From NCBI RefSeq assembly GCF_003428875.1, contig NZ_QQRS01000002.1, forward strand, positions 1 through 64,000: a DNA stretch of 64,000 nt, read 5' to 3'. The translations under genes and the position numbers were made by a program. Positions 1-64,000 of the stretch are shown here, piece by piece. Each line of letters opens with the position of its first letter. Positions within the stretch are counted from its first letter, which is position 1. Source of the DNA: Planomicrobium okeanokoites. Its GTDB lineage: Bacteria > Bacillota > Bacilli > Bacillales_A > Planococcaceae. Under the pieces are notes generated by a model. It ran no database searches and was not told the origin of the DNA. It worked only from the letters and a program-made list of their open reading frames with translations.

Positions 1-2
1 TC

Positions 3-350
3 CGTCTTTTAAAAGATAAGAACTCACGGAAAAACCTCTTTGAAAATGATTAAAAACTATTGACTAATCGTAAGAAAATATCCCCCCTTATCTTGTGGGA
101 CAATATCTTGGGCTCGCTCATCTGGTTTTACGCCAATTTGGAGCAGCGCGATCCGAGACGGGCGGCAGCGGATTTGGATTGGCTGATGGATGCAGCAAAC
201 TGGTCGCCTATGAGAAAATCCCATTTGGACCGGCTGCTCGGAGATGCTTCACTTGGACAAGCGGTGTCGCGGCCATTAAGGAAAACATGCTGCCTTTACA
301 AGGAACTGCCGCATTTTGATACGTGTACGTTCTGTCCTCAACCAAATTAG
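3..350 (+). pseudogene. FhuF-like (2Fe-2S) ferric reductase C-terminus, broken
   Basis: The reading frame from the left edge encodes the end of a FhuF-like ferric-siderophore reductase. It finishes with CC at a TCCLYKELP motif and a CxxC in DTCTFCPQP, the C-terminal 2Fe-2S cysteine pattern of that family, preceded by the WDNILGSLIWFY helix. In-frame codons also run from the window start to an in-frame TAA at 51-53, immediately before the conserved part, so the gene looks interrupted. A TTG at 60 could start a short product but has no ribosome binding site. Most of the gene lies outside the window. Either a real nonsense mutation or a sequencing error is possible. Confidence 0.55.
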
Positions 351-374
351 CAGATGCATTTTTTGTTTTGAGGA

Positions 375-479
375 TTTATCGGCGATTTTTGATGATTTAT
401 CAGCGGTTTTTTTCTGTTTATCAGCGATTTTCGACGGTTTATCAGCTATTTTTTTCTGTTTATCAGCGATTCTTCTGGA
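375..479. repeat. 21-bp tandem repeat, five units
   Basis: The hexamer TTTATC recurs at 375, 396, 417, 438 and 459, exactly 21 bp apart. Units alternate between a TTTTTCTG-type and a CGACGG/GATGA-type tail, giving a 42-bp higher-order period. Because 21 is a multiple of three, both strands stay open; the minus strand would read IADKQKK-type repeats. No ribosome binding site supports translation, so I treat it as a non-coding tandem repeat. Confidence 0.8.
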
Positions 480-485
480 ATCCAC

Positions 486-520
486 AAAAAAGCCTCAGCA
501 TTCGCTGAGGCTTTCCGTTT
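486..520 (+). terminator. Intrinsic terminator after FhuF-like remnant
   Basis: A perfect 9-bp stem AGCCTCAGC/GCTGAGGCT with an ATTC loop (491-512) is followed by a T-rich stretch on the plus strand and preceded by six A on the left, so it could act in both directions. An almost identical copy lies at 871-907. Confidence 0.75.
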
Positions 521-548
521 ATTGAGAAAAAACATCAATACAGGAAAC

Positions 549-709
549 GATATTACGCAAAACAGCTTCGCTTTCCTGGGGGCTTGCACTGAGCTAACTC
601 GATCTCGGTCCCCTTCGCCCGAGTGGATCTCAGCACTACGCTCGAAGCGGAGTTAAAATACCAACTCCGCTTCTAATCCCCTGGGAGTCTCGCTGGTTTG
701 CTCCATATC
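549..709. repeat. Dispersed palindromic element, copy 1 (161 bp)
   Basis: Imperfect long palindrome. The left end GCAAAACAGC pairs with the right end GGTTTGCTCCAT region, and a central core TTCGCCCGAGTGGATCTCAG is shared with the copy at 47416-47546. This copy carries an extra hairpin of about 30 bp (arms GAAGCGGAGTT 644-654 and AACTCCGCTTC 663-673) missing from the other. No coding capacity is seen. Confidence 0.75.
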
Positions 710-736
710 TGATAATGCTCTCTATAATTAGCGATT

Positions 737-764
737 CAGCTATTCAGTTAGAAGTGAATAGCTG
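737..764. other. Isolated 10-bp inverted repeat
   Basis: Arms CAGCTATTCA (737-746) and TGAATAGCTG (755-764) form a perfect 10-bp stem with an 8-nt loop and no T-tract. It sits in the otherwise featureless 710-870 stretch. Function unknown. Confidence 0.4.
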
Positions 765-870
765 GATACACAAATTTTACTCAAACTAACATGAAAGGTC
801 AGGAAGCTTACAGTGGATATCGACCTTCTTAAGCGAAATCAATAGAAAACAGATAGTTTCTCAACAAGCT

Positions 871-900
871 AAAAAAGCCTCAGCATTCGCTGAGGCTTTT
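871..900 (-). terminator. Terminator of the VLRF1-type gene
   Basis: Same AGCCTCAGC-ATTC-GCTGAGGCT hairpin as at 491-512 (here 876-897). Reading leftwards it follows the stop codon at 904 and is followed by a T-tract, so it ends the minus-strand gene. Confidence 0.8.
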
Positions 901-903
901 CGT

Positions 904-1776
904 TTATTTTTCGAATACTTCGTGCAAGATATTGCCTGGGGAGCTGTTCATCAGATTTTTGTAGACACAGCTCTCCGGTTTTTTTGATAATGATTTCGCG
1001 AACGACTTGGCATGTTCAGGGTCGCCGACAACATGGACGCCTTCCCAATTGCGTTCTTTTTTCAGTTTCTCGATCTTACTTCCCATATCTTTATAGAAAC
1101 GTTCGAGATTCTCTTTCAGGCGATGATCCAGTTCATCTACCGGACTTCCTCCGCCGCTTCCGCCAATTACAGGACTATTGCCGCCGGCAGCGCCGCCGCC
1201 GACTGAGCCTGCCCCTTGTCCTGCGGCACGTCCTTGGACACGGCTTGAGCTCCGGACACCTTTCTGCTCCGTCCATACTTCCAGCCCGGAATCAAATTCA
1301 TAAAAAATTTCCTCATTGATGATTCCCATGGACGTATCCAGAATCCGGATGCCTTTGAGGCTTGGCAACACAACGCCGGCATAAGGATATGCTTTGTACA
1401 TATATCTGAGCTGATCCAACACAGGTTCCGTCTCCCAATGGAAATTCGTTTTCACCGGTACCTGCACATAATGGACCGACCAGAGGTCTTTATGCGGAGA
1501 TGCAAAAATAACGACACCCTTTTGGAGGTCGTCCTGGTTATCATTTATTTCTCTTTCCACTTTCTTCTTCAACGACTTGTAGTTTTTAATTTCGTTTTCG
1601 TTGTTTGAAGCTTCCAGATATTCTTCGATTCGTTTAAGGCCATTTTTCAGATGAATTCGCCATGCTCCATTTTGCGCGTTCAAATCTGCAGGGTTCGTAT
1701 TCAAGTAAACACTTAAAACACAGCGGTCTTCACATTTGAAGTTTTTCAACTCCTGGATTTCATCGTATAATGTCAT
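904..1776 (-). CDS. VLRF1-family aeRF1-type release factor
   Basis: A 290-residue protein that I assign to the bacterial aeRF1/VLRF1 family, relatives of eukaryotic eRF1 and Vms1 thought to hydrolyse peptidyl-tRNA on ribosomes. The N-terminal half (1-170) has the alpha/beta pattern beginning VLSVYLNT. Residues 182-211 form a long glycine-rich loop containing AAGQGAG, with GQ at 186-187 where eRF1 carries its GGQ catalytic loop. The C-terminus (215-290) is a charged helix followed by a VHVVGDPEHAKSF segment. The ATG has a GGGAGG site and a textbook sigma-B promoter upstream, so stress induction is likely. Peptidyl-tRNA hydrolysis is family inference. Confidence 0.7.
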   Translation of the reverse strand: MTLYDEIQELKNFKCEDRCVLSVYLNTNPADLNAQNGAWRIHLKNGLKRIEEYLEASNNENEIKNYKSLKKKVEREINDNQDDLQKGVVIFASPHKDLWSVHYVQVPVKTNFHWETEPVLDQLRYMYKAYPYAGVVLPSLKGIRILDTSMGIINEEIFYEFDSGLEVWTEQKGVRSSSRVQGRAAGQGAGSVGGGAAGGNSPVIGGSGGGSPVDELDHRLKENLERFYKDMGSKIEKLKKERNWEGVHVVGDPEHAKSFAKSLSKKPESCVYKNLMNSSPGNILHEVFEK

Positions 1777-1815
1777 GCATTCATCATCCTCCCTATTTCC
1801 TTACTTCTTACCTGA

Positions 1816-1840
1816 ATACCCGAACACTTCTGTTTTAAAC
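1816..1840 (-). promoter_or_regulatory. Sigma-B promoter of the VLRF1-type gene
   Basis: On the minus strand GTTTAA, 13 bp, GGGTAT: a perfect match to the Bacillus sigma-B consensus, 40 bp upstream of the start codon. Confidence 0.8.
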
Positions 1841-1872
1841 TGACCTTTTTTTAAATTTAAAATTATCCGAAA

Positions 1873-1897
1873 GTTTATCTTTTTATCCACGTGGTAA
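1873..1897 (+). promoter_or_regulatory. Weak sigma-B-like promoter of the DUF3243 gene
   Basis: GTTTAT, 13 bp, TGGTAA on the plus strand, 42 bp before the DUF3243 start. One mismatch in each hexamer; it is divergent from the perfect site at 1816-1840. Confidence 0.4.
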
Positions 1898-1938
1898 ACA
1901 CTTACTAGCACCAAAAATTAAAAGGAGAGTGTTATAGA

Positions 1939-2250
1939 ATGGAAAACGTAAACAAAAAAGTTGATGAAAAACTGAAGAATTTTGATGATGAAAAGAAAGA
2001 AGACATCCTGGCGAATTTCAACCAATTCAAACAATATCTAAACGATAAAGTTGAAATCGGTGAAAAAATGGGCTTGAGCGAAGAACGTCTTGCTCAGATC
2101 ACTGAGAAAGTTGCAGGTTATCTTGCGAAGAATGAAGAACCTAAAAACCGTGAAGAGCATCTTCTTCAGGAACTTTGGAAAGTCGGCAATAAAGAAGAGC
2201 AGCACATGTTAGCTCATATGCTATTGCGCATGGTGCAAAAAGAAGGGTAA
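1939..2250 (+). CDS. DUF3243 family protein (YmfJ-like)
   Basis: A 103-residue, highly charged helical protein of the DUF3243 family, whose Bacillus subtilis member is YmfJ. The family core runs from about residue 22 to 100, with the signature FNQFKQYLNDKVEIG, MGLSEERL and the final EEQHMLAHMLLRMV helix. The N-terminal 20 residues are an extra lysine-rich stretch. No catalytic residues are evident and the molecular function is unknown. The ATG follows AAAGGAGAG at good spacing. It is transcribed alone, divergently from the VLRF1-type gene, and ends at a strong shared terminator. Confidence 0.85.
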   Translation: MENVNKKVDEKLKNFDDEKKEDILANFNQFKQYLNDKVEIGEKMGLSEERLAQITEKVAGYLAKNEEPKNREEHLLQELWKVGNKEEQHMLAHMLLRMVQKEG

Positions 2251-2263
2251 TCCCCTTCTCATG

Positions 2264-2299
2264 AAAAAGGGCATCGGAAATTTATCCGATGCCCTTTTT
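2264..2299. terminator. Bidirectional terminator
   Basis: Stem GGGCATCGGA/TCCGATGCCC flanked by A-tract and T-tract, between the convergent DUF3243 gene and the MFS gene. Confidence 0.9.
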
Positions 2300-2325
2300 A
2301 TATTGAAATCAACTTTTTGATTTTA

Positions 2326-3594
2326 CTATGCGGCAACCCGTTTTTCAAATGCCCGGAACATCAGCAGATAGACAAAGCCGCTCAACATCGCAACGATGCC
2401 TAAGATTCCGAAAGTCCAGCTGAAGCCGAACCAGGCTGTCATTGGAATCGCGACAGGTGCGATCATCCGTCCTATTGTATAGCGCATACTGGCCGCGGCA
2501 AAATACTGGCCGCGCATATCTTCCGGCGCCAGTTTCGAGATGAAGCTTTGCTGGATGCCGACAACCATCAACTCCGCAAGAGTGAAAATCCCCATGGCAA
2601 TGACAAAAACCCAGAAAATTGAAGTGACCGGGAATAAGAACATCGCCACACCATATAATATTGCGGAGGTGAAAAACACCCATTTCTCCGGATACCGGGT
2701 CATCCAGCGCGTGATGAACACCGTAAGCAAAGCAACCAGTAATCCGTTTTCAGCCAACAGGATACCGAAGGATGTTTCTCCCGTTACTTTCCAATCCATA
2801 CTGAAAAATGACGCAATGGTCTGGCTGTCGATTGTTTCCTTTAGGTAGACCGGAATCAGCAAATCAAGCTGCATGAAGGTCTGTGCCCCCAATACCCCAG
2901 CGATGACAAACAGCAGAAATACTCGGTCTTTGAAAATAATGCCGTATTCCTTGAATTGTTTGGACACTGCTCCAACCCAGCCGGTCGCTTCTTCTGTCGC
3001 CCATTTATCCAGCATCTTTTGTGATAAGGTCTCGTCTGTAAACAAACGGAGAACCAACCCGAGCAGCAATGAGATAACCGCAACGACCAGCAATAATTCA
3101 AAACGGTAGGAAAAGAACAGCACTGCACCGATCAACGGTCCGACAACGACAGCAATATTCAATGTGGTATAGAAAATCGCAAAGACATCGCTCCGGTATT
3201 TTTCCGGAATGACGTCAGCAATCATCGCCTGGCTGGCCGGCCAGTACAAGGATCCGCCCATTCCAGCAATTGTGAAAGCGATAAAACCGATTTCCGGTGA
3301 TTCCAGCCAAGGTGAATTTGCGAGAGCAAAAAGCAGGAATGCAAAGCCCTGCCCAATTGATGCGATGATCAACATGCGTCTTCTGCCGTAACGGTCGGCA
3401 AGATAACCCCCGACCAGATTCGCCGCTACCGAAAAGACCTGGGAAACCACAAGCAGCAAACCTGCCATCCCTTTTCCGAACTCCTCCGCAAAATAGATTG
3501 CAAGGAACGGAAAAACCATCCAATAACTTGTGTTCATGAAAAACTCGCCTACCAGGCGCACTTTTAAACTTCTGTTCCAATCTTTGATTTTCAT
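2326..3594 (-). CDS. MFS drug/metabolite exporter (YmfD-like)
   Basis: A 12-helix major facilitator superfamily permease of 422 residues. The motif-A loop GGYLADRYGRRR after helix 2 marks the DHA1 drug:H+ antiporter group. Its length matches B. subtilis YmfD, a bacillibactin exporter, and the neighbouring DUF3243 gene resembles YmfJ from the same B. subtilis region, but the substrate here is not determined. I start at the second ATG (3594), because GGGGA is only 2 nt from the first ATG (3600) and 8 nt from the second. It lies 48 bp downstream of the helicase gene with no terminator between, so they may be cotranscribed. Confidence 0.85.
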   Translation of the reverse strand: MKIKDWNRSLKVRLVGEFFMNTSYWMVFPFLAIYFAEEFGKGMAGLLLVVSQVFSVAANLVGGYLADRYGRRRMLIIASIGQGFAFLLFALANSPWLESPEIGFIAFTIAGMGGSLYWPASQAMIADVIPEKYRSDVFAIFYTTLNIAVVVGPLIGAVLFFSYRFELLLVVAVISLLLGLVLRLFTDETLSQKMLDKWATEEATGWVGAVSKQFKEYGIIFKDRVFLLFVIAGVLGAQTFMQLDLLIPVYLKETIDSQTIASFFSMDWKVTGETSFGILLAENGLLVALLTVFITRWMTRYPEKWVFFTSAILYGVAMFLFPVTSIFWVFVIAMGIFTLAELMVVGIQQSFISKLAPEDMRGQYFAAASMRYTIGRMIAPVAIPMTAWFGFSWTFGILGIVAMLSGFVYLLMFRAFEKRVAA

Positions 3595-3641
3595 CTTCAT
3601 TTCCCCGCGTCCTGTATTTTGAACGCCCCGATGTGCCAGTA

Positions 3642-5771
3642 TTATCCGTTTATCAACTCCAACAGTTTATAGCTGAGACAAATATCGATCATCAGGTCCT
3701 TTCTTTCTTTTGCAAATTGGATTGATATGCGTTCGTGGTCACGCTCCACTATTTCACCGACGCCAAACACACGATGGCGCACTGTCGCCCCCTCGATCAG
3801 GGTTTCCTGGTCGCCGACAGCATTCGGATTATCGGGAACTTTCACTTTCACCGGAGTTGCCGCGATTGCCCGTTTAGGCGCCCGGACCGTTTTTTCGGGC
3901 AGAATAATGTCATTCACTTCATCAATAAAACGGGATCCGCTGCCATAGCTGATCATTTCCAGCTGTTTTTTAGCGCGTGTCATGCCGACGTAAAAAAGAC
4001 GGCGGGCTTCTTCAAGTGTATCCGGCTTTTCCGCATCTTCTTCTGTCGGGATGACCCCTTCCACCAGATCAATCATATAGACCCGTTCAAACTCGAGGCC
4101 TTTGGCACTGTGGAATGTCGACAATGTCAGCATTTCATCAGTTTTCTCAACTTTTGCCTGTTGGGTGACCGCCTCCAATTCCTTCAATCGCTTCGCGAAT
4201 TCCACCATCGATGTAAGCGGCTCGGCAATCTGTTCTAGTGTGACAAGGATTTGGGAAAGGTAATTCAGCCGCATACCGAATTTTTCGGCCCGGCTCGAAA
4301 GCATCTGGTCATAGCCGAGATCTGCCCGTATCGTGCGGATGACTTTCAGCGGTTTCATCGTACGCATGGCTTCAAACCACTTTTTTTGTTCGGCTACTAT
4401 TTTCAGCTGATAATCTTTCATCGTGACGCTTCTTGGAATTTCATCCAGTGCATGCGTCGTTCCCGGTTTCATTCGGCTTAAAAAGCGCAATTGGCTGCCG
4501 GACCAATAGGCGTTCGTCTTGGAAGCGATCTTTGAATAGATATCGACCCGTTCCGGTTTCAAGCTGAAACGCATGAAGTTGAGCATATCTTCCACAATCC
4601 AGTGGGAGAAAAAGCGATTGTCCGCATCTTTCATATAAAAAGGGATGCCCAGCCGGTCAAGTTCACTCATCAAGAGAGTAGAAGATGAATTATTGCGGTA
4701 AAGAATCGCCACATCGCCGTATTGGTCCAGTTGAGTGAGCTGCTTCATCAGATATTTCAGCTGATCTTCCTCAGAAGACAGCCGTTTCACCAGAATTGGC
4801 GGCCCTTCCTCCTGTTTGGTAAACATGTTTTTGTCATGGCGCTTTTTATTGGCTTTGATGAATTGGTTTGATGCATTGACTATAGTGCCGGATGAGCGAT
4901 AATTCCGCTCCATTTTCATGATATAGGCATCTGGGTATACATCCTTGAATTTCAATAGGTACGTCGGTTCCGCGGCGCGCCATGTGTAAATTGACTGGTC
5001 GTCATCTGCGACGACACAGAGATTCTGATGCCGCGCGACCAGCTTTTCAACAATCGAATGCTGGACCAGCGAAGTATCCTGGCTTTCATCAGTCATGACG
5101 TAATCCCATTTTTTTTGGTATTTAGACAAAATCGCTGCGTCTTTTTCCAGCGCTTCGTTGGCCAATGTCAGCATATCGTCAAAGTCAACAAGGCGCGTAT
5201 CATGGTTTTCCTTGAACGCTTCGTAGGTTTTCAGAATTTCCACTGCACCGGTAAAAGGTTCCTTTAAAGCCGACCACCGTTCTCTTGGAAGCATCTTGTT
5301 CTTAACAAAACTGATGAAAGACATAAGCTCTTCCAATTGATCTTCTGTCGCTGGTTCATCATTTTCCGTTTGATACATTTCCTTCAGCAAGCGTTTCTTA
5401 TGGAGGCCATTTGTTTCACTGCCTTCAATCATCATATAGCTGGAATCCGCCAGATATTCCCTGGTTATCCGGAAAGCCAGGCTATGGATGGTTGAAAAAT
5501 CCACGGGTGCAAGTTCCGGAAAAAAGCGCTTGAACCTCTCCCGCATATCATCTGCGGATGCTTTACTGAATGTAATCGCTTTGATCCGATGAGGCGCGAT
5601 ATTTTTCTCTTCAATCAGATAGCCTGTGCGCATGATCATCGTTGTCGTCTTTCCTGATCCCGGACAAGCAAGGAGAAGGAGCGGACCCTCTGTCCTCTCC
5701 ACCGCTTTCCGTTGAATCTTATTCAATTCTACGCCAAGCTGCTGCTTTTTCCGTTCAAAGAAATCAGTCAT
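3642..5771 (-). CDS. UvrD/PcrA-type SF1A ATP-dependent DNA helicase
   Basis: A 709-residue superfamily 1A helicase. Walker A is ACPGSGKTTT (GSGKT at 38-42); motif II is DESQDTS; motif III/Q is DDDQSIYTWRAAEPTYLLKF; motif IV NYRSS, motif V TFHSAKGLEFERVY and motif VI RRLFYVGMTRA are all intact. The C-terminal 60 residues carry a VRHRVFGVGEIVE Tudor/SH3-like segment, as in UvrD/PcrA proteins. It is shorter and more divergent than PcrA and most resembles the accessory paralogue YjcD of B. subtilis. It probably unwinds DNA 3'-5' in repair or replication-conflict handling. The ATG has a GGAGGC site. Confidence 0.9.
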   Translation of the reverse strand: MTDFFERKKQQLGVELNKIQRKAVERTEGPLLLLACPGSGKTTTMIMRTGYLIEEKNIAPHRIKAITFSKASADDMRERFKRFFPELAPVDFSTIHSLAFRITREYLADSSYMMIEGSETNGLHKKRLLKEMYQTENDEPATEDQLEELMSFISFVKNKMLPRERWSALKEPFTGAVEILKTYEAFKENHDTRLVDFDDMLTLANEALEKDAAILSKYQKKWDYVMTDESQDTSLVQHSIVEKLVARHQNLCVVADDDQSIYTWRAAEPTYLLKFKDVYPDAYIMKMERNYRSSGTIVNASNQFIKANKKRHDKNMFTKQEEGPPILVKRLSSEEDQLKYLMKQLTQLDQYGDVAILYRNNSSSTLLMSELDRLGIPFYMKDADNRFFSHWIVEDMLNFMRFSLKPERVDIYSKIASKTNAYWSGSQLRFLSRMKPGTTHALDEIPRSVTMKDYQLKIVAEQKKWFEAMRTMKPLKVIRTIRADLGYDQMLSSRAEKFGMRLNYLSQILVTLEQIAEPLTSMVEFAKRLKELEAVTQQAKVEKTDEMLTLSTFHSAKGLEFERVYMIDLVEGVIPTEEDAEKPDTLEEARRLFYVGMTRAKKQLEMISYGSGSRFIDEVNDIILPEKTVRAPKRAIAATPVKVKVPDNPNAVGDQETLIEGATVRHRVFGVGEIVERDHERISIQFAKERKDLMIDICLSYKLLELING

Positions 5772-5846
5772 GTTGTGTGCCTCCGAATTTTTTCAATACT
5801 GCTATTCTATCATAAAAACATGCCGTCCCCTTTGCTGAAGCACAAA

Positions 5847-5882
5847 AACAGGCGAAGAAAATACAGCTTTTCTTCGCCTGTT
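5847..5882 (-). terminator. Terminator of the frameshifted YflT gene
   Basis: Perfect 15-bp stem AACAGGCGAAGAAAA/TTTTCTTCGCCTGTT with a 6-nt loop. On the minus strand it is followed by TTTTTG, just past the stress gene's end. Confidence 0.85.
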
Positions 5883-5945
5883 ACTTATAAAGAAGAATTT
5901 TTTATCCGGCGTCCAGCAACACTTTAAGACAGGGCATTTTGCCGC

Positions 5946-6469
5946 TCACTTCGTTTTCTTTTTACCTTTTGGCTCCTGTGGCTTTTGTAACGGTTCTGCC
6001 GTACCGGGGTCAAAATATTCATACTGCGTGCTGTCGAGGGTGATCTGTTCCTCATCACCATATATCTCCCGCTGCAAGGAGGACATTTCCATTCCTCCAA
6101 GCTTGTTATATGAAGCTGGAATTTCTTGATCTTCACCAGAGGGTATTTCGTTATTTTTTTTATAATAAAGCAAGAGTTTTCCATCAAGAAGTTCCTGATA
6201 AAAAAAACTGATTGTTTTACTTCATCAGACATCTCAGTGAATACTGGCGGCACAGCGCCTCCTCTGATAAATATACCAAGACGTCCCATGCCCTTTGTTT
6301 CTGCTGCATGGTATTCGACATCGGTACGCAGGCGGATCATCGTCAACTGTTCATTTGACCGCGCCACTACATACATATCAGATTCGCTGCATCCCTGTTG
6401 TTTCAGCTCATCGATTTTGCGGAGAACTTCCCGCTCATCTTCGTAGCTCTCGATGAAATGATGATCCAT
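5946..6469 (-). pseudogene. YflT-domain general stress protein, frameshifted
   Basis: The N-terminal 85 residues are a YflT (general stress protein 17M-type) domain, closely matching the start of the stress protein at 7391-8512: EVLRKIDELKQQGCSESDMYVVAR and the RTDVEY segment. After DEVKQSVFF the frame breaks at an A8 run (6200-6207 on the plus strand). Adding one base restores FFYQELLDGKLLLYYKKNNE and then a clean tail ending KGKKKTK at 5946. As written, frame 1 runs to 5924 through nonsense sequence. The ATG at 6469 follows GGAGTGG, with a sigma-B promoter upstream. It may be a slipped homopolymer, a phase-variable tract or a sequencing error. Confidence 0.75.
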
Positions 6470-6502
6470 CTTTTCCACTCCACTCTATAGGGCTACTCTT
6501 TT

Positions 6503-6528
6503 TTACCCAGAGCCGAAAACCGGCAAAC
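6503..6528 (-). promoter_or_regulatory. Sigma-B promoter of the YflT gene
   Basis: Minus strand GTTTGC, 14 bp, GGGTAA, 34 bp upstream of the ATG at 6469. It sits between this gene and the ywbE-like gene. Confidence 0.7.
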
Positions 6529-6534
6529 ACTCTG

Positions 6535-6735
6535 TTAATTTGTCTCCAAAATTTCACAGACACGACCGACCTGGCCATCTTCCAGTCGGACTTTGATGCC
6601 ATGGGGATGTGTCGCTGAATTGGTCAAAAGATCTTTGACAACTCCGCTGGTTTTCTTGCCGCTCCGCTGGTCTTGTTTAAGGATTACATTTACCGTCATC
6701 CCAGGTTTGATATCGCTTCTTTTCTTACCATCCAT
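6535..6735 (-). CDS. ywbE: YwbE family protein
   Basis: A 66-residue basic protein of the YwbE (DUF2196) family. It shows the family signatures DIKPGMTVNVILKQDQRSGK, GVVKDLLTNSATHPHGIKVRLEDGQVGRV. This is a small all-beta KOW-like fold; a nucleic-acid or ribosome role is often guessed but not demonstrated. The full family length is present. The ATG follows AAAGG with a longish spacer. It is a single-gene unit immediately upstream of the sigma-B promoter for the next minus-strand gene. Confidence 0.85.
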   Translation of the reverse strand: MDGKKRSDIKPGMTVNVILKQDQRSGKKTSGVVKDLLTNSATHPHGIKVRLEDGQVGRVCEILETN

Positions 6736-6789
6736 AAATAATCACGCCTTTCTAATCTCTATCATACTCTTAAATCGTGATAATTAAAA

Positions 6790-6810
6790 AAGGCGGGAAT
6801 TTCCCGCCTT
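6790..6810 (-). terminator. Terminator of the hydrophilic protein gene
   Basis: Perfect 9-bp stem AAGGCGGGA/TCCCGCCTT with a short loop, followed on the minus strand by TTTTTAATTA. Confidence 0.85.
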
Positions 6811-6818
6811 CTGAATTT

Positions 6819-7310
6819 TTATTTGCGTCCATTGTCATCACTGCGTCGCGTACGGTCTGCAGCGTTTTGAGACAGATGTTCGGTAGAGTCGGACATGCTC
6901 CGGTCAGCATCCGGCACATCGTTTATTGCCGGGTCTGCTGGCGGGACATCCGATTCCGCCTGATCGTTTGCCGGAAGGCCTTCATCAGAAACATCAATGC
7001 TTGAAAGGTCGTCCATGACTGATTCCGATTTCCGCACGTTCACTGTTTTCCGTCCGGCCTCATCTGTATCAGCCGCATTCCGGTTGGCTGCACCCAGCTC
7101 TTCGGGTCTTTGCTCGTGAACAATTCTGTTGCCAGTTTCTCCGTCGCCTGTGCTCAAGTTGCCATCCGCATCCATATGGAAAGGACTGTCTTTTTCTGTT
7201 CTTCCGCCCGGTCCATTCGGCTTATGTTGCGTATTTTCTTTTGGATCTCCGTAGGCTGCTGTCGAATTAAACCCTTTTTCCTGCGCATTATTATTATTTT
7301 TATCAGCCAT
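6819..7310 (-). CDS. Disordered hydrophilic stress-type protein
   Basis: A 163-residue protein almost entirely made of D, E, N, G, A, S, P and K with essentially no hydrophobic core, so it is predicted to be intrinsically disordered, like a hydrophilin. I recognise no named family. The start is ATG at 7310 (MADKNNNNAQEKGF), because GGAGGA sits 7 nt before it; the upstream ATG at 7325 overlaps that site. It lies just downstream of the YflT-DUF2382 gene and may share its sigma-B transcript by read-through past the hairpin at 7350-7372. Position and composition suggest desiccation or osmotic protection, which is inference only. Confidence 0.65.
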   Translation of the reverse strand: MADKNNNNAQEKGFNSTAAYGDPKENTQHKPNGPGGRTEKDSPFHMDADGNLSTGDGETGNRIVHEQRPEELGAANRNAADTDEAGRKTVNVRKSESVMDDLSSIDVSDEGLPANDQAESDVPPADPAINDVPDADRSMSDSTEHLSQNAADRTRRSDDNGRK

Positions 7311-7349
7311 TTCTGTTTCCTCCATTCCATTGATTCAAGACTAAAAGAA

Positions 7350-7372
7350 AAAGACGGAGAATCTCCGTCTTT
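7350..7372 (-). terminator. Terminator of the YflT-DUF2382 gene
   Basis: Perfect 10-bp stem AAGACGGAGA/TCTCCGTCTT with T-tracts on both sides (strongest on the plus strand), 18 bp past the stop codon. Confidence 0.8.
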
Positions 7373-7390
7373 TTTTGTGGGTGCTGAATA

Positions 7391-8512
7391 TTAGAAGCGG
7401 TCACGGTTATCGCGGTCTCGTCTTCTTTCTTCATCGGTCAGGTTAACGTCTTCATCAATGTCTGCCTCTTCACGGCGTACCGTGTCTCGAACAGTTTCAG
7501 TGTCTTCGACTTTACGCTTGCCGACAACAATCTCTTCGCTGACTACATCGTTTTTCGACACATTGACGCGTTCTTCCGATACTGGAATATTAATGTTTTC
7601 ATTGTCATTAAAGCCTTTGTCATGCGCGTCTGTTGAATTTTCATCAACCGGACGGCGCTCCACATAGACTTCTTCGCGCTCAACCGGCACATCCACTGAA
7701 CGCTCTTCTTCAACAACATGTTTACCGACATTCACTTCGCCGGTTTTCACCTGTTCTTTATCAACGTGCAGGCGTTCTTCATGAAGACGAAGCTTTTCTT
7801 CATCCGTATGGTCACGGCCTAAAGTTGAATCATTATCCAGGCGGTCGCGGTCATAATCACGGTCACGGTCAGTATCTGAATAATTCGTGCCTGTTGTAGG
7901 AGAACCGAGGCCAAAACCTGTACCACTGTCGTGCCCTACCCCAGCAGTTTCGTCGTCTCTGACCGTACGGTCCATCGACTCGCCTTCGCCAAGAGCATTT
8001 TCTCTTTTACTATTATAATAAACATCATTTTCATCATTTGTGTCCACTGTCAATCCGTCACGGGCTACTGTGCCTGATTCAACATATCCTGGTGATCTTG
8101 AATCTGTTATATCTGATTCCGTACCAGTTCCTGTTCTGCCGTATGCTTGATTATCGTAAGGCGCTTTGCCTTCATAGTTGGCACCGAATTCACGGTCTAC
8201 GAACAAGAGGATTTTACCGTTTTGCACTTCGTTGTAATAACGGTCTGACTCGTCTTTGTCCAGCCCCATTCCTGAAAATGCTTCGCGGGTGGAATCATCT
8301 CCAGACAGGAATCCCATGAATTTATCCATCCAGTTTCCTTCAGACGATTTGTAGTCGACGTCGGTGCGGCCTCGGACCATCGAAATCTGGTCTTTGTCAC
8401 GCGCCATTACATACATATCTTCTTCTCTCGATCCTGTTGCTTTCAGCTCTTCAATTTTCTGAAGAACTTCTGATTCTGTGTCGAAAGTACCCATAAATTT
8501 ATTGTTGGTCAT
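7391..8512 (-). CDS. General stress protein, YflT + DUF2382 (YsnF-like)
   Basis: A 373-residue two-domain stress protein. Residues 1-115 are a YflT domain (EVLQKIEELKATGSREEDMYVMAR, RGRTDVDY, YNEVQNGKILLFVD). A charged, disordered linker follows (about 120-240). Residues 245-355 form a DUF2382 domain as in B. subtilis YsnF, with its repeated pattern LRLHEERLHVDKEQVKTGEV, VPVEREEVYVERRPV and VSEERVNVSKNDVVSEEIVV. Both domains are linked to sigma-B stress and the molecular function is unknown. The ATG follows TTGGAGGAAT. The promoter 56 bp upstream is a good sigma-B match. Its YflT half is paralogous to the broken gene at 5946-6469. Confidence 0.88.
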   Translation of the reverse strand: MTNNKFMGTFDTESEVLQKIEELKATGSREEDMYVMARDKDQISMVRGRTDVDYKSSEGNWMDKFMGFLSGDDSTREAFSGMGLDKDESDRYYNEVQNGKILLFVDREFGANYEGKAPYDNQAYGRTGTGTESDITDSRSPGYVESGTVARDGLTVDTNDENDVYYNSKRENALGEGESMDRTVRDDETAGVGHDSGTGFGLGSPTTGTNYSDTDRDRDYDRDRLDNDSTLGRDHTDEEKLRLHEERLHVDKEQVKTGEVNVGKHVVEEERSVDVPVEREEVYVERRPVDENSTDAHDKGFNDNENINIPVSEERVNVSKNDVVSEEIVVGKRKVEDTETVRDTVRREEADIDEDVNLTDEERRRDRDNRDRF

Positions 8513-8567
8513 TTTCTATTCCTCCAATTTTTATGTTTCTGCAGATAAGATGTATCTACTTGTAAAT

Positions 8568-8592
8568 TTACCCGCCATTCTCATCCTGAAAC
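8568..8592 (-). promoter_or_regulatory. Sigma-B promoter of the YflT-DUF2382 gene
   Basis: Minus strand GTTTCA, 13 bp, GGGTAA; one mismatch from the -35 consensus and a consensus-type -10. Confidence 0.75.
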
Positions 8593-8686
8593 CTCTCCAG
8601 ACTTCAATAATACTTTTGACTTATTTGTAATAATTGAAAATTAACCTGAAAATCGCTAATCCCATTCTCTTTTTGTGCAAATAAAA

Positions 8687-8718
8687 AATCCACGAGTCTG
8701 CTATAGACCCGTGGATTT
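8687..8718 (-). terminator. Terminator of glsA
   Basis: Stem AAATCCACG/CGTGGATTT extended by GTCT/AGAC around the loop; on the minus strand a T-rich tail follows. Confidence 0.85.
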
Positions 8719-8721
8719 CAT

Positions 8722-9687
8722 TTAAAATATACTCAAATCCCATTCTTTCGAGATTTGGCGAAGCATCATTGTGCCTGCAGCACTGTTTCCTTGAACATCG
8801 ATTGCTGGTCCGTATACGCCGATTCCGGCGCCAGCACGGAATTCATAGGTCTGGGAATGCAATTTAGGTGGGACAGCAGCCATTATGCCGCCGGACACTC
8901 CACTTTTAGCGGGTATGCCGACATGCGCGGCAAAATTGCCTGAAGAATTGTACATCCCGCAAGTCACCATAAGAACTTTGGCCACTTGCGCAATCTCATC
9001 GGAGAAATGCTTAACTTTGGTGATTGGATTGTAGCCGTCATAAGCAATGATCAGTCCTATCAAGGCGAGGTCTTTCGTGGAGACTTTGATGGAGCATTGG
9101 CGAATATAAATATCCAGCGCTTCTTCCACTTCGATTTCCAGGAACTTCGCTTCTTTCAGATAATAAGCCAACGCGCGATTGCGGTGTGAGGCTTTCCATT
9201 CAGAATCGTAAACTTCCCGATCCATATCAAGTGGATGGCCGACCAGCTCTTCAAGAAAATGCAGCAGATATTCATATTTCTTCTGACTGTTCTGGCCTGG
9301 CAACAAAGCGGAGATGGTGATGGCTCCTGCATTGATGAAGGGGTTGAAAGGTTTATTTGGACGATGAATTTCAAAAGGGATGATTGAGTTGAATGCTTCT
9401 CCTGTCGGTTCAACATCGACCCGTTCCAACACGAAGTCCAGCCCGTAATGGCAGCTTAAGGCGATAAACGTCAAAGCCTTTGAAATACTTTGCAGAGTAA
9501 ACTCTATGTCAGTGTCTCCTGCGCAATAATAGTTTCCTTCTTCATCGAGCATGCAAATACCCAGTTTGCTCGGATCGGCTTTGCCAAGTTCCGGAATATA
9601 CTGGGCAGTCGTACCAAGTATCACGTGCCCTCTGTTTTCTTCAACCCACTTTTGGAGCTGCTGCTGTATTCTTGGATTAGTTTGCAC
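8722..9687 (-). CDS. glsA: Glutaminase A
   Basis: A cytoplasmic serine-dependent glutaminase (beta-lactamase-like fold) converting glutamine to glutamate and ammonia. All 321 residues expected for the family are present. The nucleophile motif is QSISK (Ser67, Lys70). Other conserved stretches are EPTGEAFNSI, NPFINAGAI, SGNFAAHVGIPAKSGVSGGI and GVYGPAIDVQGNSAAG. The start is GTG, 5 nt after GGAGGG. It is a single-gene unit; a nested repeat element occupies the 5'-upstream gap and may be close to its promoter. Confidence 0.95.
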   Translation of the reverse strand: MQTNPRIQQQLQKWVEENRGHVILGTTAQYIPELGKADPSKLGICMLDEEGNYYCAGDTDIEFTLQSISKALTFIALSCHYGLDFVLERVDVEPTGEAFNSIIPFEIHRPNKPFNPFINAGAITISALLPGQNSQKKYEYLLHFLEELVGHPLDMDREVYDSEWKASHRNRALAYYLKEAKFLEIEVEEALDIYIRQCSIKVSTKDLALIGLIIAYDGYNPITKVKHFSDEIAQVAKVLMVTCGMYNSSGNFAAHVGIPAKSGVSGGIMAAVPPKLHSQTYEFRAGAGIGVYGPAIDVQGNSAAGTMMLRQISKEWDLSIF

Positions 9688-9749
9688 ACGATCCCTCCTC
9701 TATTTTCTATTGTGGTTTCATTGTGCCTGAAAATGGGCTGGAATGCTAA

Positions 9750-9990
9750 AGAAAAGCGTAAGCGCCCGGTAAGCTCTGAAAGGCATAAGACAGACCAATG
9801 AAGTGGCCTTGGCCGCGCAGTCTCGAAAAGCGGAAGTGCCTGTTCAGCTCTGACAGGTGTAAGGCGAACCAGCGAAGTGGCGCTCTTTGCCACGCAGCTG
9901 GTTTGACTTATATCCCGAAGAGCTAGGCACTGGAGACTAGACATTGGACTGGCTTATGACCCGAAGAGCTGGGCCGCTGAAGTCTGGACA
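9750..9990. repeat. 122-bp palindromic element, outer copy split by insertion
   Basis: The left 75 bp (9750-9824) and the right 47 bp (9944-9990) together make one 122-bp element of the family seen at 11777, 33203, 54631 and 54755. They are separated by a second, diverged copy. Arms AAGCTCTGAAAGGCATAAG and CTTATGACCCGAAGAGCT give a long imperfect hairpin. Confidence 0.8.
9825..9943. repeat. Inner copy nested in the outer element
   Basis: It begins GAAAAGCGGAAGTGCC and ends GAGACTAGACA, with the same internal landmarks (CAGCTCTGACAGGTGTAAG, GTGGCGCTCTTTGCCACGCAG, CTTATATCCCGAAGAGCT) but more substitutions than the others. It interrupts the outer copy near its centre. No clear target-site duplication was found. 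Confidence 0.75.
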
Positions 9991-9995
9991 ATAAA

Positions 9996-10020
9996 ATCCC
10001 CCTGCACCCTGCAGGGGGAT
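9996..10020 (-). terminator. Terminator of mhqD
   Basis: Perfect 11-bp stem ATCCCCCTGCA/TGCAGGGGGAT with a CCC loop, 8 bp after the mhqD stop; TTTTATT follows on the minus strand. Confidence 0.9.
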
Positions 10021-10027
10021 AGTTTCC

Positions 10028-10630
10028 CTAAATTTTGCTGTACCAAACTTTGGCTGCTTCGACTTCAGGCATCGTCAGCTGATGGCCCTGGTTTTCCCAG
10101 TGAAGCTCTACATCTGCGCCTGCATCCTGCAACAGTTTCTCAAGATCTTCCGATTCATGCGCCGGGCAGATCGGATCGTTTGTTCCAGCCGCGATAAATA
10201 CTGGAGTTCCATTTAATGCAGGCAATTCCGTATCTCTATTAGGTACCATCGGATGATGGAGAATGGCTGCTCTTAATGCATCATCATAAGTGAACAGTAG
10301 ATTCGCAGCGATGTTCGCTCCGTTCGAGTAGCCCACTGCAGTAACGTTCGTGCGGTCAAAACCGTATTGTTCAGCTGAATCCGCGATAAATTGATACAGT
10401 TCTTCTGTGCGGAGCTTCAGATCCTCCATGTCGAATACGCCTTCAGACAGGCGTTTGAAAAATCTTGGCATGCCGTTTTCCGAGACATTTCCCCGGACAC
10501 TTAAGACAGATGCTTCCGGGTCAATATGTGCAGCAAGCGGCAGCAGGTCGTTTTCCGTGCCTCCTGTTCCGTGCAGCAATAGTAATACCGGTCTCTTTGG
10601 ATCTTTCCCAGCTTTAAAAATGTGTTTCAT
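10028..10630 (-). CDS. mhqD: MhqD-type carboxylesterase
   Basis: A 200-residue alpha/beta hydrolase of the phospholipase/carboxylesterase family. The oxyanion region is LLLHGTGGTEND, the nucleophile motif GYSNGAN (Ser102), the acid Asp152 in GTNDPICP and the histidine His183 in NQGHQL. Sequence and length closely resemble B. subtilis MhqD, an esterase of the MhqR regulon induced by methylhydroquinone and catechol. That identification is supported by an MhqR-type operator 63 bp upstream of the start codon. The natural substrate is unknown. The ATG follows GGAGGTTATTTT. It is monocistronic, bounded by two strong terminators. Confidence 0.88.
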   Translation of the reverse strand: MKHIFKAGKDPKRPVLLLLHGTGGTENDLLPLAAHIDPEASVLSVRGNVSENGMPRFFKRLSEGVFDMEDLKLRTEELYQFIADSAEQYGFDRTNVTAVGYSNGANIAANLLFTYDDALRAAILHHPMVPNRDTELPALNGTPVFIAAGTNDPICPAHESEDLEKLLQDAGADVELHWENQGHQLTMPEVEAAKVWYSKI

Positions 10631-10692
10631 AAAATAACCTCCCGTACGATTTCGTCTTTTAATAAGTTCCCACCTTAAGGGTAAATGAAACT

Positions 10693-10710
10693 TATCTCGA
10701 ATTCAAGATA
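10693..10710 (-). promoter_or_regulatory. MhqR-type operator upstream of mhqD
   Basis: TATCTCGAATTCAAGATA is a near-perfect palindrome (one mismatch) and matches the MhqR consensus described in B. subtilis (tATCTcgaAtTCgAGATa). It lies 63-80 bp upstream of the mhqD ATG, as expected for repression. Confidence 0.82.
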
Positions 10711-10725
10711 TTAAACTTAAATAAA

Positions 10726-10750
10726 ACCGCTTGCTGTTTCAGCAAGCGGT
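10726..10750 (-). terminator. Terminator of hslO
   Basis: Perfect 11-bp stem ACCGCTTGCTG/CAGCAAGCGGT with a TTT loop, followed on the minus strand by TTTATTT. Confidence 0.9.
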
Positions 10751-10758
10751 CCTAATCA

Positions 10759-11637
10759 TTATTTAGCTTGTTCCAAAAGGTTCTCCAGATTTTCTTTGGA
10801 GAAATGATATTTTTCATTGCAGAAATGGCATTCAGCTTCTGCCTCGCCGTCTGTCTCGATCATATCGGTAATTTCTTCAGAACCAAGGCTAGTGATGGCA
10901 TTCGTTATGCGTTCACGTGAACACTGACACGTAAAGGTGACCGGCATTTCATCCAGAATTTTTACGTTCTCCTTGCCAAGAACTTCATGAAGGATGTCTT
11001 CCGGGGTCATGCCTTCACTAATCATTTTAGAAATCGTCGGAATCGCAGAAAGCCGTTCTTCTATCTTCACGATAATTTCTTCCGGAGTTCCCGGCATCAA
11101 TTGGATAATGAACCCCCCTGAAGCCAGGATGGTATTGTCCGGATTGACGATAACCCCGACACCAACCGATGAAGGTATCTGTTCGGATGTGACAATGTAA
11201 TGCGTAAAGTCTTCACCGATTTCACCTGATACGATTGGCACCTGTCCGTTAAAAGGCTGTAGCAGGCCAATATCTTTGGAAACGGTTAAAGTTCCATCTG
11301 TGCCAACTGCCCGTCTTACATCGAGTTTACCGATTTCATTTAAATCGAAATGCGTTTGAGGCTTCGATACGTAGCCTCTTACTTCTCCTTTGGCGTTGGC
11401 ATCCACCAGAATATTTCCGATCGGACCGCCGCCGTTGATGCTGATCGTCAATTTTTCTTCGCCTTTCATCATGGCGCCCATCATGACACTCGCTGTCATC
11501 GAACGGCCAAGTGCGGCTGAAGCGGTTGGCCAAGTATAATGGCGACGCTGCGCCTCGCCTACCGTATCTGTTGTTTTTGCTGCATATGCGCGAACCTGGC
11601 CATCAAAGGCCAGAGCTTTAATAAGATAATCTCCCAT
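10759..11637 (-). CDS. hslO: Redox-regulated chaperone Hsp33
   Basis: Hsp33 is a cytoplasmic holdase chaperone switched on by oxidation and unfolding. The 292-residue protein has the N-terminal substrate domain ([37 protein letters not shown]) and the C-terminal zinc switch with CQC (in TFTCQCS) and CHFC, the CxC/CxxC cysteines that bind zinc when reduced. It is complete. The ATG follows AGAGGGAG. A 20-bp palindrome about 55 bp upstream may be an operator. It belongs functionally with the oxidative and electrophile stress genes around it. Confidence 0.95.
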
Positions 11638-11689
11638 TTTTTCTCCCTCTCATCTAAAGTATCCTGCTGACTAACTGCACAGGACACTA

Positions 11690-11709
11690 TATTGATTCAT
11701 GAACCAATA
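11690..11709. promoter_or_regulatory. 20-bp palindrome upstream of hslO
   Basis: TATTGATTCATGAACCAATA has two-fold symmetry broken at one base pair. It lies 53-72 bp upstream of the hslO start on the minus strand. The regulator is unknown. Confidence 0.5.
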
Positions 11710-11776
11710 CATCCATAAAGTTTTGCTTCATATAGATTAAAACCTCTGCAAATAAAAGTAAATAAATCTGCTTAGA

Positions 11777-11898
11777 AGAAAAGCGACGGCACCCGTTAAG
11801 CTCTGAAAGGCATAAGACTGACCAGCAGAGTGGCGCTCTTTGCCACGGCAGCTGGGCTGGCTTATGACCCGAAGAGCTGGGTCGCCGGAGTCTGGACA
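11777..11898. repeat. 122-bp palindromic element
   Basis: Complete copy beginning AGAAAAGCGACGG and ending GTCTGGACA, followed directly by another AGAAAAGCG stub. It lies between the chromate-transporter terminator and hslO. Confidence 0.8.
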
Positions 11899-11920
11899 AT
11901 AGAAAAGCGCATGCAAAAAA

Positions 11921-11941
11921 CCATCCGCGGATCGCGGATGG
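11921..11941 (-). terminator. Terminator of the chromate/gamma-GT operon
   Basis: Perfect 9-bp stem CCATCCGCG/CGCGGATGG with a GAT loop; six T follow on the minus strand, 8 bp past the stop codon. Confidence 0.9.
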
Positions 11942-11948
11942 CCATAGT

Positions 11949-12482
11949 TTAAAAGAAACCTGTCAGGGCGCCGTATGCCAGCGCCATCAGAATTACATAA
12001 GCCGGATGCATTTTCCGCACCTCCAGCAGCCAATAGCTGATGATCACCAGCACAATTGTTTGGATGCTCCCGGAGGTATCATAGGAAGTCATGAAGAATT
12101 GAAGTGCCATTGCGCCAAGCAGCACTGCTATAACAGGCCTTATCATCTTGGTGATGTTCTTAACTTTTGGTGAATCCTTGTATTTCAAAAGGGTCACCAT
12201 CAAAGCAATCATCAAAATCAATGAAGGCGCGACGGAAGCGAAAAGCGCGACTGCCGACCCAAGAATGCCGCCTTCCGTGTATCCGATGTAACCGGCCATT
12301 TTCGTAGCCACCGGTCCCGGAAGCGCATTGCCCAGTGCCAATACTTCACCAAATTCCTGGGTAGTCATCCAGCCATAGCGGTCCACCACTTCTTTCTCCA
12401 CCAATGGAATCGAAGCAGGGCCGCCCCCGTATCCTAAAATCCCAGGAATAAAGAAGGCCAGAAAGATTTGCCAATAAATCAT
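11949..12482 (-). CDS. Chromate transporter, C-terminal-type subunit
   Basis: A 177-residue short-chain CHR-family membrane protein with about six helices. The family signature GYGGGPASIPLVEKEVV near the N-terminus and ALGNALPGPVATKMAGYIGY are present. Short CHR proteins work as pairs to export or take up chromate and related oxyanions. It overlaps its partner by 4 nt (ATGA) and resembles B. subtilis YwrA/YwrB. Both are probably translated in a coupled fashion. The true substrate in this organism is not shown. Confidence 0.88.
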   Translation of the reverse strand: MIYWQIFLAFFIPGILGYGGGPASIPLVEKEVVDRYGWMTTQEFGEVLALGNALPGPVATKMAGYIGYTEGGILGSAVALFASVAPSLILMIALMVTLLKYKDSPKVKNITKMIRPVIAVLLGAMALQFFMTSYDTSGSIQTIVLVIISYWLLEVRKMHPAYVILMALAYGALTGFF

Positions 12483-13030
12483 TTCGGCTCACCTGCCTTA
12501 TTCAATGGAAGAAAAACGAGTACAAGGATTATGATAATCAGAATGGCCGGATGGATTCCGAGCACTTCCATCAGAATAATCGAAGCGGCCGTATAGATAA
12601 CGGCTCGCAGCCAGCCGAGGGAATCTTTTGATTTCTTCAGAAAATCCAGTGTCAGTATAGCAAGCATTACACCCACCACCGGCACAACAGCTTCTGACAT
12701 ACCATCAACCCATGCTACGTCTTTGTATTGCTGTAATACGCCCAAAAGGACAATCATGAGGATCACTGTCGGCACAACAGAAGCAAACAAAGATACCAGA
12801 CAGCCCCAAATTCCGTTTACACGGTAGCCGATGTATCCCGCCATTTTTGTAGCCAGCGGTCCAGGCATCGTATTTGCCAAAGCGAGCGTATCTCCGAATT
12901 CGTCACTCGTCATCCATTTATATTTTTTTACAGCTTCCTGTTCGAATAGTGGAATCGCCGAAGGGCCCCCGCCGAAACCCAACATACCTACACGAAAAAA
13001 AGCAGCGAACAGATCGGCATTCTTACTCAC
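12479..13030 (-). CDS. Chromate transporter, N-terminal-type subunit
   Basis: The partner short CHR protein, 183 residues, with signature LGFGGGPSAIPLFEQEAV and ALANTMPGPLATKMAGYIGYRVNG. I start at GTG 13030 (SKNADLFAAFF), because GGAGG is 9 nt upstream of it and only 3 nt from the TTG at 13036. It lies 30 bp downstream of the gamma-glutamyltransferase gene, so the three genes form an operon. The same three functions (ywrA, ywrB, ywrD) are neighbours in B. subtilis. Confidence 0.88.
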   Translation of the reverse strand: MSKNADLFAAFFRVGMLGFGGGPSAIPLFEQEAVKKYKWMTSDEFGDTLALANTMPGPLATKMAGYIGYRVNGIWGCLVSLFASVVPTVILMIVLLGVLQQYKDVAWVDGMSEAVVPVVGVMLAILTLDFLKKSKDSLGWLRAVIYTAASIILMEVLGIHPAILIIIILVLVFLPLNKAGEPK

Positions 13031-13060
13031 AAACAAGACCCTCCTTTCTTTATATTACTT

Positions 13061-14665
13061 CTACCAAACTGCAATGGCACCGTCTGTCCGTGATTCCGTT
13101 CCTCCAGCTAAAACACCGGTTTCCGGATTGCGCCAGATAATCTGGCCGCGTCCGAAACTGCCGCCATCTGTCGCCACTTGAATCGTATGCCCTTTTCTGG
13201 CTAGAGCCTGAGCCAAATAATTCGGAAATTCCGGTTCAACCAAAACAATTTTGCCTTCCATCCATTGCCAGCGCGGCGCATCGAGTGCAGCCTGCGGATT
13301 CAACAAGTAATCGATGGTGTTCGTCACGACCTGGAAATGGCCCTGCGGCTGCATATATCCGCCCATGACACCGAAAGGTCCGACAGCTTTGCCGTCTTTT
13401 GTCAGGAAACCGGGAATAATTGTGTGGAACGTCTTTTTGCCGCCCTTCAAAACATTCGGATGGCTTTCATCCAATGAAAAATCCGCGCCACGATTTTGCA
13501 TGCCGATGCCTGTCCCCGGGATCACGATGCCGGAACCGAAGCCCATATAATTACTTTGGATATACGAAATCATATTGCCTTCTTCATCCGCCGCAGCCAG
13601 ATATACCGTGCCGCCTTTTGGCAATTCGTATGGTTCAGGATCTGATGCCGTTTCACCAATTGATGCACTTCGTGTTTCCGCATATTCTTCGGATAAAAGA
13701 TGTTCTGCGCTGACCGGCATAGCTTCAGGTTCAGTGATGAATGCTTTGCCGTCGGTAAACGCCAGTTTCATCGATTCGATTTGTTCATGCATCGTCTGGG
13801 CTGATTGCCATTTTGGCTCTTTCATTTTTTTAAAAATGTTCAAAGCCATCAATGCCACCATGCCTTGTCCATTCGGAGGAATCTCCCACACATCGTAGCC
13901 TTTGTAATGTGCGGAAATCGGTTCAACCCATTCAGGCTGATAGGCTGCGAGATCCTCTTTCGTCAAAAAGCCGCCATGCTGTTTCATATATGTATCGATT
14001 TTTTCAGCAATCGCTCCTTCATAAAAAGAACGTGCATCAGTTTCGCCTATATCTTTTAACGTAGACGCATGGCCCGGCGACGACCACATCTCACCGACAG
14101 CAGGAATCTTACCGCCAGGCGCAAACGTATCGAACCATGCCTGATATTCTTCCGAAGTGAAGTTTTTCTTGAAACTCGTATAAGCAGCTTTCCAATACTT
14201 CCCGAGAATCGGTGTCAGCGGATAACCATCTTCTGCGTAACGGATGGCCGGTTTCAATGTTTCCGCAAGCGGCAGTTTGCCGAATTTCCGTGCTAATTCC
14301 GCCCAAGCGGCAGGGACTCCCGGAACCGTAATCGGCACCACTCCATGCACAGGCATCTTTTTATGGCCCATCGCTTTTACTGCTTCTGCAGAAATGCTTT
14401 TAGGCGCAGGTCCTGAACTGTTCAGGCCGTGAAGCTTATCCTTCACCCATACCAGCGCAAACGCGTCCCCCCCGATGCCATTTGAAGTCGGCTCCACAAC
14501 TGTCAATGCCGCTGCCGCCGCAATAGCTGCGTCAATCGCATTGCCGCCTTTTTGCATGATTTCCAATCCCGCTTGGGCTGCAAGTGGCTGCGAAGTTGCC
14601 ACCATCCCTTTTTTCGAAAATACAGTATGTCTTTTGGATGCAAACGGATGATTCAAATAATCCAC
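13061..14665 (-). CDS. YwrD-like gamma-glutamyltransferase
   Basis: A 534-residue Ntn-hydrolase of the gamma-glutamyltransferase family, expected to self-cleave before the nucleophile threonine. The candidate is Thr353 in PKGGTVYLAA. Other conserved segments are VVEPTSNGIGGDAFALV, PPNGQGMVALMALN and the small-subunit oxyanion region GVMGGYMQPQGH. There is no signal peptide, so unlike secreted GGT it should stay in the cytoplasm; B. subtilis YwrD is likewise leaderless. The start is GTG after GGAGGAATAATT. It is the first gene of the operon with the chromate transporter pair. The function may be glutathione-analogue or gamma-glutamyl peptide turnover. Confidence 0.88.
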   Translation of the reverse strand: MDYLNHPFASKRHTVFSKKGMVATSQPLAAQAGLEIMQKGGNAIDAAIAAAAALTVVEPTSNGIGGDAFALVWVKDKLHGLNSSGPAPKSISAEAVKAMGHKKMPVHGVVPITVPGVPAAWAELARKFGKLPLAETLKPAIRYAEDGYPLTPILGKYWKAAYTSFKKNFTSEEYQAWFDTFAPGGKIPAVGEMWSSPGHASTLKDIGETDARSFYEGAIAEKIDTYMKQHGGFLTKEDLAAYQPEWVEPISAHYKGYDVWEIPPNGQGMVALMALNIFKKMKEPKWQSAQTMHEQIESMKLAFTDGKAFITEPEAMPVSAEHLLSEEYAETRSASIGETASDPEPYELPKGGTVYLAAADEEGNMISYIQSNYMGFGSGIVIPGTGIGMQNRGADFSLDESHPNVLKGGKKTFHTIIPGFLTKDGKAVGPFGVMGGYMQPQGHFQVVTNTIDYLLNPQAALDAPRWQWMEGKIVLVEPEFPNYLAQALARKGHTIQVATDGGSFGRGQIIWRNPETGVLAGGTESRTDGAIAVW

Positions 14666-14681
14666 AATTATTCCTCCAGTT

Positions 14682-15137
14682 CTACGTTTGAATTTCTTTT
14701 TTTAGAGTTGTACAGAAAACGCCAGGCGCAACCTCAAAATCCTCTTTTTCAACAAAGCCGAAACTGGTATAAAGATTTTTGGCCGGCTTATTCATTTTCC
14801 CGGTGCTGATGATGAATTCCATTCCTTCAAACTCTTCCATTAAATACGCTAAAAGCTTTCTTCCAATCCCTTTTCGAAAATGCTCAGGGTTGACTACCAA
14901 CCGGTATATATCTATTATATTGTTTTCTTTTTTATAAGAAATGAAGCCTAGTAGAACTTCCTGTTCCATATACCCCAAAAAGGTTTCGCCGCTATTTTGA
15001 ATTTCAATTGTAGATTCCTTCAATTGCGGGATGCCTTCAAAACCCATCAATTCCGCTTCCACCAGGTAAGCGGGACGCTGGATCCTCTGTATTGCCTTGG
15101 CTGTGTATTCATTGCGGTGATTTACTTTACGAATCAT
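14682..15137 (-). CDS. GNAT family N-acetyltransferase
   Basis: A 151-residue acetyltransferase. The acetyl-CoA loop is RLVVNPEHFRKGIGRKLL (motif A, RxxGxG variant RKGIGR) at about residues 78-95, and the C-terminal NLYTSFGFVEKEDF is the usual GNAT end. The substrate is unknown. The start ATG follows AGGTGACATTAA. It lies 16 bp upstream of the gamma-glutamyltransferase start on the same strand, so it may lead that operon. Confidence 0.85.
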   Translation of the reverse strand: MIRKVNHRNEYTAKAIQRIQRPAYLVEAELMGFEGIPQLKESTIEIQNSGETFLGYMEQEVLLGFISYKKENNIIDIYRLVVNPEHFRKGIGRKLLAYLMEEFEGMEFIISTGKMNKPAKNLYTSFGFVEKEDFEVAPGVFCTTLKKEIQT

Positions 15138-15171
15138 TTAATGTCACCTCTTTAATAGTAGCATAATTCAA

Positions 15172-15211
15172 AAAAATTGAGAGATGGCACATTTCTATGC
15201 CTCTCTCTCTT
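15172..15211 (-). terminator. Terminator of the SRAP gene
   Basis: Imperfect stem GAGAG..GGCA / TGCC..CTCTC followed on the minus strand by AATTTTTTTG. Confidence 0.7.
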
Positions 15212-15225
15212 TCAGTTCAAAGGAT

Positions 15226-15903
15226 TCAGCTTATTTTACGGATGAGATCCGCTTTATTATTTTTAGGTGAATTCACTTCTTCCGACACCTGGTAAGCTTC
15301 CATTTCCCCATCTTCATAAGGTTTCAGCACGCTCTCCAACATTTCAATATCCTGCACATTCGGATCAAGCCAGATTTTTTCCGCTTCCTTGGATAATATG
15401 ACCGGCATGCGATCATGGATTGATGCCATCACTCCATTCGGTTTGGTGGTTAAAATGGAGCAGCTGTGGATCGGCTCCCCTTCCGGAGATTCCCAGGACT
15501 CCCAAAGGCCGGCGAATGCAAAAGGTTCCTCTGATTTCATCTTGATCAGCATCGGCGTCTTGCCTTCTTCATCTTTTCTCCACTCATAGAAGGAGTCGGC
15601 AATGATAAGGCATCGTTTCTTTTTGAAAGCATTGCGGAAACTCGGCTTTTCCGCTGCAGTTTCCGATCGCGCATTAATCATCTTATATCCTATTTTTGCA
15701 TCTTTTGCCCATGGTGGAATAAGCCCCCACTTCAGTTTGCCCAAGCGGTTTTTATTTCCGTCGCTGACAACAGCGGCAATCAGTTGGGAAGGTGCAATGT
15801 TATAGCTCGGCTCATATTCATTTTCGTCAAAGGAAGCCTGTTCGATACTAAAACGTTCCAGTATGACCTTATAATCTGCGTATAGCGCAAATCTTCCGCA
15901 CAT
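15226..15903 (-). CDS. SRAP/HMCES (YedK) family abasic-site crosslinking protein
   Basis: An SOS-response-associated peptidase protein that forms a covalent bond with abasic sites in single-stranded DNA. The catalytic Cys must be residue 2 after Met removal. The protein begins MCGRFAL at ATG 15903, which has AAGGGTG 7 nt upstream; a GTG three codons earlier overlaps that site and is rejected. Other key motifs are NIAPSQ, WGLIPPWAKD, INARSET, ADSFYEW (Glu) and SIHDRMPVIL (His). The length of 225 residues is normal. It acts in replication-associated protection of abasic DNA. Confidence 0.93.
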   Translation of the reverse strand: MCGRFALYADYKVILERFSIEQASFDENEYEPSYNIAPSQLIAAVVSDGNKNRLGKLKWGLIPPWAKDAKIGYKMINARSETAAEKPSFRNAFKKKRCLIIADSFYEWRKDEEGKTPMLIKMKSEEPFAFAGLWESWESPEGEPIHSCSILTTKPNGVMASIHDRMPVILSKEAEKIWLDPNVQDIEMLESVLKPYEDGEMEAYQVSEEVNSPKNNKADLIRKIS

Positions 15904-16161
15904 GGTTCTCACCCTTTCGCCATCATTGTATCTTGCTTTCTGACAAATTGACAGATGCCGCTTCTTAAAGAACTTTAGCCTCCATCAACAAATAGTAATG
16001 CTACTGGAATGCAGCAATACTTCCTTACCCAATAGGAAAGATGTCAGCATAATTTTATCATGTAATCACATATACATTAAGAAAATTTCGACTATTTTAC
16101 ATAAACTGTTAAAGTTATGCGGATTTTTTCTTGAATGATCCAATATAGGGGGTTCTAAACC

Positions 16162-16187
16162 CTTTCCTAAGGAAAGAGTGTTATAAT
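16162..16187 (+). promoter_or_regulatory. Palindrome overlapping a TATAAT promoter
   Basis: CTTTCCTAAGGAAAG (16162-16176) has 7-bp perfect arms and lies just upstream of a consensus TATAAT at 16182-16187. No good -35 is visible, so an activator or repressor may act there. Confidence 0.45.
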
Positions 16188-16220
16188 AAGTATACATTGA
16201 TTTCTGTAAGGAGGAATAAC

Positions 16221-16652
16221 ATGGCTACTGCACGAGAAATGAGTCTGGTCAATAAAGATTTTTTGGTAGAAGAACTCGGGCTGAAGCAACAGGGCAATTC
16301 GGCTGTATTTACAAATGAGGATACATTTGTACTATCACCGTCGGTCCAACGATACGAAAAAGGATTTGATGTCAGCGATTTTACGTTGGCGAAATACGAT
16401 CCGGAAAAACAACAAGGATTTTTGATTGTCCGTTATATGGATACCTTTCTCATGGCCAAGCTTGAAAGCTTCATTGATAAAATGATGCCTCCTGAGCTGA
16501 AAATCACCAAGAAAAATACCAAACCGCATTGGAAATTCACTGTAGCCGAAAATCCGGCTTACCATATTGTCAATACGCAAAACAAAGAATTACGTTACCG
16601 TTTGCAGGAACCTTCCAAGAAACAGATTGTTTCGTACTTCAATAAAATGTAA
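16221..16652 (+). CDS. Conserved hypothetical protein
   Basis: A 143-residue soluble protein with no family I recognise. It mixes alpha and beta segments (FVLSPSVQRYEKGFDVSDFTLAKYD, FLIVRYMDTFLMAKLESFIDKM) and has a basic C-terminus (KKNTKPHWKFTV, KELRYRLQEPSKKQIVSYF). The start is ATG 16221, with AAGGAGG 7 nt before it; the longer in-frame TTG at 16197 precedes the ribosome binding site. It is a single-gene unit with its own TATAAT promoter and a shared terminator. Confidence 0.7.
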   Translation: MATAREMSLVNKDFLVEELGLKQQGNSAVFTNEDTFVLSPSVQRYEKGFDVSDFTLAKYDPEKQQGFLIVRYMDTFLMAKLESFIDKMMPPELKITKKNTKPHWKFTVAENPAYHIVNTQNKELRYRLQEPSKKQIVSYFNKM

Positions 16653-16689
16653 AAAGACAGTCTCCGATTTTAACCGGGGACTGTCTTTA
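16653..16689. terminator. Bidirectional terminator
   Basis: Stem AAAGACAGTC..CCG/CGG..GACTGTCTTT with flanking A and T tracts between convergent genes. Confidence 0.85.
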
Positions 16690-16692
16690 TTT

Positions 16693-16884
16693 TTATTCTT
16701 CTTCATTTTCACGGATGGGCTCTCTTTCATCACCGATTCCGGTATTGCTGTGGGCTCCTTCTCTACGCAGTTCTTCGCCGTCACGTTTTTCAGCATCTTT
16801 GCCGCCAAAACTGCCGTGGTTCTGTCCGCCTCTTCGCGTGCTCCTGTTCTCCTGTTCACGATCGGAAAATTCCTGCTTGCTCAT
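16693..16884 (-). CDS. Small hydrophilic KGG-like stress protein
   Basis: A 63-residue, strongly charged protein. The segments RGGQNHGSFGGKDAEKRDGEE and LRREGAHSNTG loosely resemble the KGG motif of plant/bacterial stress-induced proteins such as GsiB-type hydrophilins. No fold is predicted. The ATG has a GGAGG site at 8 nt, and a sigma-B type promoter lies upstream. Likely a desiccation or general stress protein, which is inference from composition and promoter. Confidence 0.65.
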   Translation of the reverse strand: MSKQEFSDREQENRSTRRGGQNHGSFGGKDAEKRDGEELRREGAHSNTGIGDEREPIRENEEE

Positions 16885-16920
16885 GCTGATTCCTCCTTAG
16901 AAGATCGTCTTATTTATTTC

Positions 16921-16945
16921 TTTCCCTATTTACTTCTAAGAAAAC
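16921..16945 (-). promoter_or_regulatory. Sigma-B promoter of the small hydrophilic gene
   Basis: Minus strand GTTTTC, 13 bp, GGGAAA, 37 bp upstream of the start. Confidence 0.6.
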
Positions 16946-17001
16946 ACGATATTCACCCGAGAATCAAGAATTGGTCCGACCGAAAAAATAGTGGTGATTT
17001 T

Positions 17002-17481
17002 TCAATAGTAGAAGCCAAAAGCTGCCATTCCAAAATAGACCGACAGCAGGGACAAAGCTGCGAAAACCACATATTCCACTGTGCTTCCGGTTTTGGTGGT
17101 CAATGGAAGCCGAACCGTGATTTTAAAAGGGAAAAATAACTTGATGCCTTTTTTGGTGGCCATATCCAATAAAAGATGGCTCGCCATTCCCGCCAAGAGA
17201 CCGGCTGAGATTGCTTCATTCGGCAAAAAGGCATTAAACAATAACGCCGCCAGTATTAGAAAAATAAGACTGTGAGTGAATGTCCGGTGACCGAAACATA
17301 TGTTGATGATTTTCGAAACAACCGGAAAAGCACGGCCGATTTTACTTCCTCCATGACAGATATCCGGTATAACGGCCCCTACCGCTCCAGCGCCAAGAAG
17401 GAGCACCGGTTCATAATTTGTGATTTGTGCAAATGCAAGACTTGCTGCGATGCCGCCCATGATGTGTGTTTTCCCTGTCAT
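17002..17481 (-). CDS. YdjM-type membrane-bound metal-dependent hydrolase
   Basis: A 159-residue integral membrane protein of the YdjM family (LexA-binding, inner membrane-associated putative hydrolase; YvsG/YfhP in B. subtilis). Conserved histidine/aspartate sites are THIMGG at the N-terminus, VIPDICHGGS, HRTFTHSL and SHLLLDMATKKG, arranged between four hydrophobic helices. Metal binding is predicted, the substrate unknown. The ATG follows GGGGAATC. It is divergent from the HD-domain gene, sharing an 89-bp promoter region. Confidence 0.88.
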   Translation of the reverse strand: MTGKTHIMGGIAASLAFAQITNYEPVLLLGAGAVGAVIPDICHGGSKIGRAFPVVSKIINICFGHRTFTHSLIFLILAALLFNAFLPNEAISAGLLAGMASHLLLDMATKKGIKLFFPFKITVRLPLTTKTGSTVEYVVFAALSLLSVYFGMAAFGFYY

Positions 17482-17570
17482 GCTGATTCCCCTTCTCTTC
17501 TATACTCTTTTATTATACTGAAAATAGGGTATGGTGAAGATATAGAATTATAGAAAAAGGAGTTTTAGTT

Positions 17571-18221
17571 ATGGGAATCCACACATTTTTTAACTCATTA
17601 AACGATTTGGAACGTATCATCCGGGCTCCCGGCAGATTTAAATTCGAAGAACATAATGTCGCGGCGCATTCTTGGAAGGTCAGTCAGTACGCCATGTTTT
17701 TCGCCACGATCGAAGAACGCGCAGGACGCGAAATCGATTGGAAATCTCTATATGAAAAAACCATTAACCACGATTTCGCTGAAGTCTTTATCGGCGACAT
17801 CAAAACGCCAGTGAAACATTCATCACCCGAATTGAAGGAAATGATTGCACAGGTCGAAGAAGGGATGATGGAAAAATTCATCACCCGCGAAATTCCGGAA
17901 GAATTTCAGCAGGTATTTTTTGACCGAATGAAAGAAGGCAAAGACGGAACAATTGAAGGCCGGCTGCTTGAACTCGCAGACAAGCTGGATCAATTCTATG
18001 AATCCTTCAACGAAATGAAGCGCGGCAATGCCGACCCCGAATTCGCTAAAATGTACCGCATTGCATTGACGAAACTGCTTAATATTCCACTGGAAGCCAG
18101 CGTCAGCTATTTCAAAAACATCCTTCTTGAAGATGTGATCAACGAAGACAGCGTGATGGATGTCAAATCGATAACACTGCAGGTACTTGAGCGACACAAG
18201 CATTCACCATATATTTCATAA
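17571..18221 (+). CDS. YfbR-like HD-domain 5'-nucleotidase
   Basis: A 216-residue HD-domain phosphohydrolase of the YfbR-like type. The metal ligands are His in HNVAAHSWKVSQ, the HD pair in NHDFAEVFIGDIKTPVKH, and a distal Asp in LLELADKLDQF. E. coli YfbR dephosphorylates deoxynucleoside monophosphates; a similar role in nucleotide pool control is likely here. The ATG follows AAAAGGAGTTTTAGTT. It is followed after 68 bp by the CNNM gene on the same strand. Confidence 0.85.
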   Translation: MGIHTFFNSLNDLERIIRAPGRFKFEEHNVAAHSWKVSQYAMFFATIEERAGREIDWKSLYEKTINHDFAEVFIGDIKTPVKHSSPELKEMIAQVEEGMMEKFITREIPEEFQQVFFDRMKEGKDGTIEGRLLELADKLDQFYESFNEMKRGNADPEFAKMYRIALTKLLNIPLEASVSYFKNILLEDVINEDSVMDVKSITLQVLERHKHSPYIS

Positions 18222-18269
18222 TCGCCTTATGGTAAATTGTATATAGTACAAATTAACCCGGAGGTGAAT

Positions 18270-18283
18270 CCCTTAGTTAAGGG
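18270..18283 (+). promoter_or_regulatory. Hairpin over the CNNM ribosome binding site
   Basis: CCCTT-AGTT-AAGGG: the AAGGG used by the TTG start at 18290 is the 3' arm, so folding would hide it. A free GGAGGTG lies just upstream at 18260-18266. Confidence 0.4.
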
Positions 18284-18289
18284 AATTTA

Positions 18290-19591
18290 TTGGACCCCAT
18301 ACTTTTAGTGAATTCAGCGTTATTCGTTTTATTAATTTTATTTACCGCCGTATTTGTCGGAGCAGAGTTTGCGATCGTGAAAGTCCGCATGTCGCGCATC
18401 GACCAATTGATCGATGAAGGCAATAAGAGAGCGGGAATCGCCAAAAAAATCCTGGATGATCTCGACTACTACCTGTCTGCGTGCCAGCTCGGAATCACAA
18501 TGACGGCTCTTGGACTCGGCTGGCTGGGCAAACCGGCTGTCGAACAGCTGATCCTCCCCTTATTCAGGGATATCGGTTTGGCTTCTTCATCCGCTTTGGT
18601 CATCTCATTTATCCTGGCTTTCTCTTTGGTGACATTTCTTCATGTCGTCATCGGTGAAATGACGCCGAAGTCTCTTGCATTGCATTCAGCTGAGCGCATG
18701 ACCCTTGCACTTGCCCCTATCCTTTATGTGTTTGGAAAAATAATGGCTCCATTCATTTTCGTGATGACAGGGGCTTCACGGCTGCTGCTGCGTATTTTCG
18801 GTATACAGCCAGCCCAGGCAGAGCAAGGGCATTCCGAAGAAGAATTAAAGATCATCATGGCTCAAAGTTTTCAGAGCGGCGAAATCAACCAGACAGAGCT
18901 TTCCTATATGCAGAATATCTTTGCTTTTGACGAACGCAGCGCAAAAGATGTGATGGTGCCGCGCACCCAAATGATCGCTTTTCCCGATTCTCTGAGTTCG
19001 GAAGAATTACTGGCGGAAATACGTGAGCATCGTTTTACGCGGTATCCGATTGCACGTGATGGGGATAAAGATGACTTGATCGGTTTCATCAATGCCAAGG
19101 AAGTTCTGACTAATTACGCAGTTAATGGATCCGTTGAAATGGCGGAGCTTATCCATAGCTTACCGTATTTCCATGAAACGACTCCTCTTCAGACAGCTTT
19201 AGTGAAAATGCAGAAAGACCGCACCCATATCGCTCTTGTCATCGACGAATATGGCGGAACTTCCGGGTTGATCACAATGGAAGATATTTTGGAAGAAATC
19301 GTCGGGGAGATCCGGGACGAGTTCGATGAGGACGAGGAAGCGGATATCATTAAAGAAAACGAAAATCGATATTTACTGAACGGCAGGGTACTATTGAAAG
19401 ACCTTGAGGAACGCTTCGGCATCGAGTTTGATGACAGTGAAGATATTGATACGATTGCGGGCTGGGTACAGCATCAATTGATTGAAGCTGAGACAGGCAG
19501 TACATTTGAAACGAATGGCTTCCGCTGGTCTATTGTAAATATGGAAAATCATCATATATTGAAGGTCTCATTGGATATTCTGGAAAATTAA
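18290..19591 (+). CDS. CNNM/CBS-domain transporter (hemolysin-C/MpfA family)
   Basis: A 433-residue membrane protein. An N-terminal CNNM/DUF21 domain with four hydrophobic segments spans residues 1-190 (FVGAEFAIVKVRMSRID, ACQLGITMTALGLGWLGKP, HVVIGEMTPKS). A CBS pair follows (200-335; VMVPRTQM, HIALVIDEYGGTSGLITMEDILEEIVGEI), then a CorC_HlyC C-terminal domain. Members such as B. subtilis MpfA (YhdP) export magnesium; others are uncharacterised, so the metal role is inference. The TTG start fits family alignment and the AAGGGA at 6 nt. It ends at a very strong terminator. Confidence 0.88.
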   Translation: MDPILLVNSALFVLLILFTAVFVGAEFAIVKVRMSRIDQLIDEGNKRAGIAKKILDDLDYYLSACQLGITMTALGLGWLGKPAVEQLILPLFRDIGLASSSALVISFILAFSLVTFLHVVIGEMTPKSLALHSAERMTLALAPILYVFGKIMAPFIFVMTGASRLLLRIFGIQPAQAEQGHSEEELKIIMAQSFQSGEINQTELSYMQNIFAFDERSAKDVMVPRTQMIAFPDSLSSEELLAEIREHRFTRYPIARDGDKDDLIGFINAKEVLTNYAVNGSVEMAELIHSLPYFHETTPLQTALVKMQKDRTHIALVIDEYGGTSGLITMEDILEEIVGEIRDEFDEDEEADIIKENENRYLLNGRVLLKDLEERFGIEFDDSEDIDTIAGWVQHQLIEAETGSTFETNGFRWSIVNMENHHILKVSLDILEN

Positions 19592-19602
19592 TAAAAATGA
19601 AT

Positions 19603-19647
19603 AAAGCAGTGAACGGAAATAATCGTATTTCCGTTCACTGCTTTTTT
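19603..19647 (+). terminator. Strong terminator of the CNNM gene
   Basis: Perfect 19-bp stem (19603-19621 with 19626-19644), ATCG loop, T-tract after it. Confidence 0.95.
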
Positions 19648-19752
19648 GCATGAAGGAGATTATTCTTCCGATTTCGCTTGGCCAATAAACTCTAAATTGA
19701 TGAAACCGGACGTCGTTTTTTTTTCTCAATTCCCTTAATTATGCTTCTTTAG

Positions 19753-19778
19753 GATTAAGCTGCAGTTCCAGCGGGCAT
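19753..19778 (+). promoter_or_regulatory. Sigma-B-like promoter of the YihY gene
   Basis: GATTAA, 14 bp, GGGCAT, 38 bp before the start; two mismatches in total. Confidence 0.5.
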
Positions 19779-19816
19779 ACAAAAGGTAAGAAACCAAAAA
19801 AATGGAGGTCGAAGAT

Positions 19817-20659
19817 ATGGGAAAAGCTAAATCCTACGGCAAAGAATTCGGGGCAAAGTTTAAAGAAGACAATGCCACGATTCTTGCAGCAGCACAGGCT
19901 TACTATTATTTGCTGGCTATCGTGCCCTTATTGATCCTGCTGCTGGCAATTCTGCCGTATCTGCAAATCGAACCGCAACGCGTCATGGACTTCATGGGTA
20001 CGATCCTTCCGGGCGAAGTGGCTTCGACATTTGAAGAACAGATTGTAAGTGTCGTCACGACACCATCCGGTGGTCTGTTAACATTCGGTATCCTGGGTAC
20101 GTTATGGTCTGCATCAAATGCAGTCAGTGCTTTTATCAAAGCAACCAATGAAGCATATGACGTTGAAGAAACAAGATCATTTTTTGCCCAGAAAGGCATC
20201 GCCATCCTTTTGACGCTGTTCATGCTGGTTGCCGTAATCATAGCGCTGGTACTGCCGATTTTCGGAGGCACAATTATTGATATGATCAGTTCATTTATGA
20301 ACTTGCCATCACAGACGGAAATCATATTCCAGGTACTCCGTTGGGTCATCTCGATTGCGGTAATGAGTATCGTTTTGGCGATCATGTATAAAATTGCACC
20401 AAATAAACACTTCCCATTCAAAGAAGTAATCATCGGTGCTTTGATAGCTACCATTCTATGGCAGCTTGTATCTCTCGCGTTCTCGTTCTACGTATCTAAT
20501 TTCGGCAGTTACAGCGCCACATATGGCAGTCTCGGCGGTTTGATCGTCTTGATCCTGTGGTTCTTCCTGACCGGTCTGATCTTGGTGATCGGCGCTGAAA
20601 TCAACGCCATCATCCATCGCCATAAAAACGTAAAGAATGAACCTGCCAAAGTTCATTGA
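19817..20659 (+). CDS. YihY/BrkB family membrane protein
   Basis: A 280-residue integral membrane protein of the YihY (formerly RNase BN/BrkB) family with six hydrophobic helices. Family markers include AAAQAYYYLLAIVPLLILL, LGTLWSASNAVSAFIKATNEAYDVEETR and YGSLGGLIVLILWFFLTGLILVIGAEINA. Function is uncertain; it is not a ribonuclease. The start is ATG 19817, because GGAGGT lies 8 nt before it and inside the longer frame opening at 19802. Likely sigma-B controlled. Confidence 0.88.
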   Translation: MGKAKSYGKEFGAKFKEDNATILAAAQAYYYLLAIVPLLILLLAILPYLQIEPQRVMDFMGTILPGEVASTFEEQIVSVVTTPSGGLLTFGILGTLWSASNAVSAFIKATNEAYDVEETRSFFAQKGIAILLTLFMLVAVIIALVLPIFGGTIIDMISSFMNLPSQTEIIFQVLRWVISIAVMSIVLAIMYKIAPNKHFPFKEVIIGALIATILWQLVSLAFSFYVSNFGSYSATYGSLGGLIVLILWFFLTGLILVIGAEINAIIHRHKNVKNEPAKVH

Positions 20660-20669
20660 TACCAAGCTT

Positions 20670-20713
20670 AAACGCTCCGCCGTAAGCATGTGCTTACAGC
20701 AGAGCGTTTTTTT
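20670..20713. terminator. Bidirectional terminator
   Basis: Stem AAACGCTC..GC / GC..GAGCGTTT enclosing GTAAGCA/TGCTTAC, with a T7 tail, between convergent genes. Confidence 0.9.
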
Positions 20714-20732
20714 GTGCATATTTACTCCCGCA

Positions 20733-21683
20733 TTAATCCGGCAAATGCGCTAGGAAGTTCCGGTAAGCAAAACCTTCCACTTCGGTTTCCGAGTAATGCT
20801 TTTGCAATTCATCGATTAGCACCGGATAATCGCCGGCGTTTTTCAAACTGTCCGTAAAGAGTTTGATGCCGTCGAAATCAGAGCCGAATCCGATGTGTTC
20901 CAAGCCCCCCAGTGAGCAAAAATGATCGATATGGCGGATTAAATCCGGAATTGTCGCCCGCTCCTGGTTTTCATTAATGAATGGAGGATAAAAAACGACA
21001 TTTACCATCGCCTTTCTTTTGAACATCTCCATCGCCTGTTCATCAGTCAAATTCCTTGCATGATTGCATAAAGCTCTTGCGTTCGAATGGCTGGCTACCG
21101 GGAACTCGGCAAGCTCAATTACATCCCAGAAAGCTTTTTCCGACAGGTGCGACACATCTGTCAGAATCCGCTGTTCGTTGTTTGCGTGCACCACATTTTT
21201 CCCTAACAGGGTCAAGCCCGCCCCTCTTGGTTCACCTGCACCATCTGCACAAAGATTTGCGGTGTTCCAAGTCAGCCCGACAGACAGCACACCCAAGCGG
21301 TAGAGATGTCGCAGTTTTGCAAGATCATTTCCGATTGGCTCCGCCCCTTCAAGCGTCAGCACTGCACCGATTTCATCCTCTTTAAGCTCCTTGATGTCCT
21401 GCCACCTGGCAATATGGCGCATCTGGGGGTTCATGCCGATTATTTCGGAATGGAAAAGGTCAACCTGCTCAAGGGCATGCTGCCATTTTTCATCTGAAGG
21501 CAATTCAGGATGAAGAAAAATCGCGAAAAACTGGACTTTAACGCCACCTGACTGCAGCCGGTGAAAATTGGTATCCAGCTCTTCAGCATTCGTGAAATTC
21601 AAAAGCGGCTTGCGGTAAAGTGAATCTCTCTTCGCCACTTGCATTTTAAACAAAGCATCACAGTGCATATCTATGATTGTCAC
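20733..21683 (-). CDS. Membrane-dipeptidase family (M19) dipeptidase
   Basis: A 316-residue zinc dipeptidase of peptidase family M19 (renal dipeptidase-like). Metal-binding sites are visible: DMHCD at residues 5-9, the bridging Glu in LTLEGAEP, DVSHLSEKAFWDV, and SHSNARALCNHARNLTD; GFGSDFDG marks the C-terminal active-site loop. There is no signal peptide, so it is cytoplasmic. It would split dipeptides, possibly with D-amino acids. The GTG start has GGAGATGG upstream. Confidence 0.92.
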   Translation of the reverse strand: MTIIDMHCDALFKMQVAKRDSLYRKPLLNFTNAEELDTNFHRLQSGGVKVQFFAIFLHPELPSDEKWQHALEQVDLFHSEIIGMNPQMRHIARWQDIKELKEDEIGAVLTLEGAEPIGNDLAKLRHLYRLGVLSVGLTWNTANLCADGAGEPRGAGLTLLGKNVVHANNEQRILTDVSHLSEKAFWDVIELAEFPVASHSNARALCNHARNLTDEQAMEMFKRKAMVNVVFYPPFINENQERATIPDLIRHIDHFCSLGGLEHIGFGSDFDGIKLFTDSLKNAGDYPVLIDELQKHYSETEVEGFAYRNFLAHLPD

Positions 21684-21713
21684 TTCACCATCTCCTCTCT
21701 TTTTTAGAAAAAC

Positions 21714-21983
21714 TCATCCTTCCCATGCAATTTCCGTTGAATAGACGAGGCTGTCCCCTATAAAGATCCGGCATTTCGTATAAAAGCAGCTCAACCCCAA
21801 TGAAACCTTTATTTCCTGAAATTCCCCGTTATCATCACGCAGTTTACCGAACAAGCGGGAGCTGAGTGCAAATCCTGGCTGGTCATCCTGGAGAACACCA
21901 TCCACCCATAATTTCTTTTGGTCCCAAGTACTTTCAATCCGAATACGATGTGAAGAATGTTTGATTTCCCATGTATCTCTCAT
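21714..21983 (-). CDS. Small hypothetical protein
   Basis: An 89-residue soluble protein rich in tryptophan-, aspartate- and beta-type segments (DTWEIKHSSHRIRIESTWDQKKLWVDGVLQ, FGKLRDDNGEFQEIKVSLG, CRIFIGDSLVYSTEIAWEG). It reads like a compact beta-sandwich, but I recognise no family. The start is ATG 21983, with GGAGG 7 nt upstream. It lies 30 bp upstream of the dipeptidase gene and is probably cotranscribed with it. Confidence 0.7.
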   Translation of the reverse strand: MRDTWEIKHSSHRIRIESTWDQKKLWVDGVLQDDQPGFALSSRLFGKLRDDNGEFQEIKVSLGLSCFYTKCRIFIGDSLVYSTEIAWEG

Positions 21984-22050
21984 CGTCACGCCTCCGTTTC
22001 ATCTGTTAGGGACAGTATAGCAAATTATCGGAATCGTTTCTTCATTGGAA

Positions 22051-22082
22051 CAGCCGGCCTCGTCTATATGACGGGCCGGCTG
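22051..22082 (-). terminator. Hairpin at the end of the catabolic operon
   Basis: Stem CAGCCGGCC/GGCCGGCTG extended inside by CGTC/GACG, 14 bp past the last stop codon. It lacks a T-tract, so it could be a transcript-stabilising stem or a weak terminator. Confidence 0.6.
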
Positions 22083-22095
22083 TCGGTCAGTGAAT

Positions 22096-22398
22096 TCATG
22101 AAGCTTTTTTATAGATATATGCGCCCTCTTCAATCCGGTCAAGCGTAACTTTATCCCCGATAGCCACATCTTCTTCCATCCGGGATGTCACTTTGGCGTT
22201 CGCTTCATCCAAATCGACAAGTACAACGTTATAAGGAGCGATATGGGCAAATTCAGCTGGGGCAATGTGAATTTTGGTGAAGCTGTATACGGTGCCGTCA
22301 TCGCTGACTTCTTTTTCTTCAAATTCCGATTTGCCGCAAACCGCGCAATTGTACTTTTTTGCAATTGAATCGTTGCCACAGCATGAGTAGATTTTCAT
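22096..22398 (-). CDS. DUF35 OB-fold/zinc-ribbon acyl-CoA accessory protein
   Basis: A 100-residue DUF35 protein: a short zinc ribbon (Cys pairs in YSCCGND and CAVCGKSEF) then an OB-fold with GTVYSFTKIHIAP and PYNVVLVDLDEAN. DUF35 proteins partner SCP-x-type thiolases and related acyl-CoA enzymes, often as obligate subunits. It starts 3 nt downstream of the thiolase gene, supporting a complex with it. It is the last gene of the operon. Confidence 0.85.
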   Translation of the reverse strand: MKIYSCCGNDSIAKKYNCAVCGKSEFEEKEVSDDGTVYSFTKIHIAPAEFAHIAPYNVVLVDLDEANAKVTSRMEEDVAIGDKVTLDRIEEGAYIYKKAS

Positions 22399-22401
22399 CG
22401 C

Positions 22402-23535
22402 TTACACCCTTTCTAATATATGGACAGTCGAGTAAGAACCGGTGCCCCCTAAATTTTGGGCCAGTGCGATGCGTGGCATGCCGTCCACCTGGTTGGCCGC
22501 GTTCCCGCGAAGCTGGCGCACCAACTGGTAAACTTGCGCAATTCCGGTAGCACCGATCGGATGGCCGCGTGACAATAAACCGCCGCTTGTATTCACCGGC
22601 TTTTCGCCGTTGACTTGAGTTCTGCCTTCTTCAATGGCTTTCCAGCCTTCCAATGGTTTATAGAAGCTCAATTCCTCGATTGCGATGATTTCAGTCATCG
22701 AGAAACAATCATGAATTTCTACCACATCAATGTCTTCCGGACCCAAACCTGCTTTTTCGTAAGCAAGCCTGCCTGATTCACCGATTGCCGGGATAGACAG
22801 CAGATTGACTGCATCCTGCATTTTAGTTGGTCCGGATACTTGCGAACTCGCGCGCACATGAATCGGGGATTTTTTTCTGGAGATGACAACAGCCGCCGCC
22901 CCGTCTGTCATTGGGGAACAATCAAACAAGCCCAGCGGATCCGTAATCATACGTGCCGCCATAATTTCTTCCAGCGTCGTCGGCTTCGGAAATTGCGCCA
23001 ACGGATTGTTGACGCCGTTTTGGCGGTTCTTCAATGCTACACGTGCAAGATGCTCTTTTGTCGCATCCGTTTCATGGAAATAGCGATTTGCCAGAACTCC
23101 GAAAAAACCTGGGAATGTTAAACCGGCATTTTTTTCAGTCGTCGTCGTATCCATCGCTGCGTTGATCGCTTGCGTAACGTCCGCCGTTTCCGCATGCTTC
23201 ATCTTTTCGGCACCAGCCACTAGCACTGTGTCATATTCCCCGCTCATGATGCCAAGCAGTCCTTGGCGCAAAGCGATTCCACCCGAAGCACAAGCGCCTT
23301 CGACTTTTGTCGATGGGATGTAGCCGAGACCGAGATCGTTTGCCACAATGGCACCAAGAATTTCCTGGTTGGAAATACTGCCCCCCATGAAATTCCCGAC
23401 ATAAACCGCATCAATTTTTGGGCGTCCCGCATCATTCAACGCCTCTGTACAAGCTTCAAGCAATAATTCTTTTAAAGACGATTCCAGTTTCCCGAATTTC
23501 GTCATGCCGATTCCATGGACATATGCACCGGTCAT
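22402..23535 (-). CDS. SCP-x-like thiolase (acetyl-CoA acetyltransferase family)
   Basis: A 377-residue thiolase-fold protein. The N-terminal nucleophile Cys is in VEGACASGGIAL, and the C-terminal His is in SGGLLSRGHPIGATG. The C-terminal CxG cysteine of classical thiolases is replaced by QNLGGTG, typical of the SCP-x/sterol-carrier branch that usually needs a DUF35 partner. It may cleave a beta-ketoacyl-CoA or perform a retro-Claisen/aldol step in the pathway. It overlaps the upstream acyl-CoA ligase gene by 4 nt and is followed by the DUF35 gene. Confidence 0.88.
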   Translation of the reverse strand: MTGAYVHGIGMTKFGKLESSLKELLLEACTEALNDAGRPKIDAVYVGNFMGGSISNQEILGAIVANDLGLGYIPSTKVEGACASGGIALRQGLLGIMSGEYDTVLVAGAEKMKHAETADVTQAINAAMDTTTTEKNAGLTFPGFFGVLANRYFHETDATKEHLARVALKNRQNGVNNPLAQFPKPTTLEEIMAARMITDPLGLFDCSPMTDGAAAVVISRKKSPIHVRASSQVSGPTKMQDAVNLLSIPAIGESGRLAYEKAGLGPEDIDVVEIHDCFSMTEIIAIEELSFYKPLEGWKAIEEGRTQVNGEKPVNTSGGLLSRGHPIGATGIAQVYQLVRQLRGNAANQVDGMPRIALAQNLGGTGSYSTVHILERV

Positions 23536-25013
23536 TGGATCACCTCCACATGCTTTTGTTTCATTTCACGTTTCAATATTTTGCCGTATGAACTTTTCGG
23601 CAGCTCCTCCACAATAAAAACCTCTTTCGGTTTTTTGAAGCTCGCGAGATTATCTTTGCAAAGGCCGATCAATTGCTCGACCGTGACTTCTTCTGTGCCA
23701 TTTGGCACCACATAAGCCACTACGCATTCTCCCCATTTATCATCGGGCACACCAATGACGCATGTTTCTTTTACACCTTTATGCAGGTTTAGCACTTCTT
23801 CCACTTCACGCGGATAGATATTGACACCGCCTGAAATAATGACGTCTTTTTTTCGGTCGACGATATGGACAAACCCTTTGGCATCACGCCATCCCAGGTC
23901 TCCCGTGTAAAGCCAGCCATCTTTCAGCGTATCGGCAGTCGCTTTTTCGTTATTCCAATAACCCTTCATGACGAGCGACCCTTTGGCAATGATTTCGCCG
24001 ACTTCACCGTCGGCTACTTGCTTGCCATCTCCATCAACGATTTTGACGTCAACAAATGTACCGATGCGGCCGCAGGAATCAAGACGGTTGCGGATTTCAT
24101 TTCTTGGCATCATCGTGATGCACATTGGCGCTTCCACTTGACCATAGGTCTGGATGAAAATATCGCCGGCTTTATCGAGTGCTTGCTGCAATTTCGAAGC
24201 GGCAATTGCTGAGCCTGCCATATTGATGGATTTGACAGTGGCCAGTTTGGCAGCATCAAAACTCGGATGCTGAATCATCAGATTCACCATAGTCGGCACC
24301 AGGAACATGACCGACACTTTGTCTTTCTCAAGATGATCGAGAAACTCCTCAGGCTCGAATTTGCTGTAGACCACTTGCGTCAATCCGTACAGCCAGGCAA
24401 CGTGGCTCAGGAAGTTCGAACCGTGCGTCAACGGTGCCGCATGGCCGATGATATCTTCATAATCCACTTCACAGACCTGTGCCAGCGACAGCGCACCAGC
24501 GATGATGTTGCGGTGGGAAAGCATGACGCCTTTCGGATTGCCGGTTGTGCCGGACGTATACATGATGGCGAAAAGATCATCTTCCCCTACTTGTTCGCTG
24601 AATGCCTGACCCAGATATTTCCCGATAACAGCTTCATAATCTCCTCCGATATAAAGGATCGGCAAATCCGGATTTACGGCGTCGATCAACCCTTGATCGC
24701 CAATAATCAGACGGAGGCCCGCGTCTTCAATCATGTATTGATGTTCTTTCGGATGCAGACGGTAGTTCAACGGAACTTTGATCAGACCGGCAAGCGCAAC
24801 TGCTACATCCAACTCAATATGTTCAAGGCGATTTGACATAAGAATGCCGATCCGGTCGCCTTTCTCAAAATTCAAATCATGAAAATAAGCGCTCAAAGCC
24901 CTCGCCCGGGCGATGAATTCTTTATAGTCGAATGCTCTGTTCTCATCTTTTACAGCTATTTTTTCAGGATATGCGTCGGCTGATTTTACTGCTAATTGCC
25001 CTAAAGTCTCCAT
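23532..25013 (-). CDS. Class I acyl-CoA synthetase (adenylate-forming)
   Basis: A 493-residue ANL-superfamily ligase that activates a carboxylic acid with ATP and CoA. The P-loop is YTSGTTGNPKGVMLSH, the A5 motif TYGQVEAP, the hinge WLYTGDLGWRDAKGFVHIVDRKKDVIISGG, and the catalytic lysine lies in SSYGKILKREM. The acid substrate cannot be read from sequence; operon context suggests the product of the hydroxyacid oxidase or SDR. The ATG follows AAGGAGTG. The gene overlaps the thiolase by 4 nt. Confidence 0.9.
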   Translation of the reverse strand: METLGQLAVKSADAYPEKIAVKDENRAFDYKEFIARARALSAYFHDLNFEKGDRIGILMSNRLEHIELDVAVALAGLIKVPLNYRLHPKEHQYMIEDAGLRLIIGDQGLIDAVNPDLPILYIGGDYEAVIGKYLGQAFSEQVGEDDLFAIMYTSGTTGNPKGVMLSHRNIIAGALSLAQVCEVDYEDIIGHAAPLTHGSNFLSHVAWLYGLTQVVYSKFEPEEFLDHLEKDKVSVMFLVPTMVNLMIQHPSFDAAKLATVKSINMAGSAIAASKLQQALDKAGDIFIQTYGQVEAPMCITMMPRNEIRNRLDSCGRIGTFVDVKIVDGDGKQVADGEVGEIIAKGSLVMKGYWNNEKATADTLKDGWLYTGDLGWRDAKGFVHIVDRKKDVIISGGVNIYPREVEEVLNLHKGVKETCVIGVPDDKWGECVVAYVVPNGTEEVTVEQLIGLCKDNLASFKKPKEVFIVEELPKSSYGKILKREMKQKHVEVIQ

Positions 25014-25021
25014 TCAATGCT

Positions 25022-25501
25022 TCACTCCTTTTCTGTAAACTGAAAAGCCGGCAATGACCAGTGAGGATCGATGCCACGCTGTAAATGCACCCCTTTTAAC
25101 GGGAATAAAATAAATTCAATTGTTACTGCAACCGGATTTTCTCCGGCCAGAAAGTGGCCGCCGTCAATTTGCTGATCGCAATCAATGAGCATTCCATGAA
25201 AATGGATATCCAGTTCGCCCGCTTCATCAAATCCGACAAAACCGGTGCCCGACAGCAGCTCCACGGCTGACTGCGACACCTTCTTATCCGAATACCTTAC
25301 GGCTCCTTCTGTATCGCCGCGCTCGATTTGAACGTAAGTCGCATATTTCAGCGAACCTAGGCATTGGAAGTTTGCAGCTTCCACATTAAAATGGGCGCAG
25401 ACTTCTTTAATCCCTCCGAACAAATCAACATCCTTCATCAAGCGTCCCACAATCCGGTGCGAAGTTTCATCGTATACCGCCTGAATCCGATTCTTATCCA
25501 A
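25022..25501 (-). CDS. PPC/DUF296 domain protein
   Basis: A 159-residue single-domain protein of the plants-and-prokaryotes conserved (PPC, DUF296) family. The conserved histidines occur in GELDIHFHGML and DGGHFLAGENPVAVTIE; in solved bacterial members these lie in a trimer and bind metal. The biochemical role is unknown; no DNA-binding AT-hook is present. I favour TTG 25501, since GGAGG (inside the SDR end) is 8 nt upstream; an ATG at 25516 would lack a site. Start and SDR stop overlap, indicating coupled translation. Confidence 0.8.
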   Translation of the reverse strand: MDKNRIQAVYDETSHRIVGRLMKDVDLFGGIKEVCAHFNVEAANFQCLGSLKYATYVQIERGDTEGAVRYSDKKVSQSAVELLSGTGFVGFDEAGELDIHFHGMLIDCDQQIDGGHFLAGENPVAVTIEFILFPLKGVHLQRGIDPHWSLPAFQFTEKE

Positions 25502-26243
25502 TGCTGACGCCTCCATCAACTTTTAATACTTGAGAAGTTGTATAACCAGCTTCTTTTGTAGAAAAATAAAGCACTGCATTTGCGATATCATTCGCATCGC
25601 CCATCCGGTCGATGACCTGGTTGCTGGTATCATATTGGACACCTGCTGTGATGGCTGTCAATGTCGCTCCTGGTGCTACTGAGTTGCAGGTGATGCCGTA
25701 TTGCCCCAGCTCTTTCGCCACCCATCTTGTCAAAGCGATGACGCCTCCTTTAGAAGCGGCGTAAGCTGGACCTGAACGTCCGTTCTTTTCATTGCCGCCT
25801 GAAGTGACGCCGCCGTTTATGCCTGACACCGAACTGATGTTGACGATGCGGCCGTAGCCTGCTTCTTTCATATGAGGATACACAACAGCCTGCGTGAACA
25901 GGAACGTCGCTTTCAGATTCGTATCAAGGTCCCGGTCCCACATTTCCAATGTCATATCTTCCAGATCCAATCGGCTGCAGGTTCCTGCATTATTTACGAG
26001 AATATGGACTTCCCCGTATTTCTCTGCAGTTCTGTTGACAGTCGCTTTGACAAATTCCGGATCGCGGATATCACCGAGACATTCAAGGTATTCTGCTCCA
26101 TTCAAAAGGCCGATTGTCTTTTCACATGAATTCAAATCGACGAGCACGACTTTGGCCCCTTCTTCGGCAAATTGGACCGCAACTGCCTGCCCGATTCCAC
26201 TTGCTGCTCCTGTAATGATTGCCACTTCGTTTTTCAATCTCAT
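25494..26243 (-). CDS. SDR family NAD(P)-dependent oxidoreductase
   Basis: A 249-residue classical short-chain dehydrogenase. The cofactor site is TGAASGIGQ with an acidic VDLN after beta-2, suggesting NAD+ preference. NNAG, the catalytic Ser in NISSVSG and the YAASK pair (Tyr, Lys) are intact, and the end KVDGGVSIG is the usual tetramer tail. It would oxidise a hydroxy- or reduce an oxo-group in the operon's pathway. It follows dctM by 12 nt. Confidence 0.9.
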   Translation of the reverse strand: MRLKNEVAIITGAASGIGQAVAVQFAEEGAKVVLVDLNSCEKTIGLLNGAEYLECLGDIRDPEFVKATVNRTAEKYGEVHILVNNAGTCSRLDLEDMTLEMWDRDLDTNLKATFLFTQAVVYPHMKEAGYGRIVNISSVSGINGGVTSGGNEKNGRSGPAYAASKGGVIALTRWVAKELGQYGITCNSVAPGATLTAITAGVQYDTSNQVIDRMGDANDIANAVLYFSTKEAGYTTSQVLKVDGGVSIG

Positions 26244-26255
26244 ATTTTCAGCCCC

Positions 26256-27581
26256 TTATTTGATATTTAATAGATCCGGCAGGAATGTCGATAATGCCGG
26301 AATGTATGTCACCATCATCAATACGATGATTGCCGCCACTACAAAAGGCAATACGCCTTTGGATATTTCCACTATATTCGTTTTCGATATGCCAGCAGCT
26401 ACATAGAGGTTCAGCCCGACCGGCGGCGTAAACAGCCCAATCGCCAAGTTGACTGTCATGAAAACACCGAAGACGGTCGGATCGACTTCGAGGAACAGCA
26501 TGATCGGCAGCAGAATCGGTACAAATATATAATAGGCTGAGATTGCATCGATAAAAGCTCCTGCAATCAGCAGCAGAACATTCACGAGTAAAAGGATAAT
26601 GATCGGATTAGTTGTCAACCCCATGATGCCTTCAGAAATATCACGCGCAATCTGCTCAGTTGTAATTATGTAAGCGAATACCGATGCAGCACTGACAATG
26701 ATCATGACCACTGCTGTCTGAAGGGCTGCTTCGATAAAAATCCTGTAGATTTTCTTGAAGGTATTATCACGGTTCATGAACATCCCCACCAACAAACCGT
26801 AAACCACGGCCACTACTGCGGCTTCAGTCGGGGTAAAGAATCCGCCGTAAATACCGCCAAGAATAATGACGGGAATCATCAATCCCGGCAGAGCCCTCAA
26901 GAAAGCCGTCCATCGTTCTTTGCCGGTCGCTTTTCTCGTATCCAAACCTCCTGGAATGATAAAAGCGCCTTTTTTCTCCTGTGTATATCGAACAATCATC
27001 GCTGCTACGACAAATGCAAGACCCATGAGAATTCCTGGAACCACACCAGCCATGAAAAGCCGGTTGATCGTCACCGGAATCTGATCGCCTGCCACTACAG
27101 CAAACACGATGAACGCGATACTAGGCGGTATAACGATGCCTATAGCACCGGAACTTGCCACAAGCGCTCCAGCTGTCTCTTTTTTATAACCGTTCTTGAC
27201 CATCGCCGGTATCAGGATCCCTCCGATTGCCGCTACAGTGGCTGGGCCTGATCCTGAAATTGCTGCAAAAAATATAGCTACGATGACTGTGACAAAAATG
27301 ATTCCGCTTTTCCTGTGCCCCACTAATGTCTGGGCGAAATCGATAAGCCTTTTGGAAATCCCGACGTGCTCCATAATGACCCCAGCCAGGATGAAGAAAG
27401 GAATCGCCAGAAGGGTGAATTTCGCGACACTTGTGTACATGATATCGGTTACCATTTCAAGGCCGAATATCCCACTGCTGTAAACCAGGACAGCTATTGA
27501 AGATACACCGAGGGAAATAGCGATCGGCACCCGCAGAAACACCAGGAGGAAAAATAATCCAAATAACATTAATGCCATCAT
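26256..27581 (-). CDS. dctM: TRAP transporter large permease (DctM)
   Basis: A 441-residue, 12-13-helix large membrane subunit of a tripartite ATP-independent periplasmic (TRAP) transporter. Conserved elements include SGSGPATVAAIGGILIPAM near the middle and PPSIAFIVFAVVAGDQIP. It drives Na+- or H+-coupled uptake of a small organic acid delivered by the binding protein. It overlaps dctQ by 4 nt. Confidence 0.92.
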   Translation of the reverse strand: MMALMLFGLFFLLVFLRVPIAISLGVSSIAVLVYSSGIFGLEMVTDIMYTSVAKFTLLAIPFFILAGVIMEHVGISKRLIDFAQTLVGHRKSGIIFVTVIVAIFFAAISGSGPATVAAIGGILIPAMVKNGYKKETAGALVASSGAIGIVIPPSIAFIVFAVVAGDQIPVTINRLFMAGVVPGILMGLAFVVAAMIVRYTQEKKGAFIIPGGLDTRKATGKERWTAFLRALPGLMIPVIILGGIYGGFFTPTEAAVVAVVYGLLVGMFMNRDNTFKKIYRIFIEAALQTAVVMIIVSAASVFAYIITTEQIARDISEGIMGLTTNPIIILLLVNVLLLIAGAFIDAISAYYIFVPILLPIMLFLEVDPTVFGVFMTVNLAIGLFTPPVGLNLYVAAGISKTNIVEISKGVLPFVVAAIIVLMMVTYIPALSTFLPDLLNIK

Positions 27582-28069
27582 GAGGCTTCATCTCCTTCCA
27601 CAGTGGCTTTGCCGATCATTTTCATTTCTTCTATAAATACTTGCACAGTCCGGACAACGCACAGGAACGCACCAATCGGCAACGCCGATGACATGACCCA
27701 TTGCGGCCATCCAAGAGCTGGAGTTTTCTGCCCCATATCCATCTGGAACATCACCATCTGAATGCCGTACCAGAATAGGATCCCAAATAAAAACAGTCCC
27801 ATCAAAGTTGAAAAAACGATCAGAATCCGCTTGAACAGCAGGTTCATTTTATCGAATAATAAAGTAAAGCCGAGGTGCGCGTAACGGCGCACACCTACAG
27901 CTGTACCGACAAATGTTAACAATACGAACAGGTTAATAGTGATTTCCTCTGTAAAGGAAAGGGACGCATTCGCCACGTTCCGTGTCACGACATTCGCGAA
28001 AGCGATGATGGTCATGACAAGAAACGTGATAAACAGTATGATTTCCTCCAAATGATTCAATACTTTCAT
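27578..28069 (-). CDS. dctQ: TRAP transporter small permease (DctQ)
   Basis: A 163-residue four-helix small membrane subunit that pairs with DctM. Typical features are NVVTRNVANASLSFTEEI, GTAVGVRRYAHLGF and the C-terminal PIGAFLCVVRTVQVF. The ATG follows GGAGGGGC. It lies 12 nt after dctP. Confidence 0.9.
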   Translation of the reverse strand: MKVLNHLEEIILFITFLVMTIIAFANVVTRNVANASLSFTEEITINLFVLLTFVGTAVGVRRYAHLGFTLLFDKMNLLFKRILIVFSTLMGLFLFGILFWYGIQMVMFQMDMGQKTPALGWPQWVMSSALPIGAFLCVVRTVQVFIEEMKMIGKATVEGDEAS

Positions 28070-28081
28070 CGTTGCCCCTCC

Positions 28082-29104
28082 TTACTCACCCTTGAAAGCT
28101 TTTAACAGATCAGCACCCCAGATATCTTCATATTTTGCGTATACCGGCTGTACTGCTTCTTCAAATAGAGCCAGTTCTTCTTCTGTCGGGTAGTAGAATT
28201 GCATTCCGGCAGCTTCCAGCTCTTCAATTTGTGAAGCTTCTTTCTCACGTGCGATTTCCACTTGATACTCAGCTGCCTCTTTGCCCAGACGGTCAAACAG
28301 CTCTTTGTCCGCATCGCTCATTGAATCGTATAATTTTTTATTCATTCCCAGCACAAGCGGATCATATGAATAGTTCCACATTGTGATGTAATCCTGAACT
28401 TCAGCCAATTTTGAAGAATAGATAACATCGATCGGATTTTCCTGACCGTCGATCGTACCTTGCTGCAGTGCTGTAAACACTTCAGAGAATGTCATTGTCT
28501 GCGGGTCTGTCCCCAGTTCACGGTAAAGATCTGTGTACATTGTGATTCCTGGAATACGGATTTTCATGCCTTTCAAATCTTCAGGCGTTTTTACTTCACG
28601 GACACTGTTCGTCAGCTGGCGGAAACCATTTTGTCCGTAGCCAAGCGCATGGACGCCTTTTTCAGCCAGGATATCTTTCAGCATATCTCCGCCTTCACCA
28701 GCAAACACAGGATCCACTTCATCGGTACCTGCAAACAGGAATGGTGCACTTGCCACACCAAAGCGGTCATCAAGGATCGAGTAAATAATAGTCGAGTTGA
28801 ACGTCAGGTCGATCGAACCTTTCGCCAATCCTTCAACCGCTTTCCCGGAATCGCCGCCGGATAATTGCTCATTCGCATAAAGTTCAATATTGATGCGGCC
28901 GTCACTTTCTTCTGCCAGATCGTCACGCAATTTTTCAGCAGCTTCGTACCAAGTCGAAGAATCTGAAACCGTTACGGACATTTTCAAATCATATTCTTTC
29001 GCTTCATCAGCGTTCGCTTCCGTTCCTGTATCTGAACTGCAAGCTCCCAAGACTAATGCTGCCGACATGCCAATTGCTGCAAAACCGAATTTTTTCTTCA
29101 ACAT
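28082..29104 (-). CDS. dctP: TRAP transporter substrate-binding lipoprotein (DctP)
   Basis: A 340-residue extracytoplasmic DctP-type solute receptor with a lipoprotein signal ending LVLGACSS (lipobox LGAC), so it is anchored outside the membrane. The family arginine that salt-bridges the ligand carboxylate is in KGMKIRIPGI. The ligand is expected to be a carboxylate, and context with GlcD/GlcF points to a 2-hydroxyacid. The start at ATG 29104 follows AGGGGTGA; a GTG at 29113 lies inside that site. Confidence 0.9.
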   Translation of the reverse strand: MLKKKFGFAAIGMSAALVLGACSSDTGTEANADEAKEYDLKMSVTVSDSSTWYEAAEKLRDDLAEESDGRINIELYANEQLSGGDSGKAVEGLAKGSIDLTFNSTIIYSILDDRFGVASAPFLFAGTDEVDPVFAGEGGDMLKDILAEKGVHALGYGQNGFRQLTNSVREVKTPEDLKGMKIRIPGITMYTDLYRELGTDPQTMTFSEVFTALQQGTIDGQENPIDVIYSSKLAEVQDYITMWNYSYDPLVLGMNKKLYDSMSDADKELFDRLGKEAAEYQVEIAREKEASQIEELEAAGMQFYYPTEEELALFEEAVQPVYAKYEDIWGADLLKAFKGE

Positions 29105-29109
29105 TTTCT

Positions 29110-30435
29110 TCACCCCTGTGTTTGATTTTGGTGGATCGCATCGTAGAGAAAATCCACGATATGAACTGCTTTCATTTCTTTTTCAAGTCCCTCATTCTGA
29201 ATCCCCATCTGCATTTGCATCAGGCAGCCCGGGTTGGACGTAACCACGATTGCCGGCTGCATTTCCTTCACCCCTTTCATTTTGGCATCAAGAATCCGTT
29301 TGGCCATTTCTGGTTGGAGAATGTTATAGATGCCTGCTGACCCGCAGCAACTTCCAGCATCGATCAACTCTTTATATTCAAAGCCCGGCGTATCCTGAAG
29401 GAGCGACCTTGGCTCTAAAAACACACCATTGACATTGCGGAGGTGGCAGGAATCCTGATAGGTTACAAGCGATTCTTCTGCCCCGCCCATTTGCTTCAAT
29501 TTGGCAGTCAAACCCAATTTCACAAATAATGAAGAAATATCAATCGTCTTGCGGGAAAATTCCGCTGCTTTCTCAGCAAATTGCGGATCCTTCTCCAGAT
29601 GCTTTCCGTATTCTGAAAGAAAAGCACCACAGCCGCCGGCATTATTGACGATATAATCAAAGTCATCGGAATCAAATGCTTTAAGGTTCGCTTTAGCGTT
29701 CCGCATCCCTTTTTCCATTTCGCCGCTATGGCCATGCAAAGCACCGCAGCATTGCTGCTCTTTCGGAAGTACGATATCCGCACCAAGCCATTCGAGCATT
29801 TCGATTGTTTTGCGGTTAGTTTCCTGAAACAGCGTATCCATGAGACATCCCGAGAAAAATGCAACTTTCAAACTGCTTGGTTTCAACACCGGTTCACGCT
29901 TTTTCTTGGTTTCGATAGTTGGCAGCACAGCTTCCATTTGCTTCATAAAGGGTGGAAACAGATTCAGGAACCCGATTTTTCTTGTAGCTTTCTGCAGCCC
30001 GGATTTTTGATAGAACTGGACCAGCTTTACTCCTGCAGCCATTTTCTTCTGATCGGCGAATACCCCATCAAAAGTTGTTTTGCGGATTGCTTTTTCTGTT
30101 ATGCTGATCGGCTTCGCCTGCTGGACAGCCACTCTCGTTTCTTCAATCAGGACACCGTATTGGACACCTGCCGGACAGGCAGGTTCGCATGCCCTGCAGC
30201 CGAGGCACATATCGAATGAGTCTTCGACTGAACCATCCCAGACGACATCTCCGTCGCGCATTGCTTTCATCAACGCAATCCGGCCACGCGGGGAGTGCGA
30301 TTCGTCCTGATTGGTAGCCAGATAAGTAGGACAGGCTGGAAGGCAAAAGCCGCAGCGCATGCAATCCATCAAAAGTTCTTCGTCTACGTGTTCAACGAAT
30401 GAGTCCTGCATGCGTTGCTGCAATTCACTGACCAT
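29110..30435 (-). CDS. Glycolate/2-hydroxyacid oxidase Fe-S subunit (GlcF-like)
   Basis: A 441-residue iron-sulfur subunit that carries electrons from the flavoprotein GlcD to the quinone pool. Two 4Fe-4S motifs occur at the N-terminus (MDCMRCGFCLPACPTY and DMCLGCRACEPACP). Two CCG domains follow (QQCCGALHGHSG, DSCHLRN...GSCCGSAG). It resembles B. subtilis YsfD. Its stop overlaps the dctP ribosome binding site and its start overlaps glcD by 11 nt. Confidence 0.9.
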   Translation of the reverse strand: MVSELQQRMQDSFVEHVDEELLMDCMRCGFCLPACPTYLATNQDESHSPRGRIALMKAMRDGDVVWDGSVEDSFDMCLGCRACEPACPAGVQYGVLIEETRVAVQQAKPISITEKAIRKTTFDGVFADQKKMAAGVKLVQFYQKSGLQKATRKIGFLNLFPPFMKQMEAVLPTIETKKKREPVLKPSSLKVAFFSGCLMDTLFQETNRKTIEMLEWLGADIVLPKEQQCCGALHGHSGEMEKGMRNAKANLKAFDSDDFDYIVNNAGGCGAFLSEYGKHLEKDPQFAEKAAEFSRKTIDISSLFVKLGLTAKLKQMGGAEESLVTYQDSCHLRNVNGVFLEPRSLLQDTPGFEYKELIDAGSCCGSAGIYNILQPEMAKRILDAKMKGVKEMQPAIVVTSNPGCLMQMQMGIQNEGLEKEMKAVHIVDFLYDAIHQNQTQG

Positions 30436-31840
30436 TGTTGATCACCAGCCTCATCTTAGTTTCCTTCGCAAACATTTTGCCCGGATTCATGATGTTCTGC
30501 GGATCCATCGACTGCTTGATCGCTTTCATGACCCGGATGCCGCTTTCGCCCAATTTCCATTCGAGGTAAGGGGCTTTCATTTCTCCTACACCATGTTCTC
30601 CTGTAATTGTTCCCCCGAGTTCGATAGCAATATGGAAAATTTCAGCAAGCGCTTGTTCCACCCGGAGCATTTCGTCCTCATCCCTGACATCCGTCAGGCA
30701 AGTCGGGTGAAGATTGCCGTCTCCGGCATGGCCGAATGTGCTAATCTGGACATCGTATTTTTCAGATATCTGCTGTATCGCTTTAACCATATTTGCAATT
30801 TCCGATCGCGGTACCGTCGCATCTTCCAAAATGGTAGTGGGACGTTTCCGCGCTAGTGCCGACAATGCAGCGCGTCTCCCGGTTTTCAAAACTTCTGCTT
30901 CTTCGTTCGAGGAAGCAAGCGCCGTTGAAGTTGCGCCGTTGAGTTCCGCAATCCGGATCATCTGCTGAATATCCCGCTCAACCTGTTCCTCGTTGCCGTC
31001 CTGTTCCATCAACAGCATCGCTTCTGCATCAAGCGGCAAGCCGATTTTCATAAAATCCTCCACAGCCCCGATCGTGCCTTTATCCATAAACTCGAGTGTT
31101 ACAGGGATGATTTTATCGGCAATGATTGCCGATACGGTCTCTGCTGCCGCCTCAAGTGAATTAAAATAGGCAATCCCTGTTTTTTTGGAGATAGGCAAAG
31201 GAATCAGTTTCAGCGTAATTTCAGTTATGATGCCAAGTGTCCCTTCTGCTCCGACAAACAAGGACATCAGATCATATCCGGCGACATCCTTCGCGAGCTT
31301 GCCGCCAAGTTTCAGCGTTTCACCGTCCGGCAAAACGACTGTCATCGCTTTTACGTAATCTTTCGTCACTCCATATTTCAGTCCTCGAAGACCGCCGGAA
31401 TTTTCACTGACATTGCCTCCGATCGTCGAAATTTTCATCGAACTTGGATCTGGAGGATAAAACAAGCCGTTGCTTTCTACAAAATTACAGATATCCTGAG
31501 TGATGACACCCGGCTGCACTGTAATCGTCAGATTCTCCTTATCCACTTCGAGAATCTTATCCATATTATTGAACAGGACGATCAGACCGCCTTTGCTTGG
31601 CACTGTGCCAGCTGCCAAATTGGTTCCTGATCCCCTCGACACGATGGGGATTTGTTCTCTTGCACAAATCTTAACAATTTCTGCAATTTCTTCTGTGCTT
31701 CTTGGTGAAACAACCAAATCCGGCTTCGCCTGGAAATTGGCTGTTGCATCGTATGAATAAGCAAGCAGCTGAGCCTGCGTATCTTTAACATTTTCTTTTC
31801 CAACTATCGAAACAAAAAGGTCTTTGCTGTGTACTGTCAT
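30425..31840 (-). CDS. Glycolate/2-hydroxyacid oxidase FAD subunit (GlcD-like)
   Basis: A 471-residue FAD-linked dehydrogenase of the GlcD/D-lactate dehydrogenase family. The PCMH-type FAD domain has PIVSRGSGTNLAAG, YPPDPSS and GGNVSENSGGLRGLKYG (residues about 75-160); the C-terminal FAD-oxidase domain ends HAGDGNLHP and GTITGEHGVGEMK. It oxidises a 2-hydroxyacid such as glycolate or lactate to the 2-oxoacid. ATG 31840 follows GGTGGTGATC. It is the first gene of the operon, with a cre site just upstream. Similar to B. subtilis YsfC. Confidence 0.9.
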   Translation of the reverse strand: MTVHSKDLFVSIVGKENVKDTQAQLLAYSYDATANFQAKPDLVVSPRSTEEIAEIVKICAREQIPIVSRGSGTNLAAGTVPSKGGLIVLFNNMDKILEVDKENLTITVQPGVITQDICNFVESNGLFYPPDPSSMKISTIGGNVSENSGGLRGLKYGVTKDYVKAMTVVLPDGETLKLGGKLAKDVAGYDLMSLFVGAEGTLGIITEITLKLIPLPISKKTGIAYFNSLEAAAETVSAIIADKIIPVTLEFMDKGTIGAVEDFMKIGLPLDAEAMLLMEQDGNEEQVERDIQQMIRIAELNGATSTALASSNEEAEVLKTGRRAALSALARKRPTTILEDATVPRSEIANMVKAIQQISEKYDVQISTFGHAGDGNLHPTCLTDVRDEDEMLRVEQALAEIFHIAIELGGTITGEHGVGEMKAPYLEWKLGESGIRVMKAIKQSMDPQNIMNPGKMFAKETKMRLVINNGQ

Positions 31841-31855
31841 TTTGATCACCACCTA

Positions 31856-31902
31856 ATTGATAACGCTTTCATGTTATTATAATATTCTTACAAGTTATCA
31901 AT
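31856..31902. promoter_or_regulatory. Long-spaced inverted repeat upstream of glcD
   Basis: Perfect 9-bp arms ATTGATAAC (31856-31864) and GTTATCAAT (31894-31902), 29 bp apart. The left arm overlaps the cre site. Possible operator for the adjacent CdaR-type regulator. Confidence 0.5.
31858..31871 (-). promoter_or_regulatory. CcpA cre site
   Basis: Minus strand TGAAAGCGTTATCA matches the Bacillus cre consensus TGWAANCGNTNWCA at every position. It lies 18 bp upstream of the glcD start, as for a roadblock or promoter-proximal site. Confidence 0.75.
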
Positions 31903-31984
31903 CTATGTAGTATCTATACAAATTTATATAAAATTCGGACAATAATTTTGGACAAATAAACAAAGACCCCTGATTTCTCAAAGG

Positions 31985-33076
31985 TCAGATTTTCCGGTAG
32001 AGGCGAAGCGCTGTGTAGATCGTCGCCAAATCGTTATTATCAGCAAAGCTGATGGACAGGATTTTTTCTATTTTATTGAGCCTGTAAAGCAATGTGTTCT
32101 TATGTATATGCAATTCATCCGCTACTGCCTGGACCGAGGATTTTTTCTGGAGGAATATTTCCAGATTGTGAAGAAGCTCCGGTTCATCCAGTAAAGGAGC
32201 GATTGTACGGCTGATGAATTCTTCCTGCACCTCTTTCGGAATCGAATAATAAAGAAGCTCCAGTTTAAGATCTTCTTCGAACACAATCTGCCCTTGCCTT
32301 GCGGACACCGCATGAGCCATTTCCGATTGCCTGAAAGATTCTTTAAGCTGATTAAAATCACCGGCTTTTCCAATGCCTACAGGCAAAGTTGAATTTGCTG
32401 GACCTGCGATTTTTTTTGCCAGTTTCTCTAAGCCGTTGATCAATTCCCGCTTTGAAATATTCGGCAGAAGGAATATTAAACGCTCCAGTCCCCATCGAAT
32501 GATCTTCAACTCCGGATGGATCGTCTGGATTCGCAACAGATTTTCCACATCTTCGATTTCGTATTGCCGATTGGTCTGCATCATAGCTATTCGCTGATAC
32601 AGCGAAGTATCGATGTTCAACATCTTCGCCCGGCCCTGAAGACTCTCAAAAGAGCTGTCCGAAGTGACCAGATCAAAAAAGAAAAACTCGATTTCCCGGA
32701 TTCCCCGCTCTTTTTCCTGTCTGGAGATCAAGTCTGTGATAAACAGCTCAGCGACTTTTTTAACCAACTTTGCATACTTTTCAACTTCAGAAGGCTTTCC
32801 CGTAACGCCCAATACACCTATCGGCAAATCTGAAATGATGATGGGCATGACAATCCCGGGCCGAACACCGGCTAAGTTGTCACACATTTCTTTGGTCATA
32901 TGGAGCGGCTGCTGATTTTTCATCGCAAGCGTCGCCCCTTCATGGAACGTATTGAGGCGCACCGGGTCCGTACTGGCGATCACAAACCCGTTTTTGTCGG
33001 TAACCAATACTTTTTTGTCGATGAGGTTTGATAATTCATCGACAATCTTGGCACCCAATACCTGAAAATCGAACAT
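31985..33076 (-). CDS. CdaR-family sugar-diacid/glycolate regulator
   Basis: A 363-residue transcription regulator with an N-terminal diacid-recognition domain (residues 1-140; DKNGFVIASTDPVR, GVRPGIVMPIIISDLPIGVLG), a middle GGDEF-like region, and a C-terminal PucR-type helix-turn-helix (QAVADELHIHKNTLLYRLNKIEKIL). B. subtilis keeps a CdaR-type gene (ysfB) next to its glcD/glcF homologues, and the same layout is seen here, so control of the operon by a hydroxyacid or diacid is likely. The start is ATG 33076 (MFDFQVLGAKIV), with AAAGGGGAT upstream; longer frames run into a repeat element. Confidence 0.88.
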   Translation of the reverse strand: MFDFQVLGAKIVDELSNLIDKKVLVTDKNGFVIASTDPVRLNTFHEGATLAMKNQQPLHMTKEMCDNLAGVRPGIVMPIIISDLPIGVLGVTGKPSEVEKYAKLVKKVAELFITDLISRQEKERGIREIEFFFFDLVTSDSSFESLQGRAKMLNIDTSLYQRIAMMQTNRQYEIEDVENLLRIQTIHPELKIIRWGLERLIFLLPNISKRELINGLEKLAKKIAGPANSTLPVGIGKAGDFNQLKESFRQSEMAHAVSARQGQIVFEEDLKLELLYYSIPKEVQEEFISRTIAPLLDEPELLHNLEIFLQKKSSVQAVADELHIHKNTLLYRLNKIEKILSISFADNNDLATIYTALRLYRKI

Positions 33077-33166
33077 CTTTCCATCCCCTTTTTGAAATTC
33101 CCCTTGGCTTTCTGTATAAATAAATCTTGAATCCATATTACACGAAGAACTTGCATTGCGGATAAA

Positions 33167-33200
33167 AAAAACAGCCCTCCAGTAAAAAAGGGCTGTTTTT
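33167..33200. terminator. Bidirectional terminator
   Basis: 12-bp stem AAAAACAGCCCT/AGGGCTGTTTTT between the CdaR gene's 5' end and a repeat copy; it can end transcripts from the YebC gene. Confidence 0.8.
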
Positions 33201-33202
33201 CC

Positions 33203-33320
33203 TGTCCAGACTCCGGCGACCCAGCTCTTCGAGTCATAAGCCAAATCAGCTGCGCGGCCAAAGCCACTTCGCTGATCCGTCTTATGCTTGTCAGAGCTGA
33301 ACGGGTGCCGTCGCTTTTCT
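33203..33320. repeat. 122-bp-family palindromic element, inverted copy
   Basis: Complete copy in reverse orientation relative to the others (starts TGTCCAGACTCCGGC, ends TCGCTTTTCT). It sits between the YebC stop codon and its terminator. Confidence 0.8.
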
Positions 33321-33328
33321 TACACTCG

Positions 33329-34048
33329 TTATCCTAAATCGACATTATGGTAAACCTGTTGGACATCTTCCAAATCCTCGATGGCATCAATCATTTTTTC
33401 AAATTGCGCCTGCGCGTCTTCCGGCAGCTCCACATCATTCTGCGCCATCATCGTAAGCTCAGCAACAGTGAAATCAGTGATGCCCGCTTCTTTGAAAGCT
33501 TCCTGCACCAAATGGAATTGATCCGGCTCGGCATACACAATCACCGCATCTTCTTCTTCAATGACATCGCGGACATCAATATCCGCTTCCATCATCATTT
33601 CAAGCACTTCATCCGCGGTCTTCTGGTCTTCGATTCCGATAACCGCCGTCGGATCGAACATATAAGCGACAGAACCGCTGACACCCATATTGCCGCCGTT
33701 TTTACCGAACGCTGCACGTACATCCGAAGCTGTACGGTTCACGTTATTCGTCAATGTGTCCACAATTACCATGGAACCATTCGGCCCGAAGCCCTCGTAG
33801 CGAAGTTCGTCATAACTTTCTTCCGATCCGCCTTTGGCTTTTTCAATCGCCCGGTCAATGATCGCTTTTGGCACACTGTATGTTTTTGCCCGCTCCAATA
33901 CGACTTTCAGCGCCTGGTTCGATTCCGGATCCGGCTCGCCCTGTTTGGCGGCCACATAAATCTCCCGTCCGAATTTCGCATAGATGCGGCTTGTGTTTGC
34001 GTCTTTTGATGCTTTTTTCTCTTTGATATTATTCCACTTGCGTCCCAT
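33329..34048 (-). CDS. YebC/PmpR family protein
   Basis: A 239-residue YebC/PmpR family protein (B. subtilis YeeI branch). Start [20 protein letters not shown], the [21 protein letters not shown] helix, [20 protein letters not shown]-like segment and [13 protein letters not shown] are conserved. Older literature calls members transcription regulators; recent work indicates that YebC proteins help ribosomes through polyproline tracts. Bacilli often have two YebC paralogues and this is the YeeI-type one. The ATG 34048 is preferred; an upstream GTG at 34060 has no site. Confidence 0.9.
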
Positions 34049-34187
34049 ACTGTTTCCCACTTTCTTTCAGCTTTGAATGTGAAGAACGTTCACTCCTTCT
34101 ATTATATAATAAAACCCGCCATTTATTCGAGCTATACAGCAGGAAAGCCGCAAAAAGAAAAAGCGCCGCCAATGATAACGGAGCTTC

Positions 34188-34409
34188 TCAGGATTTTGCC
34201 TTGTCTATACGATGATATTCCGAGACTTGTGTGACCCGGACTTTCCCCGTATCCAGTTCATGATAAATCCCTCTGCTGTCGGTGAATGAAATATATTGGT
34301 CCCGCTCACTTTGTACAAGCGCTTCCGCCTTTTCCTGGGACTCCTCAAAAATAAACCGGCGAATATAATGTTCTTCATCGAAAAAATAAGTGATTTTGAA
34401 TTCTTTCAT
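34188..34409 (-). CDS. Small protein downstream of NO synthase
   Basis: A 73-residue soluble protein (KEFKITYFFDEEHYIRRFIFEESQEK, YISFTDSRGIYHELDTGKVRVTQV) with an alternating beta pattern. I recognise no family. The ATG 34409 has GAAAGGGG upstream, and the gene follows nos by 14 nt on the same strand, so they are probably cotranscribed. No reductase or electron-carrier motif is present. Confidence 0.7.
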   Translation of the reverse strand: MKEFKITYFFDEEHYIRRFIFEESQEKAEALVQSERDQYISFTDSRGIYHELDTGKVRVTQVSEYHRIDKAKS

Positions 34410-34423
34410 TTGTTTTGCCCCTT

Positions 34424-35527
34424 TCAAGAATGATAAGGTGCTTTTTGATAAAAGAAGTTCGGTTTGACGATATCATTTTTATAAGGCTTATGGAAGATAT
34501 GTGTGGTGGCTGGCGACATCGGCGGTATGAGCCATGCCCAATTCCCTGTGACTTTGCGCCCGGCTGTCTCTTCCTTCTTCTCAAAATTCTTGAACTGCTT
34601 GGCTGCTGTATGGTGGTCGACGATGGTAACGCCAGCCTCCGCAAATGACTCCAATACTGCTATATTCAATTCGACAAGAGCTTTATCCTTCCAAAGCGAG
34701 CGGTTTGATTTGGTATCCAAACCCATCTTCTCAGCGATTGCCGGCAAGAGATCATAACGGTCTTCATCAGCCAGATTGCGTGCGCCGATTTCAGTGCCCA
34801 TATACCACCCGTTGAATGGAGCCATCGTATAATGGACGCCACCTATCTCCATCTTCATATCCGATATGATCGGCACGCCGTACCATTTGGCTTCAAGATC
34901 GGAAAAACCTTCAAATTCAGGATGTTTTATTTCCACTTCCATCACTGCGTGCTTCGGGATATCGAAGTATTTCACTTCGTTATCCGTTTCTTCAATGACG
35001 ATAGGCAGAATGTCAAAAGCCGTCTCTTGCCCTTTCCAGCCCAATTCCATGCATTGCTTCGTAAACTCCACAGAGGACGAGTCACCGACTATGGTTCCAT
35101 CTTTTTCATAGCCCGCATAGCGCAGAAGCTGGTGATTCCAGAGTCGCAGTTTTTCTGTGTTATTTTGCTGCGCAGGGAATACGGTTAAAGCCGGGCGAAT
35201 TTTGCCATCGTTGGTTGCATACACAATATGGTCAACTAAAGCATTGAATGCACCTTCCGCTGTCTCAAGATGTCTCGCGTCAAAAACGGTCAACGTATTC
35301 CAGAACAGGCGGCCGATGCACCGGTTATTATTGCGCCACGCCATCCGTGCTCCGTGCTCCAGTTCCTCTAATGTATGTGTATAAGTCCCCGTTTCTTCAA
35401 CTTCTTCTATGATACTGTTCATCCGATTGTGAATTTCTGATTCGGTTTTTCCCAATTCGTCGTAGCAAGTTTGAATAAAATAACCTGCTTCTTCGATTAA
35501 AGGTCGATTGGCCATGGCAATTTTCAT
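34424..35527 (-). CDS. nos: Bacterial nitric oxide synthase oxygenase
   Basis: A 367-residue heme-thiolate NO synthase oxygenase domain protein making nitric oxide from arginine. The proximal heme ligand is Cys70 in [13 protein letters not shown]; the substrate site is in PLIV-type [25 protein letters not shown] and [17 protein letters not shown]. There is no fused reductase domain, as in Bacillus and Staphylococcus, so a cellular flavodoxin or ferredoxin reductase must supply electrons. In these bacteria NO protects against oxidative stress and some antibiotics. The ATG follows GGAGTGAAGTTC. Divergent from the HAD gene. Confidence 0.95.
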
Positions 35528-35653
35528 GAACTTCACTCCTCTTCCAACATGATAGCATTTCCCAAATACTTCAGCCGGTGCAATTGTGTCGACTCTATGA
35601 TTTCCCCTGAAGGTGCAGTACACTTGAAAAAAGCCTTTCAGGAGTTGAGCTGT

Positions 35654-36439
35654 TTGATTAAAACCATCATATTCGATTTGGATGATACATTATTATGGGA
35701 CAAGAAAAGCGTTGAGACTGCATTGCAGATGACCTGTTTATACGCTGAAAAGGAATGTGGAGTAAAAGCCGGCGAACTTGAAAAGGCTATCCGCTCTGAA
35801 GCTGCTGCTGCATACGCTGAAACAGAAGTTTATGAATTCACTAAGTCGATTGGCATCAATCCTTTCGAAGGATTATGGGGTGAATTCGATGATGCAGGTG
35901 AACAGTTCCAAAACATGAAAAGACTTATGCCGGCATATCGGCGAACAGCCTGGACAAACGCGCTCAAAAAGTCGGGTATCGAGAATGATCGACTGGCAGA
36001 ACAACTGAGTGAATATTTTCCTGCGATGCGGCGCAGAAATCCTTTTATTTATAAGGAGACATTCCAAATCCTCGATCATTTGAAAGGCCGCTATCACCTC
36101 GTGCTCCTGACAAACGGTTCACCAAGTCTCCAGCAGACTAAACTGACCATAACTCCGGAAATCGCCCCTTATTTCAATACGATCATCGTTTCCGGTGCCT
36201 TCGGTGTCGGCAAGCCGGATGTATCTATTTTTGAATATGCCTTAACCAAAACCGGCTCCCATAAAGCAGAAACTTTGATGGTCGGTGACAACTTGCTGAC
36301 CGATATTCTCGGCGCTAATCGAGCCGGCATCAAGTCAGTTTGGGTAAACCGCGAGCAAAAAACAGCGCATAATTCCATTTCCCCTGATTTTGAGATACAG
36401 AATTTGCAGGAATTGATGCCGTTACTGGAAAAACTTTAA
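35654..36439 (+). CDS. HAD-family phosphatase (YsaA-like)
   Basis: A 261-residue HAD-superfamily hydrolase. Motif I is [10 protein letters not shown], motif II LLTNGSP, motif III the Lys in [10 protein letters not shown] and motif [13 protein letters not shown]; a C1 cap spans about residues 20-110. It resembles B. subtilis YsaA. Convergent with serA and the aminotransferase, it could supply the phosphoserine phosphatase step, which is inference. I start at TTG 35654 (a GGAG lies 9 nt before), because the longer frame from 35549 lies in the nos promoter region and aligns with nothing in the family. Confidence 0.82.
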
Positions 36440-36458
36440 ATCAGCGAAGAAGCAACTA

Positions 36459-38051
36459 CTATAAGTCCACCGCTTTCACCTTGTCGATCTCTGCCAATTC
36501 CTCCAATTGGCGGAGACTTTTTTCTTCAGCCGGCTTATCTATCGACAGCATCATAATGGCGGCTCCGCCTTCCGCTGAACGTCCTACCTGCATCGTCGCA
36601 ATATTGACACCTTCCTGCCCAAGAAGCGTCCCTACGCGGCCGATGACACCCGGCCGGTCGTGATGGCGGATAAATAGCAGATGCCCATCAGGAACGACAT
36701 CTACAATATAATCATCAACTTTGACAATACGTGGGCCTTGGCCATTCAATAAAGCCCCGGCCGTTTTCCGTCTGCCTGTTGCCGTCAAAACTTCTACAGA
36801 AATAAGATTGGTGAAACCTTTGGATGAGGCAGACTTGTTTTCATTTACGGTAATGCCTTTTTGATGGGCAAGAAACATGGCGTTGACATCGTTCACCCGA
36901 TTACCCAAATGGCGCTTGAGCAGTCCTTTCAGGACGTTGCGTGTCAAGGGACCGACTTCGAAATCGGCCAATTCACCCGAATAACTGATATTCACCTCTG
37001 TAGCCGTGCTGTCCGAAAGATCTGTCAAAAAAGCGCCTAACCGCTCAGAAAGATCAAAATAAGGTTCAATTTTCTTCATGATTTCCCTTGGCACCGACGG
37101 CAGGTTAACTGAATTCCTTACCGTCCCCGTGCTGAAATAACTGACTACATCATGGCTGACATCAATTGCCACGTTTTCCTGCGCTTCAAAAGTGCTGGCG
37201 CCAAGATGCGGAGTCGCAACGACCTCCGGCAAGTCAAGCAGCCGGAAATCGACCATCGGTTCCTGTTCAAATACATCGAGCGCCGCTCCTGCTACTTTGC
37301 CGGACTTGATCGCATCGTACAAGGCAATTTCATCGATGATGCCGCCTCGCGCGCAATTGATGATCTGCACGCCGGGTTTCATCAACTTGAAAGCTTCCGC
37401 ATTTATCAGATGCCGTGTTTCCTTCAACAACGGTGTATGCACCGTTATAAAATCCGATGCTTTCAGGACTTCTTCCACTGTCCCGAAACCGATGCCCAGT
37501 TCTTCAGCCCGCTCTTCTGTCAAAAAAGGATCATAAGCGATGATGTTCATCCTTTGGCCTTTTGCCCGTGCCGCAACCTCCATTCCGATCCGGCCCAATC
37601 CTACGACACCCAAAGTCTTCCCTTTCAGCTCCACCCCCACAAACGATTTCCGATCCCATTCCCGGTTGCGCAGCGCTGTAAAAGCTTGTGGAATCTTACG
37701 CGCCATCGACATCAGCATCGCAATGGTATGTTCCGCAGCGGAATTCGTATTGCCATCCGGTGCGTTCACCACGATGATCCCTTTTTCAGTGGCCGCTTCC
37801 AAATCGATATTGTCTACACCGACTCCTGCGCGTCCGATAATTTTCAGCCGCTCGGCTTTTTCAATCAGTTCCCGTGTCACTTGCGTTTTACTGCGCACAA
37901 GCAAGGCATCAAAACCGCCAATTTTTTCTGCCAGTTCCTGCGGCGTTAGCTCAGTATCGAAAACCACGCTTAACCCTTCTGCATCGCGGAGAGGAAAAAT
38001 CCCTTCTTCACTCAATGGATCACTTACCAAAATTCTGTATTCCTTCATCAT
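36459..38051 (-). CDS. serA: D-3-phosphoglycerate dehydrogenase
   Basis: A 530-residue SerA, the first step of serine synthesis from 3-phosphoglycerate with NAD+. The N-terminal substrate domain has RAGVGVDNID; the Rossmann domain GVVGLGRIGMEVA; the catalytic Arg is in NCARGGIIDE and the His in ATPHLGASTFEAQ. An intervening (ASB) domain and a C-terminal ACT domain (about 460-530; HHDRPGVIGRVGTLLGQEGVNIA) give serine feedback control. Overlaps the upstream aminotransferase gene by 4 nt and is under its T-box leader. Confidence 0.95.
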   Translation of the reverse strand: MMKEYRILVSDPLSEEGIFPLRDAEGLSVVFDTELTPQELAEKIGGFDALLVRSKTQVTRELIEKAERLKIIGRAGVGVDNIDLEAATEKGIIVVNAPDGNTNSAAEHTIAMLMSMARKIPQAFTALRNREWDRKSFVGVELKGKTLGVVGLGRIGMEVAARAKGQRMNIIAYDPFLTEERAEELGIGFGTVEEVLKASDFITVHTPLLKETRHLINAEAFKLMKPGVQIINCARGGIIDEIALYDAIKSGKVAGAALDVFEQEPMVDFRLLDLPEVVATPHLGASTFEAQENVAIDVSHDVVSYFSTGTVRNSVNLPSVPREIMKKIEPYFDLSERLGAFLTDLSDSTATEVNISYSGELADFEVGPLTRNVLKGLLKRHLGNRVNDVNAMFLAHQKGITVNENKSASSKGFTNLISVEVLTATGRRKTAGALLNGQGPRIVKVDDYIVDVVPDGHLLFIRHHDRPGVIGRVGTLLGQEGVNIATMQVGRSAEGGAAIMMLSIDKPAEEKSLRQLEELAEIDKVKAVDL

Positions 38052-39205
38052 CCATTCGCCCCTTTCAGATATTCCTGCTGCGCTGCCCTGACACCGCTCC
38101 CAAGCTGAATCTCTCCTCCTGCTTTGGCAATGGCGATTTCAATCGCGGCTATCGCCTGCAGCATATCTGCCGGTGAACAATAGCCCATATGTCCGATGCG
38201 GAATATTTTATTTGCAAGTATCTTCTGGCCGCCCGCCACTTCCATGGCAAACTCCCCTTTTAACACTTTCCGCAGCACTTCAGCGTCAAAGTCTGCCGGC
38301 TTAACGGCCGTTACAGTGGGAGAAGCATCTTTGTCCTCTGTCAAAAGCGGAACGCCGAGGGCTTTGAAAGCGGACCTCGTCATCTTCATCAGCCGGTCAT
38401 GTCTTGCATAAACATTTACGAGCCCCTCCTCTTCCATCAGCTCCAGCGCTTTTTGCAGACCAAAGAGAAGTGACAGCGCCGGCGTAAATGGGGTTGTATC
38501 TTTTATCAGATTATCCTGGTGCTTTTTCAAATCCAGGTAAAACCGTGGCTGAGGATTCCTTTCGATTTTATTCCATGCACGGTCACTTACTGCAATAAAC
38601 GCAAGACCCGCCGGCAGCATGAAAGCCTTTTGGGAACCGCTAACGACAATATCAAGTCCCCACTCATCCATTCTGGTTTCCACACCTCCAATGCAGGAAA
38701 CGCCGTCCACAATGATCAACGCTTCAGATCTGCTCCGAATTTCAGCAGCCAACTCCTTTACCGGATTCAGGACACCTGTAGAAGTTTCACAATAAGTCAT
38801 GAATACAGCCCTGATATTCGGATGTGCCTCAAATGCTTCGGTGATATCGGAAACAGTCGCCGCTTTGCCCCATTCTGTTTCAATAAGATGTGTTTGAATA
38901 TTATAGGTCTTACAGATATCCGCGAAGCGCTCCCCGAAAGCACCGCTCACAATGACCAGCACTTCATCATGCGGTGCGACCGCATTGACCACGGCCGCCT
39001 CCAGTCCTGCCGTTCCGCTGGCAGTTAAAATCAGAACCTCCTGCTCTGTGCCAAAAACACGCTTCAGTTTCGGACGGATGACAGACAGCATATCGGACGT
39101 ACTCTGTCCTCTATGGCCAATCATCGGCTGCGCCATTGCAAGGCTGACACTTGGCGGTATCGGGCTCGGACCCGGTATCCGCAAAATCTGCTGATCAGTC
39201 AACAT
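38048..39205 (-). CDS. Class V aminotransferase (serine pathway)
   Basis: A 385-residue PLP enzyme of class V (alanine-glyoxylate/serine-pyruvate aminotransferase group). The PLP lysine is in VSGSQKAFMLPAGLAF; phosphate-binding is via TASGTAGLEAAV; other sites are CETSTGVLNPV and DGVSCIGGVE. Coupled to serA and read from a leader with a probable serine specifier, it likely acts as the phosphoserine aminotransferase in place of a classical SerC; phosphohydroxypyruvate as substrate is inference. ATG 39205 follows GGGAGATTTT. Confidence 0.88.
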   Translation of the reverse strand: MLTDQQILRIPGPSPIPPSVSLAMAQPMIGHRGQSTSDMLSVIRPKLKRVFGTEQEVLILTASGTAGLEAAVVNAVAPHDEVLVIVSGAFGERFADICKTYNIQTHLIETEWGKAATVSDITEAFEAHPNIRAVFMTYCETSTGVLNPVKELAAEIRSRSEALIIVDGVSCIGGVETRMDEWGLDIVVSGSQKAFMLPAGLAFIAVSDRAWNKIERNPQPRFYLDLKKHQDNLIKDTTPFTPALSLLFGLQKALELMEEEGLVNVYARHDRLMKMTRSAFKALGVPLLTEDKDASPTVTAVKPADFDAEVLRKVLKGEFAMEVAGGQKILANKIFRIGHMGYCSPADMLQAIAAIEIAIAKAGGEIQLGSGVRAAQQEYLKGANG

Positions 39206-39257
39206 AAAATCTCCCTCTTCCCTTTTCATTTTTGAATTTCAATTTCGGGAATGAACG

Positions 39258-39528
39258 AAAAAAAGGCCCTTCACTCCTCACATAAAGATGCAAGGGGCGA
39301 AAAGCCTTTATTCGCGGTACCACCCTAATTCGCTGCTGATGCACAGCCTCATTGGTCCAAATGCTTAACGCGCACGAAACGGAAAGGCCTACTGTGATTC
39401 GGCCCATCTATTCAGGAGTGCTGATCCGGGAGGAAAACGCTGATTTTCACCATCCATCAGCTCTCTGCAGATTTCCATACCCAGACCTTGTCTCCATCTA
39501 AATAATTTTCTGTATTGGAATTTCATCC
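39258..39528 (-). promoter_or_regulatory. T-box riboswitch, probable tRNA-Ser
   Basis: The conserved T-box core AGGGTGGTACCGCGA is at 39312-39326 (read on the minus strand). It is followed by a long GC-rich terminator hairpin ending in T6 near 39258, competing with the antiterminator. Stem I lies around 39440-39510. The best specifier is AGC at 39439-39441 in GAAAATCAGCG, a serine codon matching the downstream serA pathway. Stem I details were not folded. Confidence 0.88.
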
Positions 39529-39557
39529 ATCATATACACATAGAAAATGATTGTCAA
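39529..39557 (-). promoter_or_regulatory. Sigma-A promoter of the serine operon
   Basis: Minus strand TTGACA, 17 bp, TATGAT; it directs the T-box leader. Confidence 0.8.
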
Positions 39558-39640
39558 CGAAATCTTACTATTCAGAAATCTAAGGAAGCGTTTTCATCCT
39601 TTTAGTGACTGGTCCTCCATTGAAATAAAAAATTTAAAAA

Positions 39641-39668
39641 AGACCGCTCCTCAAAAGAGGAACGGTCC
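39641..39668. terminator. Terminator after terD
   Basis: Stem AGACCGCTCCTC/GAGGAACGGTCC (one mismatch) with a 4-nt loop; on the minus strand it is followed by TTTTTTAAATTTTT, 10 bp past the terD stop codon. Confidence 0.85.
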
Positions 39669-39677
39669 TGATTCTGT

Positions 39678-40256
39678 TTATGCCAAACCGAAATCGCTGA
39701 CGAGTGCAGCAAGTCCGCCCTGGTAGCCGCTGCCGATTGCGTTGAATTTCCATTCGCCTCCGTGGCGGTATAATTCACCGACCACAAGCGCTGTTTCGAT
39801 GGAAAAATCTTCGCCAAGGTCATAACGCAGAATTTCTTCGTTATTGCTTTCGTTCATGACACGGATGAAAGCATTGGATACCTGGCCAAAATTCTGGCCG
39901 CGGCTATCCGCTTCATGGATTGTAACCGTGAAAACAACTTTATGGATTTCAGCAGGCACATTCGGCAAGTCGACGATCACTTGCTCATCGTCCCCTTCAC
40001 CTTCACCAGTCAGGTTGTCGCCTGTATGGGTAACAGAACCGTTTCCGCCAACCAGGTTGTTATAGAAAACGAAATCTTCCGGTCCGCGGGATTTGCCGTT
40101 TTCGCCTACAAGGAAAATGGACGCGTCAAGGTCGAAATCACCGCCGCCGCTATACTTGTTCGTATCCCAGCCGAGGCCTACTGTCACTTTTGTGAGTCCC
40201 GGATTTGTTTTTGTTAAGTCGATTTTTTGGCCTTTTGACAGGTTGATTGATGACAT
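39678..40256 (-). CDS. TerD family stress protein (third copy)
   Basis: A 192-residue TerD-domain protein, a calcium-binding beta-sandwich linked to tellurite, phage and metal stress. Ca sites are in [13 protein letters not shown] and [15 protein letters not shown]; the end [22 protein letters not shown] is conserved. It is about 70% similar by eye to the copy at 47679-48257. It is the last gene of the cluster's second transcription unit. The ATG has GGAGGAGATT upstream. Confidence 0.93.
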
Positions 40257-40277
40257 TAATAATCTCCTCCGATAACG

Positions 40278-41357
40278 TTATTTTCGTTGTGTATCCTCAT
40301 ATTTCTTCTGCAATTCTTCGATGCGCAGGCGCCCTTCTTCCCGCATCTTGCGGTTTTCGTCTTCAATGGCTCGCGTATCGTTCATGCCTTGCATAATAGT
40401 CTCCCATGTCTGCTCGATTGTTTCAATCTTGATGCTCGGCTGGCCAGACATGCGAGCGATATCAACCGACTGCCGGGAAATATCATTTGCATTGTTCAAT
40501 AGCATCTCGTTTGTGCGTCGGTCCAGTTCGCTCATCGATTCAGCGACCAAATTCTGGCGTTTTGCCGCGATTGCGTTGATCAGACCGGTTTTGAAAATCG
40601 GAATCGTGGTAACGAAAGCTGAATTGATTTTCCCGATCAATTTCGTGTTGCCACGCTGCAGCATACGGATTTGCGGAGCCGCCTGATAGGAAACCTGCTT
40701 CGCCATTTCCAGATCATATACGCGCTGTTCCAGAAGTTCGATGGCATTCTGCAATGAATTCAATTCCATCAATGCCATCTGGTCCCCAGTTTCCGCTTTC
40801 TTGCGGACTTCCGGTTCTTGCGCTTTCAGTTCTTCGACTTTAATATCTCCGGCTGCGATGTATTTCTCCAATTCCATGAAATATTGGAAATTCTGATCGT
40901 ACAGGTTTTCCAAGGTCGTCGTCGATTTTTTCATCTCCGACTCGTATTTGGTGATTTCCACATAAACTTTATCGATTTCCGTACCCATCGTCTGGTATTT
41001 ATTGAAGAGCTGTTCGATCATCTTATTTCCTTTATTGAAGATTTTGTTTAAGAAGCCTTTCTTCTCAACAAAATCCTTTTTATCGAATTTATCCATGATT
41101 CTGCCCAGCTGCTTCAACAGCTCACTGGATTCCTCCATGCTGTTCGCCTGGACAGAATTCAGGACTTTCCCTGTAAACGCTGAAATTTCATTTGCCGGTT
41201 CGCGTCCGAATTCCAATAGCTCAATCTGGTTTTTCGGATCGATCTTTGAAGCCAATTGCAGTACTTGAGGATCTTTTTTCAATTGCACTTTCAATTGGTT
41301 TTCGTCTTTCATGACGAGTTCCTGCTGTTCAATCTGGTCTGGCATCGTATTCATCAT
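40278..41357 (-). CDS. telA: Toxic anion resistance protein TelA
   Basis: A 359-residue TelA family protein (B. subtilis YceH). It is predicted soluble and largely helical with coiled coils between about 120 and 330 (VEITKYESEMKKSTTTLENLYDQN, MAKQVSYQAAPQIRMLQRGN, LINAIAAKRQNLVAESMSEL). The TelA signature NANDISRQSVDIARM is near the C-terminus. It is associated with tellurite and lipid II-targeting antibiotic stress. ATG ATG at 41357 follows AAAGGAGGG. It lies between yceG and terD, as in B. subtilis. Confidence 0.93.
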   Translation of the reverse strand: MMNTMPDQIEQQELVMKDENQLKVQLKKDPQVLQLASKIDPKNQIELLEFGREPANEISAFTGKVLNSVQANSMEESSELLKQLGRIMDKFDKKDFVEKKGFLNKIFNKGNKMIEQLFNKYQTMGTEIDKVYVEITKYESEMKKSTTTLENLYDQNFQYFMELEKYIAAGDIKVEELKAQEPEVRKKAETGDQMALMELNSLQNAIELLEQRVYDLEMAKQVSYQAAPQIRMLQRGNTKLIGKINSAFVTTIPIFKTGLINAIAAKRQNLVAESMSELDRRTNEMLLNNANDISRQSVDIARMSGQPSIKIETIEQTWETIMQGMNDTRAIEDENRKMREEGRLRIEELQKKYEDTQRK

Positions 41358-41373
41358 TAACCCTCCTTTGTTA

Positions 41374-42987
41374 TTATAAGAACCTTCCGAGGAATTTCCT
41401 GACTGCTGAAGGTTCCTGGAACGGCTCATTAAAACTGCGCTCATCAAGCCAATGCACATCAAATGATTCTGTATCAACCCAACGTTCGATATCCTGATGC
41501 CCCTGCGGATTGATGATGATATTATCAAGGCCGAAGCTGTGGATCAGCGCTATGGCATTCGCATCAGCCCGGCTCAGCTCGCCATCCTTCTCTTCATTAT
41601 AAAACAAAAGTGTCGGGACAAACTGCGGATAATCAAATAATTGGATCAATTGGATGACGGGATCCGGAAGTGTCATGGACTGTGAAAAAGCATACAATTG
41701 CAGATCTTCAAACGATTCACCATTCTGCAGCAGTAATATCGGTTTCTCTACATGCCTGGCGATGGCTTCGCCAATTGCCGTCTGGACTCCATCCGGCAGC
41801 TTGCTGTAGCGCCACCAATTGGATTTTTTCATTTTTTCGGGATCCAATCTGCCGTTTTTGTCCAGCGCAGCGCGATAATGAAACTGCTGATTGCCTTTGC
41901 GCTCTTCGATGAACGGGAAGCTTCTCACTAATTTCGTGTCTTCCCGTTCCGTCAATTTGTGGATATTGTCCCAGAAGCGTTTTCGATCTTTCTCAATCCC
42001 CATGACTTTAGCGAATACAACCGGAATATGGACGACGCCGCGTTCAACCGAAAAAGAAGGACGGACCATCGCGCGTTCTTTCGCAAGCATGAAAGCCTCA
42101 TCAATCGTCGTTTTCAGCCGGATAGAATGTGTTACATAGGATTTAAACTGAAATGGCTTGTAAAGACCTGAGTCATCGTGATGCAGCAGCCGATCCACTT
42201 CCTGCGTCGCCCGGTAAGCCACAGTGCCGACCCGCTTAGGTTTTTCTTCCGGAAAAGGCGGTGGAGATTCAGCGTTGACCTGAAAGCTGTGGCTATGGAG
42301 GTTTTCTTCACCAGCCATTTTGCCGAACCATTTCTCGCCTGTCGGATCATAAACTACAACATGGAAGCCAAACGCGGATGCCAGTTTCAGAAACCACTTT
42401 TCACTTTCTGTTGCATCGCCGTACCACAGAAAACCAGGGAGCCCTTTTTCGAGATTCAGTTTTATAAGCTCCGGCTCAATATGATTGAATGTCCATTTCA
42501 CCAAATCGGTCGCAACTCTTCTGAATGACGACTGGACAGTGCTGCCGCCTGATTGTTCCTGAAATGATTTCAGCACATCGATCATGACCACTCGGATGCG
42601 GCGGTTTAAACCAGCATCTTTCAGCCGGGGCAGCAACCCCTTGCCGTCCAGGAATGCCACGATCCTGCTGGCGGATAACCCATTTTCTTTCCGGTTCATT
42701 TCAAAAAGATCCTGAAGCGCTTTCAATCGGTCCTGCTCAATATGTTTGTTCATTTTACCGGACAGCCGAATCAGCCGCCCGCCGGCTGATTCCATCGTTT
42801 CATAAATTGACGCAAAATAATCATCTTCATCCAGCGGCAAACCGATAAATTCACCGAGAAGCTGCGGATAGGTGATATCTTCATCTTCCACTTTCGTTTC
42901 TGTATGATTGACGACAGGCTTATTCAGCCATTCGCCAACCTTCTCCGGATCCCATGTTCTTACACGGACCGGATGCAATTGAACCAT
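41374..42987 (-). CDS. yceG: YceG family protein of the Ter cluster
   Basis: A 537-residue protein of the YceG family, found only with TerD/TelA genes (not the MltG also called YceG). Residues 80-200 and 290-440 have a helical repeat look; blocks such as GFLWYGDATESEKWFLKLAS, FEDLQLYAFSQSM and DVHWLDERSFNEP are family hallmarks. No enzyme motif is known. The length equals B. subtilis YceG. It precedes telA by 16 nt. Confidence 0.9.
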   Translation of the reverse strand: MVQLHPVRVRTWDPEKVGEWLNKPVVNHTETKVEDEDITYPQLLGEFIGLPLDEDDYFASIYETMESAGGRLIRLSGKMNKHIEQDRLKALQDLFEMNRKENGLSASRIVAFLDGKGLLPRLKDAGLNRRIRVVMIDVLKSFQEQSGGSTVQSSFRRVATDLVKWTFNHIEPELIKLNLEKGLPGFLWYGDATESEKWFLKLASAFGFHVVVYDPTGEKWFGKMAGEENLHSHSFQVNAESPPPFPEEKPKRVGTVAYRATQEVDRLLHHDDSGLYKPFQFKSYVTHSIRLKTTIDEAFMLAKERAMVRPSFSVERGVVHIPVVFAKVMGIEKDRKRFWDNIHKLTEREDTKLVRSFPFIEERKGNQQFHYRAALDKNGRLDPEKMKKSNWWRYSKLPDGVQTAIGEAIARHVEKPILLLQNGESFEDLQLYAFSQSMTLPDPVIQLIQLFDYPQFVPTLLFYNEEKDGELSRADANAIALIHSFGLDNIIINPQGHQDIERWVDTESFDVHWLDERSFNEPFQEPSAVRKFLGRFL

Positions 42988-43002
42988 GGGTTTCCCCCCT
43001 TG

Positions 43003-43818
43003 CTATTTGCTCTGCATGGATATATCCGCGACTTTCGCCAATATTTCCTCGCCTGCTTTTATTCCCTGCTCTTCAGTTACAATAATGTGCCCGGAAACGT
43101 CGGCATCCGATTTCACTGCCTCACCGTGAGCAGCGAGCAAACCGGTGTCCGCGCTTTCCAGAAGATCCAGATCCAGCAGCGAATCTCCGGCAGCCACCAC
43201 ATAATCGGCTTTGATGCGATCTCTGACATATTCCATCGCTGCAGCTTTCGTTATACTTTCAGGCATCAAATAAAGCTTTCTTCCCTGCAGCGAAATTCCC
43301 CATCCGATTTCATGAAAAAGTTCTGTATAATAGGATAGTTTGTCTTCCGGAAAACTTGCTCTGTCGACAATCAGGTAGACAAACCAGTCTTCTGCCCGTC
43401 TCACGCGCAGCACCCAATCTTCATCAAAATGCTGCTGGATCACCGGCATCAATTCTTCGATGACCGTCTTTTTGCTGACACATTGCTTCCGGATATCGGT
43501 CGACCATTCCTTGATGGGTTCACCGTTTTCCAGAATGACAGCGCCATTTGAGATGATTGCGAATTGCGGTGGTTCATCGCCTTCATAAATTCCGGTCACC
43601 CGTTCGTATTGTTCGCGTGTCCTGGTCGTAACCGGAACGAATATGGTGTTTTCTTCCAACTCCCATAAAGCAGCCTGGCTTTGTTCGGTCATGAAAGATT
43701 GCGGCTTTCCTTCAAAGCGTTCGACTTCGATCAATTCTTCAGGCTTTACTTCATTGCCCATGGATCTCCGTGAGTAAATCAGTGTCTGGTCGAGATCGCT
43801 TGCGAATAATAATGTCAT
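43003..43818 (-). CDS. HAD phosphatase of the Ter metabolite module
   Basis: A 271-residue HAD hydrolase of the Cof type. Motif I is ASDLDQTLIYSRRS, motif II VTTRTREQ, motif III the Lys in ESITKAAAMEYV and motif IV AAGDSLLDLDLL. Comparative genomics of Ter clusters predicts that this phosphatase acts in a pathway making a nucleoside-like metabolite, together with the neighbouring PRTases. Overlaps the upstream gene by 4 nt (ATGA). An in-frame extension into the upstream gene is rejected. Confidence 0.86.
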   Translation of the reverse strand: MTLLFASDLDQTLIYSRRSMGNEVKPEELIEVERFEGKPQSFMTEQSQAALWELEENTIFVPVTTRTREQYERVTGIYEGDEPPQFAIISNGAVILENGEPIKEWSTDIRKQCVSKKTVIEELMPVIQQHFDEDWVLRVRRAEDWFVYLIVDRASFPEDKLSYYTELFHEIGWGISLQGRKLYLMPESITKAAAMEYVRDRIKADYVVAAGDSLLDLDLLESADTGLLAAHGEAVKSDADVSGHIIVTEEQGIKAGEEILAKVADISMQSK

Positions 43819-44924
43819 ATTTCTTTCCCCGATTTGATCAGGCCAATTGAACGGTAAAATAAATCCGGCACTTCTTCCACCGGAACATCCTTTTCTTCGG
43901 CAAGAATCAGGATATGCTTTACATCCGGATGCTCGATATCTCTGACCAATACTTTCCATGGGTTTCTCCGGAGCAAAACACGCGTAGTTTCACCAACACC
44001 AGGCTTTACCAGGTGGTAATCCGTTTCACTGTACATACTGCGACCGATTTCTTCGACTTCTTTCATGCCTTCCCAAGTACGTTCCGCAGTTACAGGAGTG
44101 CTGTATGCTTCCTCTTCAGATGCTTTGCTGGTTTCGGCAAAACAGCTTGTCACCTGATCCACGAAATCATTCGACAGATCCTCTTCTATTAATTCGCCAT
44201 AAAATTTCGCGCCGTGATAATCCTCGGGACCGATATAGCGGTCGTTCAGAATTGTTCGGCTCACCAGACCCGAAACCGTAGAATTCAAGCATGCGCTCGG
44301 AATCAGAAAATCTTCTCTCGTACCGAACAATACGGCACAGGCGCCAGGATCGGCGAGCACAGCCATGTCATCTTGCAGATCAGTGCCGTATTCGCGGTTC
44401 AGCGACGAGAGCGATTTCGTCAATTCCTTCTGGATAGCGCCTTTCCCTGTCCACCCGTCAATAAATTGAATACGACTGCCGGGATGCTTTTCCAGAATCG
44501 TTCCGATGGCTTTTTCATCTATTCCCTTATCGCGTAAAATCGAGACGCTGTAATGCGGCCATTTCATACCCATCATCTGTTCCGCGTATCGTTTGATCAA
44601 GATGCCGATAGGACTTCCAGCACGCGCCAGTGAAACCAGCACAATAACGTCTGTTCCGGCATTCAATTGGATCCTTCTTGCCACCACTCCGACAAGATGG
44701 CTCAATTGTTTTTTTGTCTGCTGCACAGATTGGTGATAAAGTTTTGTATACTCTTCGGATGGCCGGTATTCGACTGGAAGCCGCTCAGCATAATGGCCGC
44801 CTGTCTGCACTGCATTTTCGCGTTCTTCCAATGAGCTTTCCTCAAAATCATCCGTAACATCTTTCAGTAAAAATGTAATATCGTTCTCGGGATAGCTTGT
44901 TTTCACTAAACCAGCAGTAATCAT
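43815..44924 (-). CDS. StiP/PRTase-type protein of the Ter cluster
   Basis: A 369-residue protein annotated in relatives as cysteine protease StiP domain or PRTase-like. Conserved blocks include LVSLARAGSPIGILIKRYA (PRPP/nucleotide-site-like), WPHYSVSILRDKGID, FIDGWTGKGAIQKEL, ADPGACAVLFGTREDFLIPSACLNSTVSGLVSRTI and the C-terminal MKEVEEIGRSMYSETDYHLVKPGVGETTRVLLRR. It belongs to the predicted Ter metabolite module. Whether it is a protease or a transferase is not settled. Confidence 0.82.
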   Translation of the reverse strand: MITAGLVKTSYPENDITFLLKDVTDDFEESSLEERENAVQTGGHYAERLPVEYRPSEEYTKLYHQSVQQTKKQLSHLVGVVARRIQLNAGTDVIVLVSLARAGSPIGILIKRYAEQMMGMKWPHYSVSILRDKGIDEKAIGTILEKHPGSRIQFIDGWTGKGAIQKELTKSLSSLNREYGTDLQDDMAVLADPGACAVLFGTREDFLIPSACLNSTVSGLVSRTILNDRYIGPEDYHGAKFYGELIEEDLSNDFVDQVTSCFAETSKASEEEAYSTPVTAERTWEGMKEVEEIGRSMYSETDYHLVKPGVGETTRVLLRRNPWKVLVRDIEHPDVKHILILAEEKDVPVEEVPDLFYRSIGLIKSGKEI

Positions 44925-44937
44925 CAGGCCACCTCTT

Positions 44938-46287
44938 TCATTTTTTGTCTGTCAGAACGAGCCACTCGACTGGCGCTTTTTTTTCAAGATATGAAATCAG
45001 CGGCTGCCAGCTTGCTTCGTCCGCAACCGATTCAGCCAACAGATAAATTCTATCAGCGTCGATTCTGCTTATATTATAAAGGAATTGATTGACATCTTCC
45101 GCATCCGGCAACTTAAAGCGAACTTTCTCTTTAATCGGGTAACCGTCTTCTTCAGCAGCAAAAATAGGGCTTCTTGTGGTTGTCTGAACCGATGCATCTC
45201 CACCAAGCGCTAAAGCGAACCGAAGAGGCAAATACATATTCTCCCCTATTCCAATCACGAGTGGTTTCTTGCTGGCAGGTACTGTTTTTGCCAATTGTTC
45301 AGCCCATCTTCCGATTTCTGAATGGCTGCTGCTCGATAATCCAAAGCGGCCGGTAAATGGCAGATATCGCTGGCCTGTAGCTGATTGCAGTTCAATCGCC
45401 TGAACTTGCATCGAGCGGCCAGGAGTCTTTTGACCCGAACCTTTCAGTTCGGCAATCTCCGTTTCACCAGGTGATTCACTATGTTTCAGGTCGAATTCCC
45501 CTTTAAGCAAAGACAAGACGTCGACAGTCAGATTACGTGCTGCCGCCATGTCCTCAAGCTTTCGCTTTTGGCCTTCGCTCCGCCAATCAAGAATAGAGAG
45601 GGATATGTATTTCTTGCCTGGAAATTGGGAATCCAATGCCGTGATTAAATTCACTAAAGTGTTGCCTGTCGAAATCTCATCATCGATCAGAATAATGGTA
45701 TCCGCTTCTTCCAGCATTCCCGCCGGTGCATAAACTTTGTGTGAAGTGGCGTGTGAATGTTCTTCTTCAAACACAAAAGCGGGAGATGCCCCGATAATTT
45801 CCTCCCTGGTCGTATGGATATAAGCGGCTTCATCAAAGTGATGAAAAACAGAATGTCCCAGACCAGTGGCTGTTTCCGCCATTCCAATGAAAACAGTTTT
45901 ATCCGGCAAAGCCGTTCGATATGCAAGTGATTCATGGCTTGTTTCGAGACAGGCTTTTGCTGACTCAATCATTTCCACGATTTTTTTGTGCTGCGGAATT
46001 GGCTTCAAACCTGCTTTCTCCATTAATAATGAAGCAAGAAGACTGCCGGTCCCCAGCGCTATTGATGGATGAACCGCCAAATGTTTTGCAATTAATTTGC
46101 TGACAAATAGAAATTGCCTTTTTTTATTGACCCGCAATGCCACGGAAAATAGGGATTCCATTGGCAAATCCCCATAACTTTCCGTTGCGGACACTTCTAT
46201 GTCCATTTTATCCCAGTACTTATACCTGGTTTGCAAGTTGTTTTGCTCGTATGTGATTGAGGACGTCGATTGGTTTGTAGTATTCAT
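44938..46287 (-). CDS. Phosphoribosyltransferase of the Ter cluster
   Basis: A 449-residue protein. The N-terminal half (about 1-240) is a PRTase fold with the PRPP loop TIILIDDEISTGNTLVNLITAL; the C-terminal half has a TRSP-type region (GRFGLSSSSHSEIGRWAEQL, VIGIGENMYLPLRFALALG). PRTases of this type occur only in Ter gene neighbourhoods and are predicted to join a base-like group to ribose phosphate. Its first 68 bp overlap the end of the CitE-like gene; ATG 46287 follows GGGGTG, with ATG 46206 as a fallback. Confidence 0.84.
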   Translation of the reverse strand: MNTTNQSTSSITYEQNNLQTRYKYWDKMDIEVSATESYGDLPMESLFSVALRVNKKRQFLFVSKLIAKHLAVHPSIALGTGSLLASLLMEKAGLKPIPQHKKIVEMIESAKACLETSHESLAYRTALPDKTVFIGMAETATGLGHSVFHHFDEAAYIHTTREEIIGASPAFVFEEEHSHATSHKVYAPAGMLEEADTIILIDDEISTGNTLVNLITALDSQFPGKKYISLSILDWRSEGQKRKLEDMAAARNLTVDVLSLLKGEFDLKHSESPGETEIAELKGSGQKTPGRSMQVQAIELQSATGQRYLPFTGRFGLSSSSHSEIGRWAEQLAKTVPASKKPLVIGIGENMYLPLRFALALGGDASVQTTTRSPIFAAEEDGYPIKEKVRFKLPDAEDVNQFLYNISRIDADRIYLLAESVADEASWQPLISYLEKKAPVEWLVLTDKK

Positions 46288-47365
46288 TCAGCACCCCATA
46301 TATTTCCGCTTGAGCAGCCACTTTTTTCGCCCAGCTCAGGTGCGGTTTTACTTCGTTCATTTTATTGCGCTGCGGGCTTTGCAGGATTCCATTAAAAGTA
46401 TCGCTTTTCGCCAAAATGAGCATTGCGTCTTCGTATGTTTCATGTGAGATGATATGCCCCGCATTCACAATCGCAATCTGAGAAGGATGAATGCACGTTT
46501 TTCCTTTAAATCCGTTCAGAACATCCAATTGCACTTCTTCCCAAAGAACTTTCTCCGGTTTCGAAGAAAGCCATGCATCCGTTTCTGCCGTGAAATATTC
46601 ATAAACTGGTCCCGAAACAATAAAGCCGTCTTCAGCTTTCGTAAATTTATTGAGTATTGAAATCAGGCAATCCCTGATCAAGTGAACATCGTAAATTGTG
46701 CGTTCCACCGGACGCCGAAGACCATAAAGGCTTGAGAAATCAGTGGCTCCAACCCTGATTGTCAAAATACGGTCTTTTTCATGCCGTAATTTGCTGTAAA
46801 TATCCATTAATGCCTGTTCACGCGTTTCAGCGAACAGCACTTCTTCCGTTTCAAGAAGAGGCAATGCATACAATTTTCTGCCCGCACTTTCGCTGGCGCG
46901 GTCCAGAGCTGAGAAAAAAGGTTCCAGATCCGCAGCCTGCACTTTAGGAAGCACAATGCCAGTAAGCATGCCAAGTGAACTGCCCGCCAATTTTGTTAAT
47001 TTATCCAATTGGCCAGAATTTCGAATACGCAAAAACAGCAACGGGCTGCCTTCAATATGTGATTGGGACGCTTGCTCAAGCTCTTTCAGTTGTGAAACAA
47101 CATTCGCTTCCGCTGATTCCAATTCGGTATCAGCCACCGCGTCTTCCAGGCAGATCATCAATGTCGCCAATCCTGAAAATGTGTCCCGCCGATAACTTCC
47201 GGCTATAATCTTAGCTGCGAAATCAGGTCTTGAGCCTGGTGTGTAGAGCGCTGCCCCCAACGCCAGCCCAAGTTTTTCCCGATCCGTATCTCGATTAAAT
47301 TCTGCCGGGGGGTATTTAAAAAACGTCTGTAACTCAGAATCATCTAATGCATTAAAATGTCTCAT
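46220..47365 (-). CDS. CitE-like (HpcH/HpaI) aldolase/lyase of the Ter cluster
   Basis: A 381-residue protein with a citrate-lyase-beta/HpcH TIM-barrel character: LYTPGSRPDFAAKI, MICLEDAVADTELE (acid residues), GIVLPKVQAADLEPFF, PLLETEEVLFAE, TIRVGATDFSSLYGLRR and GFKGKTCIHPSQI. It is the first gene of the metabolite module. ATG 47365 follows GGGAGGATTTC. Such CitE-like genes recur with TerD and PRTase genes and are predicted to make a C-C bonded acyl precursor. Confidence 0.88.
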   Translation of the reverse strand: MRHFNALDDSELQTFFKYPPAEFNRDTDREKLGLALGAALYTPGSRPDFAAKIIAGSYRRDTFSGLATLMICLEDAVADTELESAEANVVSQLKELEQASQSHIEGSPLLFLRIRNSGQLDKLTKLAGSSLGMLTGIVLPKVQAADLEPFFSALDRASESAGRKLYALPLLETEEVLFAETREQALMDIYSKLRHEKDRILTIRVGATDFSSLYGLRRPVERTIYDVHLIRDCLISILNKFTKAEDGFIVSGPVYEYFTAETDAWLSSKPEKVLWEEVQLDVLNGFKGKTCIHPSQIAIVNAGHIISHETYEDAMLILAKSDTFNGILQSPQRNKMNEVKPHLSWAKKVAAQAEIYGVLNEYYKPIDVLNHIRAKQLANQV

Positions 47366-47415
47366 TATGAAATCCTCCCGGCACAATTAAATTAAAGCAA
47401 TAAATCTTAATAACC

Positions 47416-47546
47416 GATATTCCGCAAAACAGCGGCGCTTGCCTGGTGGCTTGCGCCGAGCTAACTCGTGCTCAGCACGCTTCGCCCGAGTGGATCTCAG
47501 CACTTCGCTTGGTCACCTGGGCGTCTTCGCTGTTTTGCTCCATATC
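47416..47546. repeat. Dispersed palindromic element, copy 2 (131 bp)
   Basis: Shorter copy of the element at 549-709, lacking the internal 30-bp hairpin. Arms GCAAAACAGCG and CGCTGTTTTGC at the ends are perfect. It sits between the first Ter transcription unit and the CitE-like gene, near the latter's promoter. Confidence 0.8.
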
Positions 47547-47633
47547 TCTAGAGATCCCTCTAGCGCCGAAGCGGTATATAAATGTTTTTTAATAAGTTTA
47601 ATTAATTTAATCCATACTTCCATCAGAATTGAG

Positions 47634-47666
47634 AAAAAAAGCAAGGAGCCCAGCCCCTTGCTTTTT
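47634..47666. terminator. Terminator of the terD pair
   Basis: Stem AAAAAGCAAGG/CCTTGCTTTTT with flanking A and T tracts, 13 bp after the terD stop. It separates the first Ter unit from the metabolite module. Confidence 0.85.
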
Positions 47667-47678
47667 CAACTTGCGAGA

Positions 47679-48257
47679 TCAGCTGTCGAGTCCAAAGTCC
47701 TTAACCAGCGACCCAAGGCCGCCTTGATAGCCGCTTCCGATTGCATTGAACTTCCACTCCCCGCCGTGACGGTATAATTCACCTACGACGATAGCAGTTT
47801 CGATAGAGAAATCCTCTCCCAAATCATAGCGGATCAGTTCCTCATTTGTATCTTCATTGAGAATGCGTACATAGGAATTGCTTACCTGTCCAAAATTCTG
47901 GGCTCTTGCTTCACCATCATGGATGGTGATGGCAAAAGTGACTTTTTCGATGGCAGAAGGAACAGCTGAAAGATCCACTTTGACTTGTTCATCGTCGCCT
48001 TCGCCTTCGCCTGTGCGGTTATCGCCTGTGTGCTCAACTGCACCAGCGGCACCTTTTGTATTATTATAGAAAATAAAATCAGCTTCTGAGGAGGCTTTGC
48101 CTTCCGCATTCAACAGGAAAACCGAAGAATCGAGATCAAAATCTTTGCCGCCGTCATATTTATTCGTATCCCAGCCTAGTCCTACCACTACTTTCGACAA
48201 GCCTGGATTGCTTTTAGTCAAATCTACTTTTTGTCCTTTTGATAAGTTAATTGCCAT
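47679..48257 (-). CDS. TerD family stress protein (second copy)
   Basis: A 192-residue TerD domain protein; Ca-binding [14 protein letters not shown] and [15 protein letters not shown], and the ending [26 protein letters not shown] match the copy at 39678. ATG follows AAGGAGTGAT. It lies 13 nt downstream of the YceC-type gene and forms a two-gene unit with it. Confidence 0.93.
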
Positions 48258-48270
48258 TCCAAATCACTCC

Positions 48271-48885
48271 TTATGCATATTTATTGGCAATTGCGCCAAT
48301 ATCAGAATCGGTCGTTCCTTCGCCTACAGCAGAGAATTTCCATTCGCTGCCCTGACGATATAATTCACCAGGAATCAGTGAGGTTTTGCCGGAATAATTT
48401 TCTGTCAGATTATAATGGATCAATTCTTCTCTGGTCTGGTTATCGACCAGACGGATAAACGCATTTTCAATCATACCGAAATCCTGTTTTTTCTGTTTCG
48501 CATTATAAATGTTCACAACGAAAATCAAGCGATGGATTGACGGGGAGATTTTTTTAAGATCAATATTGATCGTTTCATCATCGCCTTCGCCTTCACCGGT
48601 AAGATTATCGCCTGAATGCACAACACTGCCGTCGCGGCTTTGCTTGTTTCCGAAATAAATAAGGTTTTCCTTGCCTTTGAGTTTTCCATTTTCATCAAGC
48701 ATGATGACTGAAGCGTCACAGTCGATATCCGAACCGCCGCCTCCACCGCCAAGCAAAGAACTCAAGAACCCGCCGCTTTTTTTCGTTTCTACAGGATCCC
48801 ATCCAAGTCCGACCATGATGCTTGAAAGAGATGAACGTCCTTTTGTTAAATCGATCTTTTGACCTTTTACTAAATTGATAGCCAC
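48271..48885 (-). CDS. yceC: TerD family stress protein, YceC-like (first copy)
   Basis: A 204-residue TerD domain protein with a glycine-rich insert (SSLLGGGGGGSD) between strands, as in B. subtilis YceC. Ca sites lie in DIDCDASVIML and [15 protein letters not shown]. The GTG start is supported by GGAGAG 8 nt upstream; longer frames run into the promoter region. It leads the cluster and has a consensus sigma-W promoter about 210 bp upstream, as known for the B. subtilis yce genes under sigma-W/M/X. Confidence 0.92.
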   Translation of the reverse strand: MAINLVKGQKIDLTKGRSSLSSIMVGLGWDPVETKKSGGFLSSLLGGGGGGSDIDCDASVIMLDENGKLKGKENLIYFGNKQSRDGSVVHSGDNLTGEGEGDDETINIDLKKISPSIHRLIFVVNIYNAKQKKQDFGMIENAFIRLVDNQTREELIHYNLTENYSGKTSLIPGELYRQGSEWKFSAVGEGTTDSDIGAIANKYA

Positions 48886-49093
48886 TGTTAACACTCTCCA
48901 TTCATCTTTATGTATTCTATTGTTAATACTATTGATATATGCGGAAAATTTCAATTCTAAGGGTCGAAGCGCCCATTTGCGGCAAACTGCCTCCAAGCTT
49001 AAACCTAGCATCTTCCATTTTGCGTGTCAATCGGTTTAAGCGGAATTTTCAGAATTATTAAGTGCTGTTTTCATTTTCCGCAATCATTATAGT

Positions 49094-49121
49094 TATACGT
49101 CCCACTTTCAGGAAAGTTTCA
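49094..49121 (-). promoter_or_regulatory. Sigma-W-type promoter of the yceC unit
   Basis: Minus strand TGAAAC, 16 bp, CGTATA: a perfect sigma-W consensus, about 209 bp before the GTG start of yceC. The intervening leader has no ORF and is unusually long. Confidence 0.78.
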
Positions 49122-49247
49122 TCTTTTATAGTTCAAAAGACAGGATAAATATAAAATCCCCTGCTCTTTTGCACATACTTTGCCTCTAAATCGGGTATAC
49201 ATCGCAAGGAGCTACTATCATATAAAATTTAGGAGGAGAGTCCAGAT

Positions 49248-50186
49248 ATGAAGCTGATCTCTATTATAGTTCCAGCCTACAACGAAGAAGAAAACATCTC
49301 TCCCATCTACGAAAAACTAGTCCAGGAACTTACAGCTGTTCCATATAGATATGAAATTCTATTCGTTAATGACGGCAGCCGGGACGGCACTCTGAAAGAA
49401 ATACTTAAGCTTGCCGAACAGCAGAACAATGTAAAATATATTTCTTTCACCCGAAATTTCGGTAAAGAAGCCGCGATTCTTGCCGGACTGAAAAGAGTCA
49501 AAGGAGACGCCGCTATTTTAATGGACAGCGACATGCAGCATCCACCGACTCTTATCTCGGAATTGCTCCTGGGATTTGAGGAAGGGTTCCATCAGGTGGT
49601 AGCGAAACGGACACGGACAGGTGATCCGAAGGTTCGTACATTCTTGTCCAGTCTCTATTACAAAGTGATCAATTCAATTACCGATGTCGATTTGGCAGAC
49701 GGCGAAGGGGATTTCCGTTTAATGAGCAGAAAAGCGATTGATTCCCTTCTCCTGTTAAGTGAAAACAACCGCTTTTCAAAAGGTTTATTTTCCTGGATAG
49801 GGCTCAGCAAAAAGACCATCTGCTATGAGAACGTTCTTCGCGAAGGCGGCGATTCCAAATGGTCATTCGGCAGCCTGCTCAATTACGGGATAGACGGAAT
49901 CATCTCTTTCAACACCAAGCCGCTGCGTATTTGCTTTTATACAGGCTTCATCGTCCTTTTTCTTTCCCTCGTTTATATTGCATATACTTTGTATGGCATT
50001 TCTCAAAGAGGAATCATTGCTCCCGGCTATTTCACTACCATCACCGCCATCCTGGTGCTCGGTGGCATCCAATTGATCAGCCTTGGCGTAATCGGAGAAT
50101 ATATCGGACGCATCTATAATGAAACAAAACGACGACCGAACTTCCTGGTGGATATCAGCAATGTGGATGAATACGATGAGTCTTAA
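49248..50186 (+). CDS. csbB: CsbB-type polyprenyl-phosphate glycosyltransferase
   Basis: A 312-residue GT2 enzyme (DPM synthase-like). The catalytic ILMDSDMQHP is DxD, after VPAYNEEENI and LFVNDGSRDGT. Two C-terminal membrane helices (about 230-290; ICFYTGFIVLFLSLVYIAY, LVLGGIQLISLGVIGEYIG) end with the usual RIYNETKRRPNF. By analogy to B. subtilis CsbB it charges undecaprenyl phosphate with a sugar, for transfer to lipoteichoic acid by YfhO. A GGGTAT at 49193-49198 could be a sigma-B -10, but no matching -35 is seen. The ATG follows GGAGGAGAG. Confidence 0.9.
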   Translation: MKLISIIVPAYNEEENISPIYEKLVQELTAVPYRYEILFVNDGSRDGTLKEILKLAEQQNNVKYISFTRNFGKEAAILAGLKRVKGDAAILMDSDMQHPPTLISELLLGFEEGFHQVVAKRTRTGDPKVRTFLSSLYYKVINSITDVDLADGEGDFRLMSRKAIDSLLLLSENNRFSKGLFSWIGLSKKTICYENVLREGGDSKWSFGSLLNYGIDGIISFNTKPLRICFYTGFIVLFLSLVYIAYTLYGISQRGIIAPGYFTTITAILVLGGIQLISLGVIGEYIGRIYNETKRRPNFLVDISNVDEYDES

Positions 50187-50571
50187 ATCGCTGAATACCG
50201 AATTCACCCGTTTCCTGTTTGTCGGTGTCATCAATACGCTGAGTTATTATTCCATCTACCTGATTCTCCATAATCTTTTTTCACTGCCATACATGCTTGC
50301 GCATATAGTCGGTTTTCTCATCAGCCTGAACGTCTCTTTTTTCCTGAACACTTACGTAACGTATAGAGTAAAGCCCACTTTAAAGAAATACTTGTTTTTC
50401 CCCTTGACGCAAGTAGTCAATATGACAGTATCAACCGTTCTTATTTTCATATTCGTTGAGTACCTGAAGTTGAACAGCAACATCGCCCCTTTTGCAGCGG
50501 TGATTTTTACAGTGCCCATCACTTTCATCGTTTCCAGCAAAATCATGAAAGATCCGGTGCGGCAGAAATAA
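50161..50571 (+). CDS. GtrA-family polyprenyl-sugar flippase
   Basis: A 136-residue four-helix GtrA family protein: FTRFLFVGVINTLSYYSIYLIL, HIVGFLISLNVSFFLNTYVT, and two more helices after YLFFPLTQVVN. GtrA/GtcA proteins flip polyprenyl-phosphate sugars across the membrane. The gene overlaps csbB by 26 bp. ATG 50161 or 50167 are both possible; GGTGG is 9 nt before the first. Confidence 0.85.
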   Translation: MWMNTMSLKSLNTEFTRFLFVGVINTLSYYSIYLILHNLFSLPYMLAHIVGFLISLNVSFFLNTYVTYRVKPTLKKYLFFPLTQVVNMTVSTVLIFIFVEYLKLNSNIAPFAAVIFTVPITFIVSSKIMKDPVRQK

Positions 50572-50589
50572 ATTAAAGTCGGTGAATCC

Positions 50590-53178
50590 ATGTTCAAAAA
50601 TCATCCATACTGGTGTCTCCTGGCAATCAGCTTTGCGCTTGCCGTCCTGGCCCATGGTGCCTTCCTTTATCAATGGACTCAGGGGCAGTACATGACCGGC
50701 ATCAACGATGGCCTGTCACAGATGATGCCATTCAAACATCTTCTATATGAACAATATACAAACGGTGAATTTTTCTATTCCTTTGATTTTGGATTAGGCG
50801 CAGGCACATTCAGCGAATTGGCCTATTATTTTTCCACATCCATTGTCTTTCTAATCACCATTCCTTTTGTCTGGCTGCTGGATATTGCAGGCATCGTCCA
50901 GGAACCTGACGTGTTATTCTGGGCAAATGCGGCGGTTTTCATCAGTGTAATCCGCATGACATTTGTGCTGTTCATCACTTCACGCGTTTTCATGTACATG
51001 AAGATCCCGTATTGGCCGGCGTGGATCGGCGCTTCTGTTTACGGCATATCAGGGATGTTTTTTCGGCACACCGTATACTGGGAATTTTTCGCTGATTCAT
51101 TTTTGTGGCTTCCCCTACTTATACTGGGAATCGAGAAAATCTTCAGGGAACAAAAACCGGGCTGGTTTCTTATGGCGGTTTCCATATCGTTCTTTGATAA
51201 TTTCTATTTTGCCTATATCAATTTCCTGCTGTCCGCCATCTATATCCTTTTCCGGCTGTTCATTCCATTGAGTTCAGCTGAGAATAATAAGAAAAAGAAA
51301 TTGCTGACATTCATGGGTGCCGGCATCATCGGGTTCAGCATCGGCGCGGTGGCATTCATTCCTGCAGTTTATGCATACTTGAATAATCACCGTCCGCCCT
51401 TCCAACAGGAGATTCCGATTTTCGACCCTTTCGACAATATCCTTTATACAAGCCGCTATATTATTTTGCCGGCGCTTTTTGTGCTGTTCTTATTCATGTT
51501 CCGTTTTTATGGCAATAAAACCTTCCGCCTGTTTGCACTGTTGGGGATCGCGGGGATAGTGATGCATTTAAGCCCTTTTGTCAGCAGCGTGTTCAACGGA
51601 TTTTCCGCCCCGCAGTACCGCTGGGAATATTTTATTTCGTTCGCAGCCGGCGGAGCAATTGCCACTGGACTTACGATGCTGACTAAGATTTCACGCCGGA
51701 ATTTCTTTATTGCAACGGGTCTAACAGGCTTCATCTATTTGATTTATGCGCTACTGGATCCTGCACTGGAATTTGATTGGATGGAAACGGGACTTGTTCT
51801 TGGCGGTCTGCTGCTGACAATTGCCGCTGTCTGGACAGCGTTCCATTTCAATAAATCCGGGACGCTGATTATTGTTGGACCTGTTTTATTAGCATGGCTG
51901 ATCGCCTACGCGAATTTCTATCAATCCGAAAAAATAATGGAGATGGGCAACGTCGACCAGGTGAGTAAGGAACTGATTACCGGTGAAGATTATGACAATC
52001 CGGAAATTCGCGGCCTGCTCAAACAGATCCATGAGCGTGAGAATGATGAAATGTACCGCATCGAATGGATGCAGGGCGTTCGGAATAACACGCCGATTGT
52101 CCAGGATTTTCAAGGGTTGAGTGCCTATTCGAGTATATTGAACAAAAACCTGCTGTATTTTTATTTGTATGACATGGAAATAGATATGCAGCGCGAGAGC
52201 GTCAGCCGCTATGCGACGCTTGGCAATCGCGCCAACCTATTCAGCCTTGTGCGCGGGAAATACATCATCCGATCGGCTGATGACAGTAATATTCCATATG
52301 GTTTCAAAGAGCTGCTTGAATCCGAAAATTATAAGGTATACGAAAACGGAAATGTCCTGCCCTTTGCACGGGGCGCAACCGAATTCTATTCGGAAGACAA
52401 ACTGTCGATGCATCCGCCTTTGGTCCGCGAACACGCTATGCTTAACGGCATTGTTCTGAATACGGAAGAAGAAGGCAGTCCGATCCAGGTAACAGGCGAT
52501 ATAACATCAAAATTCACCATCGAAGAAAAAGAGGCAAGCTATGACGACGGCATTTTGGAGGTTACAGGTGAAACCGGCGGCATCGATCTCGTTTGGGAAG
52601 ATCCTGCTGAAGGTCAAGGAGACCTCTACGTATCATTCAACCTTGTTAACACTGCTGAAGATGAAGGTTTCAATCTGACAGTCAACGACTACGTCACTTC
52701 CCGCAAATCAAATCAATCGGTATACAAGACTTATGTGGATGATCTGACCATCCGGGTGCCTTATCAGGATCGCGTAGAGATCCGCGTACCGGAAGGGCGA
52801 TACTTTTTGACGGAAATCCAATTATTCGAAGAAGATTATGAAACTCTGGAAAGAGAAGCAGATGAGAATGCGGGACTGAAGGAGCTTGAAATAGACGGCA
52901 GCCGGGTTGAAATCCTTTACGACAATATTGCAGACGACGATTATCTGTCTGCCGTCATCCCTTACGAAATGGGATGGAGCGCAACGGTTAACGGAGTTGA
53001 CGTTGAGGTACTGAAAGCCAATTATGCATTTGTCGGTGTTCCGATTGAAGCGGGCGAAAATCACATCATCTTTACTTATCGCCCGCCGTTTTTCGTACCT
53101 TCACTGATACTGACTGTTCTATCGCTCTTCTTTGCGATGTTTTGGCTATTCAGAAAGAAACGCGCTGATTCTGAATAG
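50590..53178 (+). CDS. yfhO: YfhO-type GT-C glycosyltransferase
   Basis: An 862-residue polytopic membrane protein of the YfhO family with about 12 N-terminal helices (residues 1-450) and a C-terminal extracellular beta-rich domain. Typical features are the first extracellular loop NDGLSQMMPFKHLLYE, FRHTVYWEFFADSFLWLPL and a final membrane anchor before RKKRADSE. In B. subtilis YfhO transfers GlcNAc from CsbB's lipid carrier onto lipoteichoic acid. Together with csbB and the GtrA gene it completes the set. Confidence 0.9.
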   Translation: MFKNHPYWCLLAISFALAVLAHGAFLYQWTQGQYMTGINDGLSQMMPFKHLLYEQYTNGEFFYSFDFGLGAGTFSELAYYFSTSIVFLITIPFVWLLDIAGIVQEPDVLFWANAAVFISVIRMTFVLFITSRVFMYMKIPYWPAWIGASVYGISGMFFRHTVYWEFFADSFLWLPLLILGIEKIFREQKPGWFLMAVSISFFDNFYFAYINFLLSAIYILFRLFIPLSSAENNKKKKLLTFMGAGIIGFSIGAVAFIPAVYAYLNNHRPPFQQEIPIFDPFDNILYTSRYIILPALFVLFLFMFRFYGNKTFRLFALLGIAGIVMHLSPFVSSVFNGFSAPQYRWEYFISFAAGGAIATGLTMLTKISRRNFFIATGLTGFIYLIYALLDPALEFDWMETGLVLGGLLLTIAAVWTAFHFNKSGTLIIVGPVLLAWLIAYANFYQSEKIMEMGNVDQVSKELITGEDYDNPEIRGLLKQIHERENDEMYRIEWMQGVRNNTPIVQDFQGLSAYSSILNKNLLYFYLYDMEIDMQRESVSRYATLGNRANLFSLVRGKYIIRSADDSNIPYGFKELLESENYKVYENGNVLPFARGATEFYSEDKLSMHPPLVREHAMLNGIVLNTEEEGSPIQVTGDITSKFTIEEKEASYDDGILEVTGETGGIDLVWEDPAEGQGDLYVSFNLVNTAEDEGFNLTVNDYVTSRKSNQSVYKTYVDDLTIRVPYQDRVEIRVPEGRYFLTEIQLFEEDYETLEREADENAGLKELEIDGSRVEILYDNIADDDYLSAVIPYEMGWSATVNGVDVEVLKANYAFVGVPIEAGENHIIFTYRPPFFVPSLILTVLSLFFAMFWLFRKKRADSE

Positions 53179-53187
53179 CGTCAGAGC

Positions 53188-53212
53188 GTTTAGCTGAATG
53201 AGCAACGGGAAT
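53188..53212 (+). promoter_or_regulatory. Sigma-B promoter of the stress SDR gene
   Basis: GTTTAG, 13 bp, GGGAAT, 38 bp before the start codon and 10 bp after the yfhO stop. Confidence 0.75.
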
Positions 53213-53249
53213 AGGAGAGTCATGGAATCCACTTTCAGGAGGAGATAAT

Positions 53250-54125
53250 ATGGCTAAAGATAAATATGAAAAAATTGATGAAGCAATCGACCCTCAGGAG
53301 CAAGGCAAACAGCCGGGAGTTGAAAAACAAATGGACCCGGAGCCCATCTATGATGATAAGGATTATAAAGGCGCCGATAAGCTGAAAGGCAAGACTGCTT
53401 TGATCACTGGCGGCGACAGCGGTATCGGACGGGCAGTTGCCGTCGCATTCGCCAAAGAAGGCGCCAACATTGCGATTGCTTATCTTGATGAACACGATGA
53501 CGCTGATGAAACGGTTAAAGCTGTTGAGTCCTATGATGTCAAATGCATGAAGTTTGCGACGGACATCAGCAAAGTCGAAAATTGCAATCAGCTGGTCGTT
53601 GATGTCATCGGAGAGTTCGGCCAATTGAATGTTCTTGTGAATAATGCCGGGAAGCAGTTTCCGCAAGATGATTTCCTGAACATTTCAGAGGATCAGCTCC
53701 GCGAAACTTTCGAGACGAATATCTTTTCGATGTTCTTTTTGACACAAGCGGCTATTCCGCACATGCAAAAAGGAGATTCGATCATCAACACCTCATCAGT
53801 GACAGCTTACCGCGGATCTCCGACATTAATCGATTACTCAGCGACCAAAGGAGCCATTACAGCGTTTACCAGATCCCTTTCCGCTAATCTTATAGATGAC
53901 GGCATCCGCGTAAATTCTGTCGCTCCAGGACCGATTTGGACACCGTTGATCCCGGCTACTTTCGATGCCGAAAAAGTCGGCGAACACGGAGGCGATACAC
54001 CAATGGAGCGCCGCGGCCAGCCTGCAGAATTAGCACCGGCTTACGTATATCTGGCATCTAAAGATTCCACCTACGTAACTGGCGAGACCATCCACGTAAA
54101 CGGTGGAGACTTCATCAGTTCCTAA
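53250..54125 (+). CDS. General stress SDR oxidoreductase (YdaD/GSP39-like)
   Basis: A 291-residue SDR with a 45-residue acidic N-terminal extension typical of general stress protein 39 and YhxC/YhdF types. The NAD(P) site is TGGDSGIGRAV; the catalytic residues are NNAGKQ, Ser in NTSSVTAYRG and YSATKGA. The sigma-B promoter directly upstream supports stress induction. The substrate is unknown. Confidence 0.9.
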   Translation: MAKDKYEKIDEAIDPQEQGKQPGVEKQMDPEPIYDDKDYKGADKLKGKTALITGGDSGIGRAVAVAFAKEGANIAIAYLDEHDDADETVKAVESYDVKCMKFATDISKVENCNQLVVDVIGEFGQLNVLVNNAGKQFPQDDFLNISEDQLRETFETNIFSMFFLTQAAIPHMQKGDSIINTSSVTAYRGSPTLIDYSATKGAITAFTRSLSANLIDDGIRVNSVAPGPIWTPLIPATFDAEKVGEHGGDTPMERRGQPAELAPAYVYLASKDSTYVTGETIHVNGGDFISS

Positions 54126-54132
54126 CAAAAAA

Positions 54133-54155
54133 ACCCTCTCTTGAGGGTCTTTTTT
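54133..54155 (+). terminator. Terminator of the stress SDR gene
   Basis: 6-bp stem ACCCTC/GAGGGT, 4-nt loop, then TCTTTTTTT. Confidence 0.85.
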
Positions 54156-54166
54156 TGTCTATTCAC

Positions 54167-54192
54167 GATTCTATTGTAAAAAAACTGGGTAT
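54167..54192 (+). promoter_or_regulatory. Weak sigma-B-like promoter of the DUF2512 gene
   Basis: GATTCT, 14 bp, GGGTAT, 40 bp before the start codon. The -10 is perfect but the -35 is poor. Confidence 0.4.
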
Positions 54193-54231
54193 ACAGCGGA
54201 TAACTATAAAATATTCCAGGAGGTATATCAG

Positions 54232-54627
54232 ATGAAGTATATTGAAGCTTTGCTTATCAAATTTGCTATGATTTTCTCCGTCCTCTTTGTTATTCTGGGC
54301 CTGGCTTTTGGCGTTGAACTTTATGAAATATTCATTATAAGCCTAATCATTACAGCAGTTGGATTTGTCGGGGACTTGATCATCTACCCGAAAACATCGA
54401 ATAAGATCGCGACTGCCGGAGATTTTGTCCTCGTCTTTCTCGCAGTATGGCTGCTGGGATTATGGCTGATTGCGAATCCTGATTTTTCATTGATCATGGC
54501 CGCTCTTTTCTCTGCTTTGCTTATTGCAGCCGGCGAATGGTTCTTCCACATTTATTTGACGAAACGTGTTTGGGAACAAAAAGAAACTTCCCATACTACT
54601 GAGCATGACGAGCCGAGACAGTCATGA
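54232..54627 (+). CDS. YndM/DUF2512 membrane protein
   Basis: A 131-residue membrane protein with four hydrophobic helices, DUF2512 (YndM) family. Its core is MIFSVLFVILGLAF, FVGDLIIYPKTSNKIATAGDF, WLLGLWLIAN and GEWFFHIYLTKRV. Function unknown; family members are often stress-induced. The ATG follows CCAGGAGGT. A perfect sigma-B -10 lies upstream. Confidence 0.88.
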   Translation: MKYIEALLIKFAMIFSVLFVILGLAFGVELYEIFIISLIITAVGFVGDLIIYPKTSNKIATAGDFVLVFLAVWLLGLWLIANPDFSLIMAALFSALLIAAGEWFFHIYLTKRVWEQKETSHTTEHDEPRQS

Positions 54628-54630
54628 CTA

Positions 54631-54752
54631 AGAAAAGCGCAAGCGCCCGTTAAGCTCTGAAAGGCATAAGACGGATCAGCAGAGTGGCGTTCTTTGCCAC
54701 GGCAGCTGAGCTGGCTTATGACCCGAAGAGCTGGGCGGCTGGAGTCTGGACA
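54631..54752. repeat. 122-bp palindromic element, tandem copy A
   Basis: Full copy immediately downstream of the DUF2512 gene, 4 bp after its stop codon; more than 90% identical by eye to copy B. Confidence 0.85.
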
Positions 54753-54754
54753 GA

Positions 54755-54876
54755 AGAAAAGCGACAGCGCCCGTTAAGCTCTGAAAGGCATAAGACGGAT
54801 CAGCAAAGTGGCGTTCTTTGCCACGGCAGCTGAGTTGGCTTATGCCCCGAAGAGCTGGGCGGCTGGAGTCTGGACA
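54755..54876. repeat. 122-bp palindromic element, tandem copy B
   Basis: Second direct copy, 2 bp after copy A, followed at 54878 by the first 13 bp of a third unit (AGAAAAGCGACGG), suggesting slippage or serial insertion. Confidence 0.85.
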
Positions 54877-54898
54877 TAGAAAAGCGACGGTATCCTCC

Positions 54899-54928
54899 CC
54901 CCAAAACTTTAAAGTTTCGGGGTTTTTT
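54899..54928 (+). terminator. Rightward terminator
   Basis: Stem CCCCAAAACTTT/AAAGTTTCGGGG followed by TTTTTT; it would end transcripts from the DUF2512 unit, and its T-tract touches the converging DUF2071 stop codon. Confidence 0.7.
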
Positions 54929-55616
54929 ACTTTTCAATTACAGGTGGAAAAAAACGCACTTTTTTCATTTCTGCATAATGGGCCATCGGTTTTTCGTATT
55001 TGAAGTTTATGCCCAGGTATGGTGCCATCGTATTTTCAACAGTTTCCCCTTGCACGTATTTCAATTTCCAGGAAGCATGGGCTATATCAAGACGCAGCAA
55101 TCTATCACCCGGTTTTGTCCATAGGCAATAACGTTCGGTCAGCCACTTTTCGAGCTCAGTTGAAGCCGCTGGCTGCGGTAATATTTGATATTGTAAAGCA
55201 ATTTTTTCCTGTGGATTTTCTTTGGTTACACTTTTGAAATTGATTTGTCCCTTTTTCTTGCCAAATGACATTTTGGCACTTCGATAAGGAAGAAAGCCTC
55301 CAAAAGAAGCAGTCTCTGCCGCCAACTTGCTGTTTGCATCCAAGCTGAAAAAATAAACACCAGTTTTATTCTTATATTTGACGTATGTCCGTACGTTCAC
55401 TTCCAGAAAGTTTGCAGCACCAGGCACAGGAGGCATGAATCGCGGCCGCGTGCAGCGTGCTTTGAAGAGGACGATGCCAATCCACGCTTTGTCATCATAA
55501 AGATCCAGCTCCAATTCCTCCGGTACATACTTACGGATTGTCGGCGGATCAACTGGCCAATGGAGAAACAAAAGATCACGCCATGTCTGTGTCATCAACC
55601 ACATATTTCTTGCCAT
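54927..55616 (-). CDS. DUF2071 (YqjF-like) protein
   Basis: A 229-residue soluble protein of the DUF2071/YqjF family, an acetoacetate-decarboxylase-like beta fold. Conserved segments are QTWRDLLFLHWPVDPPTIRKYVP, WIGIVLFKARCTRPR, NFLEVNVRTYVKYKNKTGVYFFSLDA and the TERYCLW region. Enzymatic activity is unknown. I prefer ATG 55616, with a GGAG about 10 nt upstream; the GTG at 55625 is possible. Confidence 0.85.
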   Translation of the reverse strand: MARNMWLMTQTWRDLLFLHWPVDPPTIRKYVPEELELDLYDDKAWIGIVLFKARCTRPRFMPPVPGAANFLEVNVRTYVKYKNKTGVYFFSLDANSKLAAETASFGGFLPYRSAKMSFGKKKGQINFKSVTKENPQEKIALQYQILPQPAASTELEKWLTERYCLWTKPGDRLLRLDIAHASWKLKYVQGETVENTMAPYLGINFKYEKPMAHYAEMKKVRFFPPVIEK

Positions 55617-55633
55617 CTTCACCACACTCCATT

Positions 55634-55661
55634 AAAAGAAGCCTCTTTCGCAAAAGAGGCT
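55634..55661 (-). terminator. Terminator of the Mn-catalase unit
   Basis: Stem AGCCTCTTT/AAAGAGGCT (55640-55648 with 55653-55661); on the minus strand TTCTTTT follows. Confidence 0.8.
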
Positions 55662-55671
55662 CCATCCATTA

Positions 55672-56490
55672 TTAATCGTTTTCACCAGGCAATGTATCGT
55701 GTGCTTGAGGCGGTGCTGGCTTTAACTCAGGAACCCCACCGAAAGCCTTGCTTTCTTCTTCTTTGAATGCCGCGCCATCAGGTGCAGGCTGTTTCAGGAA
55801 ATCCAACTGAGAAGCAGTGCTGTCCGCATTCGTGTACAAGGTATGGGAGAACTCTGTCGCTTCCCATTCAGGCGGCACTGTAGAAGGAACAATGACACCT
55901 TCTTTTGCTTCCATTTCTTTGATTGCTGCCAGCCATTGGTTCTGGTGCATGGTATCCCGAGCAATCAGGAATGAAAGGAGGTCTTTCACACCTCTGTCGT
56001 CTGTCATGCTGTAAAGACGAGCCACTTGCAGCCGCCCTTGCGATTCTGCGTTGACATTGGCCCGGAAGTCAGCCAGCAAGTTGCCGCTGGCGATAATGTA
56101 GCCCGAATTCCATGGCACACCGTTGCTGTCTTTAGGAGATGCCCCCAAACCATGTACGATTGCATGCTGTGGATTCATGCCGCCCATGATTGCACCCACT
56201 ACAGGGTCTTTAGCGGCTTTTTCCTGCTCGTAGACAGGCGCCCCTTCCAATAATCTTGCAACCATTGTTGCAAGCATTTCAATATGTCCGAGTTCCTGAG
56301 TCCCAGTGTCCATCAGAAGGTCACGATATTTGTCATTGCCGCGCGTCCCCCAGCTTTGGAATAAGTATTGAAGCGCTACAGTCATTTCACCGAATTGACC
56401 ACCAATCAGTTCCTGAACCTGTTTTGCGAAAACTGCATCCGGTGCATCCGGTTTCGCATGATACTGCAATTCTTTTCTATGGAAAAACAT
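55672..56490 (-). CDS. Manganese catalase
   Basis: A 272-residue ferritin-fold manganese catalase degrading hydrogen peroxide without heme. Dimanganese ligands lie in IGGQFGEMTVALQYLFQ (Glu), GTQELGHIEMLAT (Glu, His), ESQGRLQVARLY (Glu) and RDTMHQNQW (His). The C-terminal tail is acidic and disordered. It resembles the sigma-B-controlled YdbD of B. subtilis. ATG 56490 follows CAGGAGAG. It is the second gene of a sigma-B unit. Confidence 0.93.
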   Translation of the reverse strand: MFFHRKELQYHAKPDAPDAVFAKQVQELIGGQFGEMTVALQYLFQSWGTRGNDKYRDLLMDTGTQELGHIEMLATMVARLLEGAPVYEQEKAAKDPVVGAIMGGMNPQHAIVHGLGASPKDSNGVPWNSGYIIASGNLLADFRANVNAESQGRLQVARLYSMTDDRGVKDLLSFLIARDTMHQNQWLAAIKEMEAKEGVIVPSTVPPEWEATEFSHTLYTNADSTASQLDFLKQPAPDGAAFKEEESKAFGGVPELKPAPPQAHDTLPGEND

Positions 56491-56513
56491 ACACACACTC
56501 TCCTGTCAGTTTT

Positions 56514-56831
56514 TTATTTTTTATCGGAATCGATCTTTCCTTCGCTATCGCCTGAACTGTCATCCGGGTGGCCGCCATCATAATCCGAAGCGTTTCCGCC
56601 GGAATTATATGAATCGTTGTCAATTTCATCCACGCCTTCTTGGCGTCTGGCGTATTCTTCACCATTCTTTATGCGCCCTTCGCTTTCCGGCTCCGTGTCT
56701 TTCGGGTGCCCACCGTCGTAGTCGGAAGCGTTTCCTCCCGCATTAAAATCTTTATCATCTGAGCTTCCATCATCGTGGTTCTGTTCCATTCTTTCAGGAT
56801 CGAGATTATGGTCATTCTTTTTTTCAGTCAT
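56514..56831 (-). CDS. Acidic disordered stress protein with internal repeat
   Basis: A 105-residue, very acidic hydrophilic protein. The segment NxGGNASDYDGGHPxD occurs twice (about residues 32-45 and 77-90), each followed by SEGxI, so the protein is an internal tandem duplication. No fold or family is recognised. ATG 56831 follows GAGGAGGCC. It leads a two-gene unit with Mn catalase under a sigma-B promoter and may be a desiccation or osmotic protectant. Confidence 0.75.
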   Translation of the reverse strand: MTEKKNDHNLDPERMEQNHDDGSSDDKDFNAGGNASDYDGGHPKDTEPESEGRIKNGEEYARRQEGVDEIDNDSYNSGGNASDYDGGHPDDSSGDSEGKIDSDKK

Positions 56832-56871
56832 AACGGCCTCCTCCTTCAAAAATTTTACATACATACTTTGA

Positions 56872-56896
56872 ATACCCCGGTCATTTCAAACAAAAC
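56872..56896 (-). promoter_or_regulatory. Sigma-B promoter of the Mn-catalase unit
   Basis: Minus strand GTTTTG, 13 bp, GGGTAT, 41 bp upstream of the start codon. Confidence 0.7.
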
Positions 56897-57000
56897 ATAC
56901 TTTTTTGATAATTAAACACAAAATTGCGCCGATTCATTTGATTCATTTCTTTGCCCTTTTGTCTTTATTCCTTTCATGCATAGGCTCCATCCGAGTTTGT

Positions 57001-57025
57001 GTTTCAGTATTGCGGTGAAGGGTAA
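57001..57025 (+). promoter_or_regulatory. Sigma-B promoter of the DJ-1 family gene
   Basis: GTTTCA, 13 bp, GGGTAA, 42 bp before the start codon. Confidence 0.75.
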
Positions 57026-57066
57026 ATGAAGAAATAGAGATTCTATAATGTTGAGGAGGAAAAAGC

Positions 57067-57771
57067 ATGGCAAAAGTTTTGGCTGTTTTATCAGGCGGTT
57101 ATGCAGATGAAGAAAACAATTACGTAACAGGATGGTGGGCCGAAGAGTTATTCGCACCGGCTATGGAACTTGAAAAAGAAGGCCATACAGTAGGCATTGC
57201 ATCCTTGCTTGGCGGCAAACCCGTTGTAGATCCGTTGAGTATTTCAAAAGATTATGACCCTGAAGGGAAATACAAAAAATTATATGAATCCGGACTCGCT
57301 GATAAGACCACTCCGCTTGTCGATGTAAAAGCGAGCGACTATGACGCTATATTCATCGTAGGCGGCCACGGAGCGATGTTCGACCTCGCCCACAGCGAAG
57401 AACTTCATAACATGATCAATATAGTATATGAACTCGGCGGCATTGTGTCAGCTGTCTGCCATGGTCCCGCTCCGTTGGTTTACGCGAAAACAAAAGAAGG
57501 CCGTCCATTCTTAGAGGGACTGGATGTGACAGGTTATCCCAACGACAAAGAACCTGAAGAAGTACGTGACTTGCTGCCATTCAGTCTTGAAGATGAATTG
57601 AACAGAGTCGCCAATTATTCTAAAGCAGAAGACCAGGATCAATATGCGGTTTGGGCAAACGAACGCATTCTGACCGGCCGTGATCCCCATTCTTCTGAAC
57701 TGTTCGGAAAAGAGTTGGCCAAAGCCTTAACGCGCCGGGAACTGGAACAGGAAGAGAAGTATTTTGATTAA
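57067..57771 (+). CDS. DJ-1/PfpI (Hsp31-type) class I glutamine amidotransferase-like protein
   Basis: A 234-residue DJ-1 superfamily protein of the Hsp31/large class (residues 1-100 as a Rossmann half). The nucleophile elbow is SAVCHGPAPLVYA with Cys131; the acid Glu is in TGWWAEELFAPA; the histidine is the H of CHGP. Members act as glyoxalase III or deglycase against methylglyoxal. It has its own sigma-B promoter. The ATG follows GAGGAGGAAAAAGC. Confidence 0.9.
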   Translation: MAKVLAVLSGGYADEENNYVTGWWAEELFAPAMELEKEGHTVGIASLLGGKPVVDPLSISKDYDPEGKYKKLYESGLADKTTPLVDVKASDYDAIFIVGGHGAMFDLAHSEELHNMINIVYELGGIVSAVCHGPAPLVYAKTKEGRPFLEGLDVTGYPNDKEPEEVRDLLPFSLEDELNRVANYSKAEDQDQYAVWANERILTGRDPHSSELFGKELAKALTRRELEQEEKYFD

Positions 57772-57791
57772 TACCCCTCTTCTTAGGGTAT
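57766..57791 (+). promoter_or_regulatory. Sigma-B-like promoter of the small membrane protein gene
   Basis: GATTAA, 14 bp, GGGTAT, 36 bp before the GTG start; the -10 is perfect. It starts inside the DJ-1 stop region. Confidence 0.6.
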
Positions 57792-57827
57792 ATATACAGA
57801 AATAAACAGAACGGGGAGGTAGTATTT

Positions 57828-58046
57828 GTGAATGATAAAAATAATAATGAACCAGATGAACGAAAAGATTACATGAGAGACAGCACAGACAACATGGACC
57901 ATCCTCCTGAGAGAAAAGAAGGGCTGGAAGAACCCAATGTAAAGGAAATGCCTAAGATCAAAATCGGTATTGCCATCTTCGTAGTCATCGTCCTGATTAT
58001 TCTAGCTATAGGAATCGGTTTCGATCTGTTCGGCCTTATGGATTGA
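57828..58046 (+). CDS. Small single-pass membrane protein
   Basis: A 72-residue protein with a charged disordered N-terminal half and one transmembrane helix (about 45-68; IGIAIFVVIVLIILAIGIGFDL). No family recognised. GTG start with GGGGAGG 8 nt upstream. Likely sigma-B dependent and bounded by a very strong terminator. Confidence 0.7.
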   Translation: MNDKNNNEPDERKDYMRDSTDNMDHPPERKEGLEEPNVKEMPKIKIGIAIFVVIVLIILAIGIGFDLFGLMD

Positions 58047-58071
58047 CGATCTCCACCAATATATTCCGCGG

Positions 58072-58116
58072 AACCAAAAGAACTCTCCCTTTTTAAATGG
58101 GAGAGTTCTTTTGGTT
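58072..58116. terminator. Very strong bidirectional terminator
   Basis: Perfect 18-bp stem AACCAAAAGAACTCTCCC (58072-58089) with its complement at 58099-58116, loop TTTTTAAAT. Confidence 0.95.
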
Positions 58117-58123
58117 GAAAAGA

Positions 58124-59317
58124 TTATATACCTTCTGTCAGATCCACTTTCGCTTCCATCAGTTCAGATCCGCGATAGAATTTAATATCCAAAGTATCGC
58201 CAACTTCCGCTTTTGTGTAGAGGTATTGCCGAAGTTCGAGTACAGAGGTGATATCATCTCCACCCATCTCGACAATTACATCGCTTTGCTGCAGACCGGC
58301 AGCTTCTGCGCCAGAGCTTTTAGCGACCGATTCAACGACTACACCTTTTTCCAATTCAGCAGGCAAATTCAGTTCATTTTGCCGAATCGGGGCCGGTACA
58401 TTCTGAAGATCCAAAATGCTTACACCAAGCGCCGGCCTTTCAACTTCGCCTTTCGTTTCTAAATCTTCAATGATTGGAATTGCTGAATTGATCGGGATAG
58501 CCAAGCCGATTCCTTCAACTGAAGCTTGTGCAATTTTCATCGAGTTGATTCCGATCAATTGGCCTTGGCTGTTGATCAAAGCGCCTCCGCTGTTACCAGG
58601 GTTGATGGCTGCATCAGTTTGAAGCACTTCTGCCTGCCAGTCTTCTGTTCCGTCCTTATTGATGTCTATCGGTATCGAACGTTCAGTTCCTGAAATCACG
58701 CCCGTTGTCACTGATCCAGAAAACTGGAGCCCAAGTGGATTACCGATTGCGATAACCGGTTCGCCTGCTTTAAGGACTGAAGAATCACCGAATTCCGCCA
58801 CATCTTTGATTTCTGCGGAATCAGTTTTCAATACAGCCAGGTCTGTCCAGATATCTGTACCCAACACTTCGGCATCTATTTCTGTGCCATCGGACAATGT
58901 CACTTTGACTTGTTCAGCACCTTCGACCACATGGTTGTTTGTAACGATATAAGCAGAATCCCCTTCTTTTTTATAGATGACACCAGAACCGGCTCCCGCT
59001 TCCTGCGGCTCACCGCCGTTGTTCTGTGTGAAAGGGTTTTGCTGGGCACTTTGCAAATTCGTTACACCGACAACTGCTGCCGAAGTGGCGTCAACGACTT
59101 CTGTAACATCAGAAGTGACAATCGAAGAAACATTCTCCACTCCGCTGACATTTTCCACTTGCTGAGTATCTTCACCTATCCCTATTCCCTGTTCAATATC
59201 TGTAAATCCAGGCAATACGACGCCCGCCAATACAGCACCCGCCAATATACCCGTAAATCCTGAAGCGAAGTTCCCTCTATTTCTTCTTTTTGGTTCTGTC
59301 GAATTATAGTATCCCAA
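58124..59317 (-). CDS. htrA: HtrA-type membrane-anchored serine protease
   Basis: A 397-residue S1C (DegP/HtrA-like) envelope protease. One N-terminal membrane segment (FASGFTGILAGAVLAGVV) anchors it. The catalytic triad is His in VTNNHVVEGA, Asp in WTDLAVLKTD and Ser in NPGNSGGALIN; a PDZ domain follows (GVVVESVAKSSGAEAAGL). It degrades or refolds exported misfolded proteins. The start is TTG 59317 (reading M/L-GYYNSTE), because GGAGG is 8 nt before it and the GTG at 59350 has none. Confidence 0.93.
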   Translation of the reverse strand: MGYYNSTEPKRRNRGNFASGFTGILAGAVLAGVVLPGFTDIEQGIGIGEDTQQVENVSGVENVSSIVTSDVTEVVDATSAAVVGVTNLQSAQQNPFTQNNGGEPQEAGAGSGVIYKKEGDSAYIVTNNHVVEGAEQVKVTLSDGTEIDAEVLGTDIWTDLAVLKTDSAEIKDVAEFGDSSVLKAGEPVIAIGNPLGLQFSGSVTTGVISGTERSIPIDINKDGTEDWQAEVLQTDAAINPGNSGGALINSQGQLIGINSMKIAQASVEGIGLAIPINSAIPIIEDLETKGEVERPALGVSILDLQNVPAPIRQNELNLPAELEKGVVVESVAKSSGAEAAGLQQSDVIVEMGGDDITSVLELRQYLYTKAEVGDTLDIKFYRGSELMEAKVDLTEGI

Positions 59318-59503
59318 TTTAAATTCCTCCTGAGTTATAATTTTCTTCACCTATCGTGTTTTGGCCATAAATAACAGTGCCGGCAATTACTGTTTGCCGA
59401 ATTACTTATGCCGATGTATAAACAATAACAAGCAAATATGAATAAACTATGACCGAAGCTTTAAATAATGTGGAAACTTTCAACACATTTTGAAGACATA
59501 AAA

Positions 59504-59530
59504 AAGCACAAGCAAAATTCGCTTGTGCTT
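59504..59530 (-). terminator. Terminator of the histidine kinase gene
   Basis: Stem AAGCACAAGC/GCTTGTGCTT, then TTTTTATG on the minus strand; the kinase stop codon lies at its edge. Confidence 0.8.
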
Positions 59531-60933
59531 CATTTTTCATCAGGGAGACGAATGATGAATTTCGTACCTTTTTCCAGTTCACTCTCTACCCTTACGTCTC
59601 CGCCATGAAGTTCCACTAATTGTTTGACGATGGATAGTCCCAGGCCGAATTGACCGCTTCCTCGGGAAACATCGGATTTGAAGAACCTGCGCCAAATCAG
59701 ATCAATCTCTTCTACATCGATTCCGCTCCCTGTGTCTTCCACTTCAATAATCGCATAGCCGGGTTCAGAATAAGAAGTGATGCGGATCTCCCCATTTTCA
59801 GTAAACTGGATACTGTTTTTCACAATATTAGTAAGCACCTGAATGATGCGGTCCATATCCACATATACTTTCTGGTCTTCAGGGGCATCAATGATGATGG
59901 AATTTCCTTTTTCAGCTGCCAGAAACTCCATCTGCTCTTGGATGATTTCAAGTAATTCTTTTGTTTCCACTGATTCTTTCAACAACGAAACCTGGTTTGA
60001 CCGGATTTTTTCGTAATCCAGATTCTCATTGACCAGCCGCATCAGCCTTTTCGTTTCTTCGCTGACAAGCCGAATGCCCTTTTCCCGCTGTTCTTCTCTG
60101 ATCATATCACTGCGGAGACCTTCAATGACTCCTGCAATCGTCGTCAGCGGCGTCCTCATTTCGTGCGATACATCCGCCATGAACTGGCGCCGTCTATTTT
60201 CAAGTCGTTCAATTTCTTCATTGGATTTATGGAGCTTGGCTGTCATGTCATTAAAATCTTTCGCTAAATCCCCGAATTCATCATATCCGGACTCCGGTAA
60301 TTTCACGTCATAATTTCCTTCACTGACCATCGCTGTCGCTTTCCGCATCCGCTGCAGCCGGCTGACATGCAGTTTCGACAACAAATAGCTGAGCAGAAGG
60401 GCTATGGCCAATGCCGCCAGCATCGCTGTCAGTAAGGTTCGGTTCAGTTCGAAGATCATTTCGCTTGTTCCGCTGACTGGTGCCGCAAGCAGCACCCCGC
60501 CCACCAGCTGGTTGCTTTCAACATAAGGCAAGGCAACAAATGTCACCGTGTCTTCAAAGCGCTGAACATCCCGATTGACGACAAGTGTTTCACCGCGTTC
60601 AATCGTATCCCATTCCTCCCCAGTCAATTCGACTGGCGGGAAAGCTTCCGAAATCGGATAGAGGATTCTGCTTTGCTGGTCAAAAACAATGAAGTTGATA
60701 TTCTGAGCCTGTAAAATGGAAACATACGGCTCCAGATTTACGCCGGGACGCGGACCTTCCAACTCAGTCAAAATTTGCTCACCGTAGTTTTCCAATTCCT
60801 CCGCTTTATCCTGATAGGCAAAATCTTCGACGAAGCGCACGAATAAAAGACTGAGAATCAGGAAAGATATCAGCAGGATGCTCAGATGGCTTCCCATCAA
60901 TTGATAAAAATAATTAATCCGCCTGTTCTTCAA
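59530..60933 (-). CDS. Sensor histidine kinase next to htrA
   Basis: A 467-residue membrane sensor kinase. Two membrane segments flank an extracellular sensor (about 30-165), then a HAMP region (LHVSRLQRMRKATAMVSEGNYDV), the phospho-accepting SHEMRTPLTTIAGVIEG with its His, and an HATPase domain (NIVKNSIQF, VEDTGSGIDVEEID, GQFGLGLSIVKQLVELHGG). The start is uncertain; TTG 60933 (KNRRINYFYQL) gives normal family length, while the frame extends upstream to GTG 60975. It pairs with the response regulator 5' of it. Confidence 0.88.
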   Translation of the reverse strand: MKNRRINYFYQLMGSHLSILLISFLILSLLFVRFVEDFAYQDKAEELENYGEQILTELEGPRPGVNLEPYVSILQAQNINFIVFDQQSRILYPISEAFPPVELTGEEWDTIERGETLVVNRDVQRFEDTVTFVALPYVESNQLVGGVLLAAPVSGTSEMIFELNRTLLTAMLAALAIALLLSYLLSKLHVSRLQRMRKATAMVSEGNYDVKLPESGYDEFGDLAKDFNDMTAKLHKSNEEIERLENRRRQFMADVSHEMRTPLTTIAGVIEGLRSDMIREEQREKGIRLVSEETKRLMRLVNENLDYEKIRSNQVSLLKESVETKELLEIIQEQMEFLAAEKGNSIIIDAPEDQKVYVDMDRIIQVLTNIVKNSIQFTENGEIRITSYSEPGYAIIEVEDTGSGIDVEEIDLIWRRFFKSDVSRGSGQFGLGLSIVKQLVELHGGDVRVESELEKGTKFIIRLPDEK

Positions 60934-61594
60934 ATTTATAGCCAACTCCCCAAACGGTGTGGAAGTATTGTTCACCGCCGGTTATTTTTTTGCGGATCCG
61001 TTTGATATGGACGTCGACTGTACGCTCATCACCGTAAAATTGATACCCCCATACTCTTTCAAGCAGCTGCTCCCGGCTGAATACCTGTTTAGGATGCTGC
61101 AGGAGAAAAACGAGCAGATCGTATTCTTTCGGTGTGAGATCGTCTACAACAACGCCATCTTTTAATACTTCCCTCGTCGTTTTATTAATTGTAAAATGCT
61201 TTGTTTGCACGCGGTCTTCCATGGCTTCCCCTTTTTGGCTGCGTCTTGTCACAGCCTTTATCCGCGCCATTAAAGTTAGAGGGCTGAAGGGTTTTGTGAC
61301 ATAATCATCCGCCCCCATTTCAAAACCGATCACCTGATCCGATTCACTGTCTTTTGCTGTCAGCATGATAATCGGCACCTGATCCCCCTGTTCCCGGATT
61401 TTCCTGCACAGGGCAATGCCATCCATGCCAGGCAGCATCCAATCCAGCACCAATAGATCATAGTCATTCCGCTGATATTTATCGAACCCGTCGATGCCAT
61501 CCGAAGCGAAGTCTCCAGTGATCCCTTCTTTTGAAAAGAATAATTCGAGCATTGAACTGACGCTCGGATTGTCTTCCACAACTAAAATATGCAT
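60914..61594 (-). CDS. OmpR/PhoB-type response regulator
   Basis: A 226-residue response regulator. The receiver domain has the phospho-accepting Asp51 in LLVLDWMLPG, acidic pocket VVEDNPS and the switch Lys101 in DDYVTKPFSP. The DNA-binding winged helix is LTPKEYDLLVFLLQHPKQVFSREQLLERVWGY...TVDVHIKRIRKKI. Its C-terminus overlaps the kinase start. Adjacency to htrA, a typical target of secretion-stress systems such as CssRS, suggests it senses envelope protein misfolding; this is inference. Confidence 0.92.
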   Translation of the reverse strand: MHILVVEDNPSVSSMLELFFSKEGITGDFASDGIDGFDKYQRNDYDLLVLDWMLPGMDGIALCRKIREQGDQVPIIMLTAKDSESDQVIGFEMGADDYVTKPFSPLTLMARIKAVTRRSQKGEAMEDRVQTKHFTINKTTREVLKDGVVVDDLTPKEYDLLVFLLQHPKQVFSREQLLERVWGYQFYGDERTVDVHIKRIRKKITGGEQYFHTVWGVGYKFEEQAD

Positions 61595-61655
61595 CCCAAA
61601 TCCCTCCGCTTCTATGTACTTAAGTTAAACCAAAGCTGTTATTAAGGCAATTGAA

Positions 61656-61681
61656 CAAAAGCCACTCAAATTAGAGTGGCT
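61656..61681 (-). terminator. Terminator of the GTPase gene
   Basis: Stem AGCCACTC/GAGTGGCT (61659-61666 with 61673-61680), followed on the minus strand by TTTTGTTC. Confidence 0.75.
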
Positions 61682-61688
61682 CGAATTA

Positions 61689-62702
61689 TCAGGCTTTGTC
61701 CGCCTTCTGTTTATATTTATCGAATATATTGCCGATCATATCATAATCGATGGCCATATTATTTTCGTAAGCGTATTTTACGCCGTAACCAAGCGCGACT
61801 GTCATGGCAGTGGCCACAGTTCCACCAATAATCGAACCTGCTCCCGGAATGAATTTCAATGCCTGGCGGTAGATTGTATGGCCGACTGTCCGGGTGGCCG
61901 TTATCACAATCATATCTTTCGCAGCTTTTTTGGATAAAGGCTTATCGTATAGTTTTGAAAGCTTGATAATGAGACCTACTTGAAGGGACGTCAGCGGTAC
62001 AACGTCCGAACCCGGAATCGGGGATGCCCCGATAATCCCGGCCGAGACACCGGCTCCGACAATCCATCTGGTAGCTGCGGCTGATTTCTCTTTCATACTT
62101 TTAGCGAAAAGCAGGTCTTTACCCTTTTTTTCGAGCATCACTAGAATTTCCCTTTTGAGATCTTCAAAGTTTTCGCCTGTTTTTGACGAAACCGGTATGA
62201 CTTTGTATTTGTGATTGGTGTGCTTTTTCACAAATTGGATTAAAGAAGGGATATTTTCAGCAGCATCGATTTTATTCAAGACAATAAGGATATCTTTATT
62301 ATTCTTTTCGATAGCAGAAAATTTCTCTTTTTCACTGTCGGAAAATACTGTTCCCGCAGCATTGAGGAAAAATAAGACGACATCAGATTTCTGGACGAAT
62401 TCAAGCGTCTTTTTGGGGTTCTCATCGTTCGGATCATTCAATCCCGGCGTATCCATAAATTTGATGTTTTCGAGCCCACGCATATTATAAGGGTCGACAC
62501 TGACTGTTTCGCCCGGCATCGGGTTTGTACTCGCAATGTCTTCTCCGATGATTCTATTAACCGTTGAGGATTTTCCAGCATTGACTTCGCCGATCATCGA
62601 GATCAGCAAATCCTGTTCCAATGTATCATTCACTTTTTTCATCTCATTTTCAAACATCTTATTCATTGTCTGCATAACTTCATCTTCAAACTTCTTCACC
62701 AA
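61689..62702 (-). CDS. Dynamin-like/Era-type GTPase with membrane tail
   Basis: A 337-residue GTPase of the TRAFAC class. G1 is GEVNAGKSSTVN, G3 FMDTPGLND, G4 LNKIDAAE and G5 VSSKTG. Residues 215-330 contain hydrophobic stretches (RWIVGAGVSAGIIGASPIPGSDVVPLTSLQVGLI, AGSIIGGTVATAMTVALGYGV), suggesting peripheral membrane binding. Function is unknown; it resembles proteins annotated YcjX/dynamin-like or DUF697-type GTPases. The start is TTG or GTG at 62702-62697 after GGAGG; the upstream membrane-like N-terminus is rejected. Confidence 0.82.
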   Translation of the reverse strand: MVKKFEDEVMQTMNKMFENEMKKVNDTLEQDLLISMIGEVNAGKSSTVNRIIGEDIASTNPMPGETVSVDPYNMRGLENIKFMDTPGLNDPNDENPKKTLEFVQKSDVVLFFLNAAGTVFSDSEKEKFSAIEKNNKDILIVLNKIDAAENIPSLIQFVKKHTNHKYKVIPVSSKTGENFEDLKREILVMLEKKGKDLLFAKSMKEKSAAATRWIVGAGVSAGIIGASPIPGSDVVPLTSLQVGLIIKLSKLYDKPLSKKAAKDMIVITATRTVGHTIYRQALKFIPGAGSIIGGTVATAMTVALGYGVKYAYENNMAIDYDMIGNIFDKYKQKADKA

Positions 62703-62834
62703 ACCCAGTCGCCTCCTTAGAGAATATCTACACTTATTATAGTCGTTTCCCGTCTTTGTAACTATTCTAACGCTGTGAATAAAAAATAACAGATAGGGAA
62801 TAACAAGGAATATCAGAAGAAAAGGAGTGTTCAT

Positions 62835-63458
62835 ATGCAGAATATAAAAGCTTTATTTCTTAATACCTCTTTAAAAAGCACCTCGGACCCTTCCCATACG
62901 GAAGGCTTTATGGAAGACGTGAAAGTCCATTTCAATCAGCTTGGGGTTGAATCGGAAATTGTCCGTCTGGCGGATTATAACATCGCCTATGGAGTCCAGG
63001 AAGATATGGGAGACGGTGACCAGTGGCCGCAGATTCTGGAAAAAGTGATGGCAGCTGACATTTTGATCATCGGTACGCCTATCTGGCTCGGTGAAAAAAG
63101 TTCATTGTGCACTCAAGCAATCGAACGGCTTTACGGCAGCAGCAGTGTAACCAATGATAAGGGACAGGCAGTTTTCTACAATAAGGTTGGCGGAGCTGTC
63201 GTAACCGGCAATGAAGACGGCGCCAAGCATGCTGCTTCAGAAATTCTTTACAGCCTTTCGCACATAGGCTTTACGGTACCGCCGAATGTCGACGCTTATT
63301 GGGTCGGCGAAGCGGGTCCGGGAGATTCTTACATGGATGCCGGCCGTGACAATGACTTCACCAAATCAGCCATCGAACGACTGGCCTACAACACATACCA
63401 CTTTGCAGGGTTGCTGAAAAACAATCCGATTCCAGCTGAAGGCAATACATTGGAATAG
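62835..63458 (+). CDS. Flavodoxin-like NAD(P)H-dependent oxidoreductase
   Basis: A 207-residue flavodoxin-fold FMN protein. The phosphate loop is NTSLKSTSDPSHTEGF, the flavin-binding region IGTPIWLGEKSS and VVTGNEDGAKHA. It is similar to NAD(P)H-dependent FMN/quinone reductases. The ATG follows AAAAGGAGTG; this start region is palindromic with the opposite strand. Monocistronic with a strong terminator. Possible electron partner for NOS or an anti-quinone enzyme; both are inference. Confidence 0.85.
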   Translation: MQNIKALFLNTSLKSTSDPSHTEGFMEDVKVHFNQLGVESEIVRLADYNIAYGVQEDMGDGDQWPQILEKVMAADILIIGTPIWLGEKSSLCTQAIERLYGSSSVTNDKGQAVFYNKVGGAVVTGNEDGAKHAASEILYSLSHIGFTVPPNVDAYWVGEAGPGDSYMDAGRDNDFTKSAIERLAYNTYHFAGLLKNNPIPAEGNTLE

Positions 63459-63460
63459 AA

Positions 63461-63490
63461 AAAAGTCCGGAACGAAGGTTCCGGACTTTT
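63461..63490. terminator. Bidirectional terminator
   Basis: Perfect 13-bp stem AAAAGTCCGGAAC/GTTCCGGACTTTT with GAAG loop and T-tract, between convergent genes. Confidence 0.92.
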
Positions 63491-63491
63491 T

Positions 63492-64000
63492 TTATTTCCA
63501 CATTCTTTTTACAGTCGCTTTTTCTCCTTCAATGGAAAGAACGTATACATCCGGATTCGACAAAGCATTCCATTCCTCGAAACCGTAAGCTTCTTCGAAT
63601 CTTTTCAGCAGCAAGCCCATCATATTCCCATGGGTCACCAGTACCGCGTTGCCAGGAGCTTCAGCCAGCACTTCAGCTCCCCGTTCAGCAGCTTCCCCTG
63701 CAGATTCGCCCCCTTCAAATTTCAAATCGAAATCATTGAAGGATTGCTCAAGTTTTTCCATCCAATCAGGCAAGTCTTCTGTACTCAGCACTCGCTCTGC
63801 CAGCCTGTCATCGATTTGGACCGGCAAATCACGTGATGCCGACAACGGCTCAATGGACTGGATGGCGCGTGTAAAAGGACTGCTGATAATATGGCTGATT
63901 TCGATATCTTCGAAAAATGCAGTCAATGCCTCGGCTTGCTCCCTGCCTTCGGCTGTCAATTCCGCGTCGGGTGCCTGGCCCTCAGCCTTGCAATGCCTGA
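63492..64000 (-). CDS. Histidine phosphatase (PhoE/GpmB-type), 5' end missing
   Basis: A histidine-phosphatase (phosphoglycerate mutase-like) protein cut by the right edge. The frame continues through the edge as RHCKAEGQAPDAELTAEG, which contains the RH catalytic histidine, so the first few residues lie outside. Later motifs are SSPFTRAIQS, LAERV and the second catalytic His in AVLVTHGNMMGLLL. About 170 residues are visible of the usual 190. A small-molecule or broad-specificity phosphatase. Confidence 0.85.
   Translation of the reverse strand, partial: RHCKAEGQAPDAELTAEGREQAEALTAFFEDIEISHIISSPFTRAIQSIEPLSASRDLPVQIDDRLAERVLSTEDLPDWMEKLEQSFNDFDLKFEGGESAGEAAERGAEVLAEAPGNAVLVTHGNMMGLLLKRFEEAYGFEEWNALSNPDVYVLSIEGEKATVKRMWK

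Follow-up and report, generated by a model that had tools for sequence, protein, structure and literature searches.

How does one copy of a small non-coding repeat come to lie inside another copy of the same repeat, and is such an arrangement a chance hit or a property of the repeat itself? The question is raised by positions 9750-9990 of the 64,000-nt stretch of Planomicrobium okeanokoites DNA analyzed here (the window), where a first-pass annotation described a full copy of a palindromic element nested within a second one. We examined this locus together with its relatives in the same genome, the genus, the order and the class, considering where the copies lie, how they fold, how often nesting has occurred and what could move them.

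A Complete Copy Interrupts Another at a Clean Junction

Sequence matches confirm the nested arrangement (Table 1). In the orthologous site of genome G007 the outer element is uninterrupted and reads GCGCAG followed directly by TTGGACTGG. By comparison with this site, the insert comprises 123 bp (TCTC plus a 119-bp copy) and the outer element without it 118 bp. The 122 bp annotated earlier for the outer element had counted the TCTC that arrived with the insert, and its supposed equality in length with three other copies does not hold, the copies in the window measuring 121, 117, 121 and 121 bp. Relative to G007 the nested junction is clean, with no base lost and none duplicated; the target duplication that the annotation had suggested looking for is thus absent from this site. 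The TCTC, together with the preceding AG, can pair with GAGACT near the 3′ end of the insert.

Table 1. Features of the nested locus and other family copies in the window
Feature	Positions	Strand	Basis or remark
Outer element, 5′ part (interrupted copy)	9750..9820	+	Aligned to uninterrupted G007 ortholog
TCTC, 5′ extension brought along with inner copy	9821..9824	+	Missing at G007 empty site
Inner element, complete copy, nested subfamily N1	9825..9943	+	Sequence/model comparison
Outer element, 3′ part	9944..9990	+	Aligned to uninterrupted G007 ortholog
Hairpin after A-rich stretch, beside element 3′ end	9996..10020	.	Sequence, hairpin listing
Glutaminase, neighbor gene	8722..9687	-	PF04960, E 1.3e-103
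Alpha/beta hydrolase (dienelactone hydrolase/carboxylesterase type), neighbor gene	10028..10630	-	PF01738, E 4.7e-11; PF02230, E 9.9e-10
Uninterrupted family copy, 121 bp	11778..11898	+	Sequence matches/alignment
Uninterrupted copy, 117 bp	33203..33319	-	Starts 9 nt after same-strand stop codon; terminator-like hairpin behind
Tandem pair, first copy, 121 bp	54632..54752	+	Starts 4 nt after same-strand stop codon (TGA)
Tandem pair, second copy, 121 bp	54756..54876	+	Sequence matches

The hairpin adjoining the 3′ end of the outer element fits, by its orientation, a terminator-like hairpin of the minus-strand hydrolase gene. At the same locus in genome G041 (L058), the outer element carries an internal deletion between two GGCCGC repeats that leaves 69 bp, and this deletion is a decay route of the element. 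At the Rfam gathering score the window yields a single match, a T-box leader (RF00230, 104 bits) at 39290-39509 on the minus strand, and none over the element; two weak matches to the tandem pair, obtained at a loose E-value, fall far below the gathering score and were rejected.

The Family and Its Distribution

Copies of the element extend from (A)GAAAAGCG to AGTCTGGACA and measure 115-122 bp; they are small and without coding capacity, the open reading frames listed over them being mechanical. At E <= 0.001, the genome-wide search proposed in the annotation gave 68 matches to this 241-bp segment within its own genome, including a second nested composite (C23:27891-28134), and 40 copies from this genome were aligned over 124 columns. 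Head-to-tail arrays are frequent, with linkers mostly of 2-5 bp, and arrays of at least seven tandem copies at 119-124 bp spacing occur at G040:C1:3309612-3310577, L313 and L112.

Of 120 genomes of the order searched with a covariance model (at most 30 candidates scored per genome, rough E-values), 82 contain the family, and they fall in 10 of 17 genera. Three of the 61 genomes in a class-wide sample were positive, namely the window's own and two of other families (35 and 53 matches), and the 58 match-free genomes include four from the window's own family. An exact 21-nt arm of the element occurs at no fewer than 108 loci in named genomes, which among the matches listed are all titled Planococcus or Planomicrobium. 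Plasmid and phage collections gave no match to the element, and we found no name for the family either in the open-licence PMC papers searched or as an Rfam family over the element. Furthermore, in 28 loci of other genera no Rfam match spans the whole element. One of these loci, L319 in genome G072 (genus g22), contains Bacillaceae-1 RNA (RF01690, 74 bits, gathering score 35) at 1364-1430, restricted to the apical part of a 174-nt copy at 1323-1496. A known orphan RNA is here carried by the element; neither the window nor any of the other 27 loci scanned matches RF01690.

Several variations on the basic unit were seen. Behind the hairpin, some copies (L106:1938 onward, L092:5477 onward, L322, L328, L340 and others) share a conserved tail in which about 33 nt precede AAAAGTTATACTTTCTTATCCA, with a total length of about 57 nt; a model trained on 15 such tails matches 20 of 204 cluster flanks at E < 0.01, and among 30 loci with the tail pattern the hairpin ends 14-37 nt before the tail in 22 and is missing in 8. 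A second repeat family (GCGACGAAGC and GCAGCGATGCAGGAGCA, in either orientation) sits in the left arm of copies at L013, L031, L180, L173, L119, L197, L150 and L055, so that three-level mosaics exist, as at L055. In genome G069, a match to the family model lies between 23S and 5S rRNA genes (L333:1501-1615).

A Specialized Subfamily Enters Its Relatives at One Site

Nested copies account for 37 of 334 full copies (320 unique full copies before extra loci were added), a count in which they are enriched because one search pattern targeted the beginning of N1. Without exception among the 37, the insert shares the orientation of its host, whose left piece runs up to model position 72-75 and whose right piece begins at 71-79. 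Sources not picked for nesting (n = 143), which comprise the loci around matches to the window composite in its own genome and those around the listed matches to the 21-nt arm, gave 12 nested copies among 220 full copies, all at the same position and none in the opposite orientation.

Most of the nested copies belong to one subfamily, N1 (33 of 37), the remaining 4 to another. Conversely, the N1 model, itself trained on nested copies, outscores the general model by 18 bits or more for 43 copies. Of these, 31 had been flagged as nested, another 7 show such flanks on visual inspection, 2 are followed by just the right half of a host and 3 are non-nested. Where the two scores lie closer together, copies are mostly non-nested. 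Five or more of the six bases before the nested GAAAAG can pair with the 3′ end of the insert in 30 of the 37 nested copies, versus 35 of 270 non-nested copies of other subfamilies. Subfamily N has entered its relatives on some two dozen occasions, always in a single orientation and at a single position, the apical-hairpin foot; nesting is the habit of a specialized subfamily, beyond a chance hit.

Nested Insertions Look Independent

The number of separate events was estimated after 9 of the 37 composites had been dropped as orthologs or duplicates, which left 24 N1 composites and 276 pairs. Identities between inner copies have quartiles of 0.85, 0.88 and 0.91, those between their hosts 0.75, 0.79 and 0.82, and those between random non-nested copies 0.74, 0.77 and 0.81; the inner copies are more alike than the outer ones in 253 of 276 pairs, and the two identities correlate at 0.25. 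When the 28 hosts of nested copies were labeled on a tree built from 291 sequences, 24 label changes were required, close to the number for random labels (mean 27.1, range 23-28). Because the hosts are as dissimilar as random copies and scattered on the tree, the roughly two dozen insertions look independent, and because the inner copies are alike while their hosts are diverse, unlike hosts received the inner copy.

These comparisons bear directly on the reading in which the composite, about 241 bp long, spread whole as a single unit. The same layout does recur in many composites, but a host diversity equal to that of random copies, inner copies more alike than their hosts, the correlation of 0.25 between the two, the lack of a single clade of nested hosts and the existence of uninterrupted orthologs all argue against it, and we consider it very improbable.

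Gains, Losses and the Case for Conversion

Occupied and empty versions are known for both parts of the window composite: the glutaminase/hydrolase spacers of G003 and G049 lack the outer element, and G007 lacks the inner one. The comparison of strains suggested at first pass has thus yielded empty sites at both levels, and since such sites exist, copies do not stand at identical positions in all relatives. That the element is mobile is well supported.

Six syntenic stretches of 64-73 kb were compared, with identities of 94.4% between G005 and G007, 87.0% between G000 and G057, 84.3-86.1% between these pairs and 78-80% to G049 and G041. At several loci the pattern of occupancy is not in line with these identities. 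At the window locus the inner copy is present in G000, G057 and G005 and absent in G007; at the locus of window position 11778 there is a composite in G007 and none in G000, G057 or G005; a third locus holds a composite in G007 and an uninterrupted outer element in G057. Inner occupancy therefore conflicts with relatedness, and to account for it, copies must have been gained repeatedly at one place, lost precisely or exchanged by conversion.

Conversion in its full form would have the inner copy arise once in an outer element and then move from outer to outer by ectopic gene conversion, with no transposase for nesting. Position and orientation are identical every time, the hosts are homologous to one another and inner presence or absence at orthologous outer elements departs from relatedness, all of which would fit such a process. 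The tracts would, however, have to be extremely short each time, because the 30 nt of host sequence flanking the insertion (identity quartiles 0.70, 0.78 and 0.90) are no more alike than the outer elements as a whole (median 0.79). Furthermore, in the one pair compared base by base, the outer parts of G000 and G007 show only 4 differences over 117 positions, and the insertion site is clean. Conversion seems to us an unlikely source of the nested copies.

The Fold Is Maintained by Paired Changes

One long hairpin accounts for the alignment, with 98.5% of cells paired. This fold is maintained by paired changes: 16 of 33 pairs have changed on both sides, compared to a mean of 8.0 in shuffled alignments and at most 5 in slid versions, and 35 further pair types were counted versus 31.1 in shuffles, the weakest of five measures and one reached by 7 of 500 shuffles. 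As single strands, the inner copy and three other copies fold with z scores of -3.2 to -4.0 relative to dinucleotide shuffles, and the composite with a z score of -5.6. The predicted fold of the composite retains the outer stem and the apical hairpin, and the inner hairpin forms a third arm.

Ordinary Copies Often Lie behind Sense Stop Codons

For the position of ordinary copies relative to genes, neighbors were defined as mechanical open reading frames of 80 aa or more. Of 208 clusters, 17 lie inside such a frame and were omitted, and 175 of the remaining clusters have neighbors on both sides. In 88 of 125 cases the 5′ end of the element is found -3 to 9 nt beyond a stop codon on its own strand, whereas its 3′ end is equally close to a facing stop codon, the antisense arrangement, in 1 of 110. 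In the 85 cases at 0-9 nt the stop codon is TAA in 57, TAG in 14 and TGA in 14; since all three occur, the element does not supply one built-in stop codon. Uniform placement with random orientation predicts 11.7 of 175, compared to 81 observed and a maximum of 24 in 10000 simulations, with -3 to 9 nt counted as seen and 10 positions in the null.

The same arrangement is found outside the genus. Of 33 loci, drawn from six genomes representing four other genera and from two representing other families, three that displayed the same array were left out; of the 30 used, 15 start -2 to 5 nt after a sense stop codon, the nearest facing stop codon being at least 42 nt away. A strong hairpin lies within 60 nt on the 3′ side of 65 of 187 clusters and on the 5′ side of 13, and in none of 187 shuffled 3′ sides. 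Before 165 first copies there is a preference for A (0.74 at -1 and 0.61 at -2); ordinary insertion sites are A-rich, with short repeats perhaps present at a few. With respect to replication, the matches listed for five genomes divide 53 to 35 (p 0.07) between the two orientations, which is not a clear strand preference.

This placement could reflect selection rather than targeting. Insertion would then be random and the position behind stop codons would result from selection on 3′ UTRs, in which domesticated copies tune mRNA ends or translation. The conserved fold and the restriction to the sense strand are in agreement with such a role, and REPs within 15 nt of a stop codon have been reported to stall ribosomes (excerpt of PMC12306157). 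Close relatives, on the other hand, gain and lose copies at the same loci, and nested copies are left unexplained. We regard selection of this kind as a serious possibility, somewhat short of an even chance; it concerns the ordinary copies and is compatible with mobility. The placement by itself is not new, since published REPs also adjoin stop codons: 446 of 4,072 lie within 15 nt in one E. coli study, and an earlier one gives 260 of 496 (excerpt of PMC12306157).

Relation to MITEs and REPs and the Search for an Enzyme

The first-pass annotation grouped the element with MITE/REP elements and had it depend on a transposase supplied elsewhere. The membership is not borne out. The nested site lacks a target duplication, and tail-less copies have no terminal inverted repeat, their ends GAAAAGCG and AGTCTGGACA not being inverted repeats; a possible short terminal inverted repeat was noted by eye only in copies with the extra tail. 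REP/BIME and RAYT systems likewise consist of intergenic palindromes in many copies, often near stop codons (PMC3733652; excerpts of PMC2817692 and PMC12306157), but those units are of 20-40 nt with a GTAG or CGTC tag, whereas the present element is far larger, at about 120 nt, has a different start and neither flanks nor tracks Y1 genes. Among the loci examined, we found no larger, autonomous element sharing the loop position or the tail.

A transposase acting in trans would presumably be needed for an element of this kind. None was found, Y1_Tnp (PF01797) being the family tested over genomes. Transposition of the IS200/IS605 type uses a Y1 transposase, makes no target duplication and inserts beside a fixed short target. 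A REP-like system moved by a Y1 transposase, RAYT or IS200/IS605, would share with the element its palindromic and directional character and the nested site without duplication. Within the genus, 29 of 46 genomes have a PF01797 match, and proximity to stop codons is a feature of REPs as well (excerpt of PMC12306157). The distribution of the genes points the other way. PF01797 has no match in the window's genome (27 contigs, 99.31% complete), and a copy lies within 1.5 kb of 1 of 20 PF01797 loci, a gene of IS200 length, the other 19 being without one. Over 120 genomes, Y1 genes are present in 53 of 82 with the element and 25 of 38 without it; being equally common in both, they do not track the element. 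Moreover, two REPs in inverted orientation are described as invariably flanking RAYT genes (excerpt of PMC2817692). Together, these observations make a Y1 system improbable here. The second repeat family of the genus was considered as the REP of these Y1 genes and rejected, with single motif hits only, at 8 of 20 loci.

Discussion

Small non-autonomous palindromic repeats are a known kind of element, and site-specific insertion of IS elements into REPs is known too (excerpt of PMC1525189). In the latter systems (IS1397, ISKpn1, IS621, ISPsy8 and others), as here, each copy enters a palindromic repeat at the same position; those insertion sequences are, however, autonomous, carry a transposase gene and are unrelated to the repeat, whereas the insert described here is non-coding and a relative of its target (excerpt of PMC1525189). 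BOX, RUP and SPRITE of pneumococcus are likewise structured small repeats in a Firmicute, and 36 of 58 coding sequences overlapped by BOX end within it, with SPRITE enriched at gene 3′ ends; site-specific nesting within the family is not reported in the excerpt of PMC3049150, on whose description this comparison is based. bcr1 of the Bacillus cereus group, also compared by description, is a mobile-looking structured repeat of 147-167 nt in Bacilli (table of PMC2267715). In the literature searched (open-licence PMC papers), we met no non-coding family member that targets its own relatives.

The repeat, about 120 nt long and widespread in its bacterial family, is probably a mobile foldback element that is non-coding and non-autonomous; an enzyme supplied in trans would insert its folded strand directionally at sites recognized by structure. 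From the directionality, the missing duplication at the nested site and the conserved fold, we infer an enzyme acting on the folded single strand. Such an enzyme would recognize that strand through the conserved feet GAAAAGCG and GTCTGGACA and would insert it in one direction at a site recognized by its structure. The target of ordinary copies would be the 3′ end of a gene, and that of subfamily N the apical-hairpin foot of a relative, where a nested insert would add an arm and leave the outer fold intact. A more specific proposal goes further: a kin-targeting foldback subfamily would insert as a folded single strand only at the apical-hairpin foot of its sisters, ordinary members would go behind stop codons, and an undescribed trans-acting enzyme of Bacilli would carry out structure-guided, termination-coupled transposition. 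We hold this fuller version to be rather unlikely.

Some two dozen natural insertions into a single defined target of 120 nt, together with empty sites for comparison, make structure-based choice of a target directly testable. Likewise, the sense-only anchoring of this family-wide repeat behind stop codons makes it testable whether these elements are placed by the chemistry of insertion or by selection on 3′ UTRs.
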